A DNA stretch of 64,000 bases, taken from NCBI GenBank assembly GCA_949948985.1, contig CATLIG010000001.1, positions 1 through 64,000 of the forward strand, read 5' to 3'. This DNA comes from an uncultured Clostridia bacterium (GTDB lineage Bacteria > Bacillota > Clostridia > Lachnospirales > CAG-274). The notes beneath the pieces were generated by a model. That model saw nothing but the letters and a program-made list of their open reading frames with translations. It was not told the DNA's origin and made no database searches. The translations under genes and the position numbers were made by a program. Numbering within the stretch: position 1 is the stretch's first letter; each line of letters begins with the position of its first letter. Positions 1 to 64,000 of the stretch are shown one piece after another.

Positions 1-44
1 TATAAAGAAAAATTTTTTGCCGCTTAAAACGGTCTTATTTGTAT

Positions 45-88
45 GCAAAAAAGAAGTGCAGATACTACTTTTTGTAATATCTACACTT
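45..88 (-). terminator. Rho-independent terminator of the secreted protein gene
   Basis: On the minus strand an 11-base stem with one mismatch (arms at 78-88 and 54-64) is followed by a run of T residues (46-53 read in reverse). It lies directly downstream of the stop codon at 93. Confidence 0.75.
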
Positions 89-92
89 GATG

Positions 93-746
93 TTATAATT
101 TCACTAAGCTTAACTTAATGACATTGGTTCTTGGAGCTGTCTTATTTTCTTCGGTTACGCTTCCTTCAGCGTCCTCAACAGTAATTGTGGGGTCAGCATT
201 ATAAGAATTTACTGTAATATCCGCTGTTCCGTTTACTGGTACATATATAACAGTACCATCATTGCATTGCGCCAAATTATCTGTTCTTCCTGAATTATTA
301 AGTTTTCCGCCGCTTTTAGTATCAACCCACGCATAGCCAGCTAGACCTTCCGAACCCTGATAAGCGATAGTGCCTATTGAAGGATTTCCAAATTCATAGA
401 TTTGTGTGGAATCCACTTCAACAGTATTACTTCCCCAATATTGAATATATGTGTCAAGGCTTGTGGGCGCAGTTCCGCCAACCCATTCAAATGCCGCCAA
501 ATCAACCTCAGCGTCACTTTCCAAAGCGTCCGCCAAATCAATTTTTGCCGCATCTTCCGAATCGTCTGCCAAATCAGTTTCCATATTCTCCTCGCCGGCT
601 TCTGTCTCTTCCTCATTGACCTCAACAGAATCCAATACTTCTGCTATTTCTTCCAAATCGGCGAAAGAAACCTGTGTAAATACACTTGTAAACATCATAG
701 CTACAGTAATTACACAGCTTAAAAAACGTTTTAATTCCTTGTTCAT
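93..746 (-). CDS. Short secreted protein, probably remnant of a pectin-active enzyme
   Basis: 217 residues. The start is supported by a GGGAGG ribosome binding site 9 bases upstream. The N-terminus is a Sec signal peptide (Lys/Arg, then a hydrophobic stretch, then a cleavage region near residue 29). It resembles the signal peptide of the 2528-residue pectinesterase at 39550-47136 (MNKxLKR, then FTSVFxxVxF). Residues about 30-85 form a very acidic linker. The rest (about 86-217) looks like one beta-sandwich module with Gly-, Asn- and Thr-rich strands. No catalytic domain follows. I do not recognise a family with certainty. Inference: a secreted carbohydrate-associated module, or what is left of a longer enzyme. 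A terminator follows the stop, so the short form may be transcribed as it stands. Confidence 0.7.
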   Translation of the reverse strand: MNKELKRFLSCVITVAMMFTSVFTQVSFADLEEIAEVLDSVEVNEEETEAGEENMETDLADDSEDAAKIDLADALESDAEVDLAAFEWVGGTAPTSLDTYIQYWGSNTVEVDSTQIYEFGNPSIGTIAYQGSEGLAGYAWVDTKSGGKLNNSGRTDNLAQCNDGTVIYVPVNGTADITVNSYNADPTITVEDAEGSVTEENKTAPRTNVIKLSLVKL

Positions 747-1100
747 TTCCTTTCCTCCCTTTAAATAAAATTAAAATTATTAATTTATAATTTTTCACAA
801 AGCGTATGATTAAACACCGCTTTTTAGATAGTACAATTTTATCATTAAAAAATTATTTAGTCAATGAACCTGTATTTTTTCTCTGTTTTAACCAAATCGG
901 CAAATCCATTATAAAAGTCAGTTTTTATGTACTTATAACCCTTGATTATACACTTTCCATAACCCACCGCTATACTTATATATAAATAAAAACACAGTAA
1001 ATATAACGTACTCTCTCTCCCAAAGATATACGTATATATTTTGTTTTTACAATGTATCCTAAAAAAAATTTGTCTGTTTTCAACAAATTTAAAACGCTGT
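747..1100. other. Intergenic stretch without a supported gene
   Basis: 354 bases of AT-rich sequence between two minus-strand genes. It holds the ribosome binding site of the secreted protein gene (750-760) and presumably its promoter. A 94-codon minus-strand frame (857-1141) overlaps the GH43 stop region, has no clear ribosome binding site and has an unusual composition, so I do not call it. Confidence 0.5.
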
Positions 1101-2645
1101 TTATGGCAATATTTTATAATCCACCCAATCAAATTTAGCATCGGCGGTATTTTGATTTCCTCCGCTATATGCGTAAAGTCCTACTAAAGTACCTGTATGG
1201 TGCTTTCCGACAGCAACGCCCTCATCACTTAGAAAACCGCATTTTTCAATACGCTCAATAAAAATCCACTCCATATTGTCATAGCTGTAAAAGAATTCTC
1301 TTGTCTGTCCAATAACCCTGACTTTAAGATAAATATTCTTAACACCGCTTTTAACAATAACCTCACCCATAAGGCTTTTCTCATCGTTTCTGTTTTCGTA
1401 TATCCGTACTTTAACGCCGTTGTCGTAAATCATACAGCATTTAATATAATTATGTATTCCATAATAGCATACAATCCCTGCCTGATGGCCCTTTTCATAT
1501 GGCTCAAACTCAAGACTTGCGGAAAAAATATATGAATGTTCAGTTTCGCGTCTTAAAAGTGTGTTATACGCTTTTATTTCACAAAGGTCATATTCTCCTG
1601 TTTCAATAGTAAGAAAACCCTTGTTTTTTGTAAGTGAAATTTTTTCATACAAAGGATTTCTCACAAACTCCCACCAAAGCTTAAATTTGCCTCCGTCAAA
1701 ATCATCAAAATCGTCTTTCTCATACTCTGTACATTCAAGACCTTTGGGAATTTGGTTTTCAACAGACGGACCTTTCCCGTCGTTTATAATAAACCAACCG
1801 TCGTCTGTCCATTTTACTTTGTCAAGACTTGTTTCACGGCCTACAGTTGTATATAATCCCTCATTTGTTCTTCCGCATAAATAAACCGCCCACCATTCTC
1901 CGTTTTGCGTACATACTAAATCACAGTGACCGCACCTTTGAATTTTTTCACCAATATTATTTTGTTTAAGGGCAGGATTATACGGCGAAGGTTCATAAGG
2001 ACCCATAATACTTTTAGACCGTCCCACGCTTACCTGATGCCCAAATCCTGTTCCTCCCTCGGCGAGTATAGCGTAGTACCAGCCGTCTTTTTTAAGTATA
2101 TGAGGGCCTTCCGAACATCGCAGACCTGTACCTTTCCATACATTAACCGTAGGTTCCGCTATAGCCTCACAGTCATTGGACAACTTAGTTACAGTAACGC
2201 CGGGCGCCGTAATACAATAGTGAGTTCCATCATCATCAATAAAATGAGACGGGTCTATGCAGTCAATATCTAAGACAACAGGTTTTGAGTAAGGTCCCTC
2301 AGGATTTTTTGATTTCATAAATAAGGTTTGTCTGAGTTTTCCTGATGTGTTTTCAGGCGGATTATTAAGTCTTAAAGTAGCGAAAACATAAAATTCGCCG
2401 CCGAAGTAAGAAATATCTGAAGCCCATATTCCATGAGAATCTGACGTTTCTCTCAAATCAAGATAATCATTTTCTGTAATAACATGTCCTATAAGCTCCC
2501 AATGAACAAGGTCTTTTGAGTGATGAATAGGTATAGCTGGAAAGTATTGAAAAGATGAGTTTACCATATAATAGTCCTCTCCCACCCTTACGACAGACGG
2601 GTCAGGATAGAATCCTCTTATTATCGGATTTTGATAAGTCCCCAA
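1101..2645 (-). CDS. Glycoside hydrolase family 43 (beta-xylosidase / alpha-L-arabinofuranosidase type)
   Basis: 514 residues, starting at a TTG codon (2643-2645) that sits 8 bases after an AAGGAG site. A longer reading upstream is lysine-rich and lacks such a site. The N-terminal five-bladed beta-propeller of GH43 is clear: GFYPDPSV holds the catalytic base (Asp15), IDPSHF holds the pKa-modulating Asp (near residue 130), and SEGPHI holds the general acid Glu (near residue 178). The C-terminal third (about 330-514) is a concanavalin-like beta-sandwich as in two-domain GH43 xylosidases. There is no signal peptide, so the enzyme is probably cytoplasmic and acts on imported oligosaccharides such as xylo- or arabino-oligomers from hemicellulose or pectin side chains. 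Substrate specificity cannot be settled from the sequence. Confidence 0.9.
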   Translation of the reverse strand: MGTYQNPIIRGFYPDPSVVRVGEDYYMVNSSFQYFPAIPIHHSKDLVHWELIGHVITENDYLDLRETSDSHGIWASDISYFGGEFYVFATLRLNNPPENTSGKLRQTLFMKSKNPEGPYSKPVVLDIDCIDPSHFIDDDGTHYCITAPGVTVTKLSNDCEAIAEPTVNVWKGTGLRCSEGPHILKKDGWYYAILAEGGTGFGHQVSVGRSKSIMGPYEPSPYNPALKQNNIGEKIQRCGHCDLVCTQNGEWWAVYLCGRTNEGLYTTVGRETSLDKVKWTDDGWFIINDGKGPSVENQIPKGLECTEYEKDDFDDFDGGKFKLWWEFVRNPLYEKISLTKNKGFLTIETGEYDLCEIKAYNTLLRRETEHSYIFSASLEFEPYEKGHQAGIVCYYGIHNYIKCCMIYDNGVKVRIYENRNDEKSLMGEVIVKSGVKNIYLKVRVIGQTREFFYSYDNMEWIFIERIEKCGFLSDEGVAVGKHHTGTLVGLYAYSGGNQNTADAKFDWVDYKILP

Positions 2646-2823
2646 AATAAACAACTCCTTTTTTTTAATCATTAAGCGATTTTTTTTAATCATATTATTA
2701 TTTTTACCTTTTGTCAATATTATCTTTTCCGTGAATTTTCATATTTTTTTAATTTACAAATTTTTTATATTGTGATATAATTATTTGTCGTATTATCATT
2801 ATAGCGAAGGAGTGAACCTATAG

Positions 2824-4086
2824 ATGTTCCAGCCTAATTTGACTGATTTGATAGATATTCGCACATTACAGCGTATACAAGACGGATTTTCCGCTTACAC
2901 AAAAATGGCGTCGATTACCGCTGATGCCAACGGAATACCGATAACAAAAGAAAGCAGGTTTACAGATTTCTGTATAAATCTTACGAGAAAATCCGTTCTT
3001 GGCTGTAAAAGATGTAACGAGTGTGACAGGGCGGGAGCCATTAAAACCCTTTACAGTGGTAAACCTATTGTTTATTATTGTCACGCGGGACTTATAGATT
3101 ACGCGTCGCCTATAATGATTAAAGACCATTTAATAGGATGTTTTATAGGCGGACAAGTCCGCACGTCTGATATAGACGAGGATAAATTCGCGAAAACGGC
3201 AATTGAGCTTGGTCTTGACCCAAAAGAATATGTAAAAGCCGCCAAATCGGTAATATTAATGAGTAAAGAAGAAGTTGAAGCGGCTGCAAAATTTTTATAC
3301 GAGATAGCTCACGCCATATCAGAAATGGCGTATAAAAATTATACATCTCTTCAAAAAAGCATAAAGCTTGAAAAAGCAGCAAGAGCTCAGTCTGTTTTTA
3401 TAATGGATATAACCTCAAGCACTCATAAAAATCTGCGAAAATGTATATCCGTTTCAAAAAAAGCTCTTGAGAATAATAATTATAACTCTCTTTTTTCCGC
3501 TGTAAAAGAAAACCTTAATACAAATACCGATACACTTTCAACAATCGAGGACGCTATTGAATACATAAAAATGTCCGGCGGGGAAATTGAGTTGTCGGAA
3601 AACAAATATAAAGTCCGTGATATATTCACACGGTTTATAGAATCAGCAAAAAACTTATCTAAAGGGCGCCCTATTGAGTTTTCTCTTAACATAGATGAAA
3701 ACGTTCCCGAATATCTTATGGGAGATTCTGGAAGAATTGGACAGATAGTAAATAAACTTATATTAAACAGTCTTCACTATACAAAAATCGGTAATATATC
3801 AGTAAAAATATTCTGTGAAAAAGTTTCTTACGCGTCAATGCTTAATATAGTCGTATCAGATACAGGAATAGGAATGACCTCTGACAAGCTTGATATAATT
3901 CTTTCACATCTGAAAAAAGGAAATATATATTATCCCGAAAATGCAGAAAATTCCAATCTTGGTTTTTATGTAATAGGTCTTTTAATAAAACAAATGTCAG
4001 GTAAAATAACAGTAGACAGTATTCCGAATAAAGGCTCGGTTTTTAAAATAAGCCTGCCTCAGCTTGAAATAAGGGGAGTGAAATAA
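2824..4086 (+). CDS. PocR-domain sensor with histidine-kinase-type ATPase domain, H-box His absent
   Basis: 420 residues, with GGAG upstream of the ATG. Residues 1-175 match the PocR ligand-binding domain, with the conserved cysteine cluster around CKRCNEC and a YYCHAGL segment. A helical region (about 185-215) sits where a dimerisation/phospho-acceptor domain is expected. Its H-box equivalent reads FIMDITSST, so the usual Ser-His-Glu is replaced. Residues 285-418 are a HATPase_c domain with an N-box (LNSLHYT), a G1 box (DTGIGM, near residue 349) and a G2-like NLGFYVIG. ATP binding looks intact, but classical His autophosphorylation does not. The next gene starts 3 bases after the stop and encodes a c-di-GMP phosphodiesterase-like protein, so the pair probably forms one signalling module responding to a small ligand. 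No transmembrane segment is seen, so it is cytoplasmic. Confidence 0.85.
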   Translation: MFQPNLTDLIDIRTLQRIQDGFSAYTKMASITADANGIPITKESRFTDFCINLTRKSVLGCKRCNECDRAGAIKTLYSGKPIVYYCHAGLIDYASPIMIKDHLIGCFIGGQVRTSDIDEDKFAKTAIELGLDPKEYVKAAKSVILMSKEEVEAAAKFLYEIAHAISEMAYKNYTSLQKSIKLEKAARAQSVFIMDITSSTHKNLRKCISVSKKALENNNYNSLFSAVKENLNTNTDTLSTIEDAIEYIKMSGGEIELSENKYKVRDIFTRFIESAKNLSKGRPIEFSLNIDENVPEYLMGDSGRIGQIVNKLILNSLHYTKIGNISVKIFCEKVSYASMLNIVVSDTGIGMTSDKLDIILSHLKKGNIYYPENAENSNLGFYVIGLLIKQMSGKITVDSIPNKGSVFKISLPQLEIRGVK

Positions 4087-4088
4087 TA

Positions 4089-5774
4089 ATGCCTTTTGAT
4101 ACAGTAAAATATTCCGAGCTTATAGATAATTTTATTATCGATATTGAAAACTTTAATGATGTAACACTCACAGATACCCCTTTATGCTGTAAAAATCTAT
4201 GTAACTTTCTGCGTATAGGAAAAATAAATATAGTCGTTCATTCATCTTTTGAAATCCTGTCTGAAAACGCTGATGAAAGTATAAACTTTTACACATCGGA
4301 AAATTATGATAAAGACCGTTTTCAAACAATAAAGGAAAACTTTGGAGAAAATTCTGTCGTCTTATACAAAATTTATCAAAAAAAGAATGATGCTGAATGG
4401 AGCAACTATGAGCTAAAAAAAATACGCGTTTTTCAAAAGCTTATTCATTCATTCAACAGTAAATCAAAAATATTAAAACTTATAGACGACTTAAAATTTA
4501 AAGACAGTGGATTGGGAATATATAATCTGAATTATTTTCTAAACAAGCTTAAACGTCTGTCAGAAAAAAAAGAACTTTCATCGTATTGCGCCTGTTATTT
4601 CAATCTTCGTCATTTCTCTTCAATAAATCATCAAATAGGCAGAAAAAACGGAACAAAAATAATGATTTTATTTATACAAAAGCTTAATGATATGTTAGAT
4701 GTGGATGAAGTCGTTGGACGAATAGACGGGGATAATTTTTGCCTTTTGTTTAAAAAACATAAAACAGACAAAATTATAAATTATCTCAGGGGTACGGGAA
4801 TTGTATATGACGATAAAACAGAAAACCGGATACTTCTTTCAGCCTCTGCCGGATATTATATGATTCCTGATGATACCTTATCTGTAACAGATATTACAGA
4901 CAGAGTGTCAGCCGCGTTAAATATAGCTAAAAACACAAAAACCGTCGAATATATATTTTTTGATAAAAAATTAATGGACAAACTTGAATATGCTAAAAAA
5001 ATAGAAAGTATGTTCTATAAAGCTTTGGAAAATGAAGAGTTTCAAGTGTATTTTCAGCCTAAAATCTCATTAAACAATTATCAGCTTGCCGGAGCGGAAG
5101 CTCTCTGCCGATGGTTTCATAATGGTAAAATACTTCCTCCCGACAGTTTTATCCCTATACTTGAGCAAAGTAAAGCGATTTGTTTTCTTGATTTTTATAT
5201 GCTTGAGCACACTTGTATGAATATACGTAAATGGCTTGACCGTGGTCTTAACGCGGTAAAGGTTTCCGTAAATCTTTCAAGGCGCAATCTTGGAGATATG
5301 GATTTACTGGATAATATACTCAGAATAATAGATAAATACAGCGTTCCTCATAAATATATAGAAATAGAGCTTACAGAAACAGCGGTAGATGTAAACTTTG
5401 ACGAACTGAAAAAAATAGTGCTTGGACTTCAGAAAGAAGGTATAAGCACGTCTGTTGATGATTTCGGAATGGGATATTCCTCATTGAGTCTTATACGCGA
5501 ACTACCATGGAATGTTCTTAAAATTGACAAAAGCTTTCTTCCCGAAGATATGAGCGATAAGAAAACGACTCAAAAACTTATTATGTTAAAGCATGTCGTA
5601 GCTATGGCACAGGATATAGGACTTGAATGTATAGTCGAGGGAATAGAAACAATAGACCAAATCAAATTTTTAAAAGAAAATAACTGCTTTTTAGCTCAGG
5701 GATTTTATTTTGATAAACCTATGCCTGTAAGAGAGTTTGAGGACAAACTGGCAAAAAATCCGTCTAAAGATTAA
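4089..5774 (+). CDS. Degenerate GGDEF plus intact EAL protein (probable c-di-GMP phosphodiesterase)
   Basis: 561 residues, translationally linked to the PocR sensor gene (2 bases between stop and start). Residues 1-135 are an unrecognised N-terminal region. Residues about 140-300 are a GGDEF domain whose signature is degraded to DGDNF (near residue 214), so cyclase activity is unlikely. It might bind GTP and act as a regulator. Residues 312-555 are an EAL domain with EAL in AGAEAL, NLSRR, ELTE, DDFGMGYSSL and KIDKSF, plus EGIET, that is, the metal-binding and catalytic positions expected of an active phosphodiesterase. Predicted role: hydrolysis of cyclic di-GMP to pGpG, controlled by the upstream sensor. 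It is cytoplasmic, with no membrane segments seen. Confidence 0.9.
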   Translation: MPFDTVKYSELIDNFIIDIENFNDVTLTDTPLCCKNLCNFLRIGKINIVVHSSFEILSENADESINFYTSENYDKDRFQTIKENFGENSVVLYKIYQKKNDAEWSNYELKKIRVFQKLIHSFNSKSKILKLIDDLKFKDSGLGIYNLNYFLNKLKRLSEKKELSSYCACYFNLRHFSSINHQIGRKNGTKIMILFIQKLNDMLDVDEVVGRIDGDNFCLLFKKHKTDKIINYLRGTGIVYDDKTENRILLSASAGYYMIPDDTLSVTDITDRVSAALNIAKNTKTVEYIFFDKKLMDKLEYAKKIESMFYKALENEEFQVYFQPKISLNNYQLAGAEALCRWFHNGKILPPDSFIPILEQSKAICFLDFYMLEHTCMNIRKWLDRGLNAVKVSVNLSRRNLGDMDLLDNILRIIDKYSVPHKYIEIELTETAVDVNFDELKKIVLGLQKEGISTSVDDFGMGYSSLSLIRELPWNVLKIDKSFLPEDMSDKKTTQKLIMLKHVVAMAQDIGLECIVEGIETIDQIKFLKENNCFLAQGFYFDKPMPVREFEDKLAKNPSKD

Positions 5775-5829
5775 ACCTTTTCAATAGACTTCTCCTGAAA
5801 GCTTACAGTTCTCCCGCATATCAAACAAA

Positions 5830-5982
5830 TATAATCAATCAATTTAAAAATATACATTTTGGTGGCTGGAAATCCTTTTTACTGCGTTAACAGGACTGCG
5901 GCTATGCTCTTCCTCTGTTGCCTTATAAAAATAATTTTCAGCTCACCTCTTTCCACTCATTTTCAAGTCGCCTGACTATATA
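5830..5982. repeat. Degenerate copy of repeat family A
   Basis: Diverged copy of the 165-base family A element (best copies at 49091-49254 and 57864-58026). It keeps a left end resembling TAATCAATCAATTTAAAA, the internal GGCTGGAAATCCTTTTT and GGCTATGCTC blocks, and a right end CATTTTCAAGTCGCCTGACTA. It fills the space between the EAL gene and the convergent methyltransferase gene. Confidence 0.7.
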
Positions 5983-5989
5983 TCTCTCA

Positions 5990-7180
5990 CTAAGAGTCAA
6001 TCGGAATTCCAATAAGCCTTTTAATCGCCGGATTTACATTAAATTCTTTAATAAGCCTTTCATAAGCCTCAATATCCTTTTTGTTGGTTTTAAATTTTTC
6101 TTTTTTTACAGCTCTTATCATAATGTTTTTTGGAGTATGCTCCATATCTATAAATTCAAGTACAGAGGTTTTATATCCCCATAGCCTTAATGTTTCCGCT
6201 CTTATTCCATCCGTAAGTATAGCAGAAAACCTTTCTTTTAAAATTCCATATGAAAAAACACCGTTCATAATATCATTTTTAATCTGACCAGATAATTCGT
6301 GTTGACAGCAGGGAACGCTCATAATAACACCGCACCCCCATTTAATACCGTGAGCCAGCGCAATATCCGTTGCTGTATCACATGCGTGAAGAGTAATAAG
6401 CATATCTGCTTTTTCCGCCGACCCGTCAATATCAGCTATATCTCCCGCAAAAAACTCAAGCTTTGAGAATCCTGATTTTTTTGCTATATTATTACACTTG
6501 TCAACAACATCTTCTTTAAGGTCAAACCCCTTTATAGTTATGTTTTTCTTTTTAATAATATTAAAATAATAATACATAGCAAAAGTCAAATATGACTTTC
6601 CGCAGCCCATATCCACAATAACTCCATTATATGGTATATATTTCTCAATATCTGAAACCATTTCGATAAATCTGTTAATTTGTCTGAACTTTTTTTGCAT
6701 TGAATTATGTACGTTTCCGTTTTTATCAATAAGACCTACCTCAAAAAGCCAGTCGGCATATATTCCGTCTTTTATTATATAGTTTTTTTCAGCATTGTGG
6801 CTTAAAATATTCTTTACAGGATTTTTATTTTCCTTATTTTCGGTTATTTTAAATTCTCTTTTTTTATTCATAAGAATAGTAATAATTCTGTTTGCCAATA
6901 AATTACACTGTTTAAAGTTATCTGACATAACTTCAAGAAGCTTTTCAATAAGTCTGTCATAAATACTTTCATTGTATACGATATTTTCGTGCACAACCTT
7001 TTTATCAATAAAATAAGAAATTTGAAATCCCTCTTTTCCGTTAATCAAAGTTTTTGATATAACAGCCTTAAAGCAAATGCCATTTCCCTTTTTAAAAGGA
7101 TTGCTAAGTATCGCCTTGTCAAAAAACTCAAAATCAACAGACTTCAAAAGCTTTTTTTTAATTGAGTTAAAATCCTCCAT
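5990..7180 (-). CDS. SAM-dependent class I methyltransferase (Methyltransf_32 type)
   Basis: 396 residues. The start is the ATG at 7178-7180, which has AGGAG 8 bases upstream. The N-terminal 150 residues are an unassigned domain. The methyltransferase fold begins near residue 185 with motif I VDMGCGKSYL, followed by an acidic motif II (GFDLKED) and the characteristic LHACDTATD and SVPCCQHE segments. These resemble the PF13679 family, whose eukaryotic relatives include METTL25-type proteins. The substrate is unknown; rRNA, tRNA or protein are all possible. The gene starts 10 bases after the ylmC stop, so it is probably cotranscribed with ylmC. Confidence 0.8.
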   Translation of the reverse strand: MEDFNSIKKKLLKSVDFEFFDKAILSNPFKKGNGICFKAVISKTLINGKEGFQISYFIDKKVVHENIVYNESIYDRLIEKLLEVMSDNFKQCNLLANRIITILMNKKREFKITENKENKNPVKNILSHNAEKNYIIKDGIYADWLFEVGLIDKNGNVHNSMQKKFRQINRFIEMVSDIEKYIPYNGVIVDMGCGKSYLTFAMYYYFNIIKKKNITIKGFDLKEDVVDKCNNIAKKSGFSKLEFFAGDIADIDGSAEKADMLITLHACDTATDIALAHGIKWGCGVIMSVPCCQHELSGQIKNDIMNGVFSYGILKERFSAILTDGIRAETLRLWGYKTSVLEFIDMEHTPKNIMIRAVKKEKFKTNKKDIEAYERLIKEFNVNPAIKRLIGIPIDS

Positions 7181-7190
7181 AAAATTTCTC

Positions 7191-7445
7191 CTAACATTCA
7201 ACTATAATATCATCAATATTTACACATACCAAAATAAGGTCATCACCGATACATTTTATATCATTCCAGCATATATGATATTCCAAAGCACAGCCAAATA
7301 ATCCGAAAAATTTACCCTTAGCCGGTATAATAAGCTTTTTCACAAATCCTGTTTTTATATCAATTTCAACATCGCATACACAGCCGAGCCTGCACCCGTC
7401 GCATACATTAATAACTTCCTTTCTCTCAATTTCAGAAATTCTCAT
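7191..7445 (-). CDS. ylmC: YlmC/YmxH family PRC-barrel protein
   Basis: 84 residues from the ATG at 7443-7445, giving the family-typical opening MRISEIERKEVINVCDG and usual family length. An upstream in-frame ATG would add 15 residues but has no ribosome binding site; the chosen start has a G-rich GGGGCGGG stretch before it. The fold is a PRC-barrel (RLGCVCDVEID, then KLIIPAKGKFFGLFG, then ICWNDIKCIGDDLILV). YlmC/YmxH proteins are widespread in spore-forming Firmicutes and linked to sporulation, with no defined biochemical role. The three extra cysteines near residues 15-21 are unusual. Confidence 0.8.
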   Translation of the reverse strand: MRISEIERKEVINVCDGCRLGCVCDVEIDIKTGFVKKLIIPAKGKFFGLFGCALEYHICWNDIKCIGDDLILVCVNIDDIIVEC

Positions 7446-7516
7446 AAACCCGCCCCGCGCAAAACTCTTTACATTAATTTTATTCGGCATTACACAATCT
7501 ATTCATATGTTTATAA

Positions 7517-7718
7517 AAACCGTGGGACGCTGTTTCACACCCTGCAAGGCATTCTCTTTGCTATTGATAATTTGAATTGTCAGCAAATTTGACCTTTTTA
7601 ATTTTTTTAAATTAAAAGTACAATTAAATTTAATTATTACCATTTTTTTATATTTTCAATTTTAAAGTTTTTTACCCCGCTTTTTTACAAAAAAGCGGAT
7701 GTGGGCAGTGCCCACAGC
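7517..7718. repeat. Repeat family D, full-length copy
   Basis: About 200 bases bounded by imperfect inverted ends: AAACCGTGGGACGCTG on the left and a right end whose reverse complement starts GCTGTGGGCACTGCCCACAT. It contains a 10-base hairpin (CGCTTTTTTACAAAAAAGCG). The same element occurs at 37227-37420 and 60432-60652, with partial copies at 17826-17968 and 39384-39481. It occupies most of the gene-free gap between ylmC and pcrA (7446-7760). No open frame is supported. Confidence 0.75.
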
Positions 7719-7760
7719 TTTATCCTTAAATCAGTGCGTATATGCAAGCACATATGGACT

Positions 7761-9971
7761 TTATATCTTTTTAAGAGTATTTTTTGAAAGCATAGCCATA
7801 AATTTTTTTTCTCCTACCCCTTTAAAATCAACGGTAACCTCAAAATCAGCCCCCGCCGGAACGATTGCCTTGACTACTCCTTCGCCGTATTTAATTTGCC
7901 TTACATTATCTCCTACCTCAAAATCAAGAGTAACATTTTTAGGAACAGGCATTTTTGAGTACCCCAAAAAACCTCCCCGTTTATTCGGAGTATACTTTTC
8001 TTTTGGCTGCACAGGAGAAATATCTTTGACTTTTTTTACAGCTCCAATACTCATATCCTCAATAAATTCCGCCGGAAGTTCCTTTAAAAACCTTGACGGA
8101 GCGTTTGAAATATAATTTCCGTGCTGAATTCTTGATTTTGCGCAAGTAATGTAAAGTTGTTTTTTAGCTCTTGTTATTCCTACATAACAAAGGCGTCTTT
8201 CCTCTTCAACAGCAACAGGGCTTGGGTCTATAATACTTCTGTAGCTAGGGAAAATGCCCTCCTCAAATCCCGCAATAAAAACAGTTGGAAACTCAAGACC
8301 TTTTGAGCTGTGCAAAGTCATAAGCACAACGGTATTATCGTCCTCGGAATAATTATCAATATCGGCGACCAAAGCGACTTCTTCGAGGAATGACGGCAAA
8401 TCAGCTTTTTCCGCCGTATTTTCAAACTCGACAGCCTTTGATACAAGTTCGTTTAAATTTTCAATTCTGCCCAAGGCTTCCTCTGTATTTTCCTTTTCAA
8501 GTTCTCCTCTGTAATTTGTTTTCTCAATAACCTCTTCAAGCAAATCTGATATATTAAGCTCAAATGCCGCCTCTTTAAGATGCGAAATAAGCGATACAAA
8601 ATCCAAAAGCTTTTTGCTTCTATTTTTAAGCTCGTCAATATCACCTGCATTTTCAAGAGCCTCAAAAAGTGAAATACCTTTTTGTACGGCAAATTCATCT
8701 GCTTTTCCCACAGTAGCATCTCCAATTCCTCTTTTAGGCACATTAATAATTCTTTTAAGAGCCACATCGTCTGACGGATTATATAATACCTTTAAATAAC
8801 ACATAATATCTTTTATTTCTTTTCTGCTATAGAAAGACACCCCGCCTAAAAGCCTGTAAGGAACTGAGCTTTTGACAAATCTGTCCTCAATAATTCTGGA
8901 CATCGCATTGTTTCTGTAAAGTACAGCGAAATCTTTATATTCTTTTCCGTTGTCAACGGCATTTTTAATTTGTGAGCAAATAAACATTGCCTCTTCAATA
9001 TCGCTTTCGTTTCTTGAATATTTAATAAGACCGCCTTTTTCATTGTCTGTCCATAATTCTTTTTCTTTTCTGCTAAAATTGTTTTTAATAACAGCGTTAG
9101 CCGCGTCAAGAATGTTTTTTGTAGAGCGGTAATTCTGTTCAAGCTTAATAACGCAGGCGTTTTTAAAATCCTTTTCAAAATCAAGTATATTTCTTATGTT
9201 GGCACCTCTCCAACCATAAATACTTTGGTCGTCGTCCCCAACAACACATATGTTTCTGTATTTTGATGAAAGCTGTCTTATAAGAGTATATTGACAAGTG
9301 TTGGTGTCTTGGTATTCATCAACCATTATGTAGAGAAACTTTTCTCTGTATTTGTCAAGAATATCAGGATTTTGAGCGAAAAGCTGAACTGTTTTAAAAA
9401 TAAGGTCGTCAAAATCAAGAGCATTGTTTTGTTTAAGTCTTTTCTGATACTCTGTGTACACGTCTGAAATAACTTTAAGCTTGAAATCGTCCCCTGCCTT
9501 TTCTTTAAAGGCAGAAGCTGAAACAAGCTCATTTTTCTGGTTGCTTATTCCACTCATAACCATTTTCGCTGGAAAATTTTTATCATTAATATTAAGAGCT
9601 TTTAAAATATCTTTAATAAGTTTTTCTGAATCATCAGAATCGTAAATAGTAAATTGAGAAGTATATCCAAGCCTTTCAATATCTCTTCTTAAAATTCTTA
9701 CACACGACGAGTGAAATGTGCTTACCCATACGTCTTTTCCGTAAGGTGTAATTTTCTCGACACGTTCTTTCATTTCCTTTGCCGCTTTATTAGTAAAAGT
9801 GATAGCCATAATATTATATGGTTTTATTCCCTGTTCAATAAGGTAAGCGATTCTGTGGGTAAGTACCCTTGTTTTTCCTGAACCGGCTCCCGCCAGAAGT
9901 AAAAGAGGGCCTTCTGTTCTCAAAACCGCCTGTTTTTGCATAGGATTTAATCCTGCCGTTAAATCTGCCAT
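7761..9971 (-). CDS. pcrA: ATP-dependent DNA helicase PcrA/UvrD
   Basis: 736 residues from the ATG at 9969-9971, with AAGGAG 8 bases upstream. Superfamily 1A 3'-5' helicase with all motifs in order: Q-motif LNPMQKQAV, Walker A AGAGSGKT, DEYQDTN (Walker B), VGDDDQSIYGWRGA (motif III), QNYRST (IV), LMTLHSSKGLEFP (V), and EERRLCYVGITRAKK (VI). The C-terminal 60 residues form the PcrA Tudor-like domain (VGDNVRQIKYGEGVV). Functions in nucleotide excision repair, replication restart and displacement of RecA and RNA polymerase. Length is normal for the family. The yerC gene lies upstream, as in many Firmicutes. Confidence 0.97.
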   Translation of the reverse strand: MADLTAGLNPMQKQAVLRTEGPLLLLAGAGSGKTRVLTHRIAYLIEQGIKPYNIMAITFTNKAAKEMKERVEKITPYGKDVWVSTFHSSCVRILRRDIERLGYTSQFTIYDSDDSEKLIKDILKALNINDKNFPAKMVMSGISNQKNELVSASAFKEKAGDDFKLKVISDVYTEYQKRLKQNNALDFDDLIFKTVQLFAQNPDILDKYREKFLYIMVDEYQDTNTCQYTLIRQLSSKYRNICVVGDDDQSIYGWRGANIRNILDFEKDFKNACVIKLEQNYRSTKNILDAANAVIKNNFSRKEKELWTDNEKGGLIKYSRNESDIEEAMFICSQIKNAVDNGKEYKDFAVLYRNNAMSRIIEDRFVKSSVPYRLLGGVSFYSRKEIKDIMCYLKVLYNPSDDVALKRIINVPKRGIGDATVGKADEFAVQKGISLFEALENAGDIDELKNRSKKLLDFVSLISHLKEAAFELNISDLLEEVIEKTNYRGELEKENTEEALGRIENLNELVSKAVEFENTAEKADLPSFLEEVALVADIDNYSEDDNTVVLMTLHSSKGLEFPTVFIAGFEEGIFPSYRSIIDPSPVAVEEERRLCYVGITRAKKQLYITCAKSRIQHGNYISNAPSRFLKELPAEFIEDMSIGAVKKVKDISPVQPKEKYTPNKRGGFLGYSKMPVPKNVTLDFEVGDNVRQIKYGEGVVKAIVPAGADFEVTVDFKGVGEKKFMAMLSKNTLKKI

Positions 9972-9984
9972 AATCAATTCTCCT

Positions 9985-10240
9985 TAATACAATTATCTGT
10001 TTGCAGCGACTTCGGTAAGTCAGAAAAAATATTTTTTCAAAATTTCAGCATAATGTTTTTTTCTTTCCTGAATTTTTCCAAAATTGCCGTAAGCATAATT
10101 TTATAAATAGCGTCTTCGACTTGTTCTAAACCATAGTACACCCGCTTGACAAATCTTTTTAAGCCCATATTTGTCTTATTTTCGTCTTACGAAAAAATCT
10201 TTTGCCAACTATTGTCATATTATTTAGAGCAGGTCTTTTA
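9985..10240. repeat. Diverged repeat family B-like sequence
   Basis: Gene-free space between pcrA and yerC. The segment CTTGTTCTAAACCATAGTAC (about 10116-10135) and what follows parallels family B copy 25427-25584 (CCTGTTCTAAAGCACCGTGG). The right end, GCAGGTCTTTTA (10229-10240), is a family B terminus that overlaps the yerC stop codon. Confidence 0.5.
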
Positions 10241-10531
10241 TAAACTTGTCATAATACGCCCAAGAATAGTTTCATATCCGCCGCTTCCGTAATTAAGAGC
10301 GCGATTTACCCTGCTTATAGTAGCTGTAGACGCTCCTGTTTTTTTAGCAATGCTCATATATGTTTCACCATCTTTAAGCATTTTAGCGACTTCAAATCTC
10401 TGAACAAGACTTTTAATTTCATTAACAGTACATATATCCTCAAAAAAGGCATAACATTCAGAAATATTCTGAAGCTCTAAAATAGCAGAAAAAAGCATAT
10501 CACACTCTGAATTTTTTAATTTATCATTCAT
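10238..10531 (-). CDS. yerC: YerC/YecD family TrpR-like DNA-binding protein
   Basis: 97 residues from the ATG at 10529-10531, with AGGTGA upstream. An in-frame 21-residue extension lacks a ribosome binding site. The TrpR-superfamily helix-turn-helix is visible: EIKSLVQRFEVAKML, then YMSIAKKTGASTATISRVNRAL (about residues 36-80). Length and sequence fit YerC, which sits beside pcrA in many Firmicutes. Its effector and targets are not established; despite the TrpR resemblance, no trp genes are near. The stop codon lies at the edge of a family B repeat. Confidence 0.88.
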   Translation of the reverse strand: MNDKLKNSECDMLFSAILELQNISECYAFFEDICTVNEIKSLVQRFEVAKMLKDGETYMSIAKKTGASTATISRVNRALNYGSGGYETILGRIMTSL

Positions 10532-10572
10532 AAAAATCACCTGATAATATCGTTTTTTAAATTCTTGTATAC

Positions 10573-10696
10573 TAGACCTGTTTGATATAGTCAATCAACT
10601 TGAAAATGAGAAAAAGGAGGCAAGCTAAAAATTATGCTTTGTCTGACAAAAAAATTTCTTAACAATCGCCATCGCTCAGGTTATCGAACAGGTCTA
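10573..10696. repeat. Family B element carrying a fragment of family A
   Basis: Bounded by TAGACCTGTTTGA and its inverted counterpart TCGAACAGGTCTA. Inside, bases 10595 onward (TAGTCAATCAACTTGAAAAT, then a GAGAAAAAGGAGGC block) are one end of a family A element, running without a break into family B sequence (GTCTGACAAAAAAATTTCTT). The upstream region of yerC overlaps it. Confidence 0.7.
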
Positions 10697-10796
10697 CTAT
10701 ATTTTAACACTTTAATCTTGTAAATTCAAGAAGTGTTTTTTAAGGAACATCTACAAGATTCTTTCGAAACTACATAATTGTCAAATAACTTGAAAA

Positions 10797-10962
10797 TATA
10801 GTCAATCAACTTAAAAATAAGTAAGTTCGGCGGCTAAAAATCCTTTTTTCCGTGTTGCCTTCAGTCGGCTATGCTCTCCCTCCGCCGCCTTGCAAAAATT
10901 ATGCTTCGTCTGACAAAAAAATTCTTGCCAATCGTCATCGTTCAGGTTACCGAACAGGTCCA
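10797..10962. repeat. Hybrid A/B repeat
   Basis: The left part (10797 to about 10905) is the left half of family A (TATAGTCAATCAACTT, GTTCGGCGGCTAAAAATCC, GGCTATGCTCTCCCTCCGCC). It joins directly to the right end of family B (GTCTGACAAAAAAATTCTTG, then ACCGAACAGGTC). The gene-free stretch 10532-11340 consists almost wholly of such elements. Confidence 0.7.
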
Positions 10963-11038
10963 GTAATACTAAAAAGGACTTTGCAAAAACCAATTTTGAA
11001 GTTTTCACAAAATCCTTTTTACGTTAATCTTACAGTAA

Positions 11039-11330
11039 TAGACCTGTTCAGCAACTTAAATGATATAGTCAATCAACTTAAAAATTTAATAAGTTCAGCG
11101 GCTAAAAATCCTTTTCGCTTTGTTAGTGTCAATCGGCGTAAGCTAAGGCTACGCTCTCCTTCCACTGCCTTGCGAAAATAATTTTTATCTCGCTTCCTTT
11201 TGCTCATTTTCAAGTTAATTGACTATACCGAGGAGATTATTATAGCAATTTCGGTATAAATAGAAAAAATATTTTATTATATATTTTTTTGTTGGATTGA
11301 TGTCATCACTTAGGTTATCAGACAGGTCTA
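11039..11330. repeat. Family B element interrupted by a complete family A element
   Basis: Outer ends TAGACCTGTTCAGCAACTTA (11039) and, inverted, TAGACCTGTCTGATAACCTA (11330) are the family B termini. A complete family A element (11064-11227) lies inside. It ends close to the flxA-like stop codon at 11341. Confidence 0.7.
11064..11227. repeat. Repeat family A, complete copy nested in family B
   Basis: 164 bases with termini TATAGTCAATCAACTTAAAA and, inverted, TATAGTCAATTAACTTGAAA. It carries the internal AGCGGCTAAAAATCCTTTT and CTACGCTCTCC blocks. It has no coding capacity and resembles a TA-bounded miniature inverted-repeat element. Confidence 0.85.
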
Positions 11331-11340
11331 TTAAAAATAT

Positions 11341-11997
11341 TTATAGTTTTATATCAACAGAATAATAAATGTTTTTATCTTTTTCATCTTCATTGTTATT
11401 ATCCTCGTCTTCTGTTTGACTTGCCTTTTTGTTGACCTCTCCCATTTTTTCATTAATGTTTTTTTCAGTATTTCGTATACCGTTTTCTATTTCAGATAAT
11501 TCTTTCTCTTTGTTTTCTGTATTTACCCCTCTTTTAATATCCTGTTTAATCTGACTTTTTAAAATATTTTTATAACCCTCCATACCTGCTTTAAACGATT
11601 CAAATTCCTGCATTTGTTTAAGGGACAAATCAGCGGAAATAATATTCTCTGAAAGTCCTACGTTTTTCACACCACTGTTATTACTTTGATTTTTACTGTC
11701 ATTGCTTTGTTCGCTTTTGCCTTTCTCGGCTTTTCTCATATTTTCCTGCTGAATTTCCATTTGCACCTGAGAAAGACGCTCGGTAAGCTCTTTCATTTGC
11801 TCATTAAGCTGCTTTCTGCGTTCTATTTTTTGTTCCACAGACATATTATCATTTGCCGAAAGTTCGTTAAGACGTTTTCTTACATTTTCAATCTGACTTT
11901 GAATAGACTTTATTCTTGGGTCTTGTTTATTAACATGAGAACCGTTGTTTTGAGTTTGTTCGTTTCCCTGAACTTGATTTACCGCACCTATCTGCAT
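11341..11997 (-). CDS. FlxA-like protein (paralog 1)
   Basis: 218 residues from the ATG at 11995-11997, with AAAGGATGA upstream. A FlxA-like core (about residues 25-85: DPRIKSIQSQIENVRKRLNEL, then MSVEQKIERRKQLNEQMKEL) is a Gln/Glu/Lys-rich coiled coil. A Ser/Asn-rich linker and a second helical region (about 120-195) follow, ending in an acidic tail and the motif IYYSVDIKL. It has no signal peptide and no membrane segment. A close paralog lies just upstream (12360-13043). FlxA of enterobacteria is a flagellar-regulon protein of unknown function. The sigma-28-like promoter here fits that, although no flagellar gene is in the window. Confidence 0.8.
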   Translation of the reverse strand: MQIGAVNQVQGNEQTQNNGSHVNKQDPRIKSIQSQIENVRKRLNELSANDNMSVEQKIERRKQLNEQMKELTERLSQVQMEIQQENMRKAEKGKSEQSNDSKNQSNNSGVKNVGLSENIISADLSLKQMQEFESFKAGMEGYKNILKSQIKQDIKRGVNTENKEKELSEIENGIRNTEKNINEKMGEVNKKASQTEDEDNNNEDEKDKNIYYSVDIKL

Positions 11998-12086
11998 AAA
12001 TATCATCCTTTCAATCATTACTTTTCTCTGAAAATATCCACGAAACACTATAAATATAACTTTCCTATAAACCCCCTCATATAGTC

Positions 12087-12114
12087 TTATCGTCATAAAA
12101 AATAAATTTCTTTA
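12087..12114 (-). promoter_or_regulatory. Sigma-28 (SigD)-like promoter of FlxA-like paralog 1
   Basis: On the minus strand TAAA (12111-12114) is followed by 16 bases and GACGATAA (12087-12094). This is close to the SigD/FliA consensus TAAA-N15-GCCGATAA/T. The same pair with the same spacing precedes the paralog at 13114-13141. It lies about 90 bases before the start codon. Confidence 0.6.
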
Positions 12115-12194
12115 TAGTAAGAGTAATTTTTTCCCACACTCAATCAGTATCATATCAATTACGGTAAATAATTAAAACTATTTTATTTATAAAG

Positions 12195-12345
12195 ACTTCT
12201 TTCGAAACTATGAAATTACATCAATCCAACAAAAAATGTTTCATTTAATCTAAAGGTGTTTTGCTTTTTTAACACCAAAAGCATTAAGAAATATTGAATA
12301 TAATATTTCTTCTGGCAATAACGGTATAAGTGTAAAGCTTGGAAA
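12195..12345. repeat. Diverged repeat of the AGACTTCTTTCGAAACTA / CATTAAGAAATATTGAATA type
   Basis: Most of the space between the two flxA-like genes. AGACTTCTTTCGAAACTA (12201-12218) recurs at 20690-20707. CATTAAGAAATATTGAATA (about 12282-12300) recurs as GTTAAGAAATATTGAATA near 38629. No gene is seen in 11998-12359 apart from promoter elements. Confidence 0.5.
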
Positions 12346-12359
12346 TAAGTATATAGCTT

Positions 12360-13043
12360 TTATAGTTTTATATCTACTGAATAATATATACTTTTCTTTT
12401 TTTCATCTTCTTTGTTATTTTCATCTTTTTCTATCTTACTTAACTTTTCGTTTGCCTCTTCTATTTTCTCGCTAAATTTTTTCTCAGTTCTACGTACACC
12501 GCTTTGAATATCCATTATTGCTTTCTCTTTATATTTGGTATTTGCTTTCCCCATCATATCGGGATTGTCATATCTTTCCAAATCAATCTTAATCTGAGTT
12601 TTTAATATTTTCTTATAGCCTTCCATACCGTCTTTAACGGATCCAAGCTCACGCATTTGTTTAATAGCTAAATCAGAAGAAATAATATTTTCCGAAAATG
12701 CATTATTTTTTGTATTTCCGTTGATATTATACTTATTGCTGTTATTTTTACTTTTATTTTTTTCAGGACTTTCCCCCGTTTTCATATTTTCCTGCTGAAT
12801 TTCCATCTGTATCTGAGAAAGAAGTTCATTAAGCTCCTGCATTTCCTCATTAAGTTGTCTTCTTCGTTCTTTTTTTTGTTCCACAGACATATTTTCATTT
12901 GTGGAAAGTTCGTTAAGACGCTTTCTTACATTTTCTATTTGATTTTGAATAGATTTTATTCTGGGGTCCTGTTTATTGATACGAGAACCGTTGTTTTGAG
13001 TTTGTTCATTTCCTTGACCTTGATTTACCGCACCTATCTGCAC
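12360..13043 (-). CDS. FlxA-like protein (paralog 2)
   Basis: 227 residues from a GTG at 13041-13043 that follows AAAGGAGG; the paralog uses ATG at the same position. Same architecture as paralog 1: QIGAVNQ opening, FlxA-like coiled coil (DPRIKSIQNQIENVRKRLNEL), Asn/Lys-rich linker, second helical region, acidic tail and identical C-terminal IYYSVDIKL. The conserved N- and C-termini and diverged linker point to tandem duplication with retained function, not decay. It is transcribed from its own sigma-28-like promoter. Confidence 0.8.
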   Translation of the reverse strand: MQIGAVNQGQGNEQTQNNGSRINKQDPRIKSIQNQIENVRKRLNELSTNENMSVEQKKERRRQLNEEMQELNELLSQIQMEIQQENMKTGESPEKNKSKNNSNKYNINGNTKNNAFSENIISSDLAIKQMRELGSVKDGMEGYKKILKTQIKIDLERYDNPDMMGKANTKYKEKAIMDIQSGVRRTEKKFSEKIEEANEKLSKIEKDENNKEDEKKKSIYYSVDIKL

Positions 13044-13113
13044 AAATATCCTCCTTTCATCAATCGAGTCCTTATTTTCACAGAAACTTTCTATAAATTT
13101 CATCATATAATTT

Positions 13114-13141
13114 ACATCGTCATAAAAAGTAAATTTCTTTA
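13114..13141 (-). promoter_or_regulatory. Sigma-28 (SigD)-like promoter of FlxA-like paralog 2
   Basis: TAAA (13138-13141), 16 bases, then GACGATGT (13114-13121) on the minus strand, matching the promoter of paralog 1 in sequence and spacing. It lies about 70 bases before the GTG start. Confidence 0.55.
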
Positions 13142-13173
13142 TAGCATGGTCAAACAACTTGAAATTAAAATAA

Positions 13174-13207
13174 CCCGTATTCCCTGCAAAAAAACAAGGA
13201 ATACGGG
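13174..13207 (-). terminator. Terminator of the groESL operon
   Basis: Perfect 10-base stem (CCCGTATTCC / GGAATACGGG) with a 14-base loop, followed on the minus strand by a T-rich stretch. It lies 34 bases after the groEL stop. Confidence 0.8.
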
Positions 13208-13240
13208 CTTATCATTATAAAATTTGCATTTTTTAAGAAA

Positions 13241-14890
<1,650 letters not shown>

Positions 14891-15175
14891 TTATTCAACT
14901 ATAGCTAAAATATCGCTTTCTTTTACAATAATATATTCCGTACCGTCAATTTTAATTTCTGTTCCGGCATATTTTGAATAAATAACCTTATCGCCTACAG
15001 AAACCTGCATAGGAATGACCTTTCCGTCAACAGTAGCGCCGGGGCCCACAGCGATTATTTCCGCTTCCTGAGGTTTTTCCTTTGACTGAGTAGGCAGAAC
15101 TATACCGGATTTGGTTTTTTCTTCCGCTTCCAACTGTTTTATAACAACTCTGTCCGCTAAAGGTTTAAGTTTCAT
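14891..15175 (-). CDS. groES: 10-kDa co-chaperonin GroES
   Basis: 94 residues, the typical GroES size. It opens [28 protein letters not shown], where the mobile loop that contacts GroEL lies around residues 17-32, and ends [11 protein letters not shown]. It caps the GroEL chamber. First gene of the operon, with a GGGAGG site upstream and a CIRCE operator 44 bases before the start. Confidence 0.99.
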
Positions 15176-15218
15176 TTTTGATTACCTCCCAAGTTTTATC
15201 AAATCATATCTAAATTTG

Positions 15219-15245
15219 TTAGCACTCACCAAACAAGAGTGCTAA
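15219..15245 (-). promoter_or_regulatory. CIRCE operator (HrcA binding site) of groESL
   Basis: Perfect inverted repeat TTAGCACTC-N9-GAGTGCTAA, the established HrcA repressor site. It sits just downstream of the promoter and upstream of groES, implying HrcA-dependent heat-shock control. hrcA itself is not in the window. Confidence 0.98.
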
Positions 15246-15256
15246 TTACAAATAAT

Positions 15257-15285
15257 ATATTAGATTAATGGATTTATTTATGCAA
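15257..15285 (-). promoter_or_regulatory. Sigma-A promoter of groESL
   Basis: Minus strand TTGCAT (15280-15285), 17-base spacer, TAATAT (15257-15262). It ends 12 bases upstream of the CIRCE element, so a bound repressor would block initiation. Confidence 0.75.
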
Positions 15286-15380
15286 TGTCACAAAACAGCC
15301 ATTTTAGGGCATTTATTGAAATAATATTATATTTTTCTTAAATTTTCTTTTATTTTCGCTTATTTACTAAAAATTTCATA

Positions 15381-16259
15381 TCAGCGATTAATTGCCGAGG
15401 AATTTATTTTCATTTGTCTTGCGTAATGAAAAAGATACTGCTGAGCGAAACCCGCGTATTGTCCGAATTTTTCTTTAGCTAAATCATGAATATCTGAAAT
15501 TTTAGTTTCCTTTCCGTCAAAATAAAAATGCTCCATAACTCTTTTAATCCATACATCTGTAGGAAATACTTCTTTTCTGTTCATTGAAAAAAGCATCACA
15601 CAATCTGAAACCTTTTGACCGACGCCCTTTATTTCCATAAGCTTTTTTCTCACATCTTCTGTTGAAACATTTTCAAGCTTTTTAAAATCGATATTTTTTT
15701 CAAATACATTTCTGACAGCGTCGATAATATATTTAGCCCGAAATCCAGTTTTACAAAGCATAAGCTCCTCCTCAGAAATCCCCTCAAGCTGTTTTATTGA
15801 CGGGAATAAAAAATAATCGTTTTCTTTTGTTCCATACTTTTGTGAAATATTTTTAATAACTTGCTTTATCATAGGTATTCTGTTATTTTGGGATATAATA
15901 AAAGAAATAAGACATTCCCAAGGTTCCTGTTTTAAAATTCTTATTCCCGGAGCAAAAGAAACAGCCTGTTTCATTACATTGTCTTTTTCCGACAATATAT
16001 TTTTAATTTCATTGTAATCTCTGTCAAATTCAAAATATGGTATCCATATATTTTCAAAATCTTCTCCGGTGCAGGGATAAAACTCAATAGTTTTATCCGT
16101 TTGCTTTATATGTAATACTTTTCCGAAAGCTATAATAATGTATTCCTTAAAGCCAATACTTTCAAATCTGAAACACTGTCCGCACTCAAGAATTTCCTCA
16201 ATATCAAAACTGTCAAATTCCGTAACAATTAATTTATTTTCACATTCATAATATTTCAT
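15381..16259 (-). CDS. ogg: 8-oxoguanine DNA glycosylase/lyase (OGG family)
   Basis: 292 residues from the ATG at 16257-16259, which follows AAAGGA. It has an N-terminal OGG domain (CGQCFRFE, a typical OGG block) and then the helix-hairpin-helix GPD domain. The hairpin MEIKGVGQKVSDCVMLF carries the nucleophilic Lys, and the conserved catalytic Asp lies in VFPTDVWIKR. SFIISQNNRIPMIKQ is the standard OGG1 segment. Removes 8-oxoguanine opposite C and nicks the strand in base excision repair. Similar OGG1-type enzymes are known in clostridia. The divergent gene at 16374 shares its promoter region. Confidence 0.93.
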   Translation of the reverse strand: MKYYECENKLIVTEFDSFDIEEILECGQCFRFESIGFKEYIIIAFGKVLHIKQTDKTIEFYPCTGEDFENIWIPYFEFDRDYNEIKNILSEKDNVMKQAVSFAPGIRILKQEPWECLISFIISQNNRIPMIKQVIKNISQKYGTKENDYFLFPSIKQLEGISEEELMLCKTGFRAKYIIDAVRNVFEKNIDFKKLENVSTEDVRKKLMEIKGVGQKVSDCVMLFSMNRKEVFPTDVWIKRVMEHFYFDGKETKISDIHDLAKEKFGQYAGFAQQYLFHYARQMKINSSAINR

Positions 16260-16373
16260 TTTTATATTCCTTTCTCTTTGTAAGTATGATATAATATTTG
16301 TGTGTTTAATTTTACAGCAATTCTGTAAAAACTTACAGTAATCCGCAAAATTTATATAATGGGAGGTATTTTT

Positions 16374-17120
16374 TTGAAAGAACATATATATACAATTCCC
16401 GTAACTGATGGATTTAACAAAGGAGGAGAATGTCCTTTCTGTGATATGCTGAAAACTCTTGAAAAAGACTCTGTCGATTACATTTTAGGTCCTGCGTATA
16501 TGACGGATACAATCCGCCTTGAAACTGACAAAACGGGTTTTTGTGAAAAGCATATAAAACAAATGTATGATAAGCAGAACCGCCTCGGGACAGCTCTGAT
16601 GCTCTCAACCCATCTTGATAAAATCAATTCTTTTCTTGACAGTGAGATAGCGTCTTATTCTTTCGTGAAACAGAAAAAAACTTTTTTCGGCAAAAATAAA
16701 GAAACAAACAGCAATATTCCCTCGTATCTTAATAATATAACAAATTCCTGCTATATTTGCAACAGAATAGATACTTACTTTGAGCGTTATATTGAAACAT
16801 TTTTTTATATGTGGTCAAAAACCCCCGAAATAAAAGATATTGTAATAAACTCAAAAGGATTTTGTCTGAAACATTTCTCAATGCTTATAGAAAAAGGAGA
16901 AACATATCTTTCAGAAAATGAGTATAAAAATTTTTTAAAAATAATTTTTACCGTACAGCAAGAAAACTTAAAAAGGCTCAAAGAAGAACTGGAATGGTTT
17001 ATAAATAAATTTGATTACAAATATAAAGACGAGCCGTGGAAAACATCGGAAGACGCTCTTATACGAAGTATAACAAAAATAAATTCAGCATACGTGGAGG
17101 AAAAAAACAATGACGGATAA
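16374..17120 (+). CDS. DUF6062-like protein with paired Cys motifs
   Basis: 248 residues from a TTG at 16374 that follows GGGAGG by 7 bases. Two similar halves each carry cysteine motifs: CPFC and FCEKH in the first half (about residues 20-65), and CYIC and FCLKH in the second (about 125-170). This suggests two metal-binding or Fe-S modules. The C-terminus is a helical, charged region. It resembles the DUF6062 family of Clostridia, whose function is unknown. It overlaps the next gene by 11 bases, so the two are probably cotranslated. Confidence 0.75.
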   Translation: MKEHIYTIPVTDGFNKGGECPFCDMLKTLEKDSVDYILGPAYMTDTIRLETDKTGFCEKHIKQMYDKQNRLGTALMLSTHLDKINSFLDSEIASYSFVKQKKTFFGKNKETNSNIPSYLNNITNSCYICNRIDTYFERYIETFFYMWSKTPEIKDIVINSKGFCLKHFSMLIEKGETYLSENEYKNFLKIIFTVQQENLKRLKEELEWFINKFDYKYKDEPWKTSEDALIRSITKINSAYVEEKNNDG

Positions 17121-17775
17121 ATTCAAAGAAATGCCCTTTAAAAAAAAGGCTGAACATATATGGGAATACTATAGGGTTCAGATTTTCCTTATACTTTTTG
17201 CGGTAGTTGTTTCCGGCTGGCTTATAAACGATGTGTTTATAAATCCCGCGCCAAAGCCCTACTCGTGGATAGCGTTTTATGACAACTACATAAATTCTGA
17301 AATAACAGGAACCCTTACGTCATCTATGACGGAAAAATTTGTACCTGACGGTGAAAATTTAGAAGTACGGTTTACATCGTATTATGAATCCGAATCTGAC
17401 CCTACCGTTGCCGTTGATATGCATCAAAAGTTTGAGATGCTTTTTTACGCTAAAGAAATAGATATAATTATTACGGGTAAAAATGAGGACACAAAACGTG
17501 ATTATTTTTCAGAATTCGCCAAACAGGGCGCTTTAGCTCCTCTTGACAAAATATATTCCAAAGAAGAGCTTTCAGACTTTGAGAGCAACGGACTTCTTCT
17601 TTACTGTGAAGACAGTGAGGGTAAAAAAAGACCCTTCGGAGTATCTATGAGAAATACCACAACCGCTTTAAAAGATTACGACGGATTTAAACAGGAAAAA
17701 CGATATATAGGAATTTCAAATGTAACCGAAAGAGTAGAAAATTCCAAAGAAGTTTTAAAAGCATTATCTCAATAA
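17110..17775 (+). CDS. Membrane-anchored protein of unknown function
   Basis: 221 residues. The start lies inside the 3' end of the previous gene, with a GGAGG site 7 bases upstream. One N-terminal transmembrane helix (about residues 23-43, FLILFAVVVSGWLI) follows a basic, amphipathic head, so the rest is probably outside. The external part (about 50-221) has the look of a substrate-binding-protein-like fold (DIIITGKNEDTKRDYFSEFAKQG, then LAPLDKIYS). I do not recognise a named family. The overlap with the DUF6062-like gene suggests a shared task. Confidence 0.7.
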   Translation: MTDKFKEMPFKKKAEHIWEYYRVQIFLILFAVVVSGWLINDVFINPAPKPYSWIAFYDNYINSEITGTLTSSMTEKFVPDGENLEVRFTSYYESESDPTVAVDMHQKFEMLFYAKEIDIIITGKNEDTKRDYFSEFAKQGALAPLDKIYSKEELSDFESNGLLLYCEDSEGKKRPFGVSMRNTTTALKDYDGFKQEKRYIGISNVTERVENSKEVLKALSQ

Positions 17776-17825
17776 TTTAATTATAAGGTCTTTGACTCTG
17801 TCCTATACGTGATAATTTAATGATA

Positions 17826-17968
17826 AAACCGTGGACTCTGCCCACACCCGCCCGCTTTTTTGTAAAAAAGCGGGGCAAAAAACTTTAAAATTGAAAATAT
17901 GGAGAAAGTGGTAAAAAGTAAATTTAATCGTACTTTCAATTTTAAAAAACTAAAAAAACTGATTTCCA
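17826..17968. repeat. Repeat family D, partial copy
   Basis: Starts AAAACCGTGGACTCTGCCCA, contains the CCGCTTTTTTGTAAAAAAGCGG hairpin and continues along the family D core to about 17968. It lacks the second terminus. It lies downstream of the membrane protein gene and could double as its terminator. Confidence 0.75.
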
Positions 17969-18049
17969 AAGTAATTGTTTTAAAAAAACTTGTTTTTTTG
18001 AAATTAATGGTTTAAAATATATATATCAATTCGCAAAATTATTTTGATT

Positions 18050-18213
18050 AGACCTCCTCGGAAACTAGCAAATTGACAGATAAGTGCAGATTTTGCTGAT
18101 AGGCGAAATTAAATTTTCGCCGTAATACCCGCAGTGGTATTTCAAGAAAATTTAATAAAGCATATCGGAAAAAGATGTGCTTAGATGGCATTTTCTATGT
18201 TTCCGAGGAGGTC
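18050..18213. repeat. Repeat family C, single copy with 17-base perfect terminal inverted repeats
   Basis: TAGACCTCCTCGGAAAC at 18050-18066 and its exact reverse complement at 18197-18213 bound a 164-base non-coding element. An internal hairpin is present (GGCGAAATTAAATTTTCGCC). The right end lies 33 bases before the leuS start and only a few bases before its ribosome binding site, so the leader of leuS includes the element. Checked for a T-box: the conserved GGTGGNACCGCG block is absent. Confidence 0.85.
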
Positions 18214-18245
18214 TATTATTTAACTATAAGGAGAACTACAAAATT

Positions 18246-20657
18246 ATGAGTACACGTTACGACTATAAAGAAATTGAGAAAAAATGGCGTAAAAATTGGG
18301 AAATAAATTCTGTAAACCCAACAAATACCGATAAACCGAAATACTATTGCCTTGATATGTTTCCATATCCATCGTCAAACGGTCTCCACGTTGGACATTG
18401 GAGAGGATATGTATTAAGTGATGTAATAAGCCGATATAAAATAATGCAAGGATTTGAGATACTTCATCCAATGGGTTGGGACGCGTTCGGGCTTCCTGCG
18501 GAAAATTTCGCTATAAAAACAGGTACGCACCCATCTGACGCCACTAAAAACAGTATATCAAACGTAAAAAGACAGCTTCACGAAATAAGCGCTGTATATG
18601 ACTGGTCAAAAGAAATAAACACTACAGACCCAAAATATTATAAATGGACTCAATGGATTTTCATTCAAATGTTTAAAAACGGTCTTGCCTATGAAAAAGA
18701 AATGCCGTTAAACTGGTGTGACAACTGTAAAGCCGTTCTCGCCAATGAAGAGGCAACAAACGGTGTATGCGACCGATGCGGTTCTACGGTAACAAAGAAA
18801 AACCTGCGTCAATGGATGCTTAGAATCACAAAATATGCCGAAAGACTTTTAAATGATTTAGGCAAATTAAACTGGCCTGAAAAAGTAAAAAAAATGCAGT
18901 CCGACTGGATTGGTAAAAGCTACGGCGCTGAAATAGATTTCAAGGTTGATGGAAGTGACAAAGAAATAAAAGTTTATACCACAAGACCTGATACCCTTTA
19001 CGGAGCTACATTTATGGTACTTGCTCCCGAACACCCCGTTATTAATGATATTACAACTGAAGAAAACAAAGCGTCAATGGAAAAATATATTTTCGATGCC
19101 AGCACAAAATCTTCTGTCGACCGTATGACTGATAAAGAAAAAACCGGTGTTTTTACGGGTTCTTATGGTATAAATCCTTTAAATGGAGCAAAAGTTCCGA
19201 TATGGGTATCTGATTATGTTCTTTCCGATTACGGAACAGGAGCCATTATGTGTGTTCCTGCTCACGATGACCGTGACTTTGAGTTTGCCAAAAAATTCAA
19301 TCTTCCAATTATACAGGTTATAAAAAAAGAGGGAGAACCGTTAGGAGAACTTACGGAAGCTTATACAGAAAGCGGTGTTATGGTAAATTCAGGGCAGTTT
19401 GACACAATGTCGTCTGAAAAAGCGAAAAAGGAAATTCCTGTTTTTCTTGAGGAAAAGAGTATAGGTAAAAAAACGGTAAATTATAAACTAAGAGATTGGG
19501 TATTTTCACGTCAGAGATATTGGGGAGAACCTATTCCTCTTGTTCATTGTGAAAAATGCGGAATAGTTCCTGTACCTGAGAATGAGCTTCCCGTAGAACT
19601 TCCAAAAGTCGATTCATATCAGCCTACAAGCACAGGAGAATCTCCGCTTTCGGCCATTGACGACTGGGTAAACACAACGTGTCCATGCTGTAAAGGTCCT
19701 GCTAAGAGAGAAACAAACACAATGCCTCAATGGGCGGGTTCATCGTGGTATTATCTGCGCTACTGTGATGTAAACAATGATAAAGAGCTTGCGGGAAAAG
19801 ACGCTCTTAAAAAGTGGCTTCCTGTTGATATGTATGTAGGCGGAATTGAGCATGCTGTTTTACACCTTCTTTACGCCAGATTTTACACTAAATTTCTTTA
19901 CGATATAGGTGTTGTTGATTTTGACGAACCTTTTATGCGTCTTTTCAATCAGGGTATGATAAATAAAGACGGCGCTAAAATGAGCAAATCAAAAGGAAAT
20001 GTTGTTTCTCCTGATGAGCTTGTGGAAAAATACGGCTGCGACTCTCTTCGTATGTACGAACTTTTCGTAGGGCCTCCCGAGGTTGACTCCGAGTGGGATG
20101 ACAGCGGAATAGACGGCGTATACAGATATTTAAACAAAACGTGGAAATTTATAGACGAATATAAAGATAAAATTATTGAGCCTGTAAAAGAGCTTGAACA
20201 GCTTCGTCATAAAATGATATATGAAATAACAAACAGACTTGAGGCTTTAACCCTTAATACTGTAGTAAGCGGTTTTATGGAATTTACCAATAAAATCACA
20301 GCGAAAGCGAAAGAGTTAGGCGGTGTTGATAAAGAAACTCTTGATACAATAACAACGCTTCTCGCTCCGTTTACCCCTCATATAGCTGAGGAAATGTGGG
20401 AAATACTCGGACATAAAGAAAGTGTGTTCAGAGAAAAATGGCCTGAGTATGACAAAGACAAGATGAAAGAGGATACAATAGAAATAGCCGTGCAGATAAA
20501 CGGTAAATTCAGAGAAAGTATTCAAATTTCTCCTGAAGAAACAAAAGAAAATGCCGTAAATATGGCAAAAGAAAAACTTGGTTCAAAACTTGACGGACTT
20601 AACATTATAAAAGAAATATACGTTCCGGGCAGAATTATAAATATTGTGGCAAAATAA
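18246..20657 (+). CDS. leuS: Leucyl-tRNA synthetase
   Basis: 803 residues from the ATG at 18246, which follows AAGGAG. A 23-residue in-frame extension is repeat-derived and excluded. Class I synthetase motifs: HIGH-type GLHVGHWRGY (near residue 43), the zinc-ribbon CDNC...CDRCG, the CP1 editing domain (TTRPDTLYGATFMVLAPEHP), and KMSKS within GAKMSKSKGNVV. The C-terminal anticodon-binding domain ends with the leucine-specific extension. Charges tRNA-Leu and edits misactivated norvaline and isoleucine. Length is normal for bacterial LeuRS. Confidence 0.98.
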   Translation: MSTRYDYKEIEKKWRKNWEINSVNPTNTDKPKYYCLDMFPYPSSNGLHVGHWRGYVLSDVISRYKIMQGFEILHPMGWDAFGLPAENFAIKTGTHPSDATKNSISNVKRQLHEISAVYDWSKEINTTDPKYYKWTQWIFIQMFKNGLAYEKEMPLNWCDNCKAVLANEEATNGVCDRCGSTVTKKNLRQWMLRITKYAERLLNDLGKLNWPEKVKKMQSDWIGKSYGAEIDFKVDGSDKEIKVYTTRPDTLYGATFMVLAPEHPVINDITTEENKASMEKYIFDASTKSSVDRMTDKEKTGVFTGSYGINPLNGAKVPIWVSDYVLSDYGTGAIMCVPAHDDRDFEFAKKFNLPIIQVIKKEGEPLGELTEAYTESGVMVNSGQFDTMSSEKAKKEIPVFLEEKSIGKKTVNYKLRDWVFSRQRYWGEPIPLVHCEKCGIVPVPENELPVELPKVDSYQPTSTGESPLSAIDDWVNTTCPCCKGPAKRETNTMPQWAGSSWYYLRYCDVNNDKELAGKDALKKWLPVDMYVGGIEHAVLHLLYARFYTKFLYDIGVVDFDEPFMRLFNQGMINKDGAKMSKSKGNVVSPDELVEKYGCDSLRMYELFVGPPEVDSEWDDSGIDGVYRYLNKTWKFIDEYKDKIIEPVKELEQLRHKMIYEITNRLEALTLNTVVSGFMEFTNKITAKAKELGGVDKETLDTITTLLAPFTPHIAEEMWEILGHKESVFREKWPEYDKDKMKEDTIEIAVQINGKFRESIQISPEETKENAVNMAKEKLGSKLDGLNIIKEIYVPGRIINIVAK

Positions 20658-20689
20658 AATAACGGGATATGCCGTATTTCTTTAATAGA

Positions 20690-20800
20690 CTTCTTTCGAA
20701 ACTACTAAATTATATCAATACCAATAAAAAAATATTTCATTCAATATTTTTTTATGCCGATACTTGTACAAGCGTGGAGTTTCGAAAAAAGTTTAATGTT
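20690..20800. repeat. Repeat with AGACTTCTTTCGAAACTACT end
   Basis: AGACTTCTTTCGAAACTACT (20690-20709) matches 12201-12218 and, in part, 10747-10766. Its inverted counterpart is weak (AGTTTCGAAAAAAGTTT near 20779-20795). Non-coding, in the leuS downstream gap. Confidence 0.5.
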
Positions 20801-20811
20801 TACACACGCAT

Positions 20812-20861
20812 AAAAAAGCATATCGTGCTGAATAATATATTCATAAACGATATGCTTTTTT
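20812..20861. terminator. Strong bidirectional terminator after leuS
   Basis: AAAAAAGCATATCGT pairs with ACGATATGCTTTTTT across a loop of about 20 bases, with T runs on both strands. It lies between leuS and the convergent small gene at 21057. Confidence 0.8.
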
Positions 20862-20919
20862 ATGAAATCCCTCTGCCCTGACAAAACAAAATTAAGTTTT
20901 GTTTTTAAGAAAACACTGA

Positions 20920-21024
20920 TTTACAGTTAAACAATAAAAAATGAATGTAAAAGTTTTAATAAAACCCAATATACCGGTTAATTATTTTATTGTTTTGCGC
21001 TGAAAATTCCGCTTGTTGCTATAG
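20920..21024. repeat. Repeat family E (AACAATAAAAT / ATTTTATTGTT) copy
   Basis: Contains TTAAACAATAAAAAATGAAT on the left and ATTATTTTATTGTTTTGC on the right, ending in TTGCTATAG. It parallels 27385-27496 and 51340-51471. It fills most of the remaining gap before the small zinc-ribbon gene. Confidence 0.5.
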
Positions 21025-21056
21025 TTTAAATTAATCTGTGTTTTCTTATGAGCCTG

Positions 21057-21305
21057 TTACTTTTCATTATTGTTTTCGGTAGCTGAAATTTCAAATTGAC
21101 CTATAAATTTTTTATAGCAGTCCTGACACAAATCAAAAGAATGTTTTTCATTGTCCATATCAGAGAAATAACCCCATTCTTTGATTGCGTGAAAGTAATC
21201 ATGAAACGTATCCTCATTGACTCTTTCAATTTTTTTGCCACACATATTACAATATATGTCAACTATCTTTTTTTCAGATACGAAAACATCCTTATATATT
21301 TTCAT
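21057..21305 (-). CDS. Small protein with two CxxC zinc-ribbon motifs
   Basis: 82 residues from the ATG at 21303-21305. The upstream GGTTGGTGAT is only a weak ribosome binding site, so the start is uncertain; an 18-residue in-frame extension is possible. CNMCGKKI (near residue 19) and CQDCYKKF (near residue 60) would bind one zinc ion. The acidic, aromatic middle contains TFHDYFHAIKEWGYFSDMDNEKHSFDLC. This pattern is seen in small cytosolic proteins of Clostridia with no assigned role. The C-terminus is a short polar tail. Confidence 0.65.
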   Translation of the reverse strand: MKIYKDVFVSEKKIVDIYCNMCGKKIERVNEDTFHDYFHAIKEWGYFSDMDNEKHSFDLCQDCYKKFIGQFEISATENNNEK

Positions 21306-21557
21306 ATCACCAACCCTGCCTATGCAATTATTAAACAACCCATATTTATTATACAACATTCGATAAAATATGTATATAGGTAAATAATGAAACTTAAATT
21401 TATGTCATAAACCGCTATTGCTTACAGTCAGACAATAACCTCCTGACATTGCTGCATTGCGCTGACCCGCGGCAGCCGGAAAGTTTTTCAGCATGCGGAA
21501 ACAAAGCTCAAAGTTTTAAAAAGATAATTTCCATATCATTGAAAGGACTTGAAAAAA

Positions 21558-22277
21558 ATGAGTAATAAATATATACTTGACGTTCATTGTCATACAATTT
21601 CAAGCGGCCACGCTTACAGTACGGTAACTGAATGTGCTAAAGGAGCGTCAGAAAACGGTATAAAACTCATAGCGATAACAGACCATGCCCCTAAAATGCC
21701 GGGAAGCTGTTCATTTTTACATTTCTGGAATTTAAAAAGTATACCAAAAACTCTTTACGGGGTTGAAATATTAAGCGGGGTTGAACTGAATATACTTGAT
21801 AAAAGCGGAAAAGTCGACCTTTCCGAAAAAACTCTTAAAATGCTTGATGTTATAATAGCGAGTCTTCATATTCCGTGTATAAAGCCTATGTCCTATGAAG
21901 AAAACACAGAATGTCTTATAAACACAATGAAAAACCCATATATAAAAATACTTGGGCATCCCGGAGACCCCCGTTATCCTTTTGATATAAAAAAAGTTGT
22001 ACTTGCTGCTAAAGAAACAAACACAATACTTGAGTTAAATAATGCCTCTCTTTCTCCTGAAAACGGACGTTATGACAAACCCGATACCCTTATAAATCTT
22101 TTAAACGAGTGTAAAAAACAAAACGTACCTATAATCCTTGGAAGTGATTCTCATTTTCATACAAATATAGGAAATTTCAAAGAGGCTGAAAAAATTCTTG
22201 AAAAAGTCAATTTTCCGGAAGAACTTATTCTAAATACTTCCATAGAAAAGTTTAAACTATTTCTTCATAGAAATTGA
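21558..22277 (+). CDS. PHP-domain phosphoesterase (YcdX family)
   Basis: 239 residues from the ATG at 21558, with AAAGGA about 10 bases upstream. A TTG three codons earlier is too close to the site. Metal-binding PHP motifs in order: DVHCHT, ITDHAPKMPG, GVELN, IASLHIP, LGHPGDPRYPF, and GSDSHFH. This matches the trinuclear-metal YcdX-type phosphatases. Physiological substrate unknown. The stop codon overlaps the -35 box of the promoter for the next gene. Confidence 0.9.
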   Translation: MSNKYILDVHCHTISSGHAYSTVTECAKGASENGIKLIAITDHAPKMPGSCSFLHFWNLKSIPKTLYGVEILSGVELNILDKSGKVDLSEKTLKMLDVIIASLHIPCIKPMSYEENTECLINTMKNPYIKILGHPGDPRYPFDIKKVVLAAKETNTILELNNASLSPENGRYDKPDTLINLLNECKKQNVPIILGSDSHFHTNIGNFKEAEKILEKVNFPEELILNTSIEKFKLFLHRN

Positions 22278-22302
22278 CAAAGTTTTTTTACTATGTTATA
22301 AT
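22274..22302 (+). promoter_or_regulatory. Near-consensus sigma-A promoter of the dockerin-protein gene
   Basis: TTGACA (22274-22279), 17-base spacer, TATAAT (22297-22302): a perfect -35 and -10. The -35 includes the TGA stop of the PHP gene. Transcription would begin near 22309, giving a leader of about 270 bases. The leader contains an inverted repeat (ACAATAAAATAATT / AATTATTTTATTGT, 22372-22416) and otherwise nothing I recognise. Confidence 0.85.
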
Positions 22303-22581
22303 ACTAGTGTGTGATTAGTTATGCGGATAAGTTTACTTATACATATGTGACAGTAATTTTTTATTTAAAGACAATAAAATAATTAATTACAGGCTTTTAA
22401 ATTATTTTATTGTTTTATGTAAATAAAAAATAATTTTCTCTGTTATTTAATCATCATTTCATAAGGAAACAGCTATTATCCGAACTTTAATTTATCGTAA
22501 ATATTGTATTTTTTAACAAACGCTGGTTTTTACAAATGAATCAGTGTTTTATCAAATTTTCAGAATGGAGGATTAATTAGG

Positions 22582-23214
22582 ATGAAAAAATTAATTTCTG
22601 CTTTACTTGCGGGCGCTATGCTTACTGTAAGTTCTGTCGGCGTATACGCTGACGGTGAAACTTCACTTCGTATAGGGAAAGCTGAGTATTTAAGCACAGG
22701 AAAAGTTAAAGTTACAGGAACAATTACTAACGCTTCAGCATCTCAAAGCATTACTGTTATGTCAACAGGAATCAAAGACGGAGCTTATGACCCTGACCAA
22801 ATTCTTTACATTGACCAGCAGGACGATGTTACATTAGGCGCTGACGGAAGCTTTACAATAGAATTTGCTCTTTCAGACAAAGCCGTAAAAGATACTGATT
22901 ATTTTGTACGTATAGGCGGTACTAATATCTCAAGTCCTGATCAGGCTACAGTTCGCTTTACAGAAGGCGGCGGTACAGACCCTAAACCTGAAATCAAATA
23001 CGGTGACGTAACAGGCGACGGTACTGTAAACGCTGATGATGCCAAAGCTCTTCTTGATTACGTTCTTGACCCCGCAAATAACCCGCTTGGTAATCCTGAC
23101 AACGCTCAGATACGAGGCGAAGGAAAAACCGATTATACAGCGGCTGACGCGGCTATGATTTTGCAAAAAGTATTAGACAGCAACTTCAGCTTCCCTGTTG
23201 AGGCTAATAAATAA
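22582..23214 (+). CDS. Secreted protein with C-terminal dockerin-like module
   Basis: 210 residues with AATGGAGGA upstream. Signal peptide MKKLISALLAGAMLTVSSVGVYA, cleaved near residue 23. Residues 25-130 are a beta-sandwich module (SLRIGKAEYLSTGKVKVTGTI and on). A Gly/Thr/Pro linker leads to a type I dockerin-like pair. The first repeat, DVTGDGTVNADDAKALLDYVL, has the calcium ligands at positions 1, 5, 9 and 12. The second, RGEGKTDYTAADAAMILQKVL, lacks most of them. Probably an extracellular structural or docking protein. It has no catalytic domain and no cohesin is in the window. A near-consensus promoter suggests strong expression. Confidence 0.8.
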   Translation: MKKLISALLAGAMLTVSSVGVYADGETSLRIGKAEYLSTGKVKVTGTITNASASQSITVMSTGIKDGAYDPDQILYIDQQDDVTLGADGSFTIEFALSDKAVKDTDYFVRIGGTNISSPDQATVRFTEGGGTDPKPEIKYGDVTGDGTVNADDAKALLDYVLDPANNPLGNPDNAQIRGEGKTDYTAADAAMILQKVLDSNFSFPVEANK

Positions 23215-23231
23215 TAAGCACGTAAAATAAT

Positions 23232-23274
23232 AAAAAGCGTATTAAATCATATATTTATGATAAATACGCTTTTT
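23232..23274 (+). terminator. Terminator of the dockerin-protein gene
   Basis: AAAAAGCGTATT and AATACGCTTTTT form a 12-base stem with a T run, 17 bases after the stop. Confidence 0.85.
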
Positions 23275-23275
23275 A

Positions 23276-23358
23276 TAGACCTGTTTAATGACCTAAGGCG
23301 ATACCTGTTTCCAAAAATCCTGTCAAAACGGTATTACAGAGGTTGTTAAACAGGTCTA
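23276..23358. repeat. Repeat family B, short copy
   Basis: TAGACCTGTTTAATGACCTA at the left and, inverted, TAGACCTGTTTAACAACCTC at the right bound 83 bases. It separates the dockerin-protein terminator from tadA. Confidence 0.8.
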
Positions 23359-23396
23359 TTAATATGTATACAAACGAGCGTTTTTAAGGTGTTAAA

Positions 23397-23870
23397 ATGG
23401 ATTATAATTATTATATGAAAAAAGCTTATGAACAGGCTCTGAAAGCCTTTGACAAAAATGAGGTTCCCATAGGCTGTGTAATAACCTTTAATGGAAAAAT
23501 AATAGGAAAAGGATACAATAAAAGAAACAGTTATAAGAATCCGCTTTTTCACGCTGAAATAGAAGCTATAAATGAAGCGTGCAAAATAATAGGAGACTGG
23601 CGTCTTGAAGAATGTATACTTTTTGTAACTGTAGAACCATGTCCAATGTGCGCCGGAGCTATTGTTCAGTCACGAATAAAAGAAGTTGTTTTTGGCACAA
23701 AAAATAAAAAAGCCGGCTGTGCCGGCTCTGTTTTAAATATACTTAACTGTAACGGACTTAATCACCATGTTAAAATAACAGAGGGAATAATGAGTGAAAA
23801 ATGCGGCGCGTTAATGAGTGACTTTTTTAAAAGGCAAAGAAATAAAAATAAATTTGATAATAACGTATAA
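23397..23870 (+). CDS. tadA: tRNA-specific adenosine deaminase TadA
   Basis: 157 residues, the usual TadA size. The zinc-deaminase motifs are present: HAEIEAI (zinc His and catalytic Glu, near residue 53) and PCPMCAGAI (two zinc cysteines, near residue 83). Converts A34 to inosine in tRNA-Arg(ACG). AAGGTG lies 5 bases before the ATG. TadA is essential in most bacteria. Confidence 0.96.
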   Translation: MDYNYYMKKAYEQALKAFDKNEVPIGCVITFNGKIIGKGYNKRNSYKNPLFHAEIEAINEACKIIGDWRLEECILFVTVEPCPMCAGAIVQSRIKEVVFGTKNKKAGCAGSVLNILNCNGLNHHVKITEGIMSEKCGALMSDFFKRQRNKNKFDNNV

Positions 23871-24005
23871 GTTCATACTTAAAATTTATAATTTTTTAAA
23901 TTTCATATATTAAAAGTTTTGTCGTCATAACTTGTTTTTCAAATATTCTCTTGACGGTAAAATAACACTGCTTCAAAATTTTTAAAGTACAAAGGAGGAA
24001 TTATT

Positions 24006-25406
24006 TTGTCACAAGAACAAACAAAACAATCCCAAAATAAAATGGGCGTACTTCCTATAAATAAACTTTTGATGACAATGGCGCTTCCTATGATGGCGTC
24101 AATGCTTGTACAGGCACTGTATAATATAGTGGATAGCATATTTGTCTCAAAAATCAGTGAAGATGCCTTATCGGCGGTTTCTCTTGCCTTTCCGGTACAA
24201 AATCTTATGATAGCCATAGCGTCTGGTACAGGAGTCGGTATAAACGCTTATTTATCACGCAGTCTTGGTGAAAACAATAGAAAAAATGCCAATCGTTCCG
24301 CTACACATGGTATAGTCCTCGCTTTTTTAAGTTCACTTTTATTTGTTATTTTCGGACTATTCTTTGTAAGGCTGTTTTTCGAGAGTCAATCTGCCGAAAA
24401 TCAAGCTATAGTTGAATACGGAATTGAGTACCTGGAAGTTTGCTCCATACTTTCATTGGGACTTTTCGGTCAGGTTACTTTCGAGCGACTTCTTCAATCA
24501 ACAGGTAAAACATTTTATGCTATGATAACACAAGGCTTAGGAGCGGTAATAAATTTAATCTTAGACCCAATACTTATTTTTGGATATTTGGGATTTCCTG
24601 AAATGGGAGTTTCAGGAGCAGCTTTAGCTACAGTCATCGGACAATTTTTCGCGGCGGCTTTGGCTATTTATTTCAATATAACAAAAAATAAAGAATTAAA
24701 CCTGAGCTTTAAACGATTTGTACTTCATTTTAAAACAATAAAAATAATTTACTCTGTAGGAATTCCATCAATACTTATGGTTTCAATATCGTCAATAATG
24801 ACGTTTGGCTTAAATAAAATATTGATAGATTTTTCATCGACTGCCGTAGCTGTTCTTGGAGTATATTTCAAACTTCAAAGCTTTGTATTTATGCCTATTT
24901 TCGGTCTTAACAACGGAATGATTCCAATAGTTGCGTATAATTACGGGTCGTTGGACCCAGAGCGTATTAAGAAAACAATAAAGCTTGCCGTAACCTATGC
25001 GATTTCAATAATGATAGTAGGCTTTTTGATATTTCAGATATTTACCGAACCTCTTTTGCGGCTTTTTGAAGCGTCAGATGAAATGATAGCTATTGGTATA
25101 CCTGCTCTTAGAGTAATAAGTCTTTGTTTTATACCAGCAGGATTTTGTATAATAATAGTATCTGTTTTTCAAGCGTTTGGCAAAGGTATATTAAGCCTTA
25201 TAGTTTCTGTGGTAAGACAACTTGTGGTACTTCTTCCGACAGCGTTTATTCTTTCATTCTTCTGCGAAAACTCATATGTCACACCAATATGGTTTTCCTT
25301 TCCTATAGCCGAGTTATCCGGCGTTGTATTAAGTGTGCTATTCTTTATATCCGTTTATAAAAAAGTTATAAAACCTTTGGGCACAAAGAAAGCTATGACT
25401 GAATAA
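24006..25406 (+). CDS. MATE family multidrug exporter
   Basis: 466 residues, starting at a TTG 7 bases after a strong GGAGG. Twelve predicted membrane helices in two MatE halves. The opening LPINKLLMTMALPMMASMLVQALYNIVDSIFVSKI and the GAALATVIGQ segment are typical of NorM/DinF-like, proton- or sodium-coupled exporters. Substrate cannot be predicted. A single gene, followed by a family B repeat. Confidence 0.95.
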   Translation: MSQEQTKQSQNKMGVLPINKLLMTMALPMMASMLVQALYNIVDSIFVSKISEDALSAVSLAFPVQNLMIAIASGTGVGINAYLSRSLGENNRKNANRSATHGIVLAFLSSLLFVIFGLFFVRLFFESQSAENQAIVEYGIEYLEVCSILSLGLFGQVTFERLLQSTGKTFYAMITQGLGAVINLILDPILIFGYLGFPEMGVSGAALATVIGQFFAAALAIYFNITKNKELNLSFKRFVLHFKTIKIIYSVGIPSILMVSISSIMTFGLNKILIDFSSTAVAVLGVYFKLQSFVFMPIFGLNNGMIPIVAYNYGSLDPERIKKTIKLAVTYAISIMIVGFLIFQIFTEPLLRLFEASDEMIAIGIPALRVISLCFIPAGFCIIIVSVFQAFGKGILSLIVSVVRQLVVLLPTAFILSFFCENSYVTPIWFSFPIAELSGVVLSVLFFISVYKKVIKPLGTKKAMTE

Positions 25407-25426
25407 ATCATAGCTAAACAATAAAA

Positions 25427-25584
25427 CAGACCTGTTCTAAAGCACCGTGGTATCGCTTGACAGACCTTTTTCCGTCATACTTTGCCTGATTTTTCTGAAA
25501 GACTTGGAAAGTTACTGTAAAAATCAGGCTTCGTCTGACAAAAAATTTTTTGTCAATCGCTGCTCAGTTTATCGAACAGGTCTG
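25427..25584. repeat. Repeat family B copy
   Basis: CAGACCTGTTCTAAAGCACC at the left and ATCGAACAGGTCTG at the right. The internal GTCTGACAAAAAATTTTTTG block is shared with copies near 10630, 10900 and 52880. It sits in the convergent gap between the MATE gene and metK. Confidence 0.75.
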
Positions 25585-25597
25585 TTGTTTTTATTTT

Positions 25598-26767
25598 TTA
25601 TATGTTTTTAAATATATCCACCTTATCTGTTTTTTCCCATGGCACATCAATATCTGACCTTCCAAAATGGCCATAAGACGCTGTTTGTTTATAAATAGGA
25701 CGTCTTAAATCAAAATCCTTGATTATTGCCGAAGGTCTTAAATCAAAATTTTCCTCAATAATTTTAACAATCTCATCATCAGATATTTTACCTGTACCAT
25801 AAGTATTAACAAGTATAGATAACGGTTTTGCCACGCCAATAGCGTAAGCAAGCTCTATCTCACATTTTTTAGCCGCACCGCCGGCTACAATATTCTTAGC
25901 AATATATCTGGCAGCATAAGCGCCTGAACGGTCTACCTTAGTTGGGTCTTTTCCTGAAAAAGCGCCGCCTCCGTGACTTGCGTATCCGCCGTAAGTATCC
26001 ACAATTATTTTTCTGCCTGTAAGACCACAATCTCCCTGTGGTCCTCCGATGACAAATCTTCCCGTAGGATTAATATAAAATTTTGTGTTTTCGTCAATAA
26101 GCTCGGCAGGAATAACCGCTTTTATAATATGTTTAATAATATCTTCCTCTATGTCGGCGTGTGTCACCTGTGGACTGTGCTGAGTTGATATAACAACATT
26201 GTCCACCCTGACAGGCACATCATCCTCATACTCTACAGTCACCTGAGATTTTCCGTCAGGACGAAGATAAGTGAGTGTACCATTTTTACGCATTTCAGTA
26301 AGCCTTTTTGTAAGTTTGTGAGCAAGATAAATAGGCATAGGCATAAAATCCTCAGTTTCATCACAGGCAAAACCAAACATCATTCCCTGATCTCCGGCTC
26401 CTGTATCACATTTGTCAGAATCAGCCGTTCTTGACTCCAAAGCGTTGTTGACCCCCTGAGCTATGTCTGGTGACTGCCCCTTAACTGATGTAACAACAGC
26501 GCAGGAATCGCAGTCAAATCCATATTTCGCTCTGTCATACCCTATCTCACGTACAGTTTCTCTGGCAATACTCTCTAAATCAACATAACAATTTGTTGTA
26601 ATCTCGCCGGCAATCATAATAAGTCCGGTAGTAGTCATAGTTTCGCAGGCAACCCTTGCGTAAGGGTCTTTTGCTATTATAGCGTCTAATACAGCATCTG
26701 AAATCTGGTCACAGATTTTGTCAGGATGTCCCTCAGTAACAGATTCTGATGTAAACATTCTTCTCAT
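25598..26767 (-). CDS. metK: S-adenosylmethionine synthetase
   Basis: 389 residues from the ATG at 26765-26767, with AAGGAGGAA upstream. Motifs: [21 protein letters not shown] at the N-terminus, [10 protein letters not shown] (ATP/methionine site), and [23 protein letters not shown] with the P-loop-like segment. Makes SAM from methionine and ATP. Controlled by the SAM-I riboswitch upstream, a classic feedback loop. Confidence 0.98.
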
Positions 26768-26958
26768 TTTAAATTCCTCCTTATAAATATTAATATTTCT
26801 TCCATTTTTCCGAATTATAGCAAAACAATAAAAGAATAAACAAATTTCACTTATCTCCCCATGTAAAATCCTGTAAGATACTATTTTTTTCATTTTCATA
26901 TCCGCCATTATCAGGTATAAAAATCCCCTTACAAATCTTCTCTGAGCGTTTTCGTAAA

Positions 26959-27088
26959 TAAAAAAACCTCTTTCGAGGTCGCGCGTGAAGTCTCATCTTC
27001 CGGAATACCCCGGGGGAATTAGCACCGATGCGTTAATGCCGGTTGCCGGGTTTCACAGGGCCCTTATCCCTCCACCTCTCTTGATAAG
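26959..27088 (-). promoter_or_regulatory. SAM-I (S-box) riboswitch with terminator, before metK
   Basis: Minus-strand aptamer with the S-box consensus: CTTATCAAGAGAGGTGGAGG, then GGCCCTGTGAAACCCGGCAA, GGTGCTAATTCC and GGAAGATGAGA. A terminator follows (GACCTC/GAGGT stem at 26966-26979, T run at 26959-26965). About 190 bases separate it from metK. SAM binding should favour the terminator and shut metK down. Confidence 0.97.
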
Positions 27089-27186
27089 TATATGAACAAT
27101 ATGCAATTAAAATTTATTAAGGTACTTTAATTTATAGCAATTTCTATTCGGAGTCTTTCCAAAATTGATTTAAGTACACTATAGTA

Positions 27187-27215
27187 ATTATACTACCGAT
27201 ATAAAAACTTGTCAA
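27187..27215 (-). promoter_or_regulatory. Consensus promoter of the metK riboswitch leader
   Basis: TTGACA (27210-27215), 17-base spacer, TATAAT (27187-27192) on the minus strand, about 100 bases upstream of the S-box aptamer. Confidence 0.9.
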
Positions 27216-27267
27216 GAATAAAACAAATATATCTCACAAAATCAATTTTAAAAATTCCATTTGATTA

Positions 27268-27295
27268 TTGCAATATTTCAATTTAATGCTATAAT
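27268..27295 (+). promoter_or_regulatory. Promoter of the split pectate lyase gene
   Basis: TTGCAA (27268-27273), 16-base spacer, TATAAT (27290-27295). The leader to the ATG at 27532 is about 230 bases and contains a family E repeat. Confidence 0.6.
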
Positions 27296-27384
27296 AAAAA
27301 TTATAATACATAAATTTTTAAGGATATACTTATTAGCTGTAATAAAAATAATTTTGCGGATTACCTTAATCCTTACATTTCAAC

Positions 27385-27496
27385 TATAGCAATCCGCTAA
27401 TTTTACAAATGAAACAATAGAATAATATCTGAATATATTATATTTTATAAAAGTTTACAGCTATATTATTTTATTGTTTTGTTATAAGCTATTGCA
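27385..27496. repeat. Repeat family E copy in the pectate lyase leader
   Basis: Ends TATAGCAATCCGC and AGCTATTGCAG are roughly inverted. Inside, CAATAGAATAATAT pairs with ATATTATTTTATTG. It matches the layout of 51340-51471. Confidence 0.55.
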
Positions 27497-27531
27497 GTTT
27501 TTCCTTATTTTTCAAGAAAGGTGGAATAATA

Positions 27532-30126
27532 ATGTATTTTAAGAAAGGATTTGGAAAATTCACGTCTTTCCTGTTATCACTTAGTTTTATCTTTTCAAAT
27601 TCTTTTGTTTCATTTGCCGAAAATATTAATTCTGATAATACGAGAATTTATGGCGACGTTACTATGGACGGTGAAATTACGGCGGCTGACGCCGCTTTGG
27701 TTTTAGCTCATGTTTTAGGAAAAATTGAAATGTCAGAAGAACAAATTATACGCGCAAGGGTTACGGGAAACAAAATAATTACAGCCAATGATGCGGCGGC
27801 TATTTAAAAAAATGTTCTTGATAAAAAGTATACTTTTAATCCTTACATCGGCGATGACGAAACAGAAGATACCTCTGAAAGCACTTCCGAAAGTACTTCT
27901 GAAAGCACTTCCGAAAGTACCTCTGAAAGTACTTCCGAAAGTACTTCTGAAAGTACCTCTGAAAGTACTTCTGAAAGTACCTTTGAAAGCACTTCTGAAA
28001 GTACCTCCGAAAGTACCTCCGAAAGTACTTCTGAAAGTACCTCCGAAAGCACTTCTGAAAGTACCTCCGAAAGTACTTCTGAAAGCACTACCGAAAACGG
28101 AGGTTCAGGCAGTGAAGAGAAACCTGCTTTACTCGGTAAATTAAATGTAAATGATATAACCGTTGCCACAGGAACAACTCTTGACAGTAATTTACCTGCG
28201 GGAGATAATAATTTTTTTACTATTGGCTCAGGAGCAAAAATTTCTACTGAAAATAAAACTTATGACGGAGTTACATACACCAAAAGAATACAAATGGGCA
28301 GCGGAAGCACAACCACTAAAAATGTATCTTTTAAAGCAAAGGGAAATATAGTCATAAATGTTATTTTAAGGGGAGGCGCCGAGGACAGATACATTATTTT
28401 AAACGATGGAACTGGAGCTGTTGAAGAAAAAGTTGTCGTAGGAAATACTGTCAGCAAAGTTACATTTAACTATAACGCTGACACAGAAAAAACTTTGTAT
28501 TTATACTCAAAGAAAAGCGATTTAAATATCTATAATGTGGAAGTATATAGTGTAAGCCAGTCAGGCGGCGACAGCGAAAGCACCTCCGAAAGTACCTCTG
28601 AGGACACTTCCGAAAGCGTTACTGAAAGCGCCACCGAGGACACTTCCGAAAGCGTTACTGAAAGCGCCACCGAAGACACTTCTCAAGATATGGCTGAATT
28701 AGCCAAATTTAATATAAGCGGTTTTGGCGCAGATAAAATTACAGGCGGAGGAATAGTTTCAGAAACCGATTCTTCACTTTATGCCAAAGTATCAAACGCT
28801 ATGGAATTTGACGCTATTCTTTATAACATAATAAAAGGTAAATCAAACGTAAAAGTAATTGAAATTACAAATGATTTGAATTTAGGTATATATGAAATTA
28901 AAAAAGCGCACCCCGACTATAGCTTTCAATTAATCAAAGACCAGGGTTATCAGGCTCTTAATAATGATATTCTTAAAGAAACAGGTGTAAGTAAAGTAAG
29001 CCTTAATGACAAATTCAAAGACATTACAATTTACTCTAAAAACGGAGCTAAAATAAAACACGCTTGTTTAAGCTTTTCGGGAGCAAGCAATATTATAATA
29101 AGAAATATTGAGTTTGATGAACTCTGGGAGTGGGACGAAGGCGATGGAAATTCCGCCGAACCCGGAGCGTATGACAGAAACGACTGGGATTATATGACTT
29201 TCCAAAACGGATGTTCAAACATATGGGTAGACCACTGTACATTCCATAAGGCATATGATGGTGTACTTGATGTAAAAGGCGCTTCAAATAATGTAATTGT
29301 ATCATGGTGCAAAATAATGGGCGATGACGCGAGTTCCGACAGCTGGGTTACAAAACAAATCAATCAGCTTGAAAAAACATATCAGGAAGATATTAAAAAC
29401 GGTACAATAACACATCCTTTATATTATCATTTAAGAACCGACAGAGGATATACTCCTGAAGAGATTATTATGGTTCAGGCGCCTCAGAAAAAAGCCCACC
29501 TTATAGGCGCGGGCAACTCTGAGGCTAATATGGATAAACTCTCCATTACTATCGCTAATTGCTATTATAAGGAAATTCAGGACAGAATACCACGTCTTAG
29601 AGGTGGAAATGCCCATATATTCAACACAGTCATAGATAGTACAGACGCATATAAAACAAATCGTGCGGGTTATTCGGCCACAAAAAACAAATACCATTTC
29701 GGCGTTACAAATCAGGCGCTTCTATCAACCTGCTCAGGCGCTCTTAAAGCTGAAAATCTGCATATGATAGATGTATCAAAGCCTATGAGCTATGAACAGG
29801 ATAAAGGCTATGACGGTAAAATTCTTGCTGATAATATTAAATTCCAGCTTCACAACAGCAAAAGTTTTGACAGTTGGAAATATGATTACAACAGCGTAAA
29901 CAGTGCGGAAAATAAAGAAGGGTTTACTCCCGAGGGAAAAGGAAGCGCTCTTAAAGATTTCTCATGGAACGAAACCGGCTCTCCGGAATATATTAAAAAC
30001 GGTGAGCTTGTATACAACTATAAATTAATAGAACCTGCTAATCTTTATAACGATGTAGTTCCTTTTACTGGAGCCGGAGTTATGGATAAATGGAATATTC
30101 AATGGCTTATGACAAACTATAAATAA
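27532..30126 (+). pseudogene. Dockerin-linked PL1 pectate lyase interrupted by an in-frame TAA
   Basis: One continuous reading frame of 865 codons broken only by TAA at 27805-27807 (codon 92). Before the stop: a GGTGGAATA ribosome binding site, a signal peptide (about 1-29) and a dockerin-like repeat (DVTMDGEITAADAALVLAHVL), then ITANDAAAI. After the stop the same frame continues KNVLDKKYTF, the expected end of a second dockerin repeat, so TTA (Leu) to TAA is the likely change. Then come a (TSES)n linker (about 113-187), a beta-sandwich carbohydrate-binding-like domain (about 203-345), a second acidic Ser/Thr linker, and a PL1 domain (about 390-864) with SNIWVDHCTFHKAYDGVLDV and IPRLRGGNAH (catalytic Arg region). 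The first in-frame ATG after the stop (28294) has no ribosome binding site or signal peptide. Readthrough or sequencing error remain possible. Confidence 0.85.
27871..28094 (+). repeat. 12-base tandem repeat encoding a (Thr-Ser-Glu-Ser)n linker
   Basis: About 18 units of the pattern ACYTCYGAAAGY encode TSES in the pectate lyase frame. Third-base variation keeps the peptide constant. Unit gain or loss would keep the frame. On the other strand and other frames it yields long artefactual repetitive readings. Confidence 0.9.
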
Positions 30127-30129
30127 ATA

Positions 30130-30182
30130 AAAAAGCGGCTGACACATTAACAATTTTATTGTTAAATGGCAGTCGCTTTTTA
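30130..30182. terminator. Convergent terminator between pectate lyase and hflX
   Basis: AAAAAGCGGCTGAC and its inverted partner CAGTCGCTTTTT bracket an inner AACAATTTTATTGTT hairpin, with T runs in both directions. Confidence 0.8.
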
Positions 30183-30184
30183 TT

Positions 30185-31450
30185 TTAAACGGTTTCCTTT
30201 AATATAAATTCTTCTAATCTTTTATATGTTTCATTATCAGCGTATATATCAAAGAAAAAACCATCTTCTCTGTTATCGGAATTTATTATCTCACAATTTC
30301 CATGGACAAAACTCACCATATTTCCTTTTGAATATGGAATTAATATTTTTATTGATTTTTTAAAACTTTTTACCGTTTCTTCAATTTTTTCAAGAAGTTC
30401 TGATATTCCCGTTTCTTTTTTAGCCGAAACAGGCTGTGTTGTAATAGCTCTTATATCACTTGGCAGTGGCATAACCGTTTCGTCCTTGTCAATTTTATTA
30501 AATACAGTTATTACAGGTTTTTCATTACAACCAAGTTCTTCAAGGGTTTCATATACAACTTTTATATGTTGCTCCCGTGATGAATTTGATGAATCGACTA
30601 TATGAAGTATTATATCAGCGTATTTAACCTCTTCAAGAGTTGATTTAAACGCTTTTATAAGGCTGTGAGGAAGTTTTTGTATAAACCCAACCGTATCAGT
30701 AAAAAGGTACTGTGCGCCTGACGGAAGTTTTATTTTTCGTGTAGTTGTATCAAGAGTAGCAAAAAGCTTGTCCTCAGCAAGCACTCCCGCGTGTGTAAGA
30801 GTGTTCATAAGCGTTGACTTACCGGCGTTTGTATAACCGGCAAGAGCTATTACGGGAATTTTATTCTTTATTCTCTTTTCCCTTAAAACTTGTCTGTGAC
30901 GCTCTATCTCTTTAAGTTCTTTATTAAGTTCAGAAATTCTGTCCGCTATACGCCGGCGGTCTGTTTCCAATTTTTTTTCGCCGGGGCCTCTTGTGCCTAT
31001 TCCTCCGCCAAGACGGCTTAAACTTCGTCCCTGCCCTGTAAGATGGGATAAATTATATCTGAGCTGTGCAAGCTCTACTTGTACCTTTCCCTCTGCCGAA
31101 TGAGCCCTTGAGGCAAATATATCAAGTATAAGGAGGGTTCTGTTCATCACCTTTGTTTCTAAAATTTTTTCCATATTTTTTATTTGATTTGCCGTAAGCT
31201 CATCATCACATATTATTCCCGTAGCATTTACTTCTTTTATATACGCTTTTAATTCCTCAAGCTTGCCTTTTCCGAAATAATGCCCGTGATGCACTCCCTC
31301 TCTTTTTTGTAACATTCTTCCAACACACACCGCTCCCGCTGTTTTGGCAAGGTCATATAATTCGTCAAGACAGCTTTCAGCATCATATTCATTATTATAA
31401 TCTATCCCAATAAGTACAACCTTTTCAATTTCTTTTTCGGTATCATACAT
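30185..31450 (-). CDS. hflX: Ribosome-associated GTPase HflX
   Basis: 421 residues, with GGGGGT upstream of the ATG at 31448-31450. N-terminal HflX domain with HHGHYFGKGKLEELK, then a coiled-coil linker (about 160-195), then the G domain: G1 GYTNAGKST, G3 DTVGF, G4 NKID. The GGIGTRGPGEKKLETDRR segment is characteristic of HflX. It splits or rescues stalled 70S ribosomes, notably under heat or antibiotic stress. Length is typical. Confidence 0.96.
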   Translation of the reverse strand: MYDTEKEIEKVVLIGIDYNNEYDAESCLDELYDLAKTAGAVCVGRMLQKREGVHHGHYFGKGKLEELKAYIKEVNATGIICDDELTANQIKNMEKILETKVMNRTLLILDIFASRAHSAEGKVQVELAQLRYNLSHLTGQGRSLSRLGGGIGTRGPGEKKLETDRRRIADRISELNKELKEIERHRQVLREKRIKNKIPVIALAGYTNAGKSTLMNTLTHAGVLAEDKLFATLDTTTRKIKLPSGAQYLFTDTVGFIQKLPHSLIKAFKSTLEEVKYADIILHIVDSSNSSREQHIKVVYETLEELGCNEKPVITVFNKIDKDETVMPLPSDIRAITTQPVSAKKETGISELLEKIEETVKSFKKSIKILIPYSKGNMVSFVHGNCEIINSDNREDGFFFDIYADNETYKRLEEFILKETV

Positions 31451-31957
31451 AAAAAATACCCCCTTTATTTTTACAGCACCATAAAAAAATTATAGCCTGT
31501 GCTGATATTGTTATAAAAGTATATCATAAGCTTATATAAAAGACAAGGACTGAAAATTTATACATACGAATTTAATATAAATAAGTTTATTACAATATTA
31601 TATCATTATTGTGACATTATAACAATATTATAACAAAATTATAACTCTTTTATAACATAATTACAACAAATACTTATATGAACGCCTTAAATATTGACAA
31701 TTATCTCCAAAAGAAATATACTAATTCTAAGGAATTCCTTAGCAAAATTAGATTTGTTCTAAAATCTAAAAATCACAGATAAGTATAATTTTGTTTTTAA
31801 ACGAAATTTAATTTTCTAAAAAACAATAAATGAGGGAAACGTTAAGAAATATTAAATAAAATAATTTTTCTTTTCTCTTTCTGTTTTGGAATTGTTTAGA
31901 ACAAATCATATGTGGTACCGGTAAAATTAAATTCCATATTAAGAAAGGATATTTTTT
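31451..31957. other. AT-rich intergenic stretch with ATAACA-type short repeats
   Basis: 507 bases between divergent hflX and the decayed LRR gene. Bases 31610-31672 contain five close variants of TTATAACA/ATTATAACAA. Bases 31841-31905 (GTTAAGAAATATTAAATAAA and on) match the repeat at 38629-38690. Both promoters must lie here, but I cannot place them. No gene seen. Confidence 0.5.
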
Positions 31958-32978
31958 ATGAAACAAAAAAAATTATATGTATAGCCTTGACTGCCTGACG
32001 GTAATGAGCGCAAACAGCAGCTTTGCCAAACTTCTGCCTGTTAAAGAAGGTGAAAAATTAACACTCCCTCATGATGATATAACGTCTGGTCCGGCTCTTG
32101 ATTTAATATCAGTTGAAAATACATCAGGAGGACTCCTTTATGTTGATACTGAAACAGGATGTATGATAGACGGCGACTTAGTCGGCATATACAAAACAGA
32201 AAACGGGGATATTTATTATTATACTATAGAAGGTTCTATAATAGGCAGTGATAAAAACTTTAAATCCGCCGACATTCCCGCTTTAATTGACGGAACCAGA
32301 ATAGTCGGCATAGGTGATAAATCTTCTGATAAAGTCGCTGTATTTAATGTAGAGGGCGGAAGAATTTATTATAACACCTCTGACGGTACCATAATGGGAA
32401 GCGACAAAGGAATTACCAAAGCCGTTATCCCAAATGTAATGCCGGACGGTACAAAAATAAAAACTATAGGAGTAAACGCTTTTGACGGATGCTCTTACTT
32501 GGAAGATGTAACTATTCCCATAGGAGTTGAAAAAATAGACTACGGCGCTTTCAATGGGTGTATAAAACTTAAAAGTGTTACTATACCTGAAAGCGTAAAA
32601 AGCATAGGTAAATTAGCATTTGTAAACTGCATAGAACTTGAGAAAGTAAATATTCCAAAAAGTGTTACTTAAATAAAAGAAAATGCTTTTAGAAAATTAG
32701 ATAACATAAAAATAGGCTGTATAAAAAATTCCTGTGCTGAGAACTTTGCAAAAAACAATAAAATTCCTTATGTTAATATAAGCGAGGAAGATATTTCTAA
32801 ACCGGAAGAAAACAACAAAATTGATACAATAATTCAGCTTACTGAAATATTGGACAATTTATCCCAAAATATACAAAATAAAAATACTGTCGAGGATGCA
32901 ATCAATACTAAAAAAGAATAGCCCGCCAAGGACTCCGCTGAAAACATCTTACCGACAGATTTAGAAAACAAGCAATAG
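31958..32978 (+). pseudogene. Decayed secreted BspA-type leucine-rich-repeat protein
   Basis: AAGAAAGGA and an ATG at 31958 begin a signal peptide that only reads as one if the frame shifts twice: after the A8 run (31965-31972), giving IICIALTA, and before LTVMSANSSFA, which joins the main frame. The main frame (from 31977) holds a beta-rich region and BspA-like LRR_5 repeats: AFDGCSYLEDVTIPIGVEKI, then AFNGCIKLKSVTIPESVKSI, then AFVNCIELEKVNIPKSV. TAA at 32670-32672 interrupts the next repeat, which continues in frame as IKENAFRKLDNIKI. The frame runs on to TAG at 32919 and, with coding-like composition, to TAG at 32976. Such LRR proteins are surface adhesins or binding proteins. Several lesions make a pseudogene likely. 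Confidence 0.75.
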
Positions 32979-33109
32979 TGGTATATATTATATATTTTAA
33001 CCTACAAATATACCTTAAAGCTTTAAAGCACACCATAATCTTTATGGCATAACTTATGGAGAAATACAGATTAATCTGTATTTCTCCATAAGTTATTGAA
33101 TAAGTTTGG

Positions 33110-33268
33110 CAGACCTGTTCTTATACTTTCAAAACATCTGTATTAACATTTCTTTTTCCTCCACAATCTGATAATTTTTCTTGAAACTAAAATATTTCAG
33201 GAAAAATAATATTTGTCTTATGGCAAATATTCCGTTGATACGTTTTTTGGAAACATAAAGCAGGTCTG
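33110..33268. repeat. Repeat family B copy abutting dacF
   Basis: CAGACCTGTTC at the left and GCAGGTCTG at the right. The right end directly abuts the TAA stop codon (33269-33271) of the carboxypeptidase gene. Internal sequence diverges from other copies. Confidence 0.6.
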
Positions 33269-34453
33269 TTATGAAAACCACATAATGGCAAGTCTCTTTA
33301 AAATATCATTAAGTCCTGCCTTTTCAACATTTTTTTCTGTAACCACATCACTTTTTCCAACTTCTTTTCCCTCATAAAAATATACTACCTCTCCTACCTT
33401 TTCACCTGCCGGAAAAGGCGCCATAATACCTGATAAAAGTTCAGGCTTAGCCTCAATTTTTGTAGATGAGCCTTTAGGAACAACAATTTTAATCTCGTCT
33501 TTGACAATACCGCATACAGTATTCTCTTTTCCTTTGTATACAGGAATATCCCCCACCTTTGAGTTTTGCTCATTGCCTTTTACAACCATATAATTAGCAA
33601 ACCCATAATCAAGCATTTTCATAACCTCTTTAAATCTTACCTTAGGGTCGGGAGCCGCCATAACAACGGCAATAAGTTCCATACCATTTCTTTCCGCTGT
33701 ACCTGACAGACAATACATAGCGTTTCCTGTAGAACCTGTTTTAAGTCCTGTAGCGCCGTTATACCATTTAATAAGTTTGTTAGTGTTTGTAAGACCAAAT
33801 TCCGTATCTCCCTTTCTCGTAGAATGAGTAATTGTGTCCTGCCACGTAGTTGTGTATTTCTTCACATCAGGATAATTATGTATAAGTTCTCTGCTCATAA
33901 TGGCTATATCTTTAGCAGACATAAGATGCCCGTCTGTATCAAGACCGCAGGCATTTTTAAATACTGTGTTGTTCATACCAAGCTCTTTTGCTCTTCTGTT
34001 CATCATATCAACAAAACCGTCCTCGCTTCCGCCGATAAACTCTGCCATAGCGACAGCGGCGTCATTAGCCGACGCTATAGCTATGGATTTAGTAAGTTCC
34101 GATACCTTTTGTTTTTCATTAGGCTCAAGAAAAATTTGAGAGCCTCCCATACTTGAAGCGTGTTCACTTACAGTTACGAGGTCATCCCAGCTTATTTTCT
34201 TTTGAGCGACAGCCTCATAAATAAGAAGTAAAGTCATAATTTTAGTAACACTGGCAGGAGCGAGCATCTCATCTTGATTTTTCTGAAAGAGTATTTTTCC
34301 TGTAATAGTCTCCATAATTACAGCGGATTTAGCGTCAACCTCAAGATTAACAGCGTTTTTATTTGTGTTATTTTCTTCCGTGCCAAAAGTGTAAAATATC
34401 GAGTTTGTTATAATAAAAAAAATAAGAAAAAAAGAAATTATGTACTTTCTCAC
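33269..34453 (-). CDS. dacF: D-alanyl-D-alanine carboxypeptidase (DacF type, penicillin-binding protein)
   Basis: 394 residues, starting at a GTG (34451-34453) after AGGAGGAAT. N-terminal signal peptide (VRKYIISFFLIFFIITNSI). Active-site motifs of peptidase family S11: SxxK in ASVTK (catalytic Ser), SxN in SAN, and KTG in LKTGST. C-terminal PBP5_C-like beta domain and a short hydrophobic/amphipathic end (LKRLAIMWFS) that may touch the membrane. Trims the terminal D-Ala of peptidoglycan stem peptides outside the membrane. DacF versus DacA or DacB assignment is tentative. Confidence 0.93.
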   Translation of the reverse strand: MRKYIISFFLIFFIITNSIFYTFGTEENNTNKNAVNLEVDAKSAVIMETITGKILFQKNQDEMLAPASVTKIMTLLLIYEAVAQKKISWDDLVTVSEHASSMGGSQIFLEPNEKQKVSELTKSIAIASANDAAVAMAEFIGGSEDGFVDMMNRRAKELGMNNTVFKNACGLDTDGHLMSAKDIAIMSRELIHNYPDVKKYTTTWQDTITHSTRKGDTEFGLTNTNKLIKWYNGATGLKTGSTGNAMYCLSGTAERNGMELIAVVMAAPDPKVRFKEVMKMLDYGFANYMVVKGNEQNSKVGDIPVYKGKENTVCGIVKDEIKIVVPKGSSTKIEAKPELLSGIMAPFPAGEKVGEVVYFYEGKEVGKSDVVTEKNVEKAGLNDILKRLAIMWFS

Positions 34454-34776
34454 ATATATTCCTCCTGTAAGACAGCCGCCGAGCATTCAATCAATGTTCG
34501 GAAACGTATAATATTTATATTATTTTATTAAACAAGATTAAAATATATTCTGGTTCTTATGTATATTTTACCTTATATAGGCTAATAATAATAACGCAGA
34601 CAACAAATAAACACTTATAAAAGTTTTAAAAATAAAACTTTTATAATATTTTTAAAACTTTTACATCAGTGTTTTTATAGTCAAATAATATAATTATTTT
34701 TAAATTTGTTTGACTATATATAGTTTCTGCTTTTCCTCCATGAATTTTTAAGAAAATGTTTAACCGAACAAAACCA
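34454..34776. other. AT-rich intergenic stretch with inverted repeats
   Basis: Contains ATAAAAGTTTTAAAAATAAA and TTTTTAAAACTTTTA as a long imperfect inverted repeat (about 34612-34665). A TTTGTTTGACTATATATA segment follows near 34705. It must hold the dacF promoter. No gene seen. Confidence 0.4.
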
Positions 34777-34821
34777 CAAAAAAACAGATACTTTGGATAA
34801 CCTCCAAAGTATCTGTTTTTT
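34777..34821 (-). terminator. Terminator of the znu operon
   Basis: AACAGATACTTTGG pairs perfectly with its complement at 34803-34817, with a T run on the minus strand. It overlaps the last bases of the CBS gene (stop at 34820). Confidence 0.9.
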
Positions 34822-35518
34822 ACAGTAAATCCCATGGCGTAACCATTCCTATAAGTGGTTCATCTCTTTTTCCCGTCTTTGTGATATAAATAACTGTAAG
34901 AAGCTTTTTTCTCACGGGAGTATATTTAAAAAGTTCCTGAACCTCATAAAGAAAAGCTGTTTCAGGTAAAAACATAAAATACTCGTTTAAATGCTCGTCT
35001 AATGGCAAATATTTTTCAAACCGCGAAATACAAGTATCCTCATTAATATTAATTGAGTTTTCATAGCACATATATGTAAAAACAGTATTTTCACTGAAAA
35101 TTCCAACAAGCTTGCCGTTCTCCATAATAGGAATATGGGTGTAAGTAAATGAATTCATAACTCTGATAACCTCTGAAAGCTTGGAATCCAAAGCCGCCGT
35201 ATAAATTCTTTCAATAGGTATAGCGAAATCAATAGCCTTGGGAGGATTGACAATAATATTAAGACAACGCTTTAAAAGATTAATCATTTCAATTGACGGA
35301 ATAATAGGGTATACGCCTCCCACCTTTGGATTATGTGTGAGAAAATTCCGTACAATCCTGCAATAATCAAGGTCTTCCTTATATTTTTTAAGCTGTGGAA
35401 CAGTAAATAACCTTCCTATTATCGTTTCATTTTCTTTAGCGTCAGGAAAATAAATTCTTCTTCCCTCAAATTCAAGCTCTTTGTAAAGCTGAAGAAATTT
35501 ATCTGTCTGAGAATTCAA
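34820..35518 (-). CDS. CBS-domain protein at the end of the zinc-transport operon
   Basis: 232 residues from a TTG at 35516-35518, placed 6-7 bases after GAAGGTG. A GTG three codons earlier is part of that site. The N-terminal half is helical. A pair of CBS motifs follows (about residues 115-230: AALDSKLSEVIRVMNSFTYTHIPIMENGKLVGIFSENTVF, later PLIGMVTPWDLL). CBS pairs bind adenine nucleotides and regulate partners. The start is 6 bases from the znuB stop, so cotranslation is likely. Role in zinc transport is inference from position only. Confidence 0.75.
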   Translation of the reverse strand: MNSQTDKFLQLYKELEFEGRRIYFPDAKENETIIGRLFTVPQLKKYKEDLDYCRIVRNFLTHNPKVGGVYPIIPSIEMINLLKRCLNIIVNPPKAIDFAIPIERIYTAALDSKLSEVIRVMNSFTYTHIPIMENGKLVGIFSENTVFTYMCYENSININEDTCISRFEKYLPLDEHLNEYFMFLPETAFLYEVQELFKYTPVRKKLLTVIYITKTGKRDEPLIGMVTPWDLL

Positions 35519-35523
35519 AAAAA

Positions 35524-36330
35524 TCACCTTCTTTTACTTATACACAATAAAATCAAAAGTACTATAATTCCTATAAGAACAATCGTACCGCCAGGTTTAA
35601 GGTCATATACAGATGAAACAACAAGACCTGAAACAGTAAAAAACATAGCGAATAAAACTGACAGCATCACATTTGATTTATAGCTTTTAGAAACTGTCAT
35701 AGCACAGGCGACAGGTATAATCATAAGAGAAGATATTACTAAAGCTCCCACCGTTTTAGCTGCTATAGAAACAACTACAGCCGTAACTATCGTAAAAACC
35801 AGATTTATTCTTTTGACAGAAACTCCTGATAATTTTGCCCCTTCCTCATCAAAAGTAATATAAAATAATTCTCTGAACAATATCAAAACAGTAACAATAA
35901 CAATAACGCTCATAATAATTACAGTATACAAATCAAAAATGCTTGTAGCAATAATACTTCCAAAAAGAAAATTATCAAAATTAGCGGCATTGCCTGTAAA
36001 CCCTGAAAATATAGCGGCTATTCCCACACCAAAAGATAAAACAACAGCGGTAGCCATTTCCGAGTAATTAGGAAAAGCTCCTCTTATGTATTCAATAATA
36101 AGCGCCGCAATAACCGATAAAATTATAGCCGATATAATGGGATTAAATCCAAAGCATAGACCAACGGCGACTCCAGCCAGACTTGAATGTGACAAAGCAT
36201 CTCCTATTGACGAAAGTCTTTTAAGTACAATAACATTTCCGATTAAAGGTGTAATAATAGAAATAAGCAGAGCCACAAAAAACGCTCTCTGCATATACCC
36301 TTGAGAAAAAATATCAATTAAAATATCCAT
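35524..36330 (-). CDS. znuB: Zinc/manganese ABC transporter permease (ZnuB type)
   Basis: 268 residues from the ATG at 36328-36330, with AGGTGA upstream. Seven to nine hydrophobic helices. ABC-3 family signatures include LSSIGDALSHSSLAGVAVG and GALVISSLMIIPVACA. Membrane subunit of a metal uptake system with znuC and znuA upstream. Zinc versus manganese is not decided by the permease. Confidence 0.92.
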   Translation of the reverse strand: MDILIDIFSQGYMQRAFFVALLISIITPLIGNVIVLKRLSSIGDALSHSSLAGVAVGLCFGFNPIISAIILSVIAALIIEYIRGAFPNYSEMATAVVLSFGVGIAAIFSGFTGNAANFDNFLFGSIIATSIFDLYTVIIMSVIVIVTVLILFRELFYITFDEEGAKLSGVSVKRINLVFTIVTAVVVSIAAKTVGALVISSLMIIPVACAMTVSKSYKSNVMLSVLFAMFFTVSGLVVSSVYDLKPGGTIVLIGIIVLLILLCISKRR

Positions 36331-36453
36331 AAAAATCACCTGAAATTTACCGCAAAATTTTATTTTAATTTTGTGGATTGATATAATTTAAAAATAAATT
36401 TAAATTACTGTAAATTATTTTTTATTTTAAAGCTAGGAATTTTTCCACAATAA

Positions 36454-37179
36454 TTAATTGTGATGATGCACGTGTTTTCCTATAGTTTCTTTGCCGAACT
36501 CTTCCGAACTTACAACTCTCACATTTCCGTCGTCACTAATCTGTAATATTTTATTTGAATGATAAATAATTGATGAAATATCATGAGTTACCATAATTAT
36601 AGTAATACCAAATTTCTTGTTAAGGTCTCCCAAAAGACAACAAATAGAATCCACAGCCTTTACATCAATTCCGACTGTGGGTTCATCAAGGAAAATAATA
36701 CTTGGATTATTTACAAGAGCCTTTGCTATAAAAACTCTCTGTTGCTGGCCTCCTGATAATCGTCCTATTATTCTGTCTGAGTATTCCGCCATACCTACAG
36801 TTTTAAGAGCATTTAATACTTTTTTCTCCCGCTCTTTTTTACTTATAAATTTAAAAAAACCATACTTAGGGTAAAGGCCTGCGGAAACAACCTCTGTTAC
36901 AGTAGCAGGAAATCCGGAGTTAAAATCCGTAGCCTTTTGTGAAACATATGATATTTTATTAAAACTTTTAAAATTTTTCGAATTTTCTCCGTCAATATAG
37001 ATGTTTCCTTTGTCCGGTTTAAGCAAATTCAGAATCAATTTAAGGAGTGTACTTTTTCCCGTACCGTTAGTACCGACAATACAAACAAAATCTCCTTTTT
37101 CAACTTCAAAGCTGAAATCTTTTATTATATTTTTGTCAGGATAATTAAAAGAAACATTGTCAACTTTAAGTATAGCCAT
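36454..37179 (-). CDS. znuC: Zinc/manganese ABC transporter ATPase (ZnuC type)
   Basis: 241 residues from the ATG at 37177-37179, with AAGGTGG upstream. Walker A GTNGTGKST, signature LSGGQQQR, Walker B IIFLDEP, and an H-loop His in MVTHD. The C-terminus ends GKHVHHHN, a short His-rich tail that could sense or bind metal. Drives uptake by ATP hydrolysis on the cytoplasmic face. A family D repeat separates it from znuA. Confidence 0.94.
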   Translation of the reverse strand: MAILKVDNVSFNYPDKNIIKDFSFEVEKGDFVCIVGTNGTGKSTLLKLILNLLKPDKGNIYIDGENSKNFKSFNKISYVSQKATDFNSGFPATVTEVVSAGLYPKYGFFKFISKKEREKKVLNALKTVGMAEYSDRIIGRLSGGQQQRVFIAKALVNNPSIIFLDEPTVGIDVKAVDSICCLLGDLNKKFGITIIMVTHDISSIIYHSNKILQISDDGNVRVVSSEEFGKETIGKHVHHHN

Positions 37180-37226
37180 AAATAAAACCACCTTACAATC
37201 ACGTAACGTCAAATTTTTTAAAATTT

Positions 37227-37420
37227 GGGAACACCGTCCCACCCCCTGCAAAGGACAAAAAGTCCCTTGACCATAAACGCAAAATATTTGCTTTGCTATT
37301 GATAATTTGAATTGTCGACAATTTTGATTTTTGTAGCTTTTTTAGTTTTTCAAAATTAAAAGTATAATTAAATTTAATTCTTGCCATTTTTTTATATTTT
37401 CAATTTTAAAATTTTTTATA
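37227..37420. repeat. Repeat family D copy between znuA and znuC
   Basis: Shares with 7517-7718 and 60432-60652 the blocks TTTGCTATTGATAATTTGAATTGTC and TTATATTTTCAATTTTAAA (parts of the core). The ends are diverged. It accounts for nearly all of the 283-base gap inside the operon. Confidence 0.7.
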
Positions 37421-37462
37421 TTATTTTTTAATTGATTTCATTTTATTATACAAACCGATATT

Positions 37463-38374
37463 TCAGTCATTTTTTAAAGCTTTGTCAATATTTTCAAGAT
37501 TTTTATACATAACAGAGAAATAATCCTCGCCATTGTCAATGTCCTCTTGTGAAAGCCCCTCGAAAGGATTAAGTACAAGGAGTTTTGCGCCTGTTTCCTC
37601 TGATATAACGTCCGCCGCTTTTACCGCAAGGAGTTCCTCAAAGAAGATAAATTTAATTTTGTTATTTTTAATAAATTCAGACACTTCAGCCATTTTAGCG
37701 GGAGAAGGCTCAGAATCCGCCGAAAGCCCCTCTATAGCCAGTTGTTTAAGTCCGTAAGCCTGGCATAAATACCCGTATGCCTCATGAGCGACTACAATAG
37801 TTTTGTTTTCATTGTTATTTACCATATCTGAAAAACTCTTATCAAGCTCTTTTGCTTTTTTAGAGAAATCCTCATAATTTTTATTATAAAAATCAGCATT
37901 TTGAGGGTCTGCTTCTGATAAAGCGTTTTTAATTTTCAAAGCCTCTTTTTCAGCGTTAATGGGATTAAGCCATATATGTGGGTCGTAAATATTGCTTTCT
38001 TCATTCTTTTTAATAAGTTCTATACCCTCAGAAAGTTCAATATATTTTATTTTGTCGTTTTCAACAGACTGTTTTACAGAATCCACAAAATTCTCCATAC
38101 CTGCTCCGTTGTAAAAAAGCAAATCGGCGTTTGAAAGCTTACGCATATCCCCTGCCGTAGGCTCCCAATTATGAGGTTCTGTACCTGTAGGTACAATATT
38201 GTAAAGCTGAATTTTATCACCGCCTATTTTATTTACAAAATCATATATACAGTAAAAACTGGTGTATACTTGTAGCTTGGACTCATCTGTCTGCCCAACC
38301 TCATTTTTAGTACAGCCGGTTAAAAATAAAAATATAAACGTCCATAAAAAAGCATATAATTTAAAACCTCTCAT
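37463..38374 (-). CDS. znuA: Zinc/manganese ABC transporter binding lipoprotein (ZnuA/AdcA type)
   Basis: 303 residues. Lipoprotein signal peptide with lipobox LTGC (Cys near 21). Cluster A-I metal-binding fold with three zinc-type His in order: EPHNWEP (near 69), DPHIWLNP (near 133) and VAHEAYGYL (near 198). The C-terminal acidic ligand lies in a Ser/Glu-rich segment. It lacks the long His-rich loop of many zinc-specific members. It is anchored outside and feeds ZnuB/ZnuC. First gene of the operon, with a promoter just upstream. Confidence 0.93.
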   Translation of the reverse strand: MRGFKLYAFLWTFIFLFLTGCTKNEVGQTDESKLQVYTSFYCIYDFVNKIGGDKIQLYNIVPTGTEPHNWEPTAGDMRKLSNADLLFYNGAGMENFVDSVKQSVENDKIKYIELSEGIELIKKNEESNIYDPHIWLNPINAEKEALKIKNALSEADPQNADFYNKNYEDFSKKAKELDKSFSDMVNNNENKTIVVAHEAYGYLCQAYGLKQLAIEGLSADSEPSPAKMAEVSEFIKNNKIKFIFFEELLAVKAADVISEETGAKLLVLNPFEGLSQEDIDNGEDYFSVMYKNLENIDKALKND

Positions 38375-38424
38375 AAAGGCTTCCTCCGTAAATAATCAAA
38401 AAATCAAAGTCTATATATACCTAT

Positions 38425-38453
38425 ATAATATCACATAACAGTAGAAAAATCAA
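38425..38453 (-). promoter_or_regulatory. Promoter of the znuA-znuC-znuB operon
   Basis: TTGATT (38448-38453), 17-base spacer, TATTAT (38425-38430) on the minus strand. The flanking short palindromic TATATAGGTATATATA could be a metal-regulator site, but I see no clear Zur/Fur consensus. Confidence 0.6.
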
Positions 38454-38481
38454 AAATTTTTTATAATGACTATGTAATAAA

Positions 38482-38690
38482 CAGCAAAACAATAAAATAA
38501 TTATCCAAACATTTTATTTTATTGTTTTGCTAGAAATATTTACATTACAACAATTCTTGTATAAATATAAAAAATATTTTATTATATATTTTAGCGAAAG
38601 GCGTTTTGTTCTTTAAACGCCGAAAGCGTTAAGAAATATTGAATAAAATAGTTTTACTTTTCTCAATTTATTTTAGAATTGCTGTAATTG
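38482..38690. repeat. Two short inverted-repeat elements (family E type)
   Basis: 38482-38531: CAAAACAATAAAATAATTA and ATTTTATTTTATTGTTTTG form a long hairpin. 38545-38690: ends CAACAATTCTTGTA and GAATTGCTGTAATTG are roughly inverted, with an inner AAAGGCGTTTTGTT...AAACGCCGAAAGCGTT block. They fill the gap between znuA and the lipoprotein gene. Confidence 0.55.
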
Positions 38691-38691
38691 C

Positions 38692-39045
38692 TTATTCTGT
38701 AATTGTTTCGGAAGCAAAATTAGCAGGAGTAATATCAAAATCCATATTTCCTATACCGCTATCATTGTATCCGGCTCTGTTAAAGTCCCCCGGCGCTGTG
38801 CCGTATATATTGTTAAAATTGTTGTTGTAATCATATCCTGTAGTGTTTCCGCCGTAGTTTCCGTACATTCCATAAGCGTCATCTGAATAATCGGACGTAA
38901 AATCTTCCGATGTTATTTCCATACCGTCCGGCATAGCGTCCTTAAATAATCTGTTTATATCGTTTGCCGCCGAATCACCGTTTCCGCATCCCACAAAAAT
39001 TCCGGAAACAAGCATAAGGATTCCGCATAAAACAAAAATCTTCAT
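38692..39045 (-). CDS. Small Asn/Gly/Tyr-rich lipoprotein
   Basis: 117 residues with AAGGAGG upstream. Signal peptide with lipobox VGCG (Cys near residue 20). The mature part is polar and low in complexity (YGNYGGNTTGYDYNNNFNN). I do not recognise a family. A cell-surface lipoprotein with an extended, unstructured body is the safest reading. An 11-base inverted repeat lies in its promoter region. Confidence 0.75.
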   Translation of the reverse strand: MKIFVLCGILMLVSGIFVGCGNGDSAANDINRLFKDAMPDGMEITSEDFTSDYSDDAYGMYGNYGGNTTGYDYNNNFNNIYGTAPGDFNRAGYNDSGIGNMDFDITPANFASETITE

Positions 39046-39074
39046 AACAAAAATACCTCCTTATTACTTGTATA

Positions 39075-39112
39075 ATACTTATTTCAAAAAAAACAATATC
39101 TGAAATAAGTAT
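39075..39112 (-). promoter_or_regulatory. Inverted repeat overlapping the lipoprotein promoter
   Basis: ATACTTATTTC (39075-39085) and its exact complement GAAATAAGTAT (39102-39112), 16 bases apart. A possible -10 TATTAT lies at the gene-proximal arm. Operator for a dimeric regulator, or a transcript hairpin. Confidence 0.5.
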
Positions 39113-39216
39113 AAAAAGCTATAAAACTTTTCATAATTATTATTACAATAAAAAAAAATAATATGTATTTTTGTTATGACAGCAAAAAAATAAAAATAAT
39201 TTATAAATAAAAAAAA

Positions 39217-39290
39217 TCGGGGTGACAGGACTTGAACCTGCGGCCTCTGCGTCCCGAACGCAGCGCTCTACCAAGCTGAGCCACACCCCG
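39217..39290 (-). tRNA. tRNA-Pro (anticodon CGG)
   Basis: 74 bases. Seven-base acceptor stem (CGGGGTG / CACCCCG), D-arm GCTCAGCTTGGTAGAGC, anticodon stem CTGCG/CGCAG with loop TTCGGGA (anticodon CGG, codon CCG), and T-arm GCAGGTTCAAGTCCTGT. Discriminator base A. CCA is not encoded; a T run follows at once and probably terminates transcription. Confidence 0.97.
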
Positions 39291-39318
39291 AAAATAGATT
39301 ATAAAAACCACCTTTTAT

Positions 39319-39347
39319 ATTATACATCATTTTTCTTACATTGTAAA
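39319..39347 (-). promoter_or_regulatory. Promoter of tRNA-Pro
   Basis: TTTACA (39342-39347), 17-base spacer, TATAAT (39319-39324) on the minus strand, 28 bases upstream of the tRNA. Confidence 0.8.
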
Positions 39348-39383
39348 CCCCCAAATAGCAAAAATCACAAAAATCAATTTTAA

Positions 39384-39481
39384 AAACCGTGGACTCTGCC
39401 CACACCCGCCCGCTTTTTGTAAAAAAGCGGGGCAAAAAACTTTAAAATTGAAAATATAAAAAAAAGTGGTAAAAATTAAAT
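39384..39481. repeat. Repeat family D, partial copy
   Basis: Almost the same as 17826-17925: AACCGTGGACTCTGCCCACA, then CGCTTTTTGTAAAAAAGCGG, then GGCAAAAAACTTTAAAATTG. Truncated at the same side as the 17.8-kb copy. Confidence 0.75.
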
Positions 39482-39514
39482 TTCTTTGATGAATTTTTTT
39501 GATTAAATTTGAAA

Positions 39515-39541
39515 AGACCGCCCTTTTTATTAGGGCGGTCT
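39515..39541 (-). terminator. Terminator of the giant pectinesterase gene
   Basis: AGACCGCCCT / AGGGCGGTCT stem with a 7-base loop and a T stretch on the minus strand, 9 bases after the stop. Confidence 0.9.
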
Positions 39542-39549
39542 GCTTTTAA

Positions 39550-42500
39550 TTATTCAACCGCAGGTTCGTTTTCCTGTTCGTCAGCTACTGACTCATCTGT
39601 ATTTGTGTCATCTGCATTTGCATCATCTGTAATTTGCTCGTCAGCATTTGATTCATTTACATCTGAGTTGTCGGTTTCCACAATTTCCTCTTTTGGTTCA
39701 TTGTCAGAATCATCCAAATCAACAGTGTCTGAATTTTCATCTGTATCAGCGTTTTCAGTAATATTTTCATTTTCCTTATCAGCGCTTGTATTTTCATCAT
39801 CAATAGAATTTAATGACATTATAATACCGCCGCCACCTTCAGCTTCATATTCTGTAGTAATATTAAGGTCTGTTATATCGGCTGACACCGCAAAAGAATA
39901 ATCATTTCCGCTTGTGCCATTTATAGCTTTTATGCTGTATCCATCATTTGTAGTCGCCACAACCTTATAATTTCCTACAGGCACATCACTTACACTGAAA
40001 GAAGTTGACGCTATAGCGCAAGAATATTCACTGTTATCATCAGTATTTACAATTTTAAGCCTTGATAAAGCTCCATTGTTGTCAATACTTCCTCTTACGC
40101 TGTATGTTTGTACATCGTCGTCTGCTGTTCTGAATTTTTTATAACTTACAGTAATATCGTCCATATAATATTCTATAGCTTTTTGATATGGATAGAACGC
40201 AAGTGTAAGATTGCTTCTGTCAGCTTCTGTTGGGAATGGGTGATGAGTTCCGCCCCAGTTCCATGCGTTTGGATACGCATCTGTTTCTGTATCAATAGTA
40301 GATGCCTTACTTCCTTCCAGCTGCACCTGACCTTTCATATTCTTATTAGCATAATCAATAGTCAAATCACTTGTATACCATTTTGTATATCCATTAACAT
40401 TATTATCACTGGCATTAAACTTTCCATCACCATACCCAAGATAGAAGTTTGCATTTTTATCTCTATAATTTATCTGTTGATGCTGGTCGCCATAATTTGC
40501 CCTTACAAAGATATTATCGTTAGTAGAAGTTCCTGGTTGGCTTTTAACTTCATTTGTAAGTCCTGACGCTATATCCACAATAGGTTTTTCATAGCTGGAA
40601 ACATTAGCTTTCATCTTATAAGAAACGGTAACTTGGTCGCTGTCTGCCAAATCAGAAACAAGTTCTCCCAAATTCCAATAAATACCGGCATTTCCTGAAT
40701 CTCCCGTAGAAGTCAATTTTAATACATTCTGACTGCTGTCGGCAGGGTCTGTCGCAAGTTCAGCCTTAAATACGTTGCTGCCATTATTGATAATAGTACC
40801 TATATCACTTGCGTTGTCAAAATTAATTTTGTATACCTTATCAATAAGCTGACCCACAGCTATATTTAAACTCTTAGTATCTCCTGTATTGCCTGTAACA
40901 GTAAGAGCGTCAGCGTTTTTAGGTTTATAGCTCTCATTGTTTGTGGAAATATTCACGTCATAAGTTTCTCCTGACGGAATTCCCTCAATACTGTAGTTAC
41001 CTGTTGTATTTCCTGAGCCGATAGTTACAATTTCTTCTTTAACAACGTTTTCGCCTTTATTTATTTCCACCTTAACGTCAACATCGGTTTCAGGAGCGAA
41101 ATCAAATGTAATATTTCCGCTTACGGTAAAGAAATCAGTCTTTGTTGTAGCAAACTTAACTGTATATTCTTTCTTGTAAATAACGGGATAAGGTACGGTA
41201 CTTCCGTTATAAATATCTGTATATTCACTGCTCTTTACTGTAGCGATAAGCTTAGCCGTAGTACCTATATCTTGTTTTTTAAGAGTTACGTTTCCGTTTG
41301 TTCCTATTTCAATAGCGTTTGCTTTGTCAGTAGCCCATTCGATTGTCTTTCCGTCCGCTGTAGTCGGCAGAGTAAGAGTAGTATCACTGTCAATTTCTGT
41401 TGTCGGAATATTTACCCCTGCCATAGCCGTATCCAAATCACTTGAAAAATCAGTGTTAATTGTTTTTATACGAATATTGTCAAGACAAAGATAATCTTTA
41501 TCTCCTCTTGAGGCATATTCACTTTGCAATTTTAAAAGCTTAGGAAGTGCGTCATTGTACTTTGTAGAAGTCTTATATCCGTCCTCTGTAACTACATCAA
41601 TGTTTTTATTTATAGTATCTACAATAAATTTCACATTATACCAATTTTCGGATGCACAATCTGTAATAATATCTTCTTTAGTCGTACCGTAATTTGGGTC
41701 TGAGGAGTACTTTCCGTTACGTACTTTAAATTTATTAGCTATATAACCGAAATGCTGTGAATGATTATCGCCTGTAAATGATATATTCCAGCCGACAGAA
41801 CTGTTAGACGCAAGTGTATTTGGATTTGCTGTCGTATCAGCAATTCTCATCATATCAAAGCTTATTTCATAAACTTTTCCCTCTTCCAAACTATACTTGT
41901 CAATAACAACAACATCTATGTCCTTTCCGTTCTTAGCCTGATCAAATTTAACATATCTGCCTCTGTCCGCTGATGAAACAATCGTTCCACCCTTGAAAGC
42001 GGAATCTTTTGCAAGACCCTCAAAATCTTCTTCAATCACGTCAGATTTCTTTTCAGGAACAAGTATTTTCACTTCATAATTTTCAGTATCGCCTGTATCT
42101 GTATGAGTAATTACAAAAGTTACGTCTTTTGCGGTAGCCGTACTGCCGTAAGCTCCTCTTTTAAGAGTACCGTTGGCATTTACAGCGTCGTTTGTGTTTA
42201 TAGCAAAAGTATATCCTTCTTCTGTAGGCATATCAAATGCTTTGTCAATAGTATATACCTTTGTAGCATCGTCATAGCTGCCTACGCCTTTAAGTGTATC
42301 AGCTATAGCCTTTTCTGCCGCTGTAAAATCAGTAGCCGCTTTTGCTGTTACTGTAATTATGGTATCAGCTCCTAAATTAATAGTATAAGAACCATCTGTA
42401 TTAGCTGTTAATTCATTTTCACCGATTTTAACGCTTGAAATGGTATATCCGCTGTTTACTGTAAATTTAACCGTATAAGCTCCGCCGTCAATGTTGCTTG

Positions 42501-45500
42501 TCAAAGTTGTACCAACAGCCGTTTCCGGAACAACCTCGTCAGTACCTTTCAGAATGGTTGCTTTAAGACCCGCGTCCGCTGAAGAACTGTTAATAGTAAG
42601 GTCAAATTTAGCAACAGGAGTATCTCCTGACGGAACATACGCTATAGTATATTCTTTTACAAAGGTAATATCATATCCTTGTCTGGCGTGCCCCTCAAAA
42701 GGCATAGACTTTTTAACGGTTGCTATAAGTTTTACAGATAATTCCGCCGTAGCCTTTGAAAAATCTATAGTTGCTTTTCCTATACCCTCTGTAATAGTCA
42801 CAAGATTAGCGCTGTCAGTAGTCCATTTTATATCAAGACCATTAGCTGTAACAGTAGGAACCTCTTTGCTTACAGCCAAAGTAATGCTTTCCGGAATTTC
42901 AACATCAATCATTGTTTCGTTGAAATCAGCCTCAATGTCCGCTTTAGATGGGAATTCCTCCACAACTATATCGTCTATATATATTTTAGCCGTTGGAGCG
43001 TAATAAGTATTAATTAATAATTTGTCAGGGAGTGTACCCTCCACTCCTTTATATGACGATACATAAGTACCGTTTATATAAGCGTCGATATTTCCTGTTT
43101 CTGTATCGCATACATATGTTGCTCTATACCATTTTCCGGCTTCGCCGTTTTCAATTAAAGGCTTGCTGCCCTCAACAGGTCCACAACCCTGTACATTTCC
43201 AGTTGAAGAAATATTCATATTATTTCCGTCATAAAGGAAATCGGCAAATAATCCAAGCTGTAATCTCCAGCCATTGTCAGAAACATTGTCTTTCATAAAA
43301 TCATAGCTTATAGCATAAGTTTTACCCGCTGTCATACCTTCAAATACAGAAACGTCTATTTTGTCATTAAAACCGCCTGAATTATTAGCAAATTCAAACA
43401 CGTTTCCTTTTCCGGCATATTTAACGATATTAGCTGTAAAACCGTTATTTGATATTGTAGAACCTATAGCTTTATCCTCAAAGTTTTCATATTTCAATAC
43501 ATTATCAACAACTATCGGATATACTCCATAAGTAACTGTATATTCTTTGTCCTCTGCTAAATTTTTAATTTTATAATTTACAAATCCATATCCGTCAGGG
43601 TGGCTTGCCATAAAGGCTTTATGCTCGTCGCTGTTCTTTTTAAGTATAATCAAAGACCCATCAGTATTTACACAGCCGTTTTCGGAAGAGTCAATAGAAA
43701 TCTCAAATCCTGTCACATTTACAGGATAAAGAGCCTCTTTAAGCTGATATACGCCTATAGTCTTTTCCTGACCGTCTAAAGTTACCGTAACATCTTTTTT
43801 ATACTCGGCATATTTGTCAAACATTGACTTAACAGCCGTTTCTCCGGCAGAAGAACCTGCAGTATACTCAGCGATAACCTCAATATCGCTTATATCTGTT
43901 TTTTCGCTTACTGTAAGATAATACTTTCCGTCCTCAAAAGAAACGCTTGCTCCTTTTATTTCTTTAAGCTGTGCTATGCCGTCTGTAGTATATGAGATTT
44001 CATATTTTCCCGGATTAATTTTGTTTTTAAATGTAAATGTACTGCCTGCTCCCGGTTCAGGTTCTCCCGGTTTTACTCCGGAAAACTCATAGCTTGAGTT
44101 CAATACCTTAGCGACAATTTCAGAAACGTCTTTTGCTGTTAAAATATCATCGCCGTCAACATCACCCATATACTTAATCCTTTCAGGTGACTCAAGTGTT
44201 CCTGAATAGTTTTCTTTGTTGAGAACATAATCCAGAAGAACAGATGCGTCGTTCATATCAAAAACACCGTTTCCGTCTACATCGCCTCTGTCGTCGTATA
44301 CATTAACAATAGTAGCTTTATGTGTATACTCAGGCATATCAACGTTTATAAGCTCAATGCCTGTAATTCCCTTTGAAACCTTACCTGCTACGTTTACACC
44401 GTTAGCAGTGTCCTCTGCCTCAATAAATTTCTCAAAAGCAATAGTAGGTGCTGAAATATAAATTTCATCTGTATCTGAATCTGTATTTTTACCCTGAGGG
44501 TAGAACATCATTTTAAGCTTTGTAATATCAGCTTTTGAGGGAAGTCCCGTAAATGTGTAAGGTACGTTTCCCTTTTTGCCCTGAGGACTGTCTATAGTCA
44601 CTTTATTATCCTTAAAGTTGATAATTACCGTCACATCATTCCAGCCTGTGTTACCGCTGTTAGTGAATTTTCCGCCTCCCTCTCCCTCAAAAAGGTTAAG
44701 GAATTGAGTTTCATTATTAGATGCGCCGCTTCTGTTGCCTACAGTATATTTTAAAATATTAAGCTGCTGCCAGCTGTCAATCTGCATACGGAGATATCTT
44801 TCCTCATCGCCTGCGTTAGCGTATGCTTTTGGTTCTGCTCCGATAAGGTCAATTACGTTTGTTTCTTTTCCCATAGCATTAGCTTTCATACTGAAAGATA
44901 CTCTTACCTGGTCTGCTTCTTCAATACCTTCTAAATTACTTGCCTTTGCAATAGAAGCGAAATCCCAGTAAAATTGCTGTTTTGTATTCGTACCGCTTTG
45001 GGGACGTTTATAATGATAAACCTCTCCCTTTTCAGCATCGTTTATTTTTTCAAAGGTGTATCCGCTTGCGGGAGTTCCTATAGCGTCGTTTGCTTTTTTA
45101 GATACCGTGGTCAGCTTTCCTATCTCAATATCCAAAGTATAAGGAGTATCTACCTCGCCTGTAAATTTTTTAACGTCCCCGTTTTTCACAGCGAATTTAT
45201 CACTGTCAAGCTTAATTTGGAGATTGTATTCAGCCGCCGGCAAATAAGGAATTGTATATTCGGTTTCTTCCGAATTAGCTTTAATTACCGCCGTAACAGG
45301 CTCTGTCAAAGGTTTGAATCCGCTTGTCTGTACAGGTTCAAGAGAAACTGTTATATCTTCTGACGGGGCGATATTTGTTGTTATTTTTCCTTTAAGGTCA
45401 AATGTACCCGCAGGTGTTTCCACTTGTTTAATAACAGTTGAAAGTTCTCTTTCAACACCGTCTATAGTTCCAGCCTTTTTAATATACGCTGTAAATTTAA

Positions 45501-47136
45501 CCTCTTTATCTCCTTGACCGTAAATAGGTCTTGTTACGTTTACTGTTTTTCCGTCTTCAGCGATTTCAGCGTACTTACTATCAACATAATAACTTACCTC
45601 ATATCCGGCGGGAGCGTCGGGAAGTTTAAAGTTTTCAGTATATGAATCATTTATTGTAACAACAGCTTCCTGCTCGATTGTTTTCCATTTATCAACAACC
45701 CCCGCAGGGTCCCAGCCGTCAAAGCTTTCAGCAAGAGCGTTTTTAAACGCCGTATATCTGTAAGGATTGTATTTTACTACAGTATACTCGTCAAGAAGCC
45801 CTCTTTTAAATCTTTCGTTTGTAGTTCCTCTTCTTGTGCTTGTATCAATAGCTTTACCGTTTATATCTTTAGTGTTGTATTCAAAATAGCCTCTGGCGTC
45901 TTCAGGTTCACAACCCATTCCGCCCCAGCCTGAGCCTTCCAAGTGAGCTTTGTTGTTTACTTTGCTTATTTCAGAAATTGTATTTACCCATACGGTTTCA
46001 GTATTTTGAGCGCCCCATGGACGTCCGAAATTCACCTGCTCGGTCGTGTCGTTTCCTGTTACTCTACAGTTGTAGAATAAATACCCGTTAGCAGGATACG
46101 CCGCTGTAGAGGCCGCTGTCAAAGCTCCGCCGCCATCGCCGTCGCCTGTGTAAGGAGATGATTCCCAGTGAATATTGCAGTTGTCAAAAAGCATTTGACC
46201 GCCGCCGCATATAAAATCTACAGTACCCGCTAAATAACAGTCTTTAAAATAAGCTCTTCCGCCTGTGCCTATAGTATCCTGAGTAGCTACCACCTTACAG
46301 TTTACAAATACAGCCTTGTCAGCCTCTGTAAATAAAGCGCAGCATCTTTCTCTCCATGCTTTTGCTCTTACGTCGTTTCTTAATTTCGCGGTTTTTCCGC
46401 CGGGAGAATATGTAACCTCTATTTGACTGCCGTCGCCTGTTCCTGGACTAAGAACATTTCTTTCAGGATAAGTATAGCCTTTTGCCACGTCGCCTGTATT
46501 TTGATTAACTCTTACGTTTACGGCAAGCTCTTCCTCTGTCACATAAAGGTTAAATGAGTTTTCAAAATAAATATCCTCTGCCCTGAACCCTGTTGCTCCT
46601 TTCTGAATCCATGTAGAGCGTCCCCAACCGGGCATTTTGTCCGCATATGGGTTTCCTTTTTCCTGCGTATTAGGGTTTGACGTATCCACATCTCCGTCTG
46701 CCCCTACATTGTCATATGTATAATTTGTACCCCAGTACCATGTTAACTTTGCGTCTTCCTCTGCTGAGGTTGAATTGGTAATTTTTTTAAATGTAATCCA
46801 CGGTGCGTTCACACGTATATGCTCACGGTAAACACCCGGTACAATACCTATTACAAAAGGCTTTTCCTCTGTACCGCCCTCTCCCGCTGCCGTTACAGCC
46901 TCACGTACCGTTTTATAGATAGGCTGACCTTCTCTTGATGGATTAGAGGCGGAAATTCTTCCGTCAACCACAATGTCATAGCCGTCATAAACAGCGTCTT
47001 CGGGAGCTCCCGTAACGGTTTCTTCAGCGAGAGATACTTCGTCGGCGTAAGTAAACGCTACACCCGAAAATACGCTTGTAAAAAACAGACAAATTGCTAC
47101 GGCATTGCTTATAAGCCTTTTTAATGTCTTGTTCAT
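39550..47136 (-). CDS. Giant secreted multi-module pectinesterase (CE8)
   Basis: 2528 residues with an AAGGAGG site upstream. Signal peptide (about 1-31). CE8 pectin methylesterase domain (about 45-440): QDT near 287, GTVDFICGG with the catalytic Asp near 306, and GRPWG with the substrate-binding Arg near 369. Then beta-sandwich and carboxypeptidase-regulatory-like modules (about 510-920). An internal dockerin-like pair (about 950-1017, DVDGNGVFDMNDASVLLDYVL and DVDGDDILTAKDVSEIVAKVL) has good calcium ligands. After a Pro-rich linker come three concanavalin-like modules (near 1214, 1700 and 2100), alternating with bacterial Ig-like ones (near 1410 and 1910). The last 80 residues are Asp/Glu-rich with no membrane anchor, LPxTG or SLH module. 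It removes methyl esters from pectin, preparing it for lyases. The extra modules probably bind polysaccharide or the cell surface. Confidence 0.92.
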   Translation of the reverse strand: MNKTLKRLISNAVAICLFFTSVFSGVAFTYADEVSLAEETVTGAPEDAVYDGYDIVVDGRISASNPSREGQPIYKTVREAVTAAGEGGTEEKPFVIGIVPGVYREHIRVNAPWITFKKITNSTSAEEDAKLTWYWGTNYTYDNVGADGDVDTSNPNTQEKGNPYADKMPGWGRSTWIQKGATGFRAEDIYFENSFNLYVTEEELAVNVRVNQNTGDVAKGYTYPERNVLSPGTGDGSQIEVTYSPGGKTAKLRNDVRAKAWRERCCALFTEADKAVFVNCKVVATQDTIGTGGRAYFKDCYLAGTVDFICGGGQMLFDNCNIHWESSPYTGDGDGGGALTAASTAAYPANGYLFYNCRVTGNDTTEQVNFGRPWGAQNTETVWVNTISEISKVNNKAHLEGSGWGGMGCEPEDARGYFEYNTKDINGKAIDTSTRRGTTNERFKRGLLDEYTVVKYNPYRYTAFKNALAESFDGWDPAGVVDKWKTIEQEAVVTINDSYTENFKLPDAPAGYEVSYYVDSKYAEIAEDGKTVNVTRPIYGQGDKEVKFTAYIKKAGTIDGVERELSTVIKQVETPAGTFDLKGKITTNIAPSEDITVSLEPVQTSGFKPLTEPVTAVIKANSEETEYTIPYLPAAEYNLQIKLDSDKFAVKNGDVKKFTGEVDTPYTLDIEIGKLTTVSKKANDAIGTPASGYTFEKINDAEKGEVYHYKRPQSGTNTKQQFYWDFASIAKASNLEGIEEADQVRVSFSMKANAMGKETNVIDLIGAEPKAYANAGDEERYLRMQIDSWQQLNILKYTVGNRSGASNNETQFLNLFEGEGGGKFTNSGNTGWNDVTVIINFKDNKVTIDSPQGKKGNVPYTFTGLPSKADITKLKMMFYPQGKNTDSDTDEIYISAPTIAFEKFIEAEDTANGVNVAGKVSKGITGIELINVDMPEYTHKATIVNVYDDRGDVDGNGVFDMNDASVLLDYVLNKENYSGTLESPERIKYMGDVDGDDILTAKDVSEIVAKVLNSSYEFSGVKPGEPEPGAGSTFTFKNKINPGKYEISYTTDGIAQLKEIKGASVSFEDGKYYLTVSEKTDISDIEVIAEYTAGSSAGETAVKSMFDKYAEYKKDVTVTLDGQEKTIGVYQLKEALYPVNVTGFEISIDSSENGCVNTDGSLIILKKNSDEHKAFMASHPDGYGFVNYKIKNLAEDKEYTVTYGVYPIVVDNVLKYENFEDKAIGSTISNNGFTANIVKYAGKGNVFEFANNSGGFNDKIDVSVFEGMTAGKTYAISYDFMKDNVSDNGWRLQLGLFADFLYDGNNMNISSTGNVQGCGPVEGSKPLIENGEAGKWYRATYVCDTETGNIDAYINGTYVSSYKGVEGTLPDKLLINTYYAPTAKIYIDDIVVEEFPSKADIEADFNETMIDVEIPESITLAVSKEVPTVTANGLDIKWTTDSANLVTITEGIGKATIDFSKATAELSVKLIATVKKSMPFEGHARQGYDITFVKEYTIAYVPSGDTPVAKFDLTINSSSADAGLKATILKGTDEVVPETAVGTTLTSNIDGGAYTVKFTVNSGYTISSVKIGENELTANTDGSYTINLGADTIITVTAKAATDFTAAEKAIADTLKGVGSYDDATKVYTIDKAFDMPTEEGYTFAINTNDAVNANGTLKRGAYGSTATAKDVTFVITHTDTGDTENYEVKILVPEKKSDVIEEDFEGLAKDSAFKGGTIVSSADRGRYVKFDQAKNGKDIDVVVIDKYSLEEGKVYEISFDMMRIADTTANPNTLASNSSVGWNISFTGDNHSQHFGYIANKFKVRNGKYSSDPNYGTTKEDIITDCASENWYNVKFIVDTINKNIDVVTEDGYKTSTKYNDALPKLLKLQSEYASRGDKDYLCLDNIRIKTINTDFSSDLDTAMAGVNIPTTEIDSDTTLTLPTTADGKTIEWATDKANAIEIGTNGNVTLKKQDIGTTAKLIATVKSSEYTDIYNGSTVPYPVIYKKEYTVKFATTKTDFFTVSGNITFDFAPETDVDVKVEINKGENVVKEEIVTIGSGNTTGNYSIEGIPSGETYDVNISTNNESYKPKNADALTVTGNTGDTKSLNIAVGQLIDKVYKINFDNASDIGTIINNGSNVFKAELATDPADSSQNVLKLTSTGDSGNAGIYWNLGELVSDLADSDQVTVSYKMKANVSSYEKPIVDIASGLTNEVKSQPGTSTNDNIFVRANYGDQHQQINYRDKNANFYLGYGDGKFNASDNNVNGYTKWYTSDLTIDYANKNMKGQVQLEGSKASTIDTETDAYPNAWNWGGTHHPFPTEADRSNLTLAFYPYQKAIEYYMDDITVSYKKFRTADDDVQTYSVRGSIDNNGALSRLKIVNTDDNSEYSCAIASTSFSVSDVPVGNYKVVATTNDGYSIKAINGTSGNDYSFAVSADITDLNITTEYEAEGGGGIIMSLNSIDDENTSADKENENITENADTDENSDTVDLDDSDNEPKEEIVETDNSDVNESNADEQITDDANADDTNTDESVADEQENEPAVE

Positions 47137-47547
47137 ACAAATTCCTCCTTAATAAATAATTTTTTACCTTTTTATAATCAGTAATTATATATAGGTAAAT
47201 TATAAATCAAAATCTTAAAAAAATAAAGGGCCAATTTGCGATTATTTTCAGGGGGCCAACAAAAAAACTTTAATTTTATCGTCTTTTTTGCTAATAATAA
47301 CATATTTCGGAAATAAATTTTATGCAATATATATACATTAACTCCCATCCCTCCCCCAATTTTTGTATGCTTTTTTCACATTTTCCTTTTTCCCTATTTG
47401 TGCAATATATACGTACATCATTTCCTTATTTTACCTAAACACCAGATTTTTTTTTGAAACTTGTACTTATTCCTGTTTTCAAACATACTTCTTTCAAAAC
47501 TGCGTCATTACAGCAACTATAGAATTTCAAAAAAAATTTGTTTTTGT
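47137..47547. other. Divergent intergenic region before the giant pectinesterase and asnS
   Basis: Carries GGGCCAA twice (47228-47234 and 47253-47259), that is, TTGGCCC direct repeats upstream of the pectinesterase, which could bind a regulator. A fragment ACTTCTTTCAAAACT near 47489 recalls the dispersed ACTTCTTTCGAAACT repeat. No gene seen. Confidence 0.45.
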
Positions 47548-47576
47548 TTGAGCTTATCTTGAAAATCTGTTATAAT
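47548..47576 (+). promoter_or_regulatory. Promoter of asnS
   Basis: TTGAGC (47548-47553), 17-base spacer, TATAAT (47571-47576), about 70 bases before the GTG start. No T-box features in this short leader. Confidence 0.7.
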
Positions 47577-47648
47577 AAATACATATCTTCCCAACATTTT
47601 TGCATAGAAAAACAATTTAACAAAATAATAATTAATGAGGTGAATTTT

Positions 47649-49034
47649 GTGGAAGTCATAAAGGAAATATATAAAACTCCCGAAACTTATATAAATAAAG
47701 AAATAAATGTTTCCGGCTGGATAAAAACATTAAGAGGCTCAAAAAATTTTGGCTTTATAGAGCTTAACGATGGAACATTTTTTAAAAACATACAAATAGT
47801 CTTTGATGATACTCTGGATAATTTTACAAAGATATCAAAACAAGGCGTAGGCACAAGCCTTACCGTAAAAGGGACATTAATCCCCACTCCCGAAAACAAA
47901 CAGCCATTTGAAATAAAAGCTGTGAAAATAAAAATAGAGGGAGAATGTCCCTCCAACTACCCCTTGCAGAAAAAAAGACACTCATTTGAGTATCTTCGCA
48001 CAATAGCCCATTTAAGACCTCGCACAAACACATTTTCAGCGGTATTCAGAGTAAGAAGTCTGGCAAGCTTTGCCATACACAAATTTTTCAGAGAACGTGA
48101 CTTTATATATGTTCATACTCCAATAATAACCTCCAGCGACTGTGAGGGAGCGGGAGAAATGTTTCAGGTTACAACAATAAATCCGGCCAATCCGCCAAGA
48201 AATGAATACGGAACAATAGACTACACAAAAGATTTTTTCGGCAAACAAACAAATCTTACGGTAAGCGGACAGCTTTCAGCGGAAACCTATGCCCTTGCCT
48301 TTAAAAATGTGTATACCTTTGGACCTACTTTTCGTGCGGAAAACTCAAACACTCCCCGTCACGCCGCTGAATTCTGGATGATAGAACCTGAAATAGCCTT
48401 TGCTGAATTAAATGATGATATGGCTCTTGCTGAGGATATGTTAAAATATGTTATAAAATATGTAATGGAAAACGCTCCCTGTGAAATGGAATTTTTCAAC
48501 AAATTTGTTGATAAAACCCTTTTAGACAGACTCAATAATATAATAAACTCTGATTTCGGACATATTACCTATACTGAGGCTATAAATATTTTAAAAAAGT
48601 CAGATGAAAAATTTGAGTATCCTGTCGAGTGGGGAATAGACCTTCAGACAGAACACGAAAGATATTTAACCGAAAAAGTTTTTAAAAAGCCTGTTTTTGT
48701 AACAGATTATCCTAAAGATATAAAAGCCTTTTATATGCGGCTTAATGATGATAAACAAACCGTAGCGGCAATGGATTTGCTTGTTCCGGGTGTTGGGGAA
48801 ATAATAGGAGGAAGTCAGAGGGAAGAAAGATACGATGTTCTTTTAAACCGTATGGAAGATTTAGAACTTGATAAAGAAGCGTATAACTGGTATCTTGATT
48901 TAAGAAAATACGGAGGAGCCAAACATGCCGGTTTCGGGCTTGGGTTTGAACGCTGTGTAATGTATATAACAGGAATGTCAAATATAAGAGATGTAATCCC
49001 TTACCCCAGAACAGTAAAAAATGCCGACTTTTAA
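47649..49034 (+). CDS. asnS: Asparaginyl-tRNA synthetase
   Basis: 461 residues from a GTG at 47649 that follows GAGGTG. An in-frame ATG far upstream precedes the promoter and is excluded. N-terminal OB-fold anticodon-binding domain ([24 protein letters not shown]), then the class II catalytic core: motif 2 [25 protein letters not shown], and motif 3 [15 protein letters not shown]. Charges tRNA-Asn. Length is typical. Confidence 0.97.
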
Positions 49035-49042
49035 AGAAGTTT

Positions 49043-49082
49043 AAAAAAGCAGTTCCGCCAATTATTGGGAAACTGCTTTTTT
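49043..49082 (+). terminator. Terminator of asnS
   Basis: AAAAAAGCAGTTCC pairs with GGGAAACTGCTTTTTT (one bulge), with a T run, 8 bases after the stop. Confidence 0.8.
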
Positions 49083-49090
49083 ACTTGTCT

Positions 49091-49254
49091 TATAGTCAAT
49101 CAACTTAAATATAAGTAAGTTCGGCGGCAAAAAATCCTTTTTGCCGTGTTGCCGTCGGTCGGCATAGGCATTCGGCTATGCTCTCCCTCCGCCGTCTTGC
49201 AAAAATAATTTTTTGCTCGCCTCCTTTTTCTCATTTTCAAGTTGATTGAATATA
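49091..49254. repeat. Repeat family A, complete copy
   Basis: TATAGTCAATCAACTTAAAT at the left; the right end inverted reads TATATTCAATCAACTTGAAA. Its core is nearly the reverse complement of 57864-58026. It lies between convergent asnS and yabE genes. Confidence 0.9.
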
Positions 49255-49257
49255 TAA

Positions 49258-50274
49258 TTACATTTCATTTCCAAGTACGTACACTTTAATATTGTTTTTA
49301 ACACCATAGTTTACACATTCACGTTCAGTATTAAAATAAAGGTCAATTCTGTTGTTTTTAATAGCTCCGCCTGTATCTCCTGCGATAGCATAGCCATAAC
49401 CCTCTACATAAAGCTTTGTTCCAAGAGGAATAACTCTGGGGTCAACAGCAACCACTCCCACAGCGGCTCTCATACCGCTTGCTGTAATATTGTTGCCTAT
49501 TTCGGTATAAGCCGTAGCTTTCATTGAATATTCTTTCACAATTTCAAATTCACCTTTGTTTGTGCTTATTGTAGGCACAACAGGTTCAGGCTCTCTTGTT
49601 CCTTTTAAAATAACCTTATGAACAGGCTCTTTTACCACTTTTGTTTCCCCATCCTCAATAGAAGAAACTTTTCCGCCGACATACAATGTTTTTACTTCTG
49701 TTTCGCTAAGTCCGTTTTCACCCTGAACAGATACTTCTTCCTCGCCTATTTCAAGGTCGTCTGTTTCAACTATGCGCGTTTCAAAAGGAATTTCTTCCTT
49801 TTTTGTTTCATTTGTTTCTTTTACGGAATTAATTTTAATATTCATATTAGGTTCCGCCTTAAAAGAAGAGCTTCCGCTTTCAAGAATATATTCGGTACCA
49901 TGCTCTTTTCTCAGGTCTGCTATAATCTTTCCGACAGTTTCCTGATTTGTTTTTACTTTAACAGGATCTTTTCCGTCAATAGAAACATTAACAGAAAAAG
50001 CTCTTTTTATAATAATCTCCATATTATCTTTAAGTTTATCGTCAGTATTTACATTAATAGTATCAAGTTCATTAAGAGAAACTTCTTCTTCTGTAAGAAG
50101 CTCCGAAACGGTAGAAGCATTTGTTTTAACGCTGTAAGAGTTATCGTTGTCGCTAATCTTTACATTTGTCGCGGAAACATCATAAGCTTTGGCCATTCCT
50201 GTAAAAACAACTAAAAAAGAACCAAGTATAGCGATAGTTTTAACATGTTTGGTCAGTTTAATATTCTTTAACAT
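49258..50274 (-). CDS. yabE: YabE-like cell-wall protein with DUF348, G5 and 3D domains
   Basis: 338 residues. Signal/anchor segment (about 11-29). Two DUF348 ubiquitin-like repeats (about 35-140), a G5 domain (about 150-230, EEIPFETRIVETDDLEIGEE then KVILKGTREP), and a C-terminal 3D domain (about 245-338) with YTEIGNNITASG, VAVDPRVIPLGTKLYVEGYG and AGDTGGAIKNNRIDLYF, carrying the Asp residues of this double-psi barrel. Probably a peptidoglycan lytic enzyme of the Rpf2/YabE class working outside the membrane. The order metG, tatD, yabE matches the metS-yabD-yabE cluster of Bacillus subtilis. Confidence 0.9.
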   Translation of the reverse strand: MLKNIKLTKHVKTIAILGSFLVVFTGMAKAYDVSATNVKISDNDNSYSVKTNASTVSELLTEEEVSLNELDTINVNTDDKLKDNMEIIIKRAFSVNVSIDGKDPVKVKTNQETVGKIIADLRKEHGTEYILESGSSSFKAEPNMNIKINSVKETNETKKEEIPFETRIVETDDLEIGEEEVSVQGENGLSETEVKTLYVGGKVSSIEDGETKVVKEPVHKVILKGTREPEPVVPTISTNKGEFEIVKEYSMKATAYTEIGNNITASGMRAAVGVVAVDPRVIPLGTKLYVEGYGYAIAGDTGGAIKNNRIDLYFNTERECVNYGVKNNIKVYVLGNEM

Positions 50275-50560
50275 TTTAAAGATCCTCCTTAAAATCAGCC
50301 GTCGGGAAAGATACTCCGCCGACTATCTGCGCTGAATATATTTATTGGATATACAGATGTTTTTAATAATTCAACCTGTACCATAAGTGTTGGGCAAAAT
50401 ATATTTTACAATATTTACAATAAAATTTCTTTCAGCCCCTGTGCGTAAAACATCTTAATAATATATTACGCTAAATTTAAAAATATATTCATAAAATTTA
50501 TATTCTTCATTAACACTTGACAATAAATATATTAACACAAATGTAACAATTATGCAACAA

Positions 50561-51322
50561 TTATTTTAAGGAAAATAAAATTTTAGAGTTTTCAGAGGTA
50601 ACTCTGGCAACCTCCTCTGATGTTATTTGTTTAATCTGTGCAATCTTATCGCAAATATAAGATAGATTTTGTGAATTATTACGAGTGCCCCTTACAGGAA
50701 CAGGGGCAAGATATGGTGAATCTGTTTCTGCCAATATTTTCTCAAGAGGTACTTTTTCAACAGTTTCTATTGATTTACGGGCATTTTTAAAAGTAATAAT
50801 TCCACCCACCCCTATATAAAAACCAAGCTTAATATAATCAAGAGCCATTTGCCATGAGCCTGAATAACTGTGAATTACACCCTTATTTACACCACTTTTC
50901 GCAATAATGTCAAAGCACTCGCCTGCCGCTTCTCTTGAATGGATAATAACAGGCATATCAAGCTCTTTTGCAAGCTCAAGCTGACGGATAAACCACTTTT
51001 TTTGTAAATCTCTCGGTGAGAAGTCGTAATGAAAATCAAGCCCTATTTCACCTATCGCAACAATTTTGTCATTTTTAGAATAATTTCGTAAAATCTCTAT
51101 ATCATTTTCAGACATATCACTTACCTCGTGAGGGTGTACCCCCACAGAGGCATAAAAAAAAGGAAATTCCGACGAAAGTTTTATTCCTGTAAGAGATGAC
51201 TTCATATCAGAAGCTGCGTTTACAATATAATCCACTCCGTTTTTGTGCATTTCCCTGATAAGCTCATATCTATCATTATCAAATTTTTTATCATCATAAT
51301 GAGCGTGAGAATCAAAATACAT
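50561..51322 (-). CDS. tatD: TatD family metal-dependent hydrolase
   Basis: 253 residues with AAGGAGGAG before the ATG. Amidohydrolase-fold motifs: FDSHAHYD (N-terminal metal His pair), GEIGLDFHYD, IIHSREA, IHSYSG and ETDSPYLAP. This family includes 3'-5' DNA exonucleases/deoxyribonucleases (YabD/YcfH). Cytoplasmic. Conserved neighbour of metG and yabE in Firmicutes. Confidence 0.95.
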   Translation of the reverse strand: MYFDSHAHYDDKKFDNDRYELIREMHKNGVDYIVNAASDMKSSLTGIKLSSEFPFFYASVGVHPHEVSDMSENDIEILRNYSKNDKIVAIGEIGLDFHYDFSPRDLQKKWFIRQLELAKELDMPVIIHSREAAGECFDIIAKSGVNKGVIHSYSGSWQMALDYIKLGFYIGVGGIITFKNARKSIETVEKVPLEKILAETDSPYLAPVPVRGTRNNSQNLSYICDKIAQIKQITSEEVARVTSENSKILFSLK

Positions 51323-51339
51323 AATACTCCTCCTTTTTT

Positions 51340-51471
51340 ACAGCAATTCCGGTAAATATAATTCTTTTATTAGCAAACCAATAAAAAAATAAACAAGTAA
51401 ACTTCAAAAAACTTGATATATCAAAGAATTTTTTTGTTGGTTTGCACTAATAATTTTGCTAATTGCTATAG
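51340..51471. repeat. Repeat family E copy with long hairpin
   Basis: Ends TACAGCAATTCCGG and, inverted, CTATAGCAATTAGC. Inner arms GCAAACCAATAAAAAAAT (51373-51390) and its one-mismatch complement (51428-51445). It lies between tatD and the FliB-like gene. Confidence 0.65.
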
Positions 51472-51490
51472 TACATATAGTATTTTTAAA

Positions 51491-52654
51491 TTACCTTAAA
51501 ATAATAAATAAATAAGCCGGACTAAAAAATCCTTTTTCTTCGCAATACCTGCAAAAACGTAAAACCTCTTTGTCATTATGCAATAGTTTTCTTGATAAAA
51601 TGGAAATAATTTCTATCTGCTCTGATTTGTTTATGCTCTTATCATTTGCGTACCAATACATACACATAACAAATTTAATAAGCTCTTGTATCATAAAAAT
51701 AGACATACATCTTTCATAAATATTTAATCCTTTTGTTTTTTCTGTTCTGATTAAAAATTTGTAAAATAAATCATTAACCAGACAATTTTCAAAAACATAC
51801 TCAATATCCTTTAATATCTCACCGTCAAATCTTTTATAAATATCAATTATTTCCTCTATAGTAAGATTATCGGCTCCGCTTATAATCTTATTATAGTACT
51901 TCATTAAAACATTTTCTTTTATACCGCCTGTAATTGCGTATAAATTTTGCAAAAAGCTGATTTTCAGTTCATAATTCGGTTCAAGATTTTCAAGACTTTC
52001 AATATATTTTTTCAGATAGTCTGAATTACCATATATTTTCATTTCAAACCTTATGGCTTCAAAATCATTCTTTTTATAAAGTTCTTCGATTTTTTTTAAT
52101 GATTTTGAAACGATGTACTCTTTACCCCAAAGAGGAAATTCCTCAAGCTGAAGCAAATTAATAATGTTCTGCCTTATCTCTCTGCAAAAAGCTGTATTTC
52201 CTCCCATTTCATCATCAAAATCATAATTAAGGACATCATCTATTTCATATGTTTCAAAAGACAGCTTTTTTTCTCTGTACATAAATTCCACAACAGCAGG
52301 GCAGGCGTTGGAAAGAGCAATCTCCGCAATCCCTGTATACATTGTAAACATTTTAGGAAATACTTTGCAAACCTCTGAAATATATTCCGGACCTTTTTTT
52401 AAAACTATTTCGCATAATCCATTTTCTGTCAGCATAGGACATTTTCCATTTTCGTCAAATTTTATTACATATTTTCCGGAATCCGACAATTTCATAAACG
52501 ACCTTATCTTATCACCAAAGCTTCCCTCAAAAGTCTTATATTTTTCAACAGTTTTATCATCTAATGTAATACACCATGTATGACAGCAGTTATAATTACA
52601 TTTATCAGCGATACACTCAAACTCATCAAAAAAACTTGGTCTTGTAAGTTTCAT
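51491..52654 (-). CDS. FliB-family (flagellin lysine-N-methylase-like) protein
   Basis: 387 residues with AAGGGTGA before the ATG. It opens MKLTRPSFFDEFECIADKC and continues with the family Cys pattern (C-x4-C-x3-CC near residues 14-24), then CPM, CEIV and C-x-VFPKMF. These cysteines probably bind an Fe-S cluster or zinc. The C-terminal 200 residues are helical and less conserved. FliB methylates flagellin lysines in Salmonella, but clostridial relatives are common outside flagellar loci and may act on other proteins. Here it interrupts the metG-tatD-yabE neighbourhood. Confidence 0.8.
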   Translation of the reverse strand: MKLTRPSFFDEFECIADKCNYNCCHTWCITLDDKTVEKYKTFEGSFGDKIRSFMKLSDSGKYVIKFDENGKCPMLTENGLCEIVLKKGPEYISEVCKVFPKMFTMYTGIAEIALSNACPAVVEFMYREKKLSFETYEIDDVLNYDFDDEMGGNTAFCREIRQNIINLLQLEEFPLWGKEYIVSKSLKKIEELYKKNDFEAIRFEMKIYGNSDYLKKYIESLENLEPNYELKISFLQNLYAITGGIKENVLMKYYNKIISGADNLTIEEIIDIYKRFDGEILKDIEYVFENCLVNDLFYKFLIRTEKTKGLNIYERCMSIFMIQELIKFVMCMYWYANDKSINKSEQIEIISILSRKLLHNDKEVLRFCRYCEEKGFFSPAYLFIILR

Positions 52655-52857
52655 TATAATTCACCCTTTCTCAAAATTTTTAGCGCAAAACAATAAAAAA
52701 AATCCTTAGCATACCAGATTTTATCGCTCACTTGTTCATTCTTTTATTTTTTTGCTGTAATAAAAAATTATATTGATAATATCTCCTACGGCTTTTTTTG
52801 ATTTTCTTACAAAAATTACAAAAGACTCAAAACTCAAAAACTTTGTAAAGTTTTTAA

Positions 52858-52941
52858 TAAACCTGTTCAAAAATCTTCCCAATGACGTCTGACAAAAAAT
52901 TTCTTGTCAGACGTCATCATTCAGATTTCCAAACAGGTCTG
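52858..52941. repeat. Repeat family B copy with perfect inner hairpin
   Basis: TAAACCTGTTC on the left and AAACAGGTCTG on the right. Between them ATGACGTCTGAC and GTCAGACGTCAT form a perfect 12-base stem (52882-52917). It lies in the 322-base gap downstream of metG. The rest of that gap is AT-rich, with no gene seen. Confidence 0.8.
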
Positions 52942-52976
52942 TTAAATTTATTTGAATAAAGTTATCTTAAAACATT

Positions 52977-54935
52977 TTACCTTACTTCAGAACCGCTTTC
53001 TATATCTCCGTCAACAGTAATGGTTTTTAAATTACCGTTTTCATCTGACGCCGCCAAAATCATACCTTCCGATAAAATTCCTCTAAGCTTTACAGGTTTA
53101 AGATTTGTTACAACAACAACCTTTTTACCGACCATCTCCTCAGGCGAATAAAATTTAGCGATACCGGAAACAATCTGCCTTACCTCACTTCCTATTTTAA
53201 TTTGGGATTTTAAAAGCTTGTCCGCCTTTTCCACTTTTTCACACTTAATAACCTCTCCTACTTTAAGCTTAACCTTTGAGAAGTCGTCTATAGTAATAAT
53301 CTCATCTTGATTTTCTTTTTTTCCATTGTTTTCTTTTTTAGCAGCACTTTCATCCTGAGCTTTTTTCATAGCCGTTTCAAGTTCTTCCAATTCTTTTTTT
53401 ATGTCAATTCTTGGAAAAACCACATTACCTTTTTGAATTTTGACTTCTTCAGGCAATTTTCCAAATTCCTTTGCGGACTCCCATTTTTTAAGTTCTTCGT
53501 CCTCTATGCAAAGCTGTTTGTAAATTTCATCAGGGGTATTAGGCATACCAGGAGTTATAAGTATTGCCGTAATTCTGAGTGCTTCTGAAAGAGTATACAT
53601 AATTCCGGCAAGCTCCGCTTTGCGGCTTTCATCTTTGGCAATAATCCACGGAGCCGTTTCATCAATATATTTGTTGCACCTTCTTACAAGGACCCATATT
53701 TCGGAATAAGCATCGCTAAAAAGCATTTTCTCCATACACTCTTCAACCTTTAAAACAGTATTTTCCGCTGTTTTGATAACTTCTTTGTCAAAATCGTTTC
53801 CTTTTTGCTCTTTGGGCAAAACTCCTCCAAAATATTTATCAATCATACCAACAGTTCTTGAGAGCAAATTTCCAAGGTCGTTGGCTAAATCAGAGTTTAT
53901 TCTGTTTATAAGGGCTTCATTTGTAAAATTCCCGTCTTGTCCGAAAGCTATTTCACGCAGTAAGAAATACCTTACAGCGTCCGTGCCGTATTTGTCAACA
54001 AGGACTTTAGGGTCGACAACGTTTCCTTTTGATTTAGACATTTTACCACCGTCAATAATAAGCCAGCCATGACCGAATATTTTTTCAGGCAACGGCAAAT
54101 CAAGAGCCATAAGCATAGCAGGCCATATTATAGTGTGAAAACGTACTATTTCCTTTCCAACAACGTGTACGTCAGCAGGCCAGTACTTTTCAAAATCAGA
54201 TGTATCGTCAGAACCATATCCTAATGCAGAGATATAGTTTGAAAGAGCGTCCACCCATACATAAACAACGTGACCTGGGTCAAAATCTACAGGAATACCC
54301 CATTTAAAAGATGTCCTCGACACACACAAATCCTCAAGTCCGGGTTTAAGAAAATTATTAATCATTTCATTTTTTCTGGTTGGCGGCTGAATAAAATCAG
54401 GGTGTTCCTCAATGTGTTTAATAATTCTGTCCTGATATTTTGAAAGTTTAAAAAAATAGCTTTCCTCTTTAAGTTTTTCGACATCTCTTCCGCAGTCAGG
54501 GCATTTTCCGTCAACAAGCTGTCTTTCAGTAAAAAAAGTTTCACAAGGAGTGCAATACCAACCCTCGTAAGAACTTTTATAAATATCACCGTTTTCATAT
54601 AGCTTTTTAAAAATTTTCTGAACAGCTTTAACGTGTTTTTCATCAGTAGTTCTTATATAATAATCATAGCTTATATCAAGAGTTTTCCAAAGTTCTTTTA
54701 CCCATTCAACAATTTTATCGACATATTCTTTTGGTGAAATTCCTTTTTCTTTTGCGATTCTTTCAATTTTTTGACCGTGCTCATCTGTTCCGGTAAGAAA
54801 TTTCACGTCAAAACCTCTCATTCTTTTGTATCTTGCCATTGTATCCGTAGCGACAGTACAGTAAGAATGACCAATATGCAGTTTATCACTTGGATAATAA
54901 ATAGGTGTTGTAATATAAAACTTTTCTTTTGCCAT
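52977..54935 (-). CDS. metG: Methionyl-tRNA synthetase
   Basis: 652 residues from the ATG at 54933-54935, with GGAGGT upstream; a 20-residue in-frame extension is unsupported. Class I motifs: YYPSDKLHIGHSY (HIGH), a zinc-binding CTPC...CPDCG, and KMSKSKGN. It has the C-terminal tRNA-binding OB domain (about 555-652, KLKVGEVIKCEKVEKADKLL) present in dimeric MetRS. Charges initiator and elongator tRNA-Met. Confidence 0.98.
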   Translation of the reverse strand: MAKEKFYITTPIYYPSDKLHIGHSYCTVATDTMARYKRMRGFDVKFLTGTDEHGQKIERIAKEKGISPKEYVDKIVEWVKELWKTLDISYDYYIRTTDEKHVKAVQKIFKKLYENGDIYKSSYEGWYCTPCETFFTERQLVDGKCPDCGRDVEKLKEESYFFKLSKYQDRIIKHIEEHPDFIQPPTRKNEMINNFLKPGLEDLCVSRTSFKWGIPVDFDPGHVVYVWVDALSNYISALGYGSDDTSDFEKYWPADVHVVGKEIVRFHTIIWPAMLMALDLPLPEKIFGHGWLIIDGGKMSKSKGNVVDPKVLVDKYGTDAVRYFLLREIAFGQDGNFTNEALINRINSDLANDLGNLLSRTVGMIDKYFGGVLPKEQKGNDFDKEVIKTAENTVLKVEECMEKMLFSDAYSEIWVLVRRCNKYIDETAPWIIAKDESRKAELAGIMYTLSEALRITAILITPGMPNTPDEIYKQLCIEDEELKKWESAKEFGKLPEEVKIQKGNVVFPRIDIKKELEELETAMKKAQDESAAKKENNGKKENQDEIITIDDFSKVKLKVGEVIKCEKVEKADKLLKSQIKIGSEVRQIVSGIAKFYSPEEMVGKKVVVVTNLKPVKLRGILSEGMILAASDENGNLKTITVDGDIESGSEVR

Positions 54936-55140
54936 ATTAATAACCTCCTGTAATAATATTCTTTTTATTATACAACACAAAATAAAAAAATGCAAATTTT
55001 AAATTTTCTGAATAACAATTTATTTAATGCAAATAATATTTTTGAAAGAAATACTAAATTTAATATATTAGAACTAATTTTTAAATATTAAATTAAAAGT
55101 GTTTCCAAACATAAAAAATATAGAAAAAGGAGTTTTATAT

Positions 55141-55296
55141 ATGACAAAATTTACAACAGGTTTAATTGCGGGAAGTATAATAGGAGCGATAGGGCTTACC
55201 TGCGCGTTAAGTGATAAAAAGACTCGTCAAAAACTTGTTCACGGCGGGAAAAAAATGATTGGAAAAGCTGAAGACGTAATGGATATGGTTAATTAA
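55141..55296 (+). CDS. Small YtxH-like membrane-associated protein
   Basis: 51 residues from the ATG at 55141, which follows AAAGGAG. One N-terminal Gly-rich hydrophobic segment (FTTGLIAGSIIGAIGLTCAL, about residues 4-23), then a basic helix (SDKKTRQKLVHGGKKMIGKAEDVMDMV). This is the layout of YtxH-type small stress proteins, but the match is general. It has its own strong terminator. Confidence 0.7.
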   Translation: MTKFTTGLIAGSIIGAIGLTCALSDKKTRQKLVHGGKKMIGKAEDVMDMVN

Positions 55297-55305
55297 AACC
55301 TTGAT

Positions 55306-55347
55306 AAAAAAGGTCTGCTATGCTTTCAAAACACGGCAGACCTTTTT
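55306..55347 (+). terminator. Terminator of the small YtxH-like gene
   Basis: AAAAAAGGTCTGC and GCAGACCTTTTT form a 12-base stem with a T run, 10 bases after the stop. Confidence 0.9.
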
Positions 55348-55359
55348 CATAGTAATTCA

Positions 55360-55499
55360 CAAAGTTTTTAGTGCGAGCCAAGAAAATAATTTCTTAATAT
55401 ATCAGTTTTATTAAAATTTGTCTATCATTATTTTATTGGTCTGCTATAAATAATTATATTTAATAAAATATAAAACATCATTTTTATTAAACAGGTCTA
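55360..55499. repeat. Probable diverged family B element ending in the dgc stop codon
   Basis: Only the right end is clear: AAACAGGTCTA (55489-55499). Its last three bases, read on the minus strand, are the TAG stop of the diguanylate cyclase gene. The left end cannot be placed with confidence. Confidence 0.5.
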
Positions 55500-56804
55500 T
55501 TCAATTTTGTCATATAAAGTAACTTTATTTTTTCCTGTGTGTTTACTTTGATACATAGCATCATCAGCACGTTCAATACATTCGTCAGGTGATGAGTCCA
55601 CGAGTTTAAAATGCGAAACTCCCACAGATACTGTAACCCTTATATCATTTCCGGGAACAGAAACAACAAGTTCCTCAATAGCCGCTCTGATTTTTTCAGC
55701 TATTATAACAGCGGGTCTTATATAAGTATACTTAAAAAAAACAACAAATTCCTCACCGCCCCACCTTGCAAGAATGTCATCCTGACGAATAGAATTTCTG
55801 ACAGTTTCCGAAACCTTTTTTAAAACCTCATCTCCAGCGGCGTGACCATATGTATCATTTATTTTTTTAAAATTATCAATATCAAAAAGTATAGCAGAAC
55901 TTACAAGCTGACCCGCCTTAAAATTTTTAAAAGCGAAAGTCATTTTCTCATTAAGATACTTTCTGTTAAAGCACTTTGTAAGAGGGTCTATCTGTGCCAT
56001 TTTTTTAAGTTCTTTATATTTTTCATCGGTTTTAAGTTTTTCTGTTAAAAATTGTTTTTCAAGGTTTTTATAATAAAGAGATTCTATATAGCATAATAAT
56101 ACAAACATAATAATTATTATCAGAATCATAACTATTAAAAATAATGTAACCTTTCCTTTATCCCCCGCGCTTGATTTTTCAGAATATACAGAAGCCAACT
56201 TTTCTACTTTACTATTGTAAAAACAACACGTCACAATTAAATCAGTTTTATCATTATATACACAATAAAATGTTCTTTTTTCTGTATTCTTGTATTTTTC
56301 AGAATAAAAATTTTCCACTTCTAAAGCGGAATTTTTCATTTCAAGTTTTTTTATAAGTCCGTATGAAGGATAAAATATATCATTGGCTAAACGCGTGGCA
56401 TCGTATCTGTTTTCAGAATTATTTTCAGACGAGTACTCAGAATTAAATATAGTATGTACGGAAACACTTTCATCATCATATATAAAAACATTTTGTACAT
56501 AAATCTCAAATCCCATTTTTCCTGAATTAAAGCCATCTAAAACCTCAAACATATATTCTTCTTTTTCCCCCTTATCAAGATAAGCGTCTGTTTTATCAAG
56601 GGCATTAGCTATATTGTAGACACTGTTAGCGTAATTAACTATATCTTTGTTAAGAGAATTTAATATCATATCCTGATACGCTTTTTTTACATCGTTTCTA
56701 TTGTAATTTGCCGTAAGTATAATTATAACGGAAAAAGAAATGAAAATAATCAGTAATATAAAAAACAGTACAAAATAGAACTTGTATCGTAACCTTGTCA
56801 TCAT
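55497..56804 (-). CDS. Membrane diguanylate cyclase with extracytoplasmic sensor domain
   Basis: 435 residues from the ATG at 56802-56804, after AAAGGAGTG; the next codon is also ATG. First membrane helix about residues 9-31, an extracytoplasmic sensor region (about 32-215), second helix about 217-243, then a short coiled coil and a GGDEF domain (about 265-435). The signature is WGGEEF (near 348) with intact flanking residues (DPLTKCFNRKYL, FDIDNFKKINDTYGHAAGDE), so it should make cyclic di-GMP. No RxxD inhibitory site is evident. With the EAL protein at 4089 this window encodes both synthesis and breakdown of c-di-GMP. Confidence 0.93.
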   Translation of the reverse strand: MMTRLRYKFYFVLFFILLIIFISFSVIIILTANYNRNDVKKAYQDMILNSLNKDIVNYANSVYNIANALDKTDAYLDKGEKEEYMFEVLDGFNSGKMGFEIYVQNVFIYDDESVSVHTIFNSEYSSENNSENRYDATRLANDIFYPSYGLIKKLEMKNSALEVENFYSEKYKNTEKRTFYCVYNDKTDLIVTCCFYNSKVEKLASVYSEKSSAGDKGKVTLFLIVMILIIIIMFVLLCYIESLYYKNLEKQFLTEKLKTDEKYKELKKMAQIDPLTKCFNRKYLNEKMTFAFKNFKAGQLVSSAILFDIDNFKKINDTYGHAAGDEVLKKVSETVRNSIRQDDILARWGGEEFVVFFKYTYIRPAVIIAEKIRAAIEELVVSVPGNDIRVTVSVGVSHFKLVDSSPDECIERADDAMYQSKHTGKNKVTLYDKIE

Positions 56805-57186
56805 AACACTCCTTTCGGCAAAACAAATGCGCCGCAGAATATTTGTGAAAATAAAAATAATCAAAGCTTTCGAATCTGTACGCAAGCCATAAAAAATAAG
56901 AAACTTTAAATTACGGGAAAAAATAAGAATAATATTAGACTTGTCCGTAAACTGTAGAATTGTCATATAAAAAAACTTTTTATCATATGTTTATATAGCG
57001 TTATAACGATTTAAAAATAAGCATGTTAATAAAATTATATCAACTCTCGACATTATTGTCCATTATTTCCAAGTATCAATTTTATAAATCGCATAACCAA
57101 AGTTTACAATATTATTATATCACCTTATCCAATATTCTACAATATAGAAAAAAATAAAATTTTTTTAATTTTTTTTAAAAAAAGTA
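56805..57186. other. AT-rich region upstream of the diguanylate cyclase
   Basis: About 380 bases between divergent dgc and tRNA-Ser. Very AT-rich from 57090 to 57190. The promoter of dgc must lie here but is not clear. No gene seen. Confidence 0.4.
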
Positions 57187-57214
57187 TTGCATTTTATTTT
57201 AAATGTGTTATAAT
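57187..57214 (+). promoter_or_regulatory. Promoter of tRNA-Ser
   Basis: TTGCAT (57187-57192), 16-base spacer, TATAAT (57209-57214), 13 bases before the tRNA. Confidence 0.8.
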
Positions 57215-57227
57215 AATATTGTTGTTT

Positions 57228-57315
57228 GGAGAAATACTCAAGTGGCTGAAGAGGCTCCCCTGCTAAGGGAGTAGGTCGTTCACGCGGCGCGAGGGTTCAA
57301 ATCCCTCTTTCTCCG
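57228..57315 (+). tRNA. tRNA-Ser (anticodon GCT)
   Basis: 88 bases. Acceptor stem GGAGAAA/TTTCTCC with discriminator G, anticodon stem CTCCC/GGGAG with loop CTGCTAA (anticodon GCT, codons AGC/AGT), a long variable arm typical of tRNA-Ser, and T-arm GAGGGTTCAAATCCCTC. CCA is not encoded. Confidence 0.97.
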
Positions 57316-57327
57316 TTTATTGTTTTA

Positions 57328-57367
57328 TTTCGGCTACATAGCTAAGCTATGTAGCCGAAATTTTTTT
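57328..57367 (+). terminator. Terminator of tRNA-Ser
   Basis: TTTCGGCTACATAGCT and its exact complement form a 16-base stem with almost no loop, followed by seven T residues. Confidence 0.95.
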
Positions 57368-57385
57368 ATTTCAAAACCTTAATAA

Positions 57386-57742
57386 TCAATTATCTCCTTT
57401 TCTCACACCTTTCACCTTTGAAATAAACACAAGGGCATCGTTAAGAGTATCGGCGGTTATTTCCTGACTAACCGCCTTTTTAATTACTTCCATATATCCC
57501 TCAAAAATATTATTAGGAATATTTTGTCTTATCGGCTCATATAAATCGCCCTCAGCAAGCCAGTCAAGACTTACCATAAAATAATCCGCGAGATTTTTAG
57601 CTGACTCTAAAGTTGGTTCTACTAAATTTCTTTCATACTTTGATATGGTAGACTTAGTAGTCCCCACAGCAGCAGCTATTTCATCCTGTGTTTTTTGTTT
57701 GCGTTTTCTGAGATAATTTATTTTATCTCCAAATGTGTTCAT
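57386..57742 (-). CDS. XRE-family helix-turn-helix regulator
   Basis: 118 residues, with AAGGAGGC upstream of the ATG. Cro/C1-type HTH at residues 7-62 (INYLRKRKQKTQDEIAAAVGTTKSTISKYERN and on). The C-terminal half (about 65-118) is helical and may be an oligomerisation domain. It is convergent with tRNA-Ser and sits near phage-type genes, so it could be a phage-derived repressor or an ordinary small regulator. Confidence 0.88.
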   Translation of the reverse strand: MNTFGDKINYLRKRKQKTQDEIAAAVGTTKSTISKYERNLVEPTLESAKNLADYFMVSLDWLAEGDLYEPIRQNIPNNIFEGYMEVIKKAVSQEITADTLNDALVFISKVKGVRKGDN

Positions 57743-57863
57743 ACTTACAGCCTCCTTGATTAAATTAAAGTAATGTCATAACCTTTTAAGTATAACAAAA
57801 CAAAAAAATAATTACATCTAAAAAATATTTATTTTTTTACCGTTGTCAACTTCATATAGCGTT

Positions 57864-58026
57864 TATAGTCAATCAACTTGAAAATGAGAAAAGGAGGCGA
57901 GCTAAAAATTATTTTTGCAAGGCGACGGAGGGAGAGCATAGCCGAATGCCTATGCCGACCGACGGCAACACGGCAAAAAGGATTTTTAGCCGCCGAACTT
58001 ACTTATTTTTAAGTTGATTGACTATA
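57864..58026. repeat. Repeat family A, complete copy (inverted relative to 49 kb)
   Basis: TATAGTCAATCAACTTGAAA at the left and, inverted, TATAGTCAATCAACTTAAAA at the right: 20-base terminal inverted repeats with one or two mismatches around a 163-base non-coding body. Best-preserved copy in the window. The rest of 57743-58317 is AT-rich, with no gene seen. Confidence 0.92.
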
Positions 58027-58317
58027 CATATAACAATACACAAATTTTTTAATACAAAACAAATAATTTCTCATAAATGTAAATTTATATATAATTATTA
58101 TAATATAAAATATCGTTTTGTAAACAAACTTGTTTCATTTAGATTAAATAATACTAAAAATATGTTGACAAGAATATCAGATAAGTATATAATTTTGTGT
58201 ATCATATATGAAACTAATATGAGTACATTAAGAAATTTTTTTAGTATAATATTAAAAATACGCTAAAAATTATAAGAAACATAAAAAATAGTGTGTAAAA
58301 AAAGAGGTGAATATTGT

Positions 58318-58659
58318 ATGGACAAAAAAATTTTATTATTAAAAAAAAAATTAATTTTTTTTCAGAAAAAACTCAACATCGCCGAAATGGAAATATTAAA
58401 CGGTAGACTTATAACTTATGATGAGTTAATTTCTAAATCAAAAATATCAAATCTTCGTAAAAAACTCAAAAACAATATTTCAAGCGAAGATGAAAGAGAG
58501 CTCATTGAAAAACAAATAAGATTTTTAACAGAAAACTGTACAGAAAAAAACAATTTCCAAAATACATATAAACTTCGGAGTTTTTTAAGAAAAGAAATAG
58601 ATAATATAAAAATAGAATTGATAGAATATGAAAATAAGCGCCGGGAGGTAAAGAAATGA
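58318..58659 (+). CDS. Small coiled-coil protein of unknown function
   Basis: 113 residues from the ATG at 58318, which follows GAGGTGAA. Lys/Glu/Ile-rich and predicted to be almost all helix (KKKLIFFQKKLNIAEMEI and on), with no signal peptide. Its stop overlaps the next start (ATGA). It is similar in style to small accessory genes in phage regions. I do not recognise a family. Confidence 0.7.
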   Translation: MDKKILLLKKKLIFFQKKLNIAEMEILNGRLITYDELISKSKISNLRKKLKNNISSEDERELIEKQIRFLTENCTEKNNFQNTYKLRSFLRKEIDNIKIELIEYENKRREVKK

Positions 58660-59135
58660 ATGAAATAAAAATATCCACCGATAAAATCAAACAGCTTTTG
58701 AGTATTTGGGGAAAAGCGGACAAAATTTGCCGTGAGAAAACAGAGCGTGTTTTTGAGTTGAAAAAATTGTGTAAAGAAACAGGCGATATACAAAGTAAAG
58801 AGCTGAACGGGCTTCCGTGTTCAAAAAATATGTTTTCACACATAGAAAACTCAGTAATAAAAACTATTGACATATATGAAAATACAATCCGCAGGCTTGA
58901 GAGAGATATTACAGAGATATTGTGTATAAAAGCTGATATAGACAGCTGGGTTTCGTTTTTGGAGTATGATGAGCAAAAGATACTTACTTTGCGTTATTGT
59001 GATGGATTGAGTTGGGATTACATTCCCGATATAGTTCATAAAAGCCGTATGCAGTGTTTTCGTATACATAATAAAGTTCTAAGACGTATAAATGAGGAAA
59101 AGCCGTGGAGTTTTCCTCCCACATTTCTGCGTTAA
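58656..59135 (+). CDS. Phage-type sigma-like transcriptional activator (RinA/DUF1492-like)
   Basis: 159 residues with GGGAGG upstream, overlapping the previous stop by 4 bases. A helical N-terminal half (about 1-95) is followed by a sigma-70 region 4-like HTH (about 100-145: LEYDEQKILTLRYCDGLSWDYIPDIVHKSRMQCFRIHNKVL). This is the layout of small late-gene activators (RinA/ArpU class) of Firmicute phages. No other phage gene is present, so it is a remnant or a domesticated regulator. Confidence 0.75.
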   Translation: MNEIKISTDKIKQLLSIWGKADKICREKTERVFELKKLCKETGDIQSKELNGLPCSKNMFSHIENSVIKTIDIYENTIRRLERDITEILCIKADIDSWVSFLEYDEQKILTLRYCDGLSWDYIPDIVHKSRMQCFRIHNKVLRRINEEKPWSFPPTFLR

Positions 59136-59231
59136 AATATCATACAGCGAAACATCAGACTTATCTTATAACTTGATGATTGACAAGGATTTTTCCCTAT
59201 AGTGGAAAAACCTTTGTCAATCGGTGTTACA

Positions 59232-59408
59232 TCAATCTATCTTTGTTTTTACAGCCTTTTCAAACTTTACCCGTGACAGCATAATAATATGACCGCAATT
59301 AAGGCATTTTATTTTAAAATCCGCTCCTGTTCTTAAAATAAGCCATTTATTTTCTCCGCAGGGGTGACCTTTTTTCATTACAACCACATCGTTCACATTA
59401 AAATCCAT
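59232..59408 (-). CDS. DUF951 small zinc-ribbon-like protein
   Basis: 58 residues from the ATG at 59406-59408, with AAGGAGGA upstream. The typical DUF951 pattern is present: NDVVVMKKGHPCGENKWLILRTGADFKIKCLNCGHIIMLSR, with one early Cys and a CxxC. Function unknown. It overlaps the 3' end of mscS by 11 bases and is surely cotranscribed with it. Confidence 0.88.
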   Translation of the reverse strand: MDFNVNDVVVMKKGHPCGENKWLILRTGADFKIKCLNCGHIIMLSRVKFEKAVKTKID

Positions 59409-60285
59409 AATCTTCCTCCTTTTTTTCCGTGCCTTTGTGAATAACAATCTGGGGATAAGGTATAGAAATACCTTCCTTATCAAATCTTATTTTAATAATG
59501 CGCCTTATTTCTCTTTCAATAGCCCAGTTTTCACCAATAGCCGAATCAGCGCTCACTCTTATCACAACCGCCGAATCAGCCAAATCCACGACTCCAAGCA
59601 CCTCAGGAGCTTTAAGAAGTCCGTTAATACTTTTTTGGTCAAATGCCTTGTTAAGCTCTTCTTTCATCACTCCAATCACATAATCAACATCTTCCTCATA
59701 AGCCACGGAAATATCAACAACTGCCCTGTTAAAACCTTTGGACATATTGGTTACAATTTTAATCTGTCCGTTTGGTATAATAAATAAGTTTCCGTCCGTA
59801 CTTCTTATTCTTGTTGTTCTTATGCCAATACCCTCGACAGTACCGCTGTATCCGTCAAGAGCAATCACATCGCCTACAGCGAATTGGTCTTCAATCAAAA
59901 TAAACATACCCATAATTATATCCTGAACAAGGCTTTGCGCGCCAAAAGCTATAGCAATACTTCCAACTCCGGCAACAGCTATAAATGACATAACATTAAC
60001 GCCAAAAATACTCAGAATCTGGCAAAAAGCAAAAAAGTAAATAACATATTTAATAGTACTTTTGCATACCGTTGTCAACGTTTTTGTTTTTCTTTCACTA
60101 AATCCTTTTCGTGAGTAAATAAGTTTTTTTATAATTCTGTTAAAAACGCCTATAAGTGCCGAAGAAACAACAATTACAAGTACGCACAGAGCTATTTTAA
60201 TCAAAACCGACACAATAGACTCAACAGAAATATATTTCATCAGTTCACTGCCAAATCCAAAAACCTCTGTCACTGTTTCTTCCAT
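59398..60285 (-). CDS. mscS: Small-conductance mechanosensitive channel (MscS family)
   Basis: 295 residues with GGAGGT upstream of the ATG. Three membrane helices: about 21-45, 75-97 and the pore helix about 98-130 with GVGSIAIAFGAQSLVQDIIMG (Gly/Ala packing typical of MscS). The cytoplasmic beta domain follows (VGDVIALDGYSGTVEGIGIRTTRIRSTDG) and the C-terminal alpha/beta vestibule. Releases solutes on hypo-osmotic shock. Length is normal for the family. Confidence 0.95.
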   Translation of the reverse strand: MEETVTEVFGFGSELMKYISVESIVSVLIKIALCVLVIVVSSALIGVFNRIIKKLIYSRKGFSERKTKTLTTVCKSTIKYVIYFFAFCQILSIFGVNVMSFIAVAGVGSIAIAFGAQSLVQDIIMGMFILIEDQFAVGDVIALDGYSGTVEGIGIRTTRIRSTDGNLFIIPNGQIKIVTNMSKGFNRAVVDISVAYEEDVDYVIGVMKEELNKAFDQKSINGLLKAPEVLGVVDLADSAVVIRVSADSAIGENWAIEREIRRIIKIRFDKEGISIPYPQIVIHKGTEKKEEDYGF

Positions 60286-60431
60286 AAATAAAAACCTCCT
60301 TAAACCGCAAATCTTTTACAAAAAAGGCAATAAAATTTTATAGATTGTCATAAATCGTTATTCCTTTTAATAATATCTTAAATAACTGTAAATATCAATA
60401 CCCAAAATAAAAATACGGAAATCAATTTTTA

Positions 60432-60652
60432 AAAACCGTGGGCTCTGCCCACACCCGTAAACCCTTTGAAAAGGGTTTAATCCTAAACTTTACAACGCAA
60501 AGCATTCGCTTTGCTGTTAATAATTCAAGTTATCGGCAATTTTGACTTTGCAATTTTTTTAATTTTTACCACTTATTTCATATTATCAACTTTAAAATTT
60601 TTTACCCCGATTTTTACAAAAAAGCGGGCGGGTTTAGGCAGCGCCCAAGGTC
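60432..60652. repeat. Repeat family D, full-length copy
   Basis: About 220 bases. Left end AAAACCGTGGGCTCTGCCCA; right end inverted starts AAGACCTTGGGCGCTGCCTA. It contains AAACCCTTTGAAAAGGGTTT and a CGATTTTTACAAAAAAGCGG hairpin. It fills the gap upstream of mscS. Confidence 0.8.
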
Positions 60653-60661
60653 TTAATAAAC

Positions 60662-60707
60662 AAAAAACCGATTAATTTTTACATTGTCAAAAATCAATCG
60701 GTTTTTT
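60662..60707 (-). terminator. Terminator of the acidic surface protein gene
   Basis: AAAAAACCGATT and AATCGGTTTTTT form a 12-base stem with T runs on both strands, 6 bases after the stop. Confidence 0.85.
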
Positions 60708-60712
60708 AAAAT

Positions 60713-62371
60713 TTATTCTTCTGTACTATTTTCCTCATCGTCCTCGAAAATTTCTTCAGTTTCTTCTGAGAAAACTTCATCATCAAAAAATTCTTCAATT
60801 TCCTCTTCATAAATTTCCTCGGATAACTCGTCATAAATCTCAGAATCTTCTTCGAGTGTTTCTTCTATAATATCTGCCTCAATATTTTCCTCGTCTTCCG
60901 GAGGTTCGTCCCCGCCGCCGGACTCTTCATCAAAAACAGTGTCACCGCTGTTATCGTCTTTTTCATTAACAATGGCTTTTTCGTCAATTTCAGGAGGGTC
61001 AAAAGAAGTATTTTTTTCCTTATTCTTTTCAGGTTCTTCAACCACAAGCTCTGACTTTTCATTAAGAATAGCCTCTGACTCTGTTATATCTCCTGTAAGT
61101 TTGCCGTTTTCAGAAGACTCTTTTTCCGTTTCAGGTTCATCTATATCTACACTTTCAGAAGTTTCCTCTGTACTTTCTTCTGAAGTTTCCTCTGTACTTT
61201 CTTCTGAAGTTTCCTCTGTACTTTCTTCTGAAGTTTCCTCTGTACTTTCTTCTGATGTTTCTTCTGTACTTTCTTCCGATGTTTCTTCTGTACTTTCTTC
61301 GGCTGACTCTTCCTCATCGGTATTTACATTTGTTTCTCCAGCGGAAATATCACTGCCCGAAGACCCGCCGCCGGAATTTCCGCCCTGTTGGTTTTCATCA
61401 TTTTCATTATATGAAAACTCTTCGGTTGTATTTTCTTCCGTCAAAACCACATCAATAGCGCTTCCCGATGAAACTCCTCCCGCGCCGCCGCCGGAAGACT
61501 CTCCATCATCAGCCATTTCCTCCAAAGCCTCGTCAAGCATTTCAAAATACTCATCGTTTAGTATATCTTCTGTAGTTTCTTCAGTTTCTTCTTCATAAAC
61601 ATCTGTTTCAGACTCAGACTCTGATTCTGTATCCGTTTCACTCTCTGTTTCAGACTCGGACTCTGATTCTGTATCCGTTTCGCTCTCTGTTTCATCTTCC
61701 GTTTCGTTTTCCGTATCAGGCTCATAATAATCCTGTCCGAAAGAAGTAGCTTCTGAATTTTCTTCCGTTTCAAGTCCCTCTTCCAATAATCTCTCATAAT
61801 CAGCCTTGCTGTATGTTATAAAGTAAGCGTTTATTTTTAAATCATTTTCGTTCCATTCCACATCAGGTGCAGCGTTAGCCGAGCCTATAAACTTAAATAC
61901 AGCCGTGTCATTTCCGCCCTCTGCTTCAAGATTAAATACTACGGCATTTTCATTTGGCTTATCTGTAATTACAAATTCCTGTTTAGAGGCATTTTCACTG
62001 CACAGTGCCTGCATATATAAAAGCTTTTTGCCGCTTTTTTCCATCATTTCCACCGTAATAGGCACTTCTGACGATTCAGAGTTTTCTTTATCATTAAATG
62101 TGTAGTGAATTGTTTTCATTATTACTACAACATCTTTTTTGCTGTGATTTTCAATATTAAAATTCTTTGAAATAACCGCGCTTGATTTTGCTTTTTCCGA
62201 TAAATAAACCTTAAAAGAAATGTCATAAGGTATAGTCACTGATAAAATATCCTCGTCCATTTTTTCAGCTATTTCCTTTTCACTGGAAAACACGGGTATT
62301 GCGCTCATAGACATACTTACAATCAGGGACATACACAATCCTGTAATTCTTCTCAAAATATTGTTTTTCAC
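60713..62371 (-). CDS. Extremely acidic secreted repeat protein
   Basis: 552 residues, starting at a GTG (62369-62371) after AAAGGAGG. Signal peptide (about 1-29). Residues 35-205 form a beta-rich domain with no family I can name. From about 210 the protein is Glu/Ser/Thr-rich: (E/T)SES blocks, a Gly/Ser-rich loop (about 290-360), then a perfect TSEESTEE repeat block, and a final 60 residues that are mostly Glu, Asp and Ile. The net charge is very negative. Nothing anchors it visibly (no LPxTG, SLH or membrane helix). Such tails may bind calcium or other cations at the cell surface. Function unknown. Confidence 0.8.
   Translation of the reverse strand: MKNNILRRITGLCMSLIVSMSMSAIPVFSSEKEIAEKMDEDILSVTIPYDISFKVYLSEKAKSSAVISKNFNIENHSKKDVVVIMKTIHYTFNDKENSESSEVPITVEMMEKSGKKLLYMQALCSENASKQEFVITDKPNENAVVFNLEAEGGNDTAVFKFIGSANAAPDVEWNENDLKINAYFITYSKADYERLLEEGLETEENSEATSFGQDYYEPDTENETEDETESETDTESESESETESETDTESESESETDVYEEETEETTEDILNDEYFEMLDEALEEMADDGESSGGGAGGVSSGSAIDVVLTEENTTEEFSYNENDENQQGGNSGGGSSGSDISAGETNVNTDEEESAEESTEETSEESTEETSEESTEETSEESTEETSEESTEETSEESTEETSESVDIDEPETEKESSENGKLTGDITESEAILNEKSELVVEEPEKNKEKNTSFDPPEIDEKAIVNEKDDNSGDTVFDEESGGGDEPPEDEENIEADIIEETLEEDSEIYDELSEEIYEEEIEEFFDDEVFSEETEEIFEDDEENSTEE
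61158..61301 (-). repeat. 24-base tandem repeat encoding a TSEESTEE block
   Basis: Six units of GAAGTTTCCTCTGTACTTTC plus 4 bases. The first four are nearly identical; the last two differ by a few bases. Each encodes eight residues, so unit loss or gain keeps the frame. Confidence 0.95.
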
Positions 62372-62513
62372 TTAAACGACCTCCTTTCATAAAATTCAGA
62401 CATATCCGTAATCTAAATTACTCAAAGCGTATCTGAAATAAATATATTAATTTTCGTTCAGATAATCCCTCAGTAATCTAAATTATTTCTCTCCCTTATA
62501 CTAAAAATTGAGA

Positions 62514-62539
62514 TTTCAGCAAGGAAAACCTTGCTGAAA
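62514..62539 (-). terminator. Terminator of the window-edge surface protein gene
   Basis: TTTCAGCAAGG / CCTTGCTGAAA perfect 11-base stem with a 4-base loop. The T stretch after it on the minus strand is short (TTTTT about 10 bases on), so it may be weaker than usual. Confidence 0.65.
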
Positions 62540-62601
62540 CCTCTTTATCTTTAGTATAGATTACAAAATACTATTATAACATATTATGTATTATAATATT
62601 A

Positions 62602-64000
62602 TTATGCGCAAGTTACCTCAACAGACCAAGTCTTGCCGTTAGTATCTTTTACATCTACTGTGAACTTCTTGCCTGAAGCAGTGTCAATACCTAAATCAGT
62701 GCCTTTCAAGAATGCTGCTTTAATAGTTACAGTACCTGCTGCTGTATCAAATGCACCCCATGATTTATTGTACCATATTGTACCTGATTTAAGAGTAGTT
62801 ACATCTTTACCGCCGATTACAAGATAAGCGTCAGACAATTTTTCTTTTGATACAGAACCTGGTGTAAGTGTAAGTACAAGATCTGCTGTACCAAAGGTTC
62901 CGGCTGCTGTAAATGCACCTTTTGTAGCAGCTGCTGATTTAATAGAACCTGCTGCTATATAGTCGTCTGTACCTGGAGTTGTTCCATTAAGGTTCTGAAC
63001 AAAACCTGTACCATTACCTGTACCGCCGTTTACATCAGCAGGAGTAGGATCTAATTTAGTTACAGTATATACTGCTTTACATCCTACAGCTTCAGTTGCG
63101 TTAGTACCTATATAATCTTTCCAGTCAGCGTCATCATTCATTTCACCTGTAATCATAAAAGCAGTATGAGTTGCTTTTGTTTTTACTAAGTTTTGTTTTG
63201 CTGTAGCTTTATCAGTTGCTGCGTCAACTGCGGCTTTTGCGGCTGTTGAAAGATTAGTAGTTCCTGCTTTGTACTCGTCTTTAGTAGCATTAAGGTCAAA
63301 AGGAACGCCGTAAGAATAATCTCCAGCCATTGTCATTTGTATTAAAGCTCCGTCGTTGTCAAATACCTGACCTGTTGAGTCAGCTGCATATACAACTTGT
63401 TTTTGTTTTGCTTTATCTGCTGCAGCTTCAGCAGAAGCGGTAGTTGAATCTTTAAAGTATTTAACCTCACCTTTCTTGCCAAAGTTGGTGTCAGTGCTGG
63501 TTGAATCCATAATATCAGTAGCAGCTCCGGTTGGTGTATTTATCAGGTTTTCTTCGTCTACCTGTATTTGGTCTGCGTCTACATTGAAGTTAAGTTTTAA
63601 TTCATTTCTAAGATTTTTTTCAGTACCATCCTCTTTATTTGTGTCATCTCCTACAGTTGTAACTGCATCAAGAAATACTGTTTTATCACCTTTTTTCACA
63701 ACTGTCTGAGCTGTAATGTCAATCTGTACATTGTTCATACCGTTGTTAGAGAAAACAAGTACACTCTTTCCTTTAACTGTACCTTTGTAGTATTTGCAAA
63801 GATTGTCATATACTTCCTGCTGTTTAAATTCGCTCTTAAACTTTGTCTTGTTACCATTTGCGGCATCAACCTCTAGGTCATCCCAAGCAACTGTTACTTT
63901 GTCAACACCCTCTGTAGCTCCACCAAAAGTTCCGCAGAATAAATATACATCACCTGATGCGCCTGTACCTGCAGCTGCTCCGGTAGAGTCTAAAAGTTTA
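62602..64000 (-). CDS. Abundant-type surface protein, partial at the window edge
   Basis: The frame stays open to the end of the window: 466 codons visible, with no start. An internal ATG at 63736-63738 is not the real start, because upstream codons continue as coding (GKSVLVFSNNG before it). Composition is Ala/Thr/Gly/Val-rich with regular beta-strand spacing. The C-terminal 95 residues look like an Ig-like domain (ADLVLTLTPGSVSKEKLSDAYLVIGGKDV and on), ending SVEVTCA. Uniform codon choice suggests high expression. An S-layer or other structural surface protein is plausible, but no anchoring module is seen here. Confidence 0.7.
   Translation of the reverse strand, partial: KLLDSTGAAAGTGASGDVYLFCGTFGGATEGVDKVTVAWDDLEVDAANGNKTKFKSEFKQQEVYDNLCKYYKGTVKGKSVLVFSNNGMNNVQIDITAQTVVKKGDKTVFLDAVTTVGDDTNKEDGTEKNLRNELKLNFNVDADQIQVDEENLINTPTGAATDIMDSTSTDTNFGKKGEVKYFKDSTTASAEAAADKAKQKQVVYAADSTGQVFDNDGALIQMTMAGDYSYGVPFDLNATKDEYKAGTTNLSTAAKAAVDAATDKATAKQNLVKTKATHTAFMITGEMNDDADWKDYIGTNATEAVGCKAVYTVTKLDPTPADVNGGTGNGTGFVQNLNGTTPGTDDYIAAGSIKSAAATKGAFTAAGTFGTADLVLTLTPGSVSKEKLSDAYLVIGGKDVTTLKSGTIWYNKSWGAFDTAAGTVTIKAAFLKGTDLGIDTASGKKFTVDVKDTNGKTWSVEVTCA

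Follow-up and report, generated by a model that had tools for sequence, protein, structure and literature searches.

A PocR-linked pseudo-histidine kinase and its EAL partner as a candidate two-gene c-di-GMP switch

The stretch of DNA analysed here (64,000 nucleotides, hereafter the window) carries two closely spaced genes that we read, at a probability of about two in three, as a two-gene c-di-GMP switch in which a PocR-driven pseudo-kinase contacts and gates an active EAL phosphodiesterase. A soluble PocR sensor would bind a small metabolite, and a long helix would carry the signal to a core of dimerisation and ATPase-like parts; this core, kin to that of hybrid histidine kinases and without the residues for autophosphorylation, would pass the signal on by shape, through contact with the closely coupled EAL protein, ligand binding turning c-di-GMP breakdown up or down with no phosphorelay. 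Judged from sequence, control without phosphotransfer is well supported, because loss of the phospho-acceptor His is conserved, a His three residues past the H-box position (H201) occurs in only 3 of 17 alignable sensors, and the pair recurs at 19 further loci. This agrees with the preliminary description, which had proposed control other than by phosphorelay, and the ATP site proves more degraded than stated there. Direct contact between sensor and EAL protein is what we infer from the recurrence of a dead kinase beside an intact EAL protein in many bacteria, which suggests contact control of the enzyme. If true, the pair would constitute a metabolite-to-c-di-GMP input for gut and rumen Clostridia.

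The gene pair and its distribution

The elements of the window pair are as follows.

2753-2781, + strand: promoter-like site, TTTACA-17-TATAAT with TG, 42 bp 5' of the sensor ATG (consensus match only)
2824-4086, + strand: PocR pseudo-histidine-kinase sensor, 420 aa, ATG start
2845-3333, + strand: PocR ligand-binding domain, residues 8-170 (Pfam PF10114, 2.8e-54)
3394-3576, + strand: DHp-like helices, residues 191-251; H-box equivalent S198, codon 3415-3417
3601-4068, + strand: CA-like domain, residues 260-415; N315 and D346 present, F-box and G2 absent; C-terminal PQL
4089-5774, + strand: predicted partner c-di-GMP phosphodiesterase, 561 aa, ATG start
4089-4508, + strand: partner N-terminus, residues 1-140, without a Pfam match up to E = 1
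4515-4940, + strand: degenerate GGDEF domain (DGDNF), predicted unable to make c-di-GMP
5013-5720, + strand: EAL domain, all eight catalytic positions present

The two reading frames lie 2 bp apart on the same strand, and translational coupling of the sensor and EAL genes is likely, because a GGGGAG at 4073-4078, ribosome-binding-like by eye, sits inside the end of the sensor gene ahead of the second ATG. The promoter-like site is weak evidence taken alone, since the region holds 20 such sites against a shuffle mean of 14.6. Both flanking genes are oppositely oriented; the upstream one encodes a family-43 glycosidase and the downstream one a methyltransferase. As had been noted at the outset, no response regulator lies nearby: Pfam found no receiver (Response_reg) match within window positions 1-64000, the only one on the contig lies at 233 kb, and the whole genome has 28, 27 of them above the cut-off. 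The same genome holds 15 GGDEF matches, 9 EAL matches and one PocR match; a separate GGDEF protein within the window (55497-56966) is a possible source of c-di-GMP.

Searching 392 genomes of the window's order with the window sensor, we found two full-length short relatives (in genomes G288 and G309), each with an EAL orthologue directly behind it. A second search took the G309 EAL protein as query against 397 genomes of G309's family, 40 listed places being fetched with their context, and a third ran a nine-row EAL alignment against the GTDB genome collection, the best 80 matches being kept; with the window and one further locus (L056), these make up 122 loci. At 20 of them, the window included, a kinase-like sensor lies directly upstream of the EAL relative on the same strand, so the genome search suggested in the preliminary description did recover the same gene pair elsewhere. 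Gaps range from -35 to 31 bp in 18 of the 20 pairs and are 77 and 151 bp in the other two. In the survey of upstream genes, two loci (L172, L201) had no anchor ORF, six had no upstream gene, and L055 and L142 are one gene, counted once.

Fifteen of the 20 sensors consist of PocR and a kinase-like core. Among the others, L175 combines PocR with a CA remnant and no DHp, L125 lacks PocR, L148 is cut by a contig end, L214 (from a Treponema bin) has a dCache-like head scoring below the Pfam cut-off, and L101 carries Nudix in place of PocR, possibly a metagenome-bin oddity. The L101 protein (L101:3686-4699), which fuses Nudix to a CA-like domain and gives no DHp match, adjoins its EAL partner and is either real or a start-site or assembly artefact. 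The hosts are many gut and rumen bacteria, 13 of the 20 pairs lying in records named Lachnospiraceae, Oscillospiraceae, Clostridium, Acetatifactor, Ruminococcus, one unplaced bacterium and Treponema.

The EAL family as a whole seems to swap regulators, and no such sensor lies directly upstream in 93 of the 113 rows of the EAL tree, which counts against the contact model. Among relatives without the dead kinase, three (L161, L165, L168) are joined to GGDEF-like sequence in ORFs of 1092-1098 aa, and three others (L104, L105, L171) have a GGDEF-like gene upstream, with the GGDEF motif intact by eye in the neighbours of L104 and L105. The genes upstream of two further EAL relatives appear to encode a double receiver protein, judged by eye (L189:4822-5739), and a PAS protein (L163:1409-2416).

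Within the window's own family of 48 genomes, 23 (the window genome included) have an EAL match at E 1e-60; the kinase-like sensor is absent upstream of the EAL gene in the two best other family genomes inspected (G018 and G004), and no full-length sensor match occurs in the family outside the window genome. With the pair found only there among the 48, its horizontal gain is possible. The PocR proteins of two genomes of the same genus and of one order relative (G001, G002 and G056), considered as ordinary kinases, were rejected as such, having PocR and an MCP-like C-terminus, by eye, instead; the corresponding loci (L002, L003, L004) show PocR joined to a short C-terminus of this kind.

The kinase-like core of the sensor

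The PocR domain of the window sensor is recognised at 183.7 bits against a Pfam cut-off of 23.9; no solved PocR structure was found by sequence at E 0.1. PocR domains are reportedly predicted to sense simple hydrocarbon derivatives. HATPase_c matches at residues 300-413 (Pfam, 2.6e-14), whereas neither HisKA nor any DNA-binding family matches the sensor up to E = 1; with HATPase_c as its C-terminus, the protein is unlike a PocR transcription factor. At the H-box position, the window reads S198 within FIMDITSSTHKN, where hybrid PocR kinases read FLANMSHEIRTP. The window sensor retains the N-box Asn (N315) and the G1 box (DTGIGM, 346-351), including D346, G348 and G350, but the F-box Phe is replaced by L363 and the G2 motif GTGLGL by NSNLGF (376-381). 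Of what a kinase requires, the window sensor thus has the DHp-CA fold (AF2 model and structural matches, residues 170-416), and lacks the phospho-acceptor His, a complete set of N, G1, F and G2 boxes, and a nearby receiver. The loss of these residues shows that the core, on its sequence, should be unable to autophosphorylate. The ATP-binding domain had been described as intact; this holds for N315 and the G1 box and fails for the F-box and G2, with more losses in relatives, and a domain that is not intact strengthens the main claim of the preliminary description, that there is no phosphorelay.

We aligned the pair sensors with 12 hybrid PocR kinases as controls. The absence of His at the H-box, asserted at first for the window alone, is conserved in 17 of 17 alignable pair sensors, as against a His in 12 of 12 hybrids; L175, L101 and L148 have no residue at that position and are hence outside the 17, and the residue of L214 there is uncertain. 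Eight kinds of residue take its place (S in four, A in four, T in three, N in two, and F, Y, M and E in one each). A conserved His near residue 199, named beforehand as counter-evidence, was not found: a His at the H201 position occurs in the window, L102 and L106, and no other helical-region column has a His shared by more than 2 of the 17 pair sensors. With no conserved His column, a relocated phospho-acceptor was rejected.

The nucleotide-binding boxes have decayed unevenly. Nine of 20 pair sensors retain the N-box Asn and 15 of 20 the G1 Asp, and the central Gly of G2 survives in 3 of 17. F-box, lid and G2 are all missing from L144-L146; the N-box and G1 remain in L106 and L192, and most of the CA motifs in L101 and L148. 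Because these last four and the window retain CA motifs, some members of the family may still bind nucleotide.

A sensor-side profile search of 397 genomes gave a similar division between short and long proteins. Of the 50 matches listed, 30 became loci and were checked for the His, the other 20 being 13 long proteins, 2 contig-end fragments and 5 partial matches. Among these 30 loci, four short PocR-histidine-kinase proteins lack the H-box and all are pair members (G309, G658, G514, G484), each already recovered from the EAL side, and the 26 long PocR proteins all carry SHEIRTP; no short protein without an EAL partner, or with an H-box His, occurred among the 30 loci checked.

The model of the window sensor (AF2, 12-row alignment) has a mean pLDDT of 83.7 and a pTM of 0.52, the latter too low to fix how the domains are arranged. 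It is predicted to run from PocR through a helix at residues 148 to 216 and a second helix ending at 251 into a CA-like sandwich with a low-confidence lid (366-376). Its best structural match is DivL (4q20_B, Z 21.6, rmsd 2.9, 223 residues), with ETR1 tied at 20.7, followed by RetS (6dk7_G, Z 20.6), HK853 (20.2) and ShkA (20.1); the c-di-GMP-bound CA domain of CckA also matched (5idm_B, Z 16.9).

Among three close relatives (L144, L145, L146; more distant pairs are saturated at synonymous sites), dN/dS is 0.08-0.10 in the DHp-CA region (residue 170 onward), 0.07-0.12 in the PocR domain and 0.01-0.03 in the EAL domain. Values near 0.1 show that in these three the kinase-like core is maintained by purifying selection and is not in functionless decay. 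Certain residues are specific to the pair: Tyr336 occurs in 19 of 20 pair sensors and 0 of 12 hybrids, Leu414 of the C-terminal PQL in 18 of 20, and, in the EAL protein, all 18 thinned pair rows have Tyr at the Y331 position, as against 16% of unpaired relatives. Across 15 pairs (105 comparisons), distances between sensors in the kinase-like region track those between EAL proteins with r = 0.86, a correlation that shared descent alone could yield. A broader reading is tentative, its chances slightly short of even: these may be members of a modular family of phosphodiesterase regulators, in which dead cores related to those of PocR hybrids bear exchangeable heads (PocR, dCache in the Treponema bin, possibly Nudix) and gate a dedicated EAL protein by contact, perhaps through a Tyr336/PQL face and the EAL Y331 loop.

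In the PocR tree, 14 pair sensors cluster (support 81/82) with L106 and L192 apart; the pair state needs 2 changes, where shuffles need 10.2, and a single branch separates all pair sensors from the rest in only 4% of bootstrap trees. The EAL tree (FastTree, 113 rows, L213 omitted as a copy of L114) needs 3 changes of the pair label as against 18.8 in shuffles, with L106 and L192 again elsewhere. Both a double loss of the His in the same gene context and one old loss are possible.

The EAL partner and known systems

In the partner, GGDEF matches at residues 143-284 (Pfam, 7.1e-14) and EAL at residues 309-544 (Pfam, 1.1e-58). The preliminary description had judged the first dead and the second intact, and the wider set concurs on both counts: the GG(D/E)EF motif, DGDNF in the window, is intact in 0 of the 19 partners that have the region (L125 lacks it), and none of the 20 partners lacks any of the eight EAL catalytic positions (in the window E337, N395, E427, D457, D458, K478, E517 and Q537). 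Their roles as metal ligands or catalytic base we take over, by assumption, from RocR-type enzymes. The partner should thus still hydrolyse c-di-GMP, its GGDEF domain being predicted dead.

In the model of one relative (L149), the N-terminal region consists of helices and strands followed by a long helix, and by eye appears GAF-like. A fused chain of the L149 sensor and EAL protein, in frame and read through two stop codons, gave a pTM of 0.52, with sensor-only rows misaligned onto the EAL half, and was used for its EAL half and its fold matches; the top fold matches of the model are the GGDEF-EAL proteins PA0575, MorA and DosP, and LapD structures are also among its matches. The first three have the EAL fold in common with the partner family and differ in sensor arrangement, the window locus having a separate dead kinase-like protein before the enzyme.

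The closest known counterpart of the sensor is a DHp-CA core without its phospho-acceptor His, repurposed for protein binding. According to the published account, DivL of Caulobacter has Tyr for His, no autokinase activity and weak TNP-ATP binding, and acts by binding DivK~P; the same account gives it the other kinase boxes, PAS sensors and a response regulator as its binding target (PMC4211667). The window system, by contrast, has lost boxes, senses through PocR and has an EAL phosphodiesterase as neighbour; like DivL, its sensor has a kinase fold without a phospho-acceptor, a state conserved across orthologues. The PocR hybrid kinases (L057-L068) have the same order of PocR, helix and core at 29-38% identity over 401-422 residues, one of them (L057) reading PocR-HisKA-HATPase-REC-Hpt in Pfam. 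They differ in keeping the H-box His and in their surroundings, the 12 fetched stretches having no ORF that resembles the window's EAL protein at E 1e-8.

In the PMC open full-text literature, searched by titles and abstract openings, we found no description of a PocR/EAL pair or of a pseudo-histidine kinase controlling an EAL protein. As far as this literature goes, the pseudo-histidine kinase is a known kind of protein, and an EAL protein as its partner is new. Eukaryotic pseudo-kinases have been studied in depth; to our knowledge, few bacterial ones of the histidine-kinase type have a known job. The pair offers about 20 natural variants for studying how a two-component core functions free of phosphate.

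Alternative readings and minor observations

RetS of Pseudomonas, compared with the window sensor by fold match only, is a kinase-fold protein that works by contact and whose target is another kinase. The window sensor might likewise enter heterodimers with an active histidine kinase from another locus, the EAL gene being merely co-transcribed. The retained DHp/CA fold and the rank of RetS among the top matches are consistent with this, as is the presence of a full-length long PocR kinase in both G309 and G288. We nevertheless consider it unlikely: the single PocR match in the window genome leaves no PocR hybrid kinase as dimer mate (another kinase might serve), the EAL gene is the neighbour in all 20 pair loci, and L175 and L101, in which the alignment shows no DHp region, keep the EAL partner.

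Similarly improbable as a full account is that the CA-like domain has turned into a nucleotide or c-di-GMP receptor, so that the sensor reads ATP, or c-di-GMP in feedback, on behalf of its EAL partner. The match to c-di-GMP-bound CckA and the four residues retained in the window (N315, D346, G348, G350) speak for such a role, which would be compatible with the contact model; nucleotide motifs are gone, however, in several members (for example L102, L125, L144-L146, L149 and L214).

More doubtful still is an arrangement like that of LapD, whose own GGDEF domain is degenerate, with the EAL protein acting as a c-di-GMP receptor, not an enzyme, and the sensor reporting on it: the degenerate GGDEF and the LapD structures among the fold matches fit, whereas retention of all eight catalytic EAL positions in every partner does not. 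We give very little credence to the idea of an ordinary kinase whose phospho-acceptor has moved, to H201 or some other His, and which signals to a distant receiver; H201 is close to the H-box position and the genome's receivers are numerous, yet no candidate His is widely shared and the F-box and G2 are lost. That the pair is decaying without function, as the degraded kinase motifs alone might suggest, is contradicted by open sensor frames at the pair loci (with one truncated at the end of its contig), low dN/dS in the three close relatives and the unbroken EAL positions alongside.

Elsewhere in the window, positions 26990-27090 match a SAM riboswitch (71.9 bits), and an open frame of 2528 aa extends over 39550-47136.
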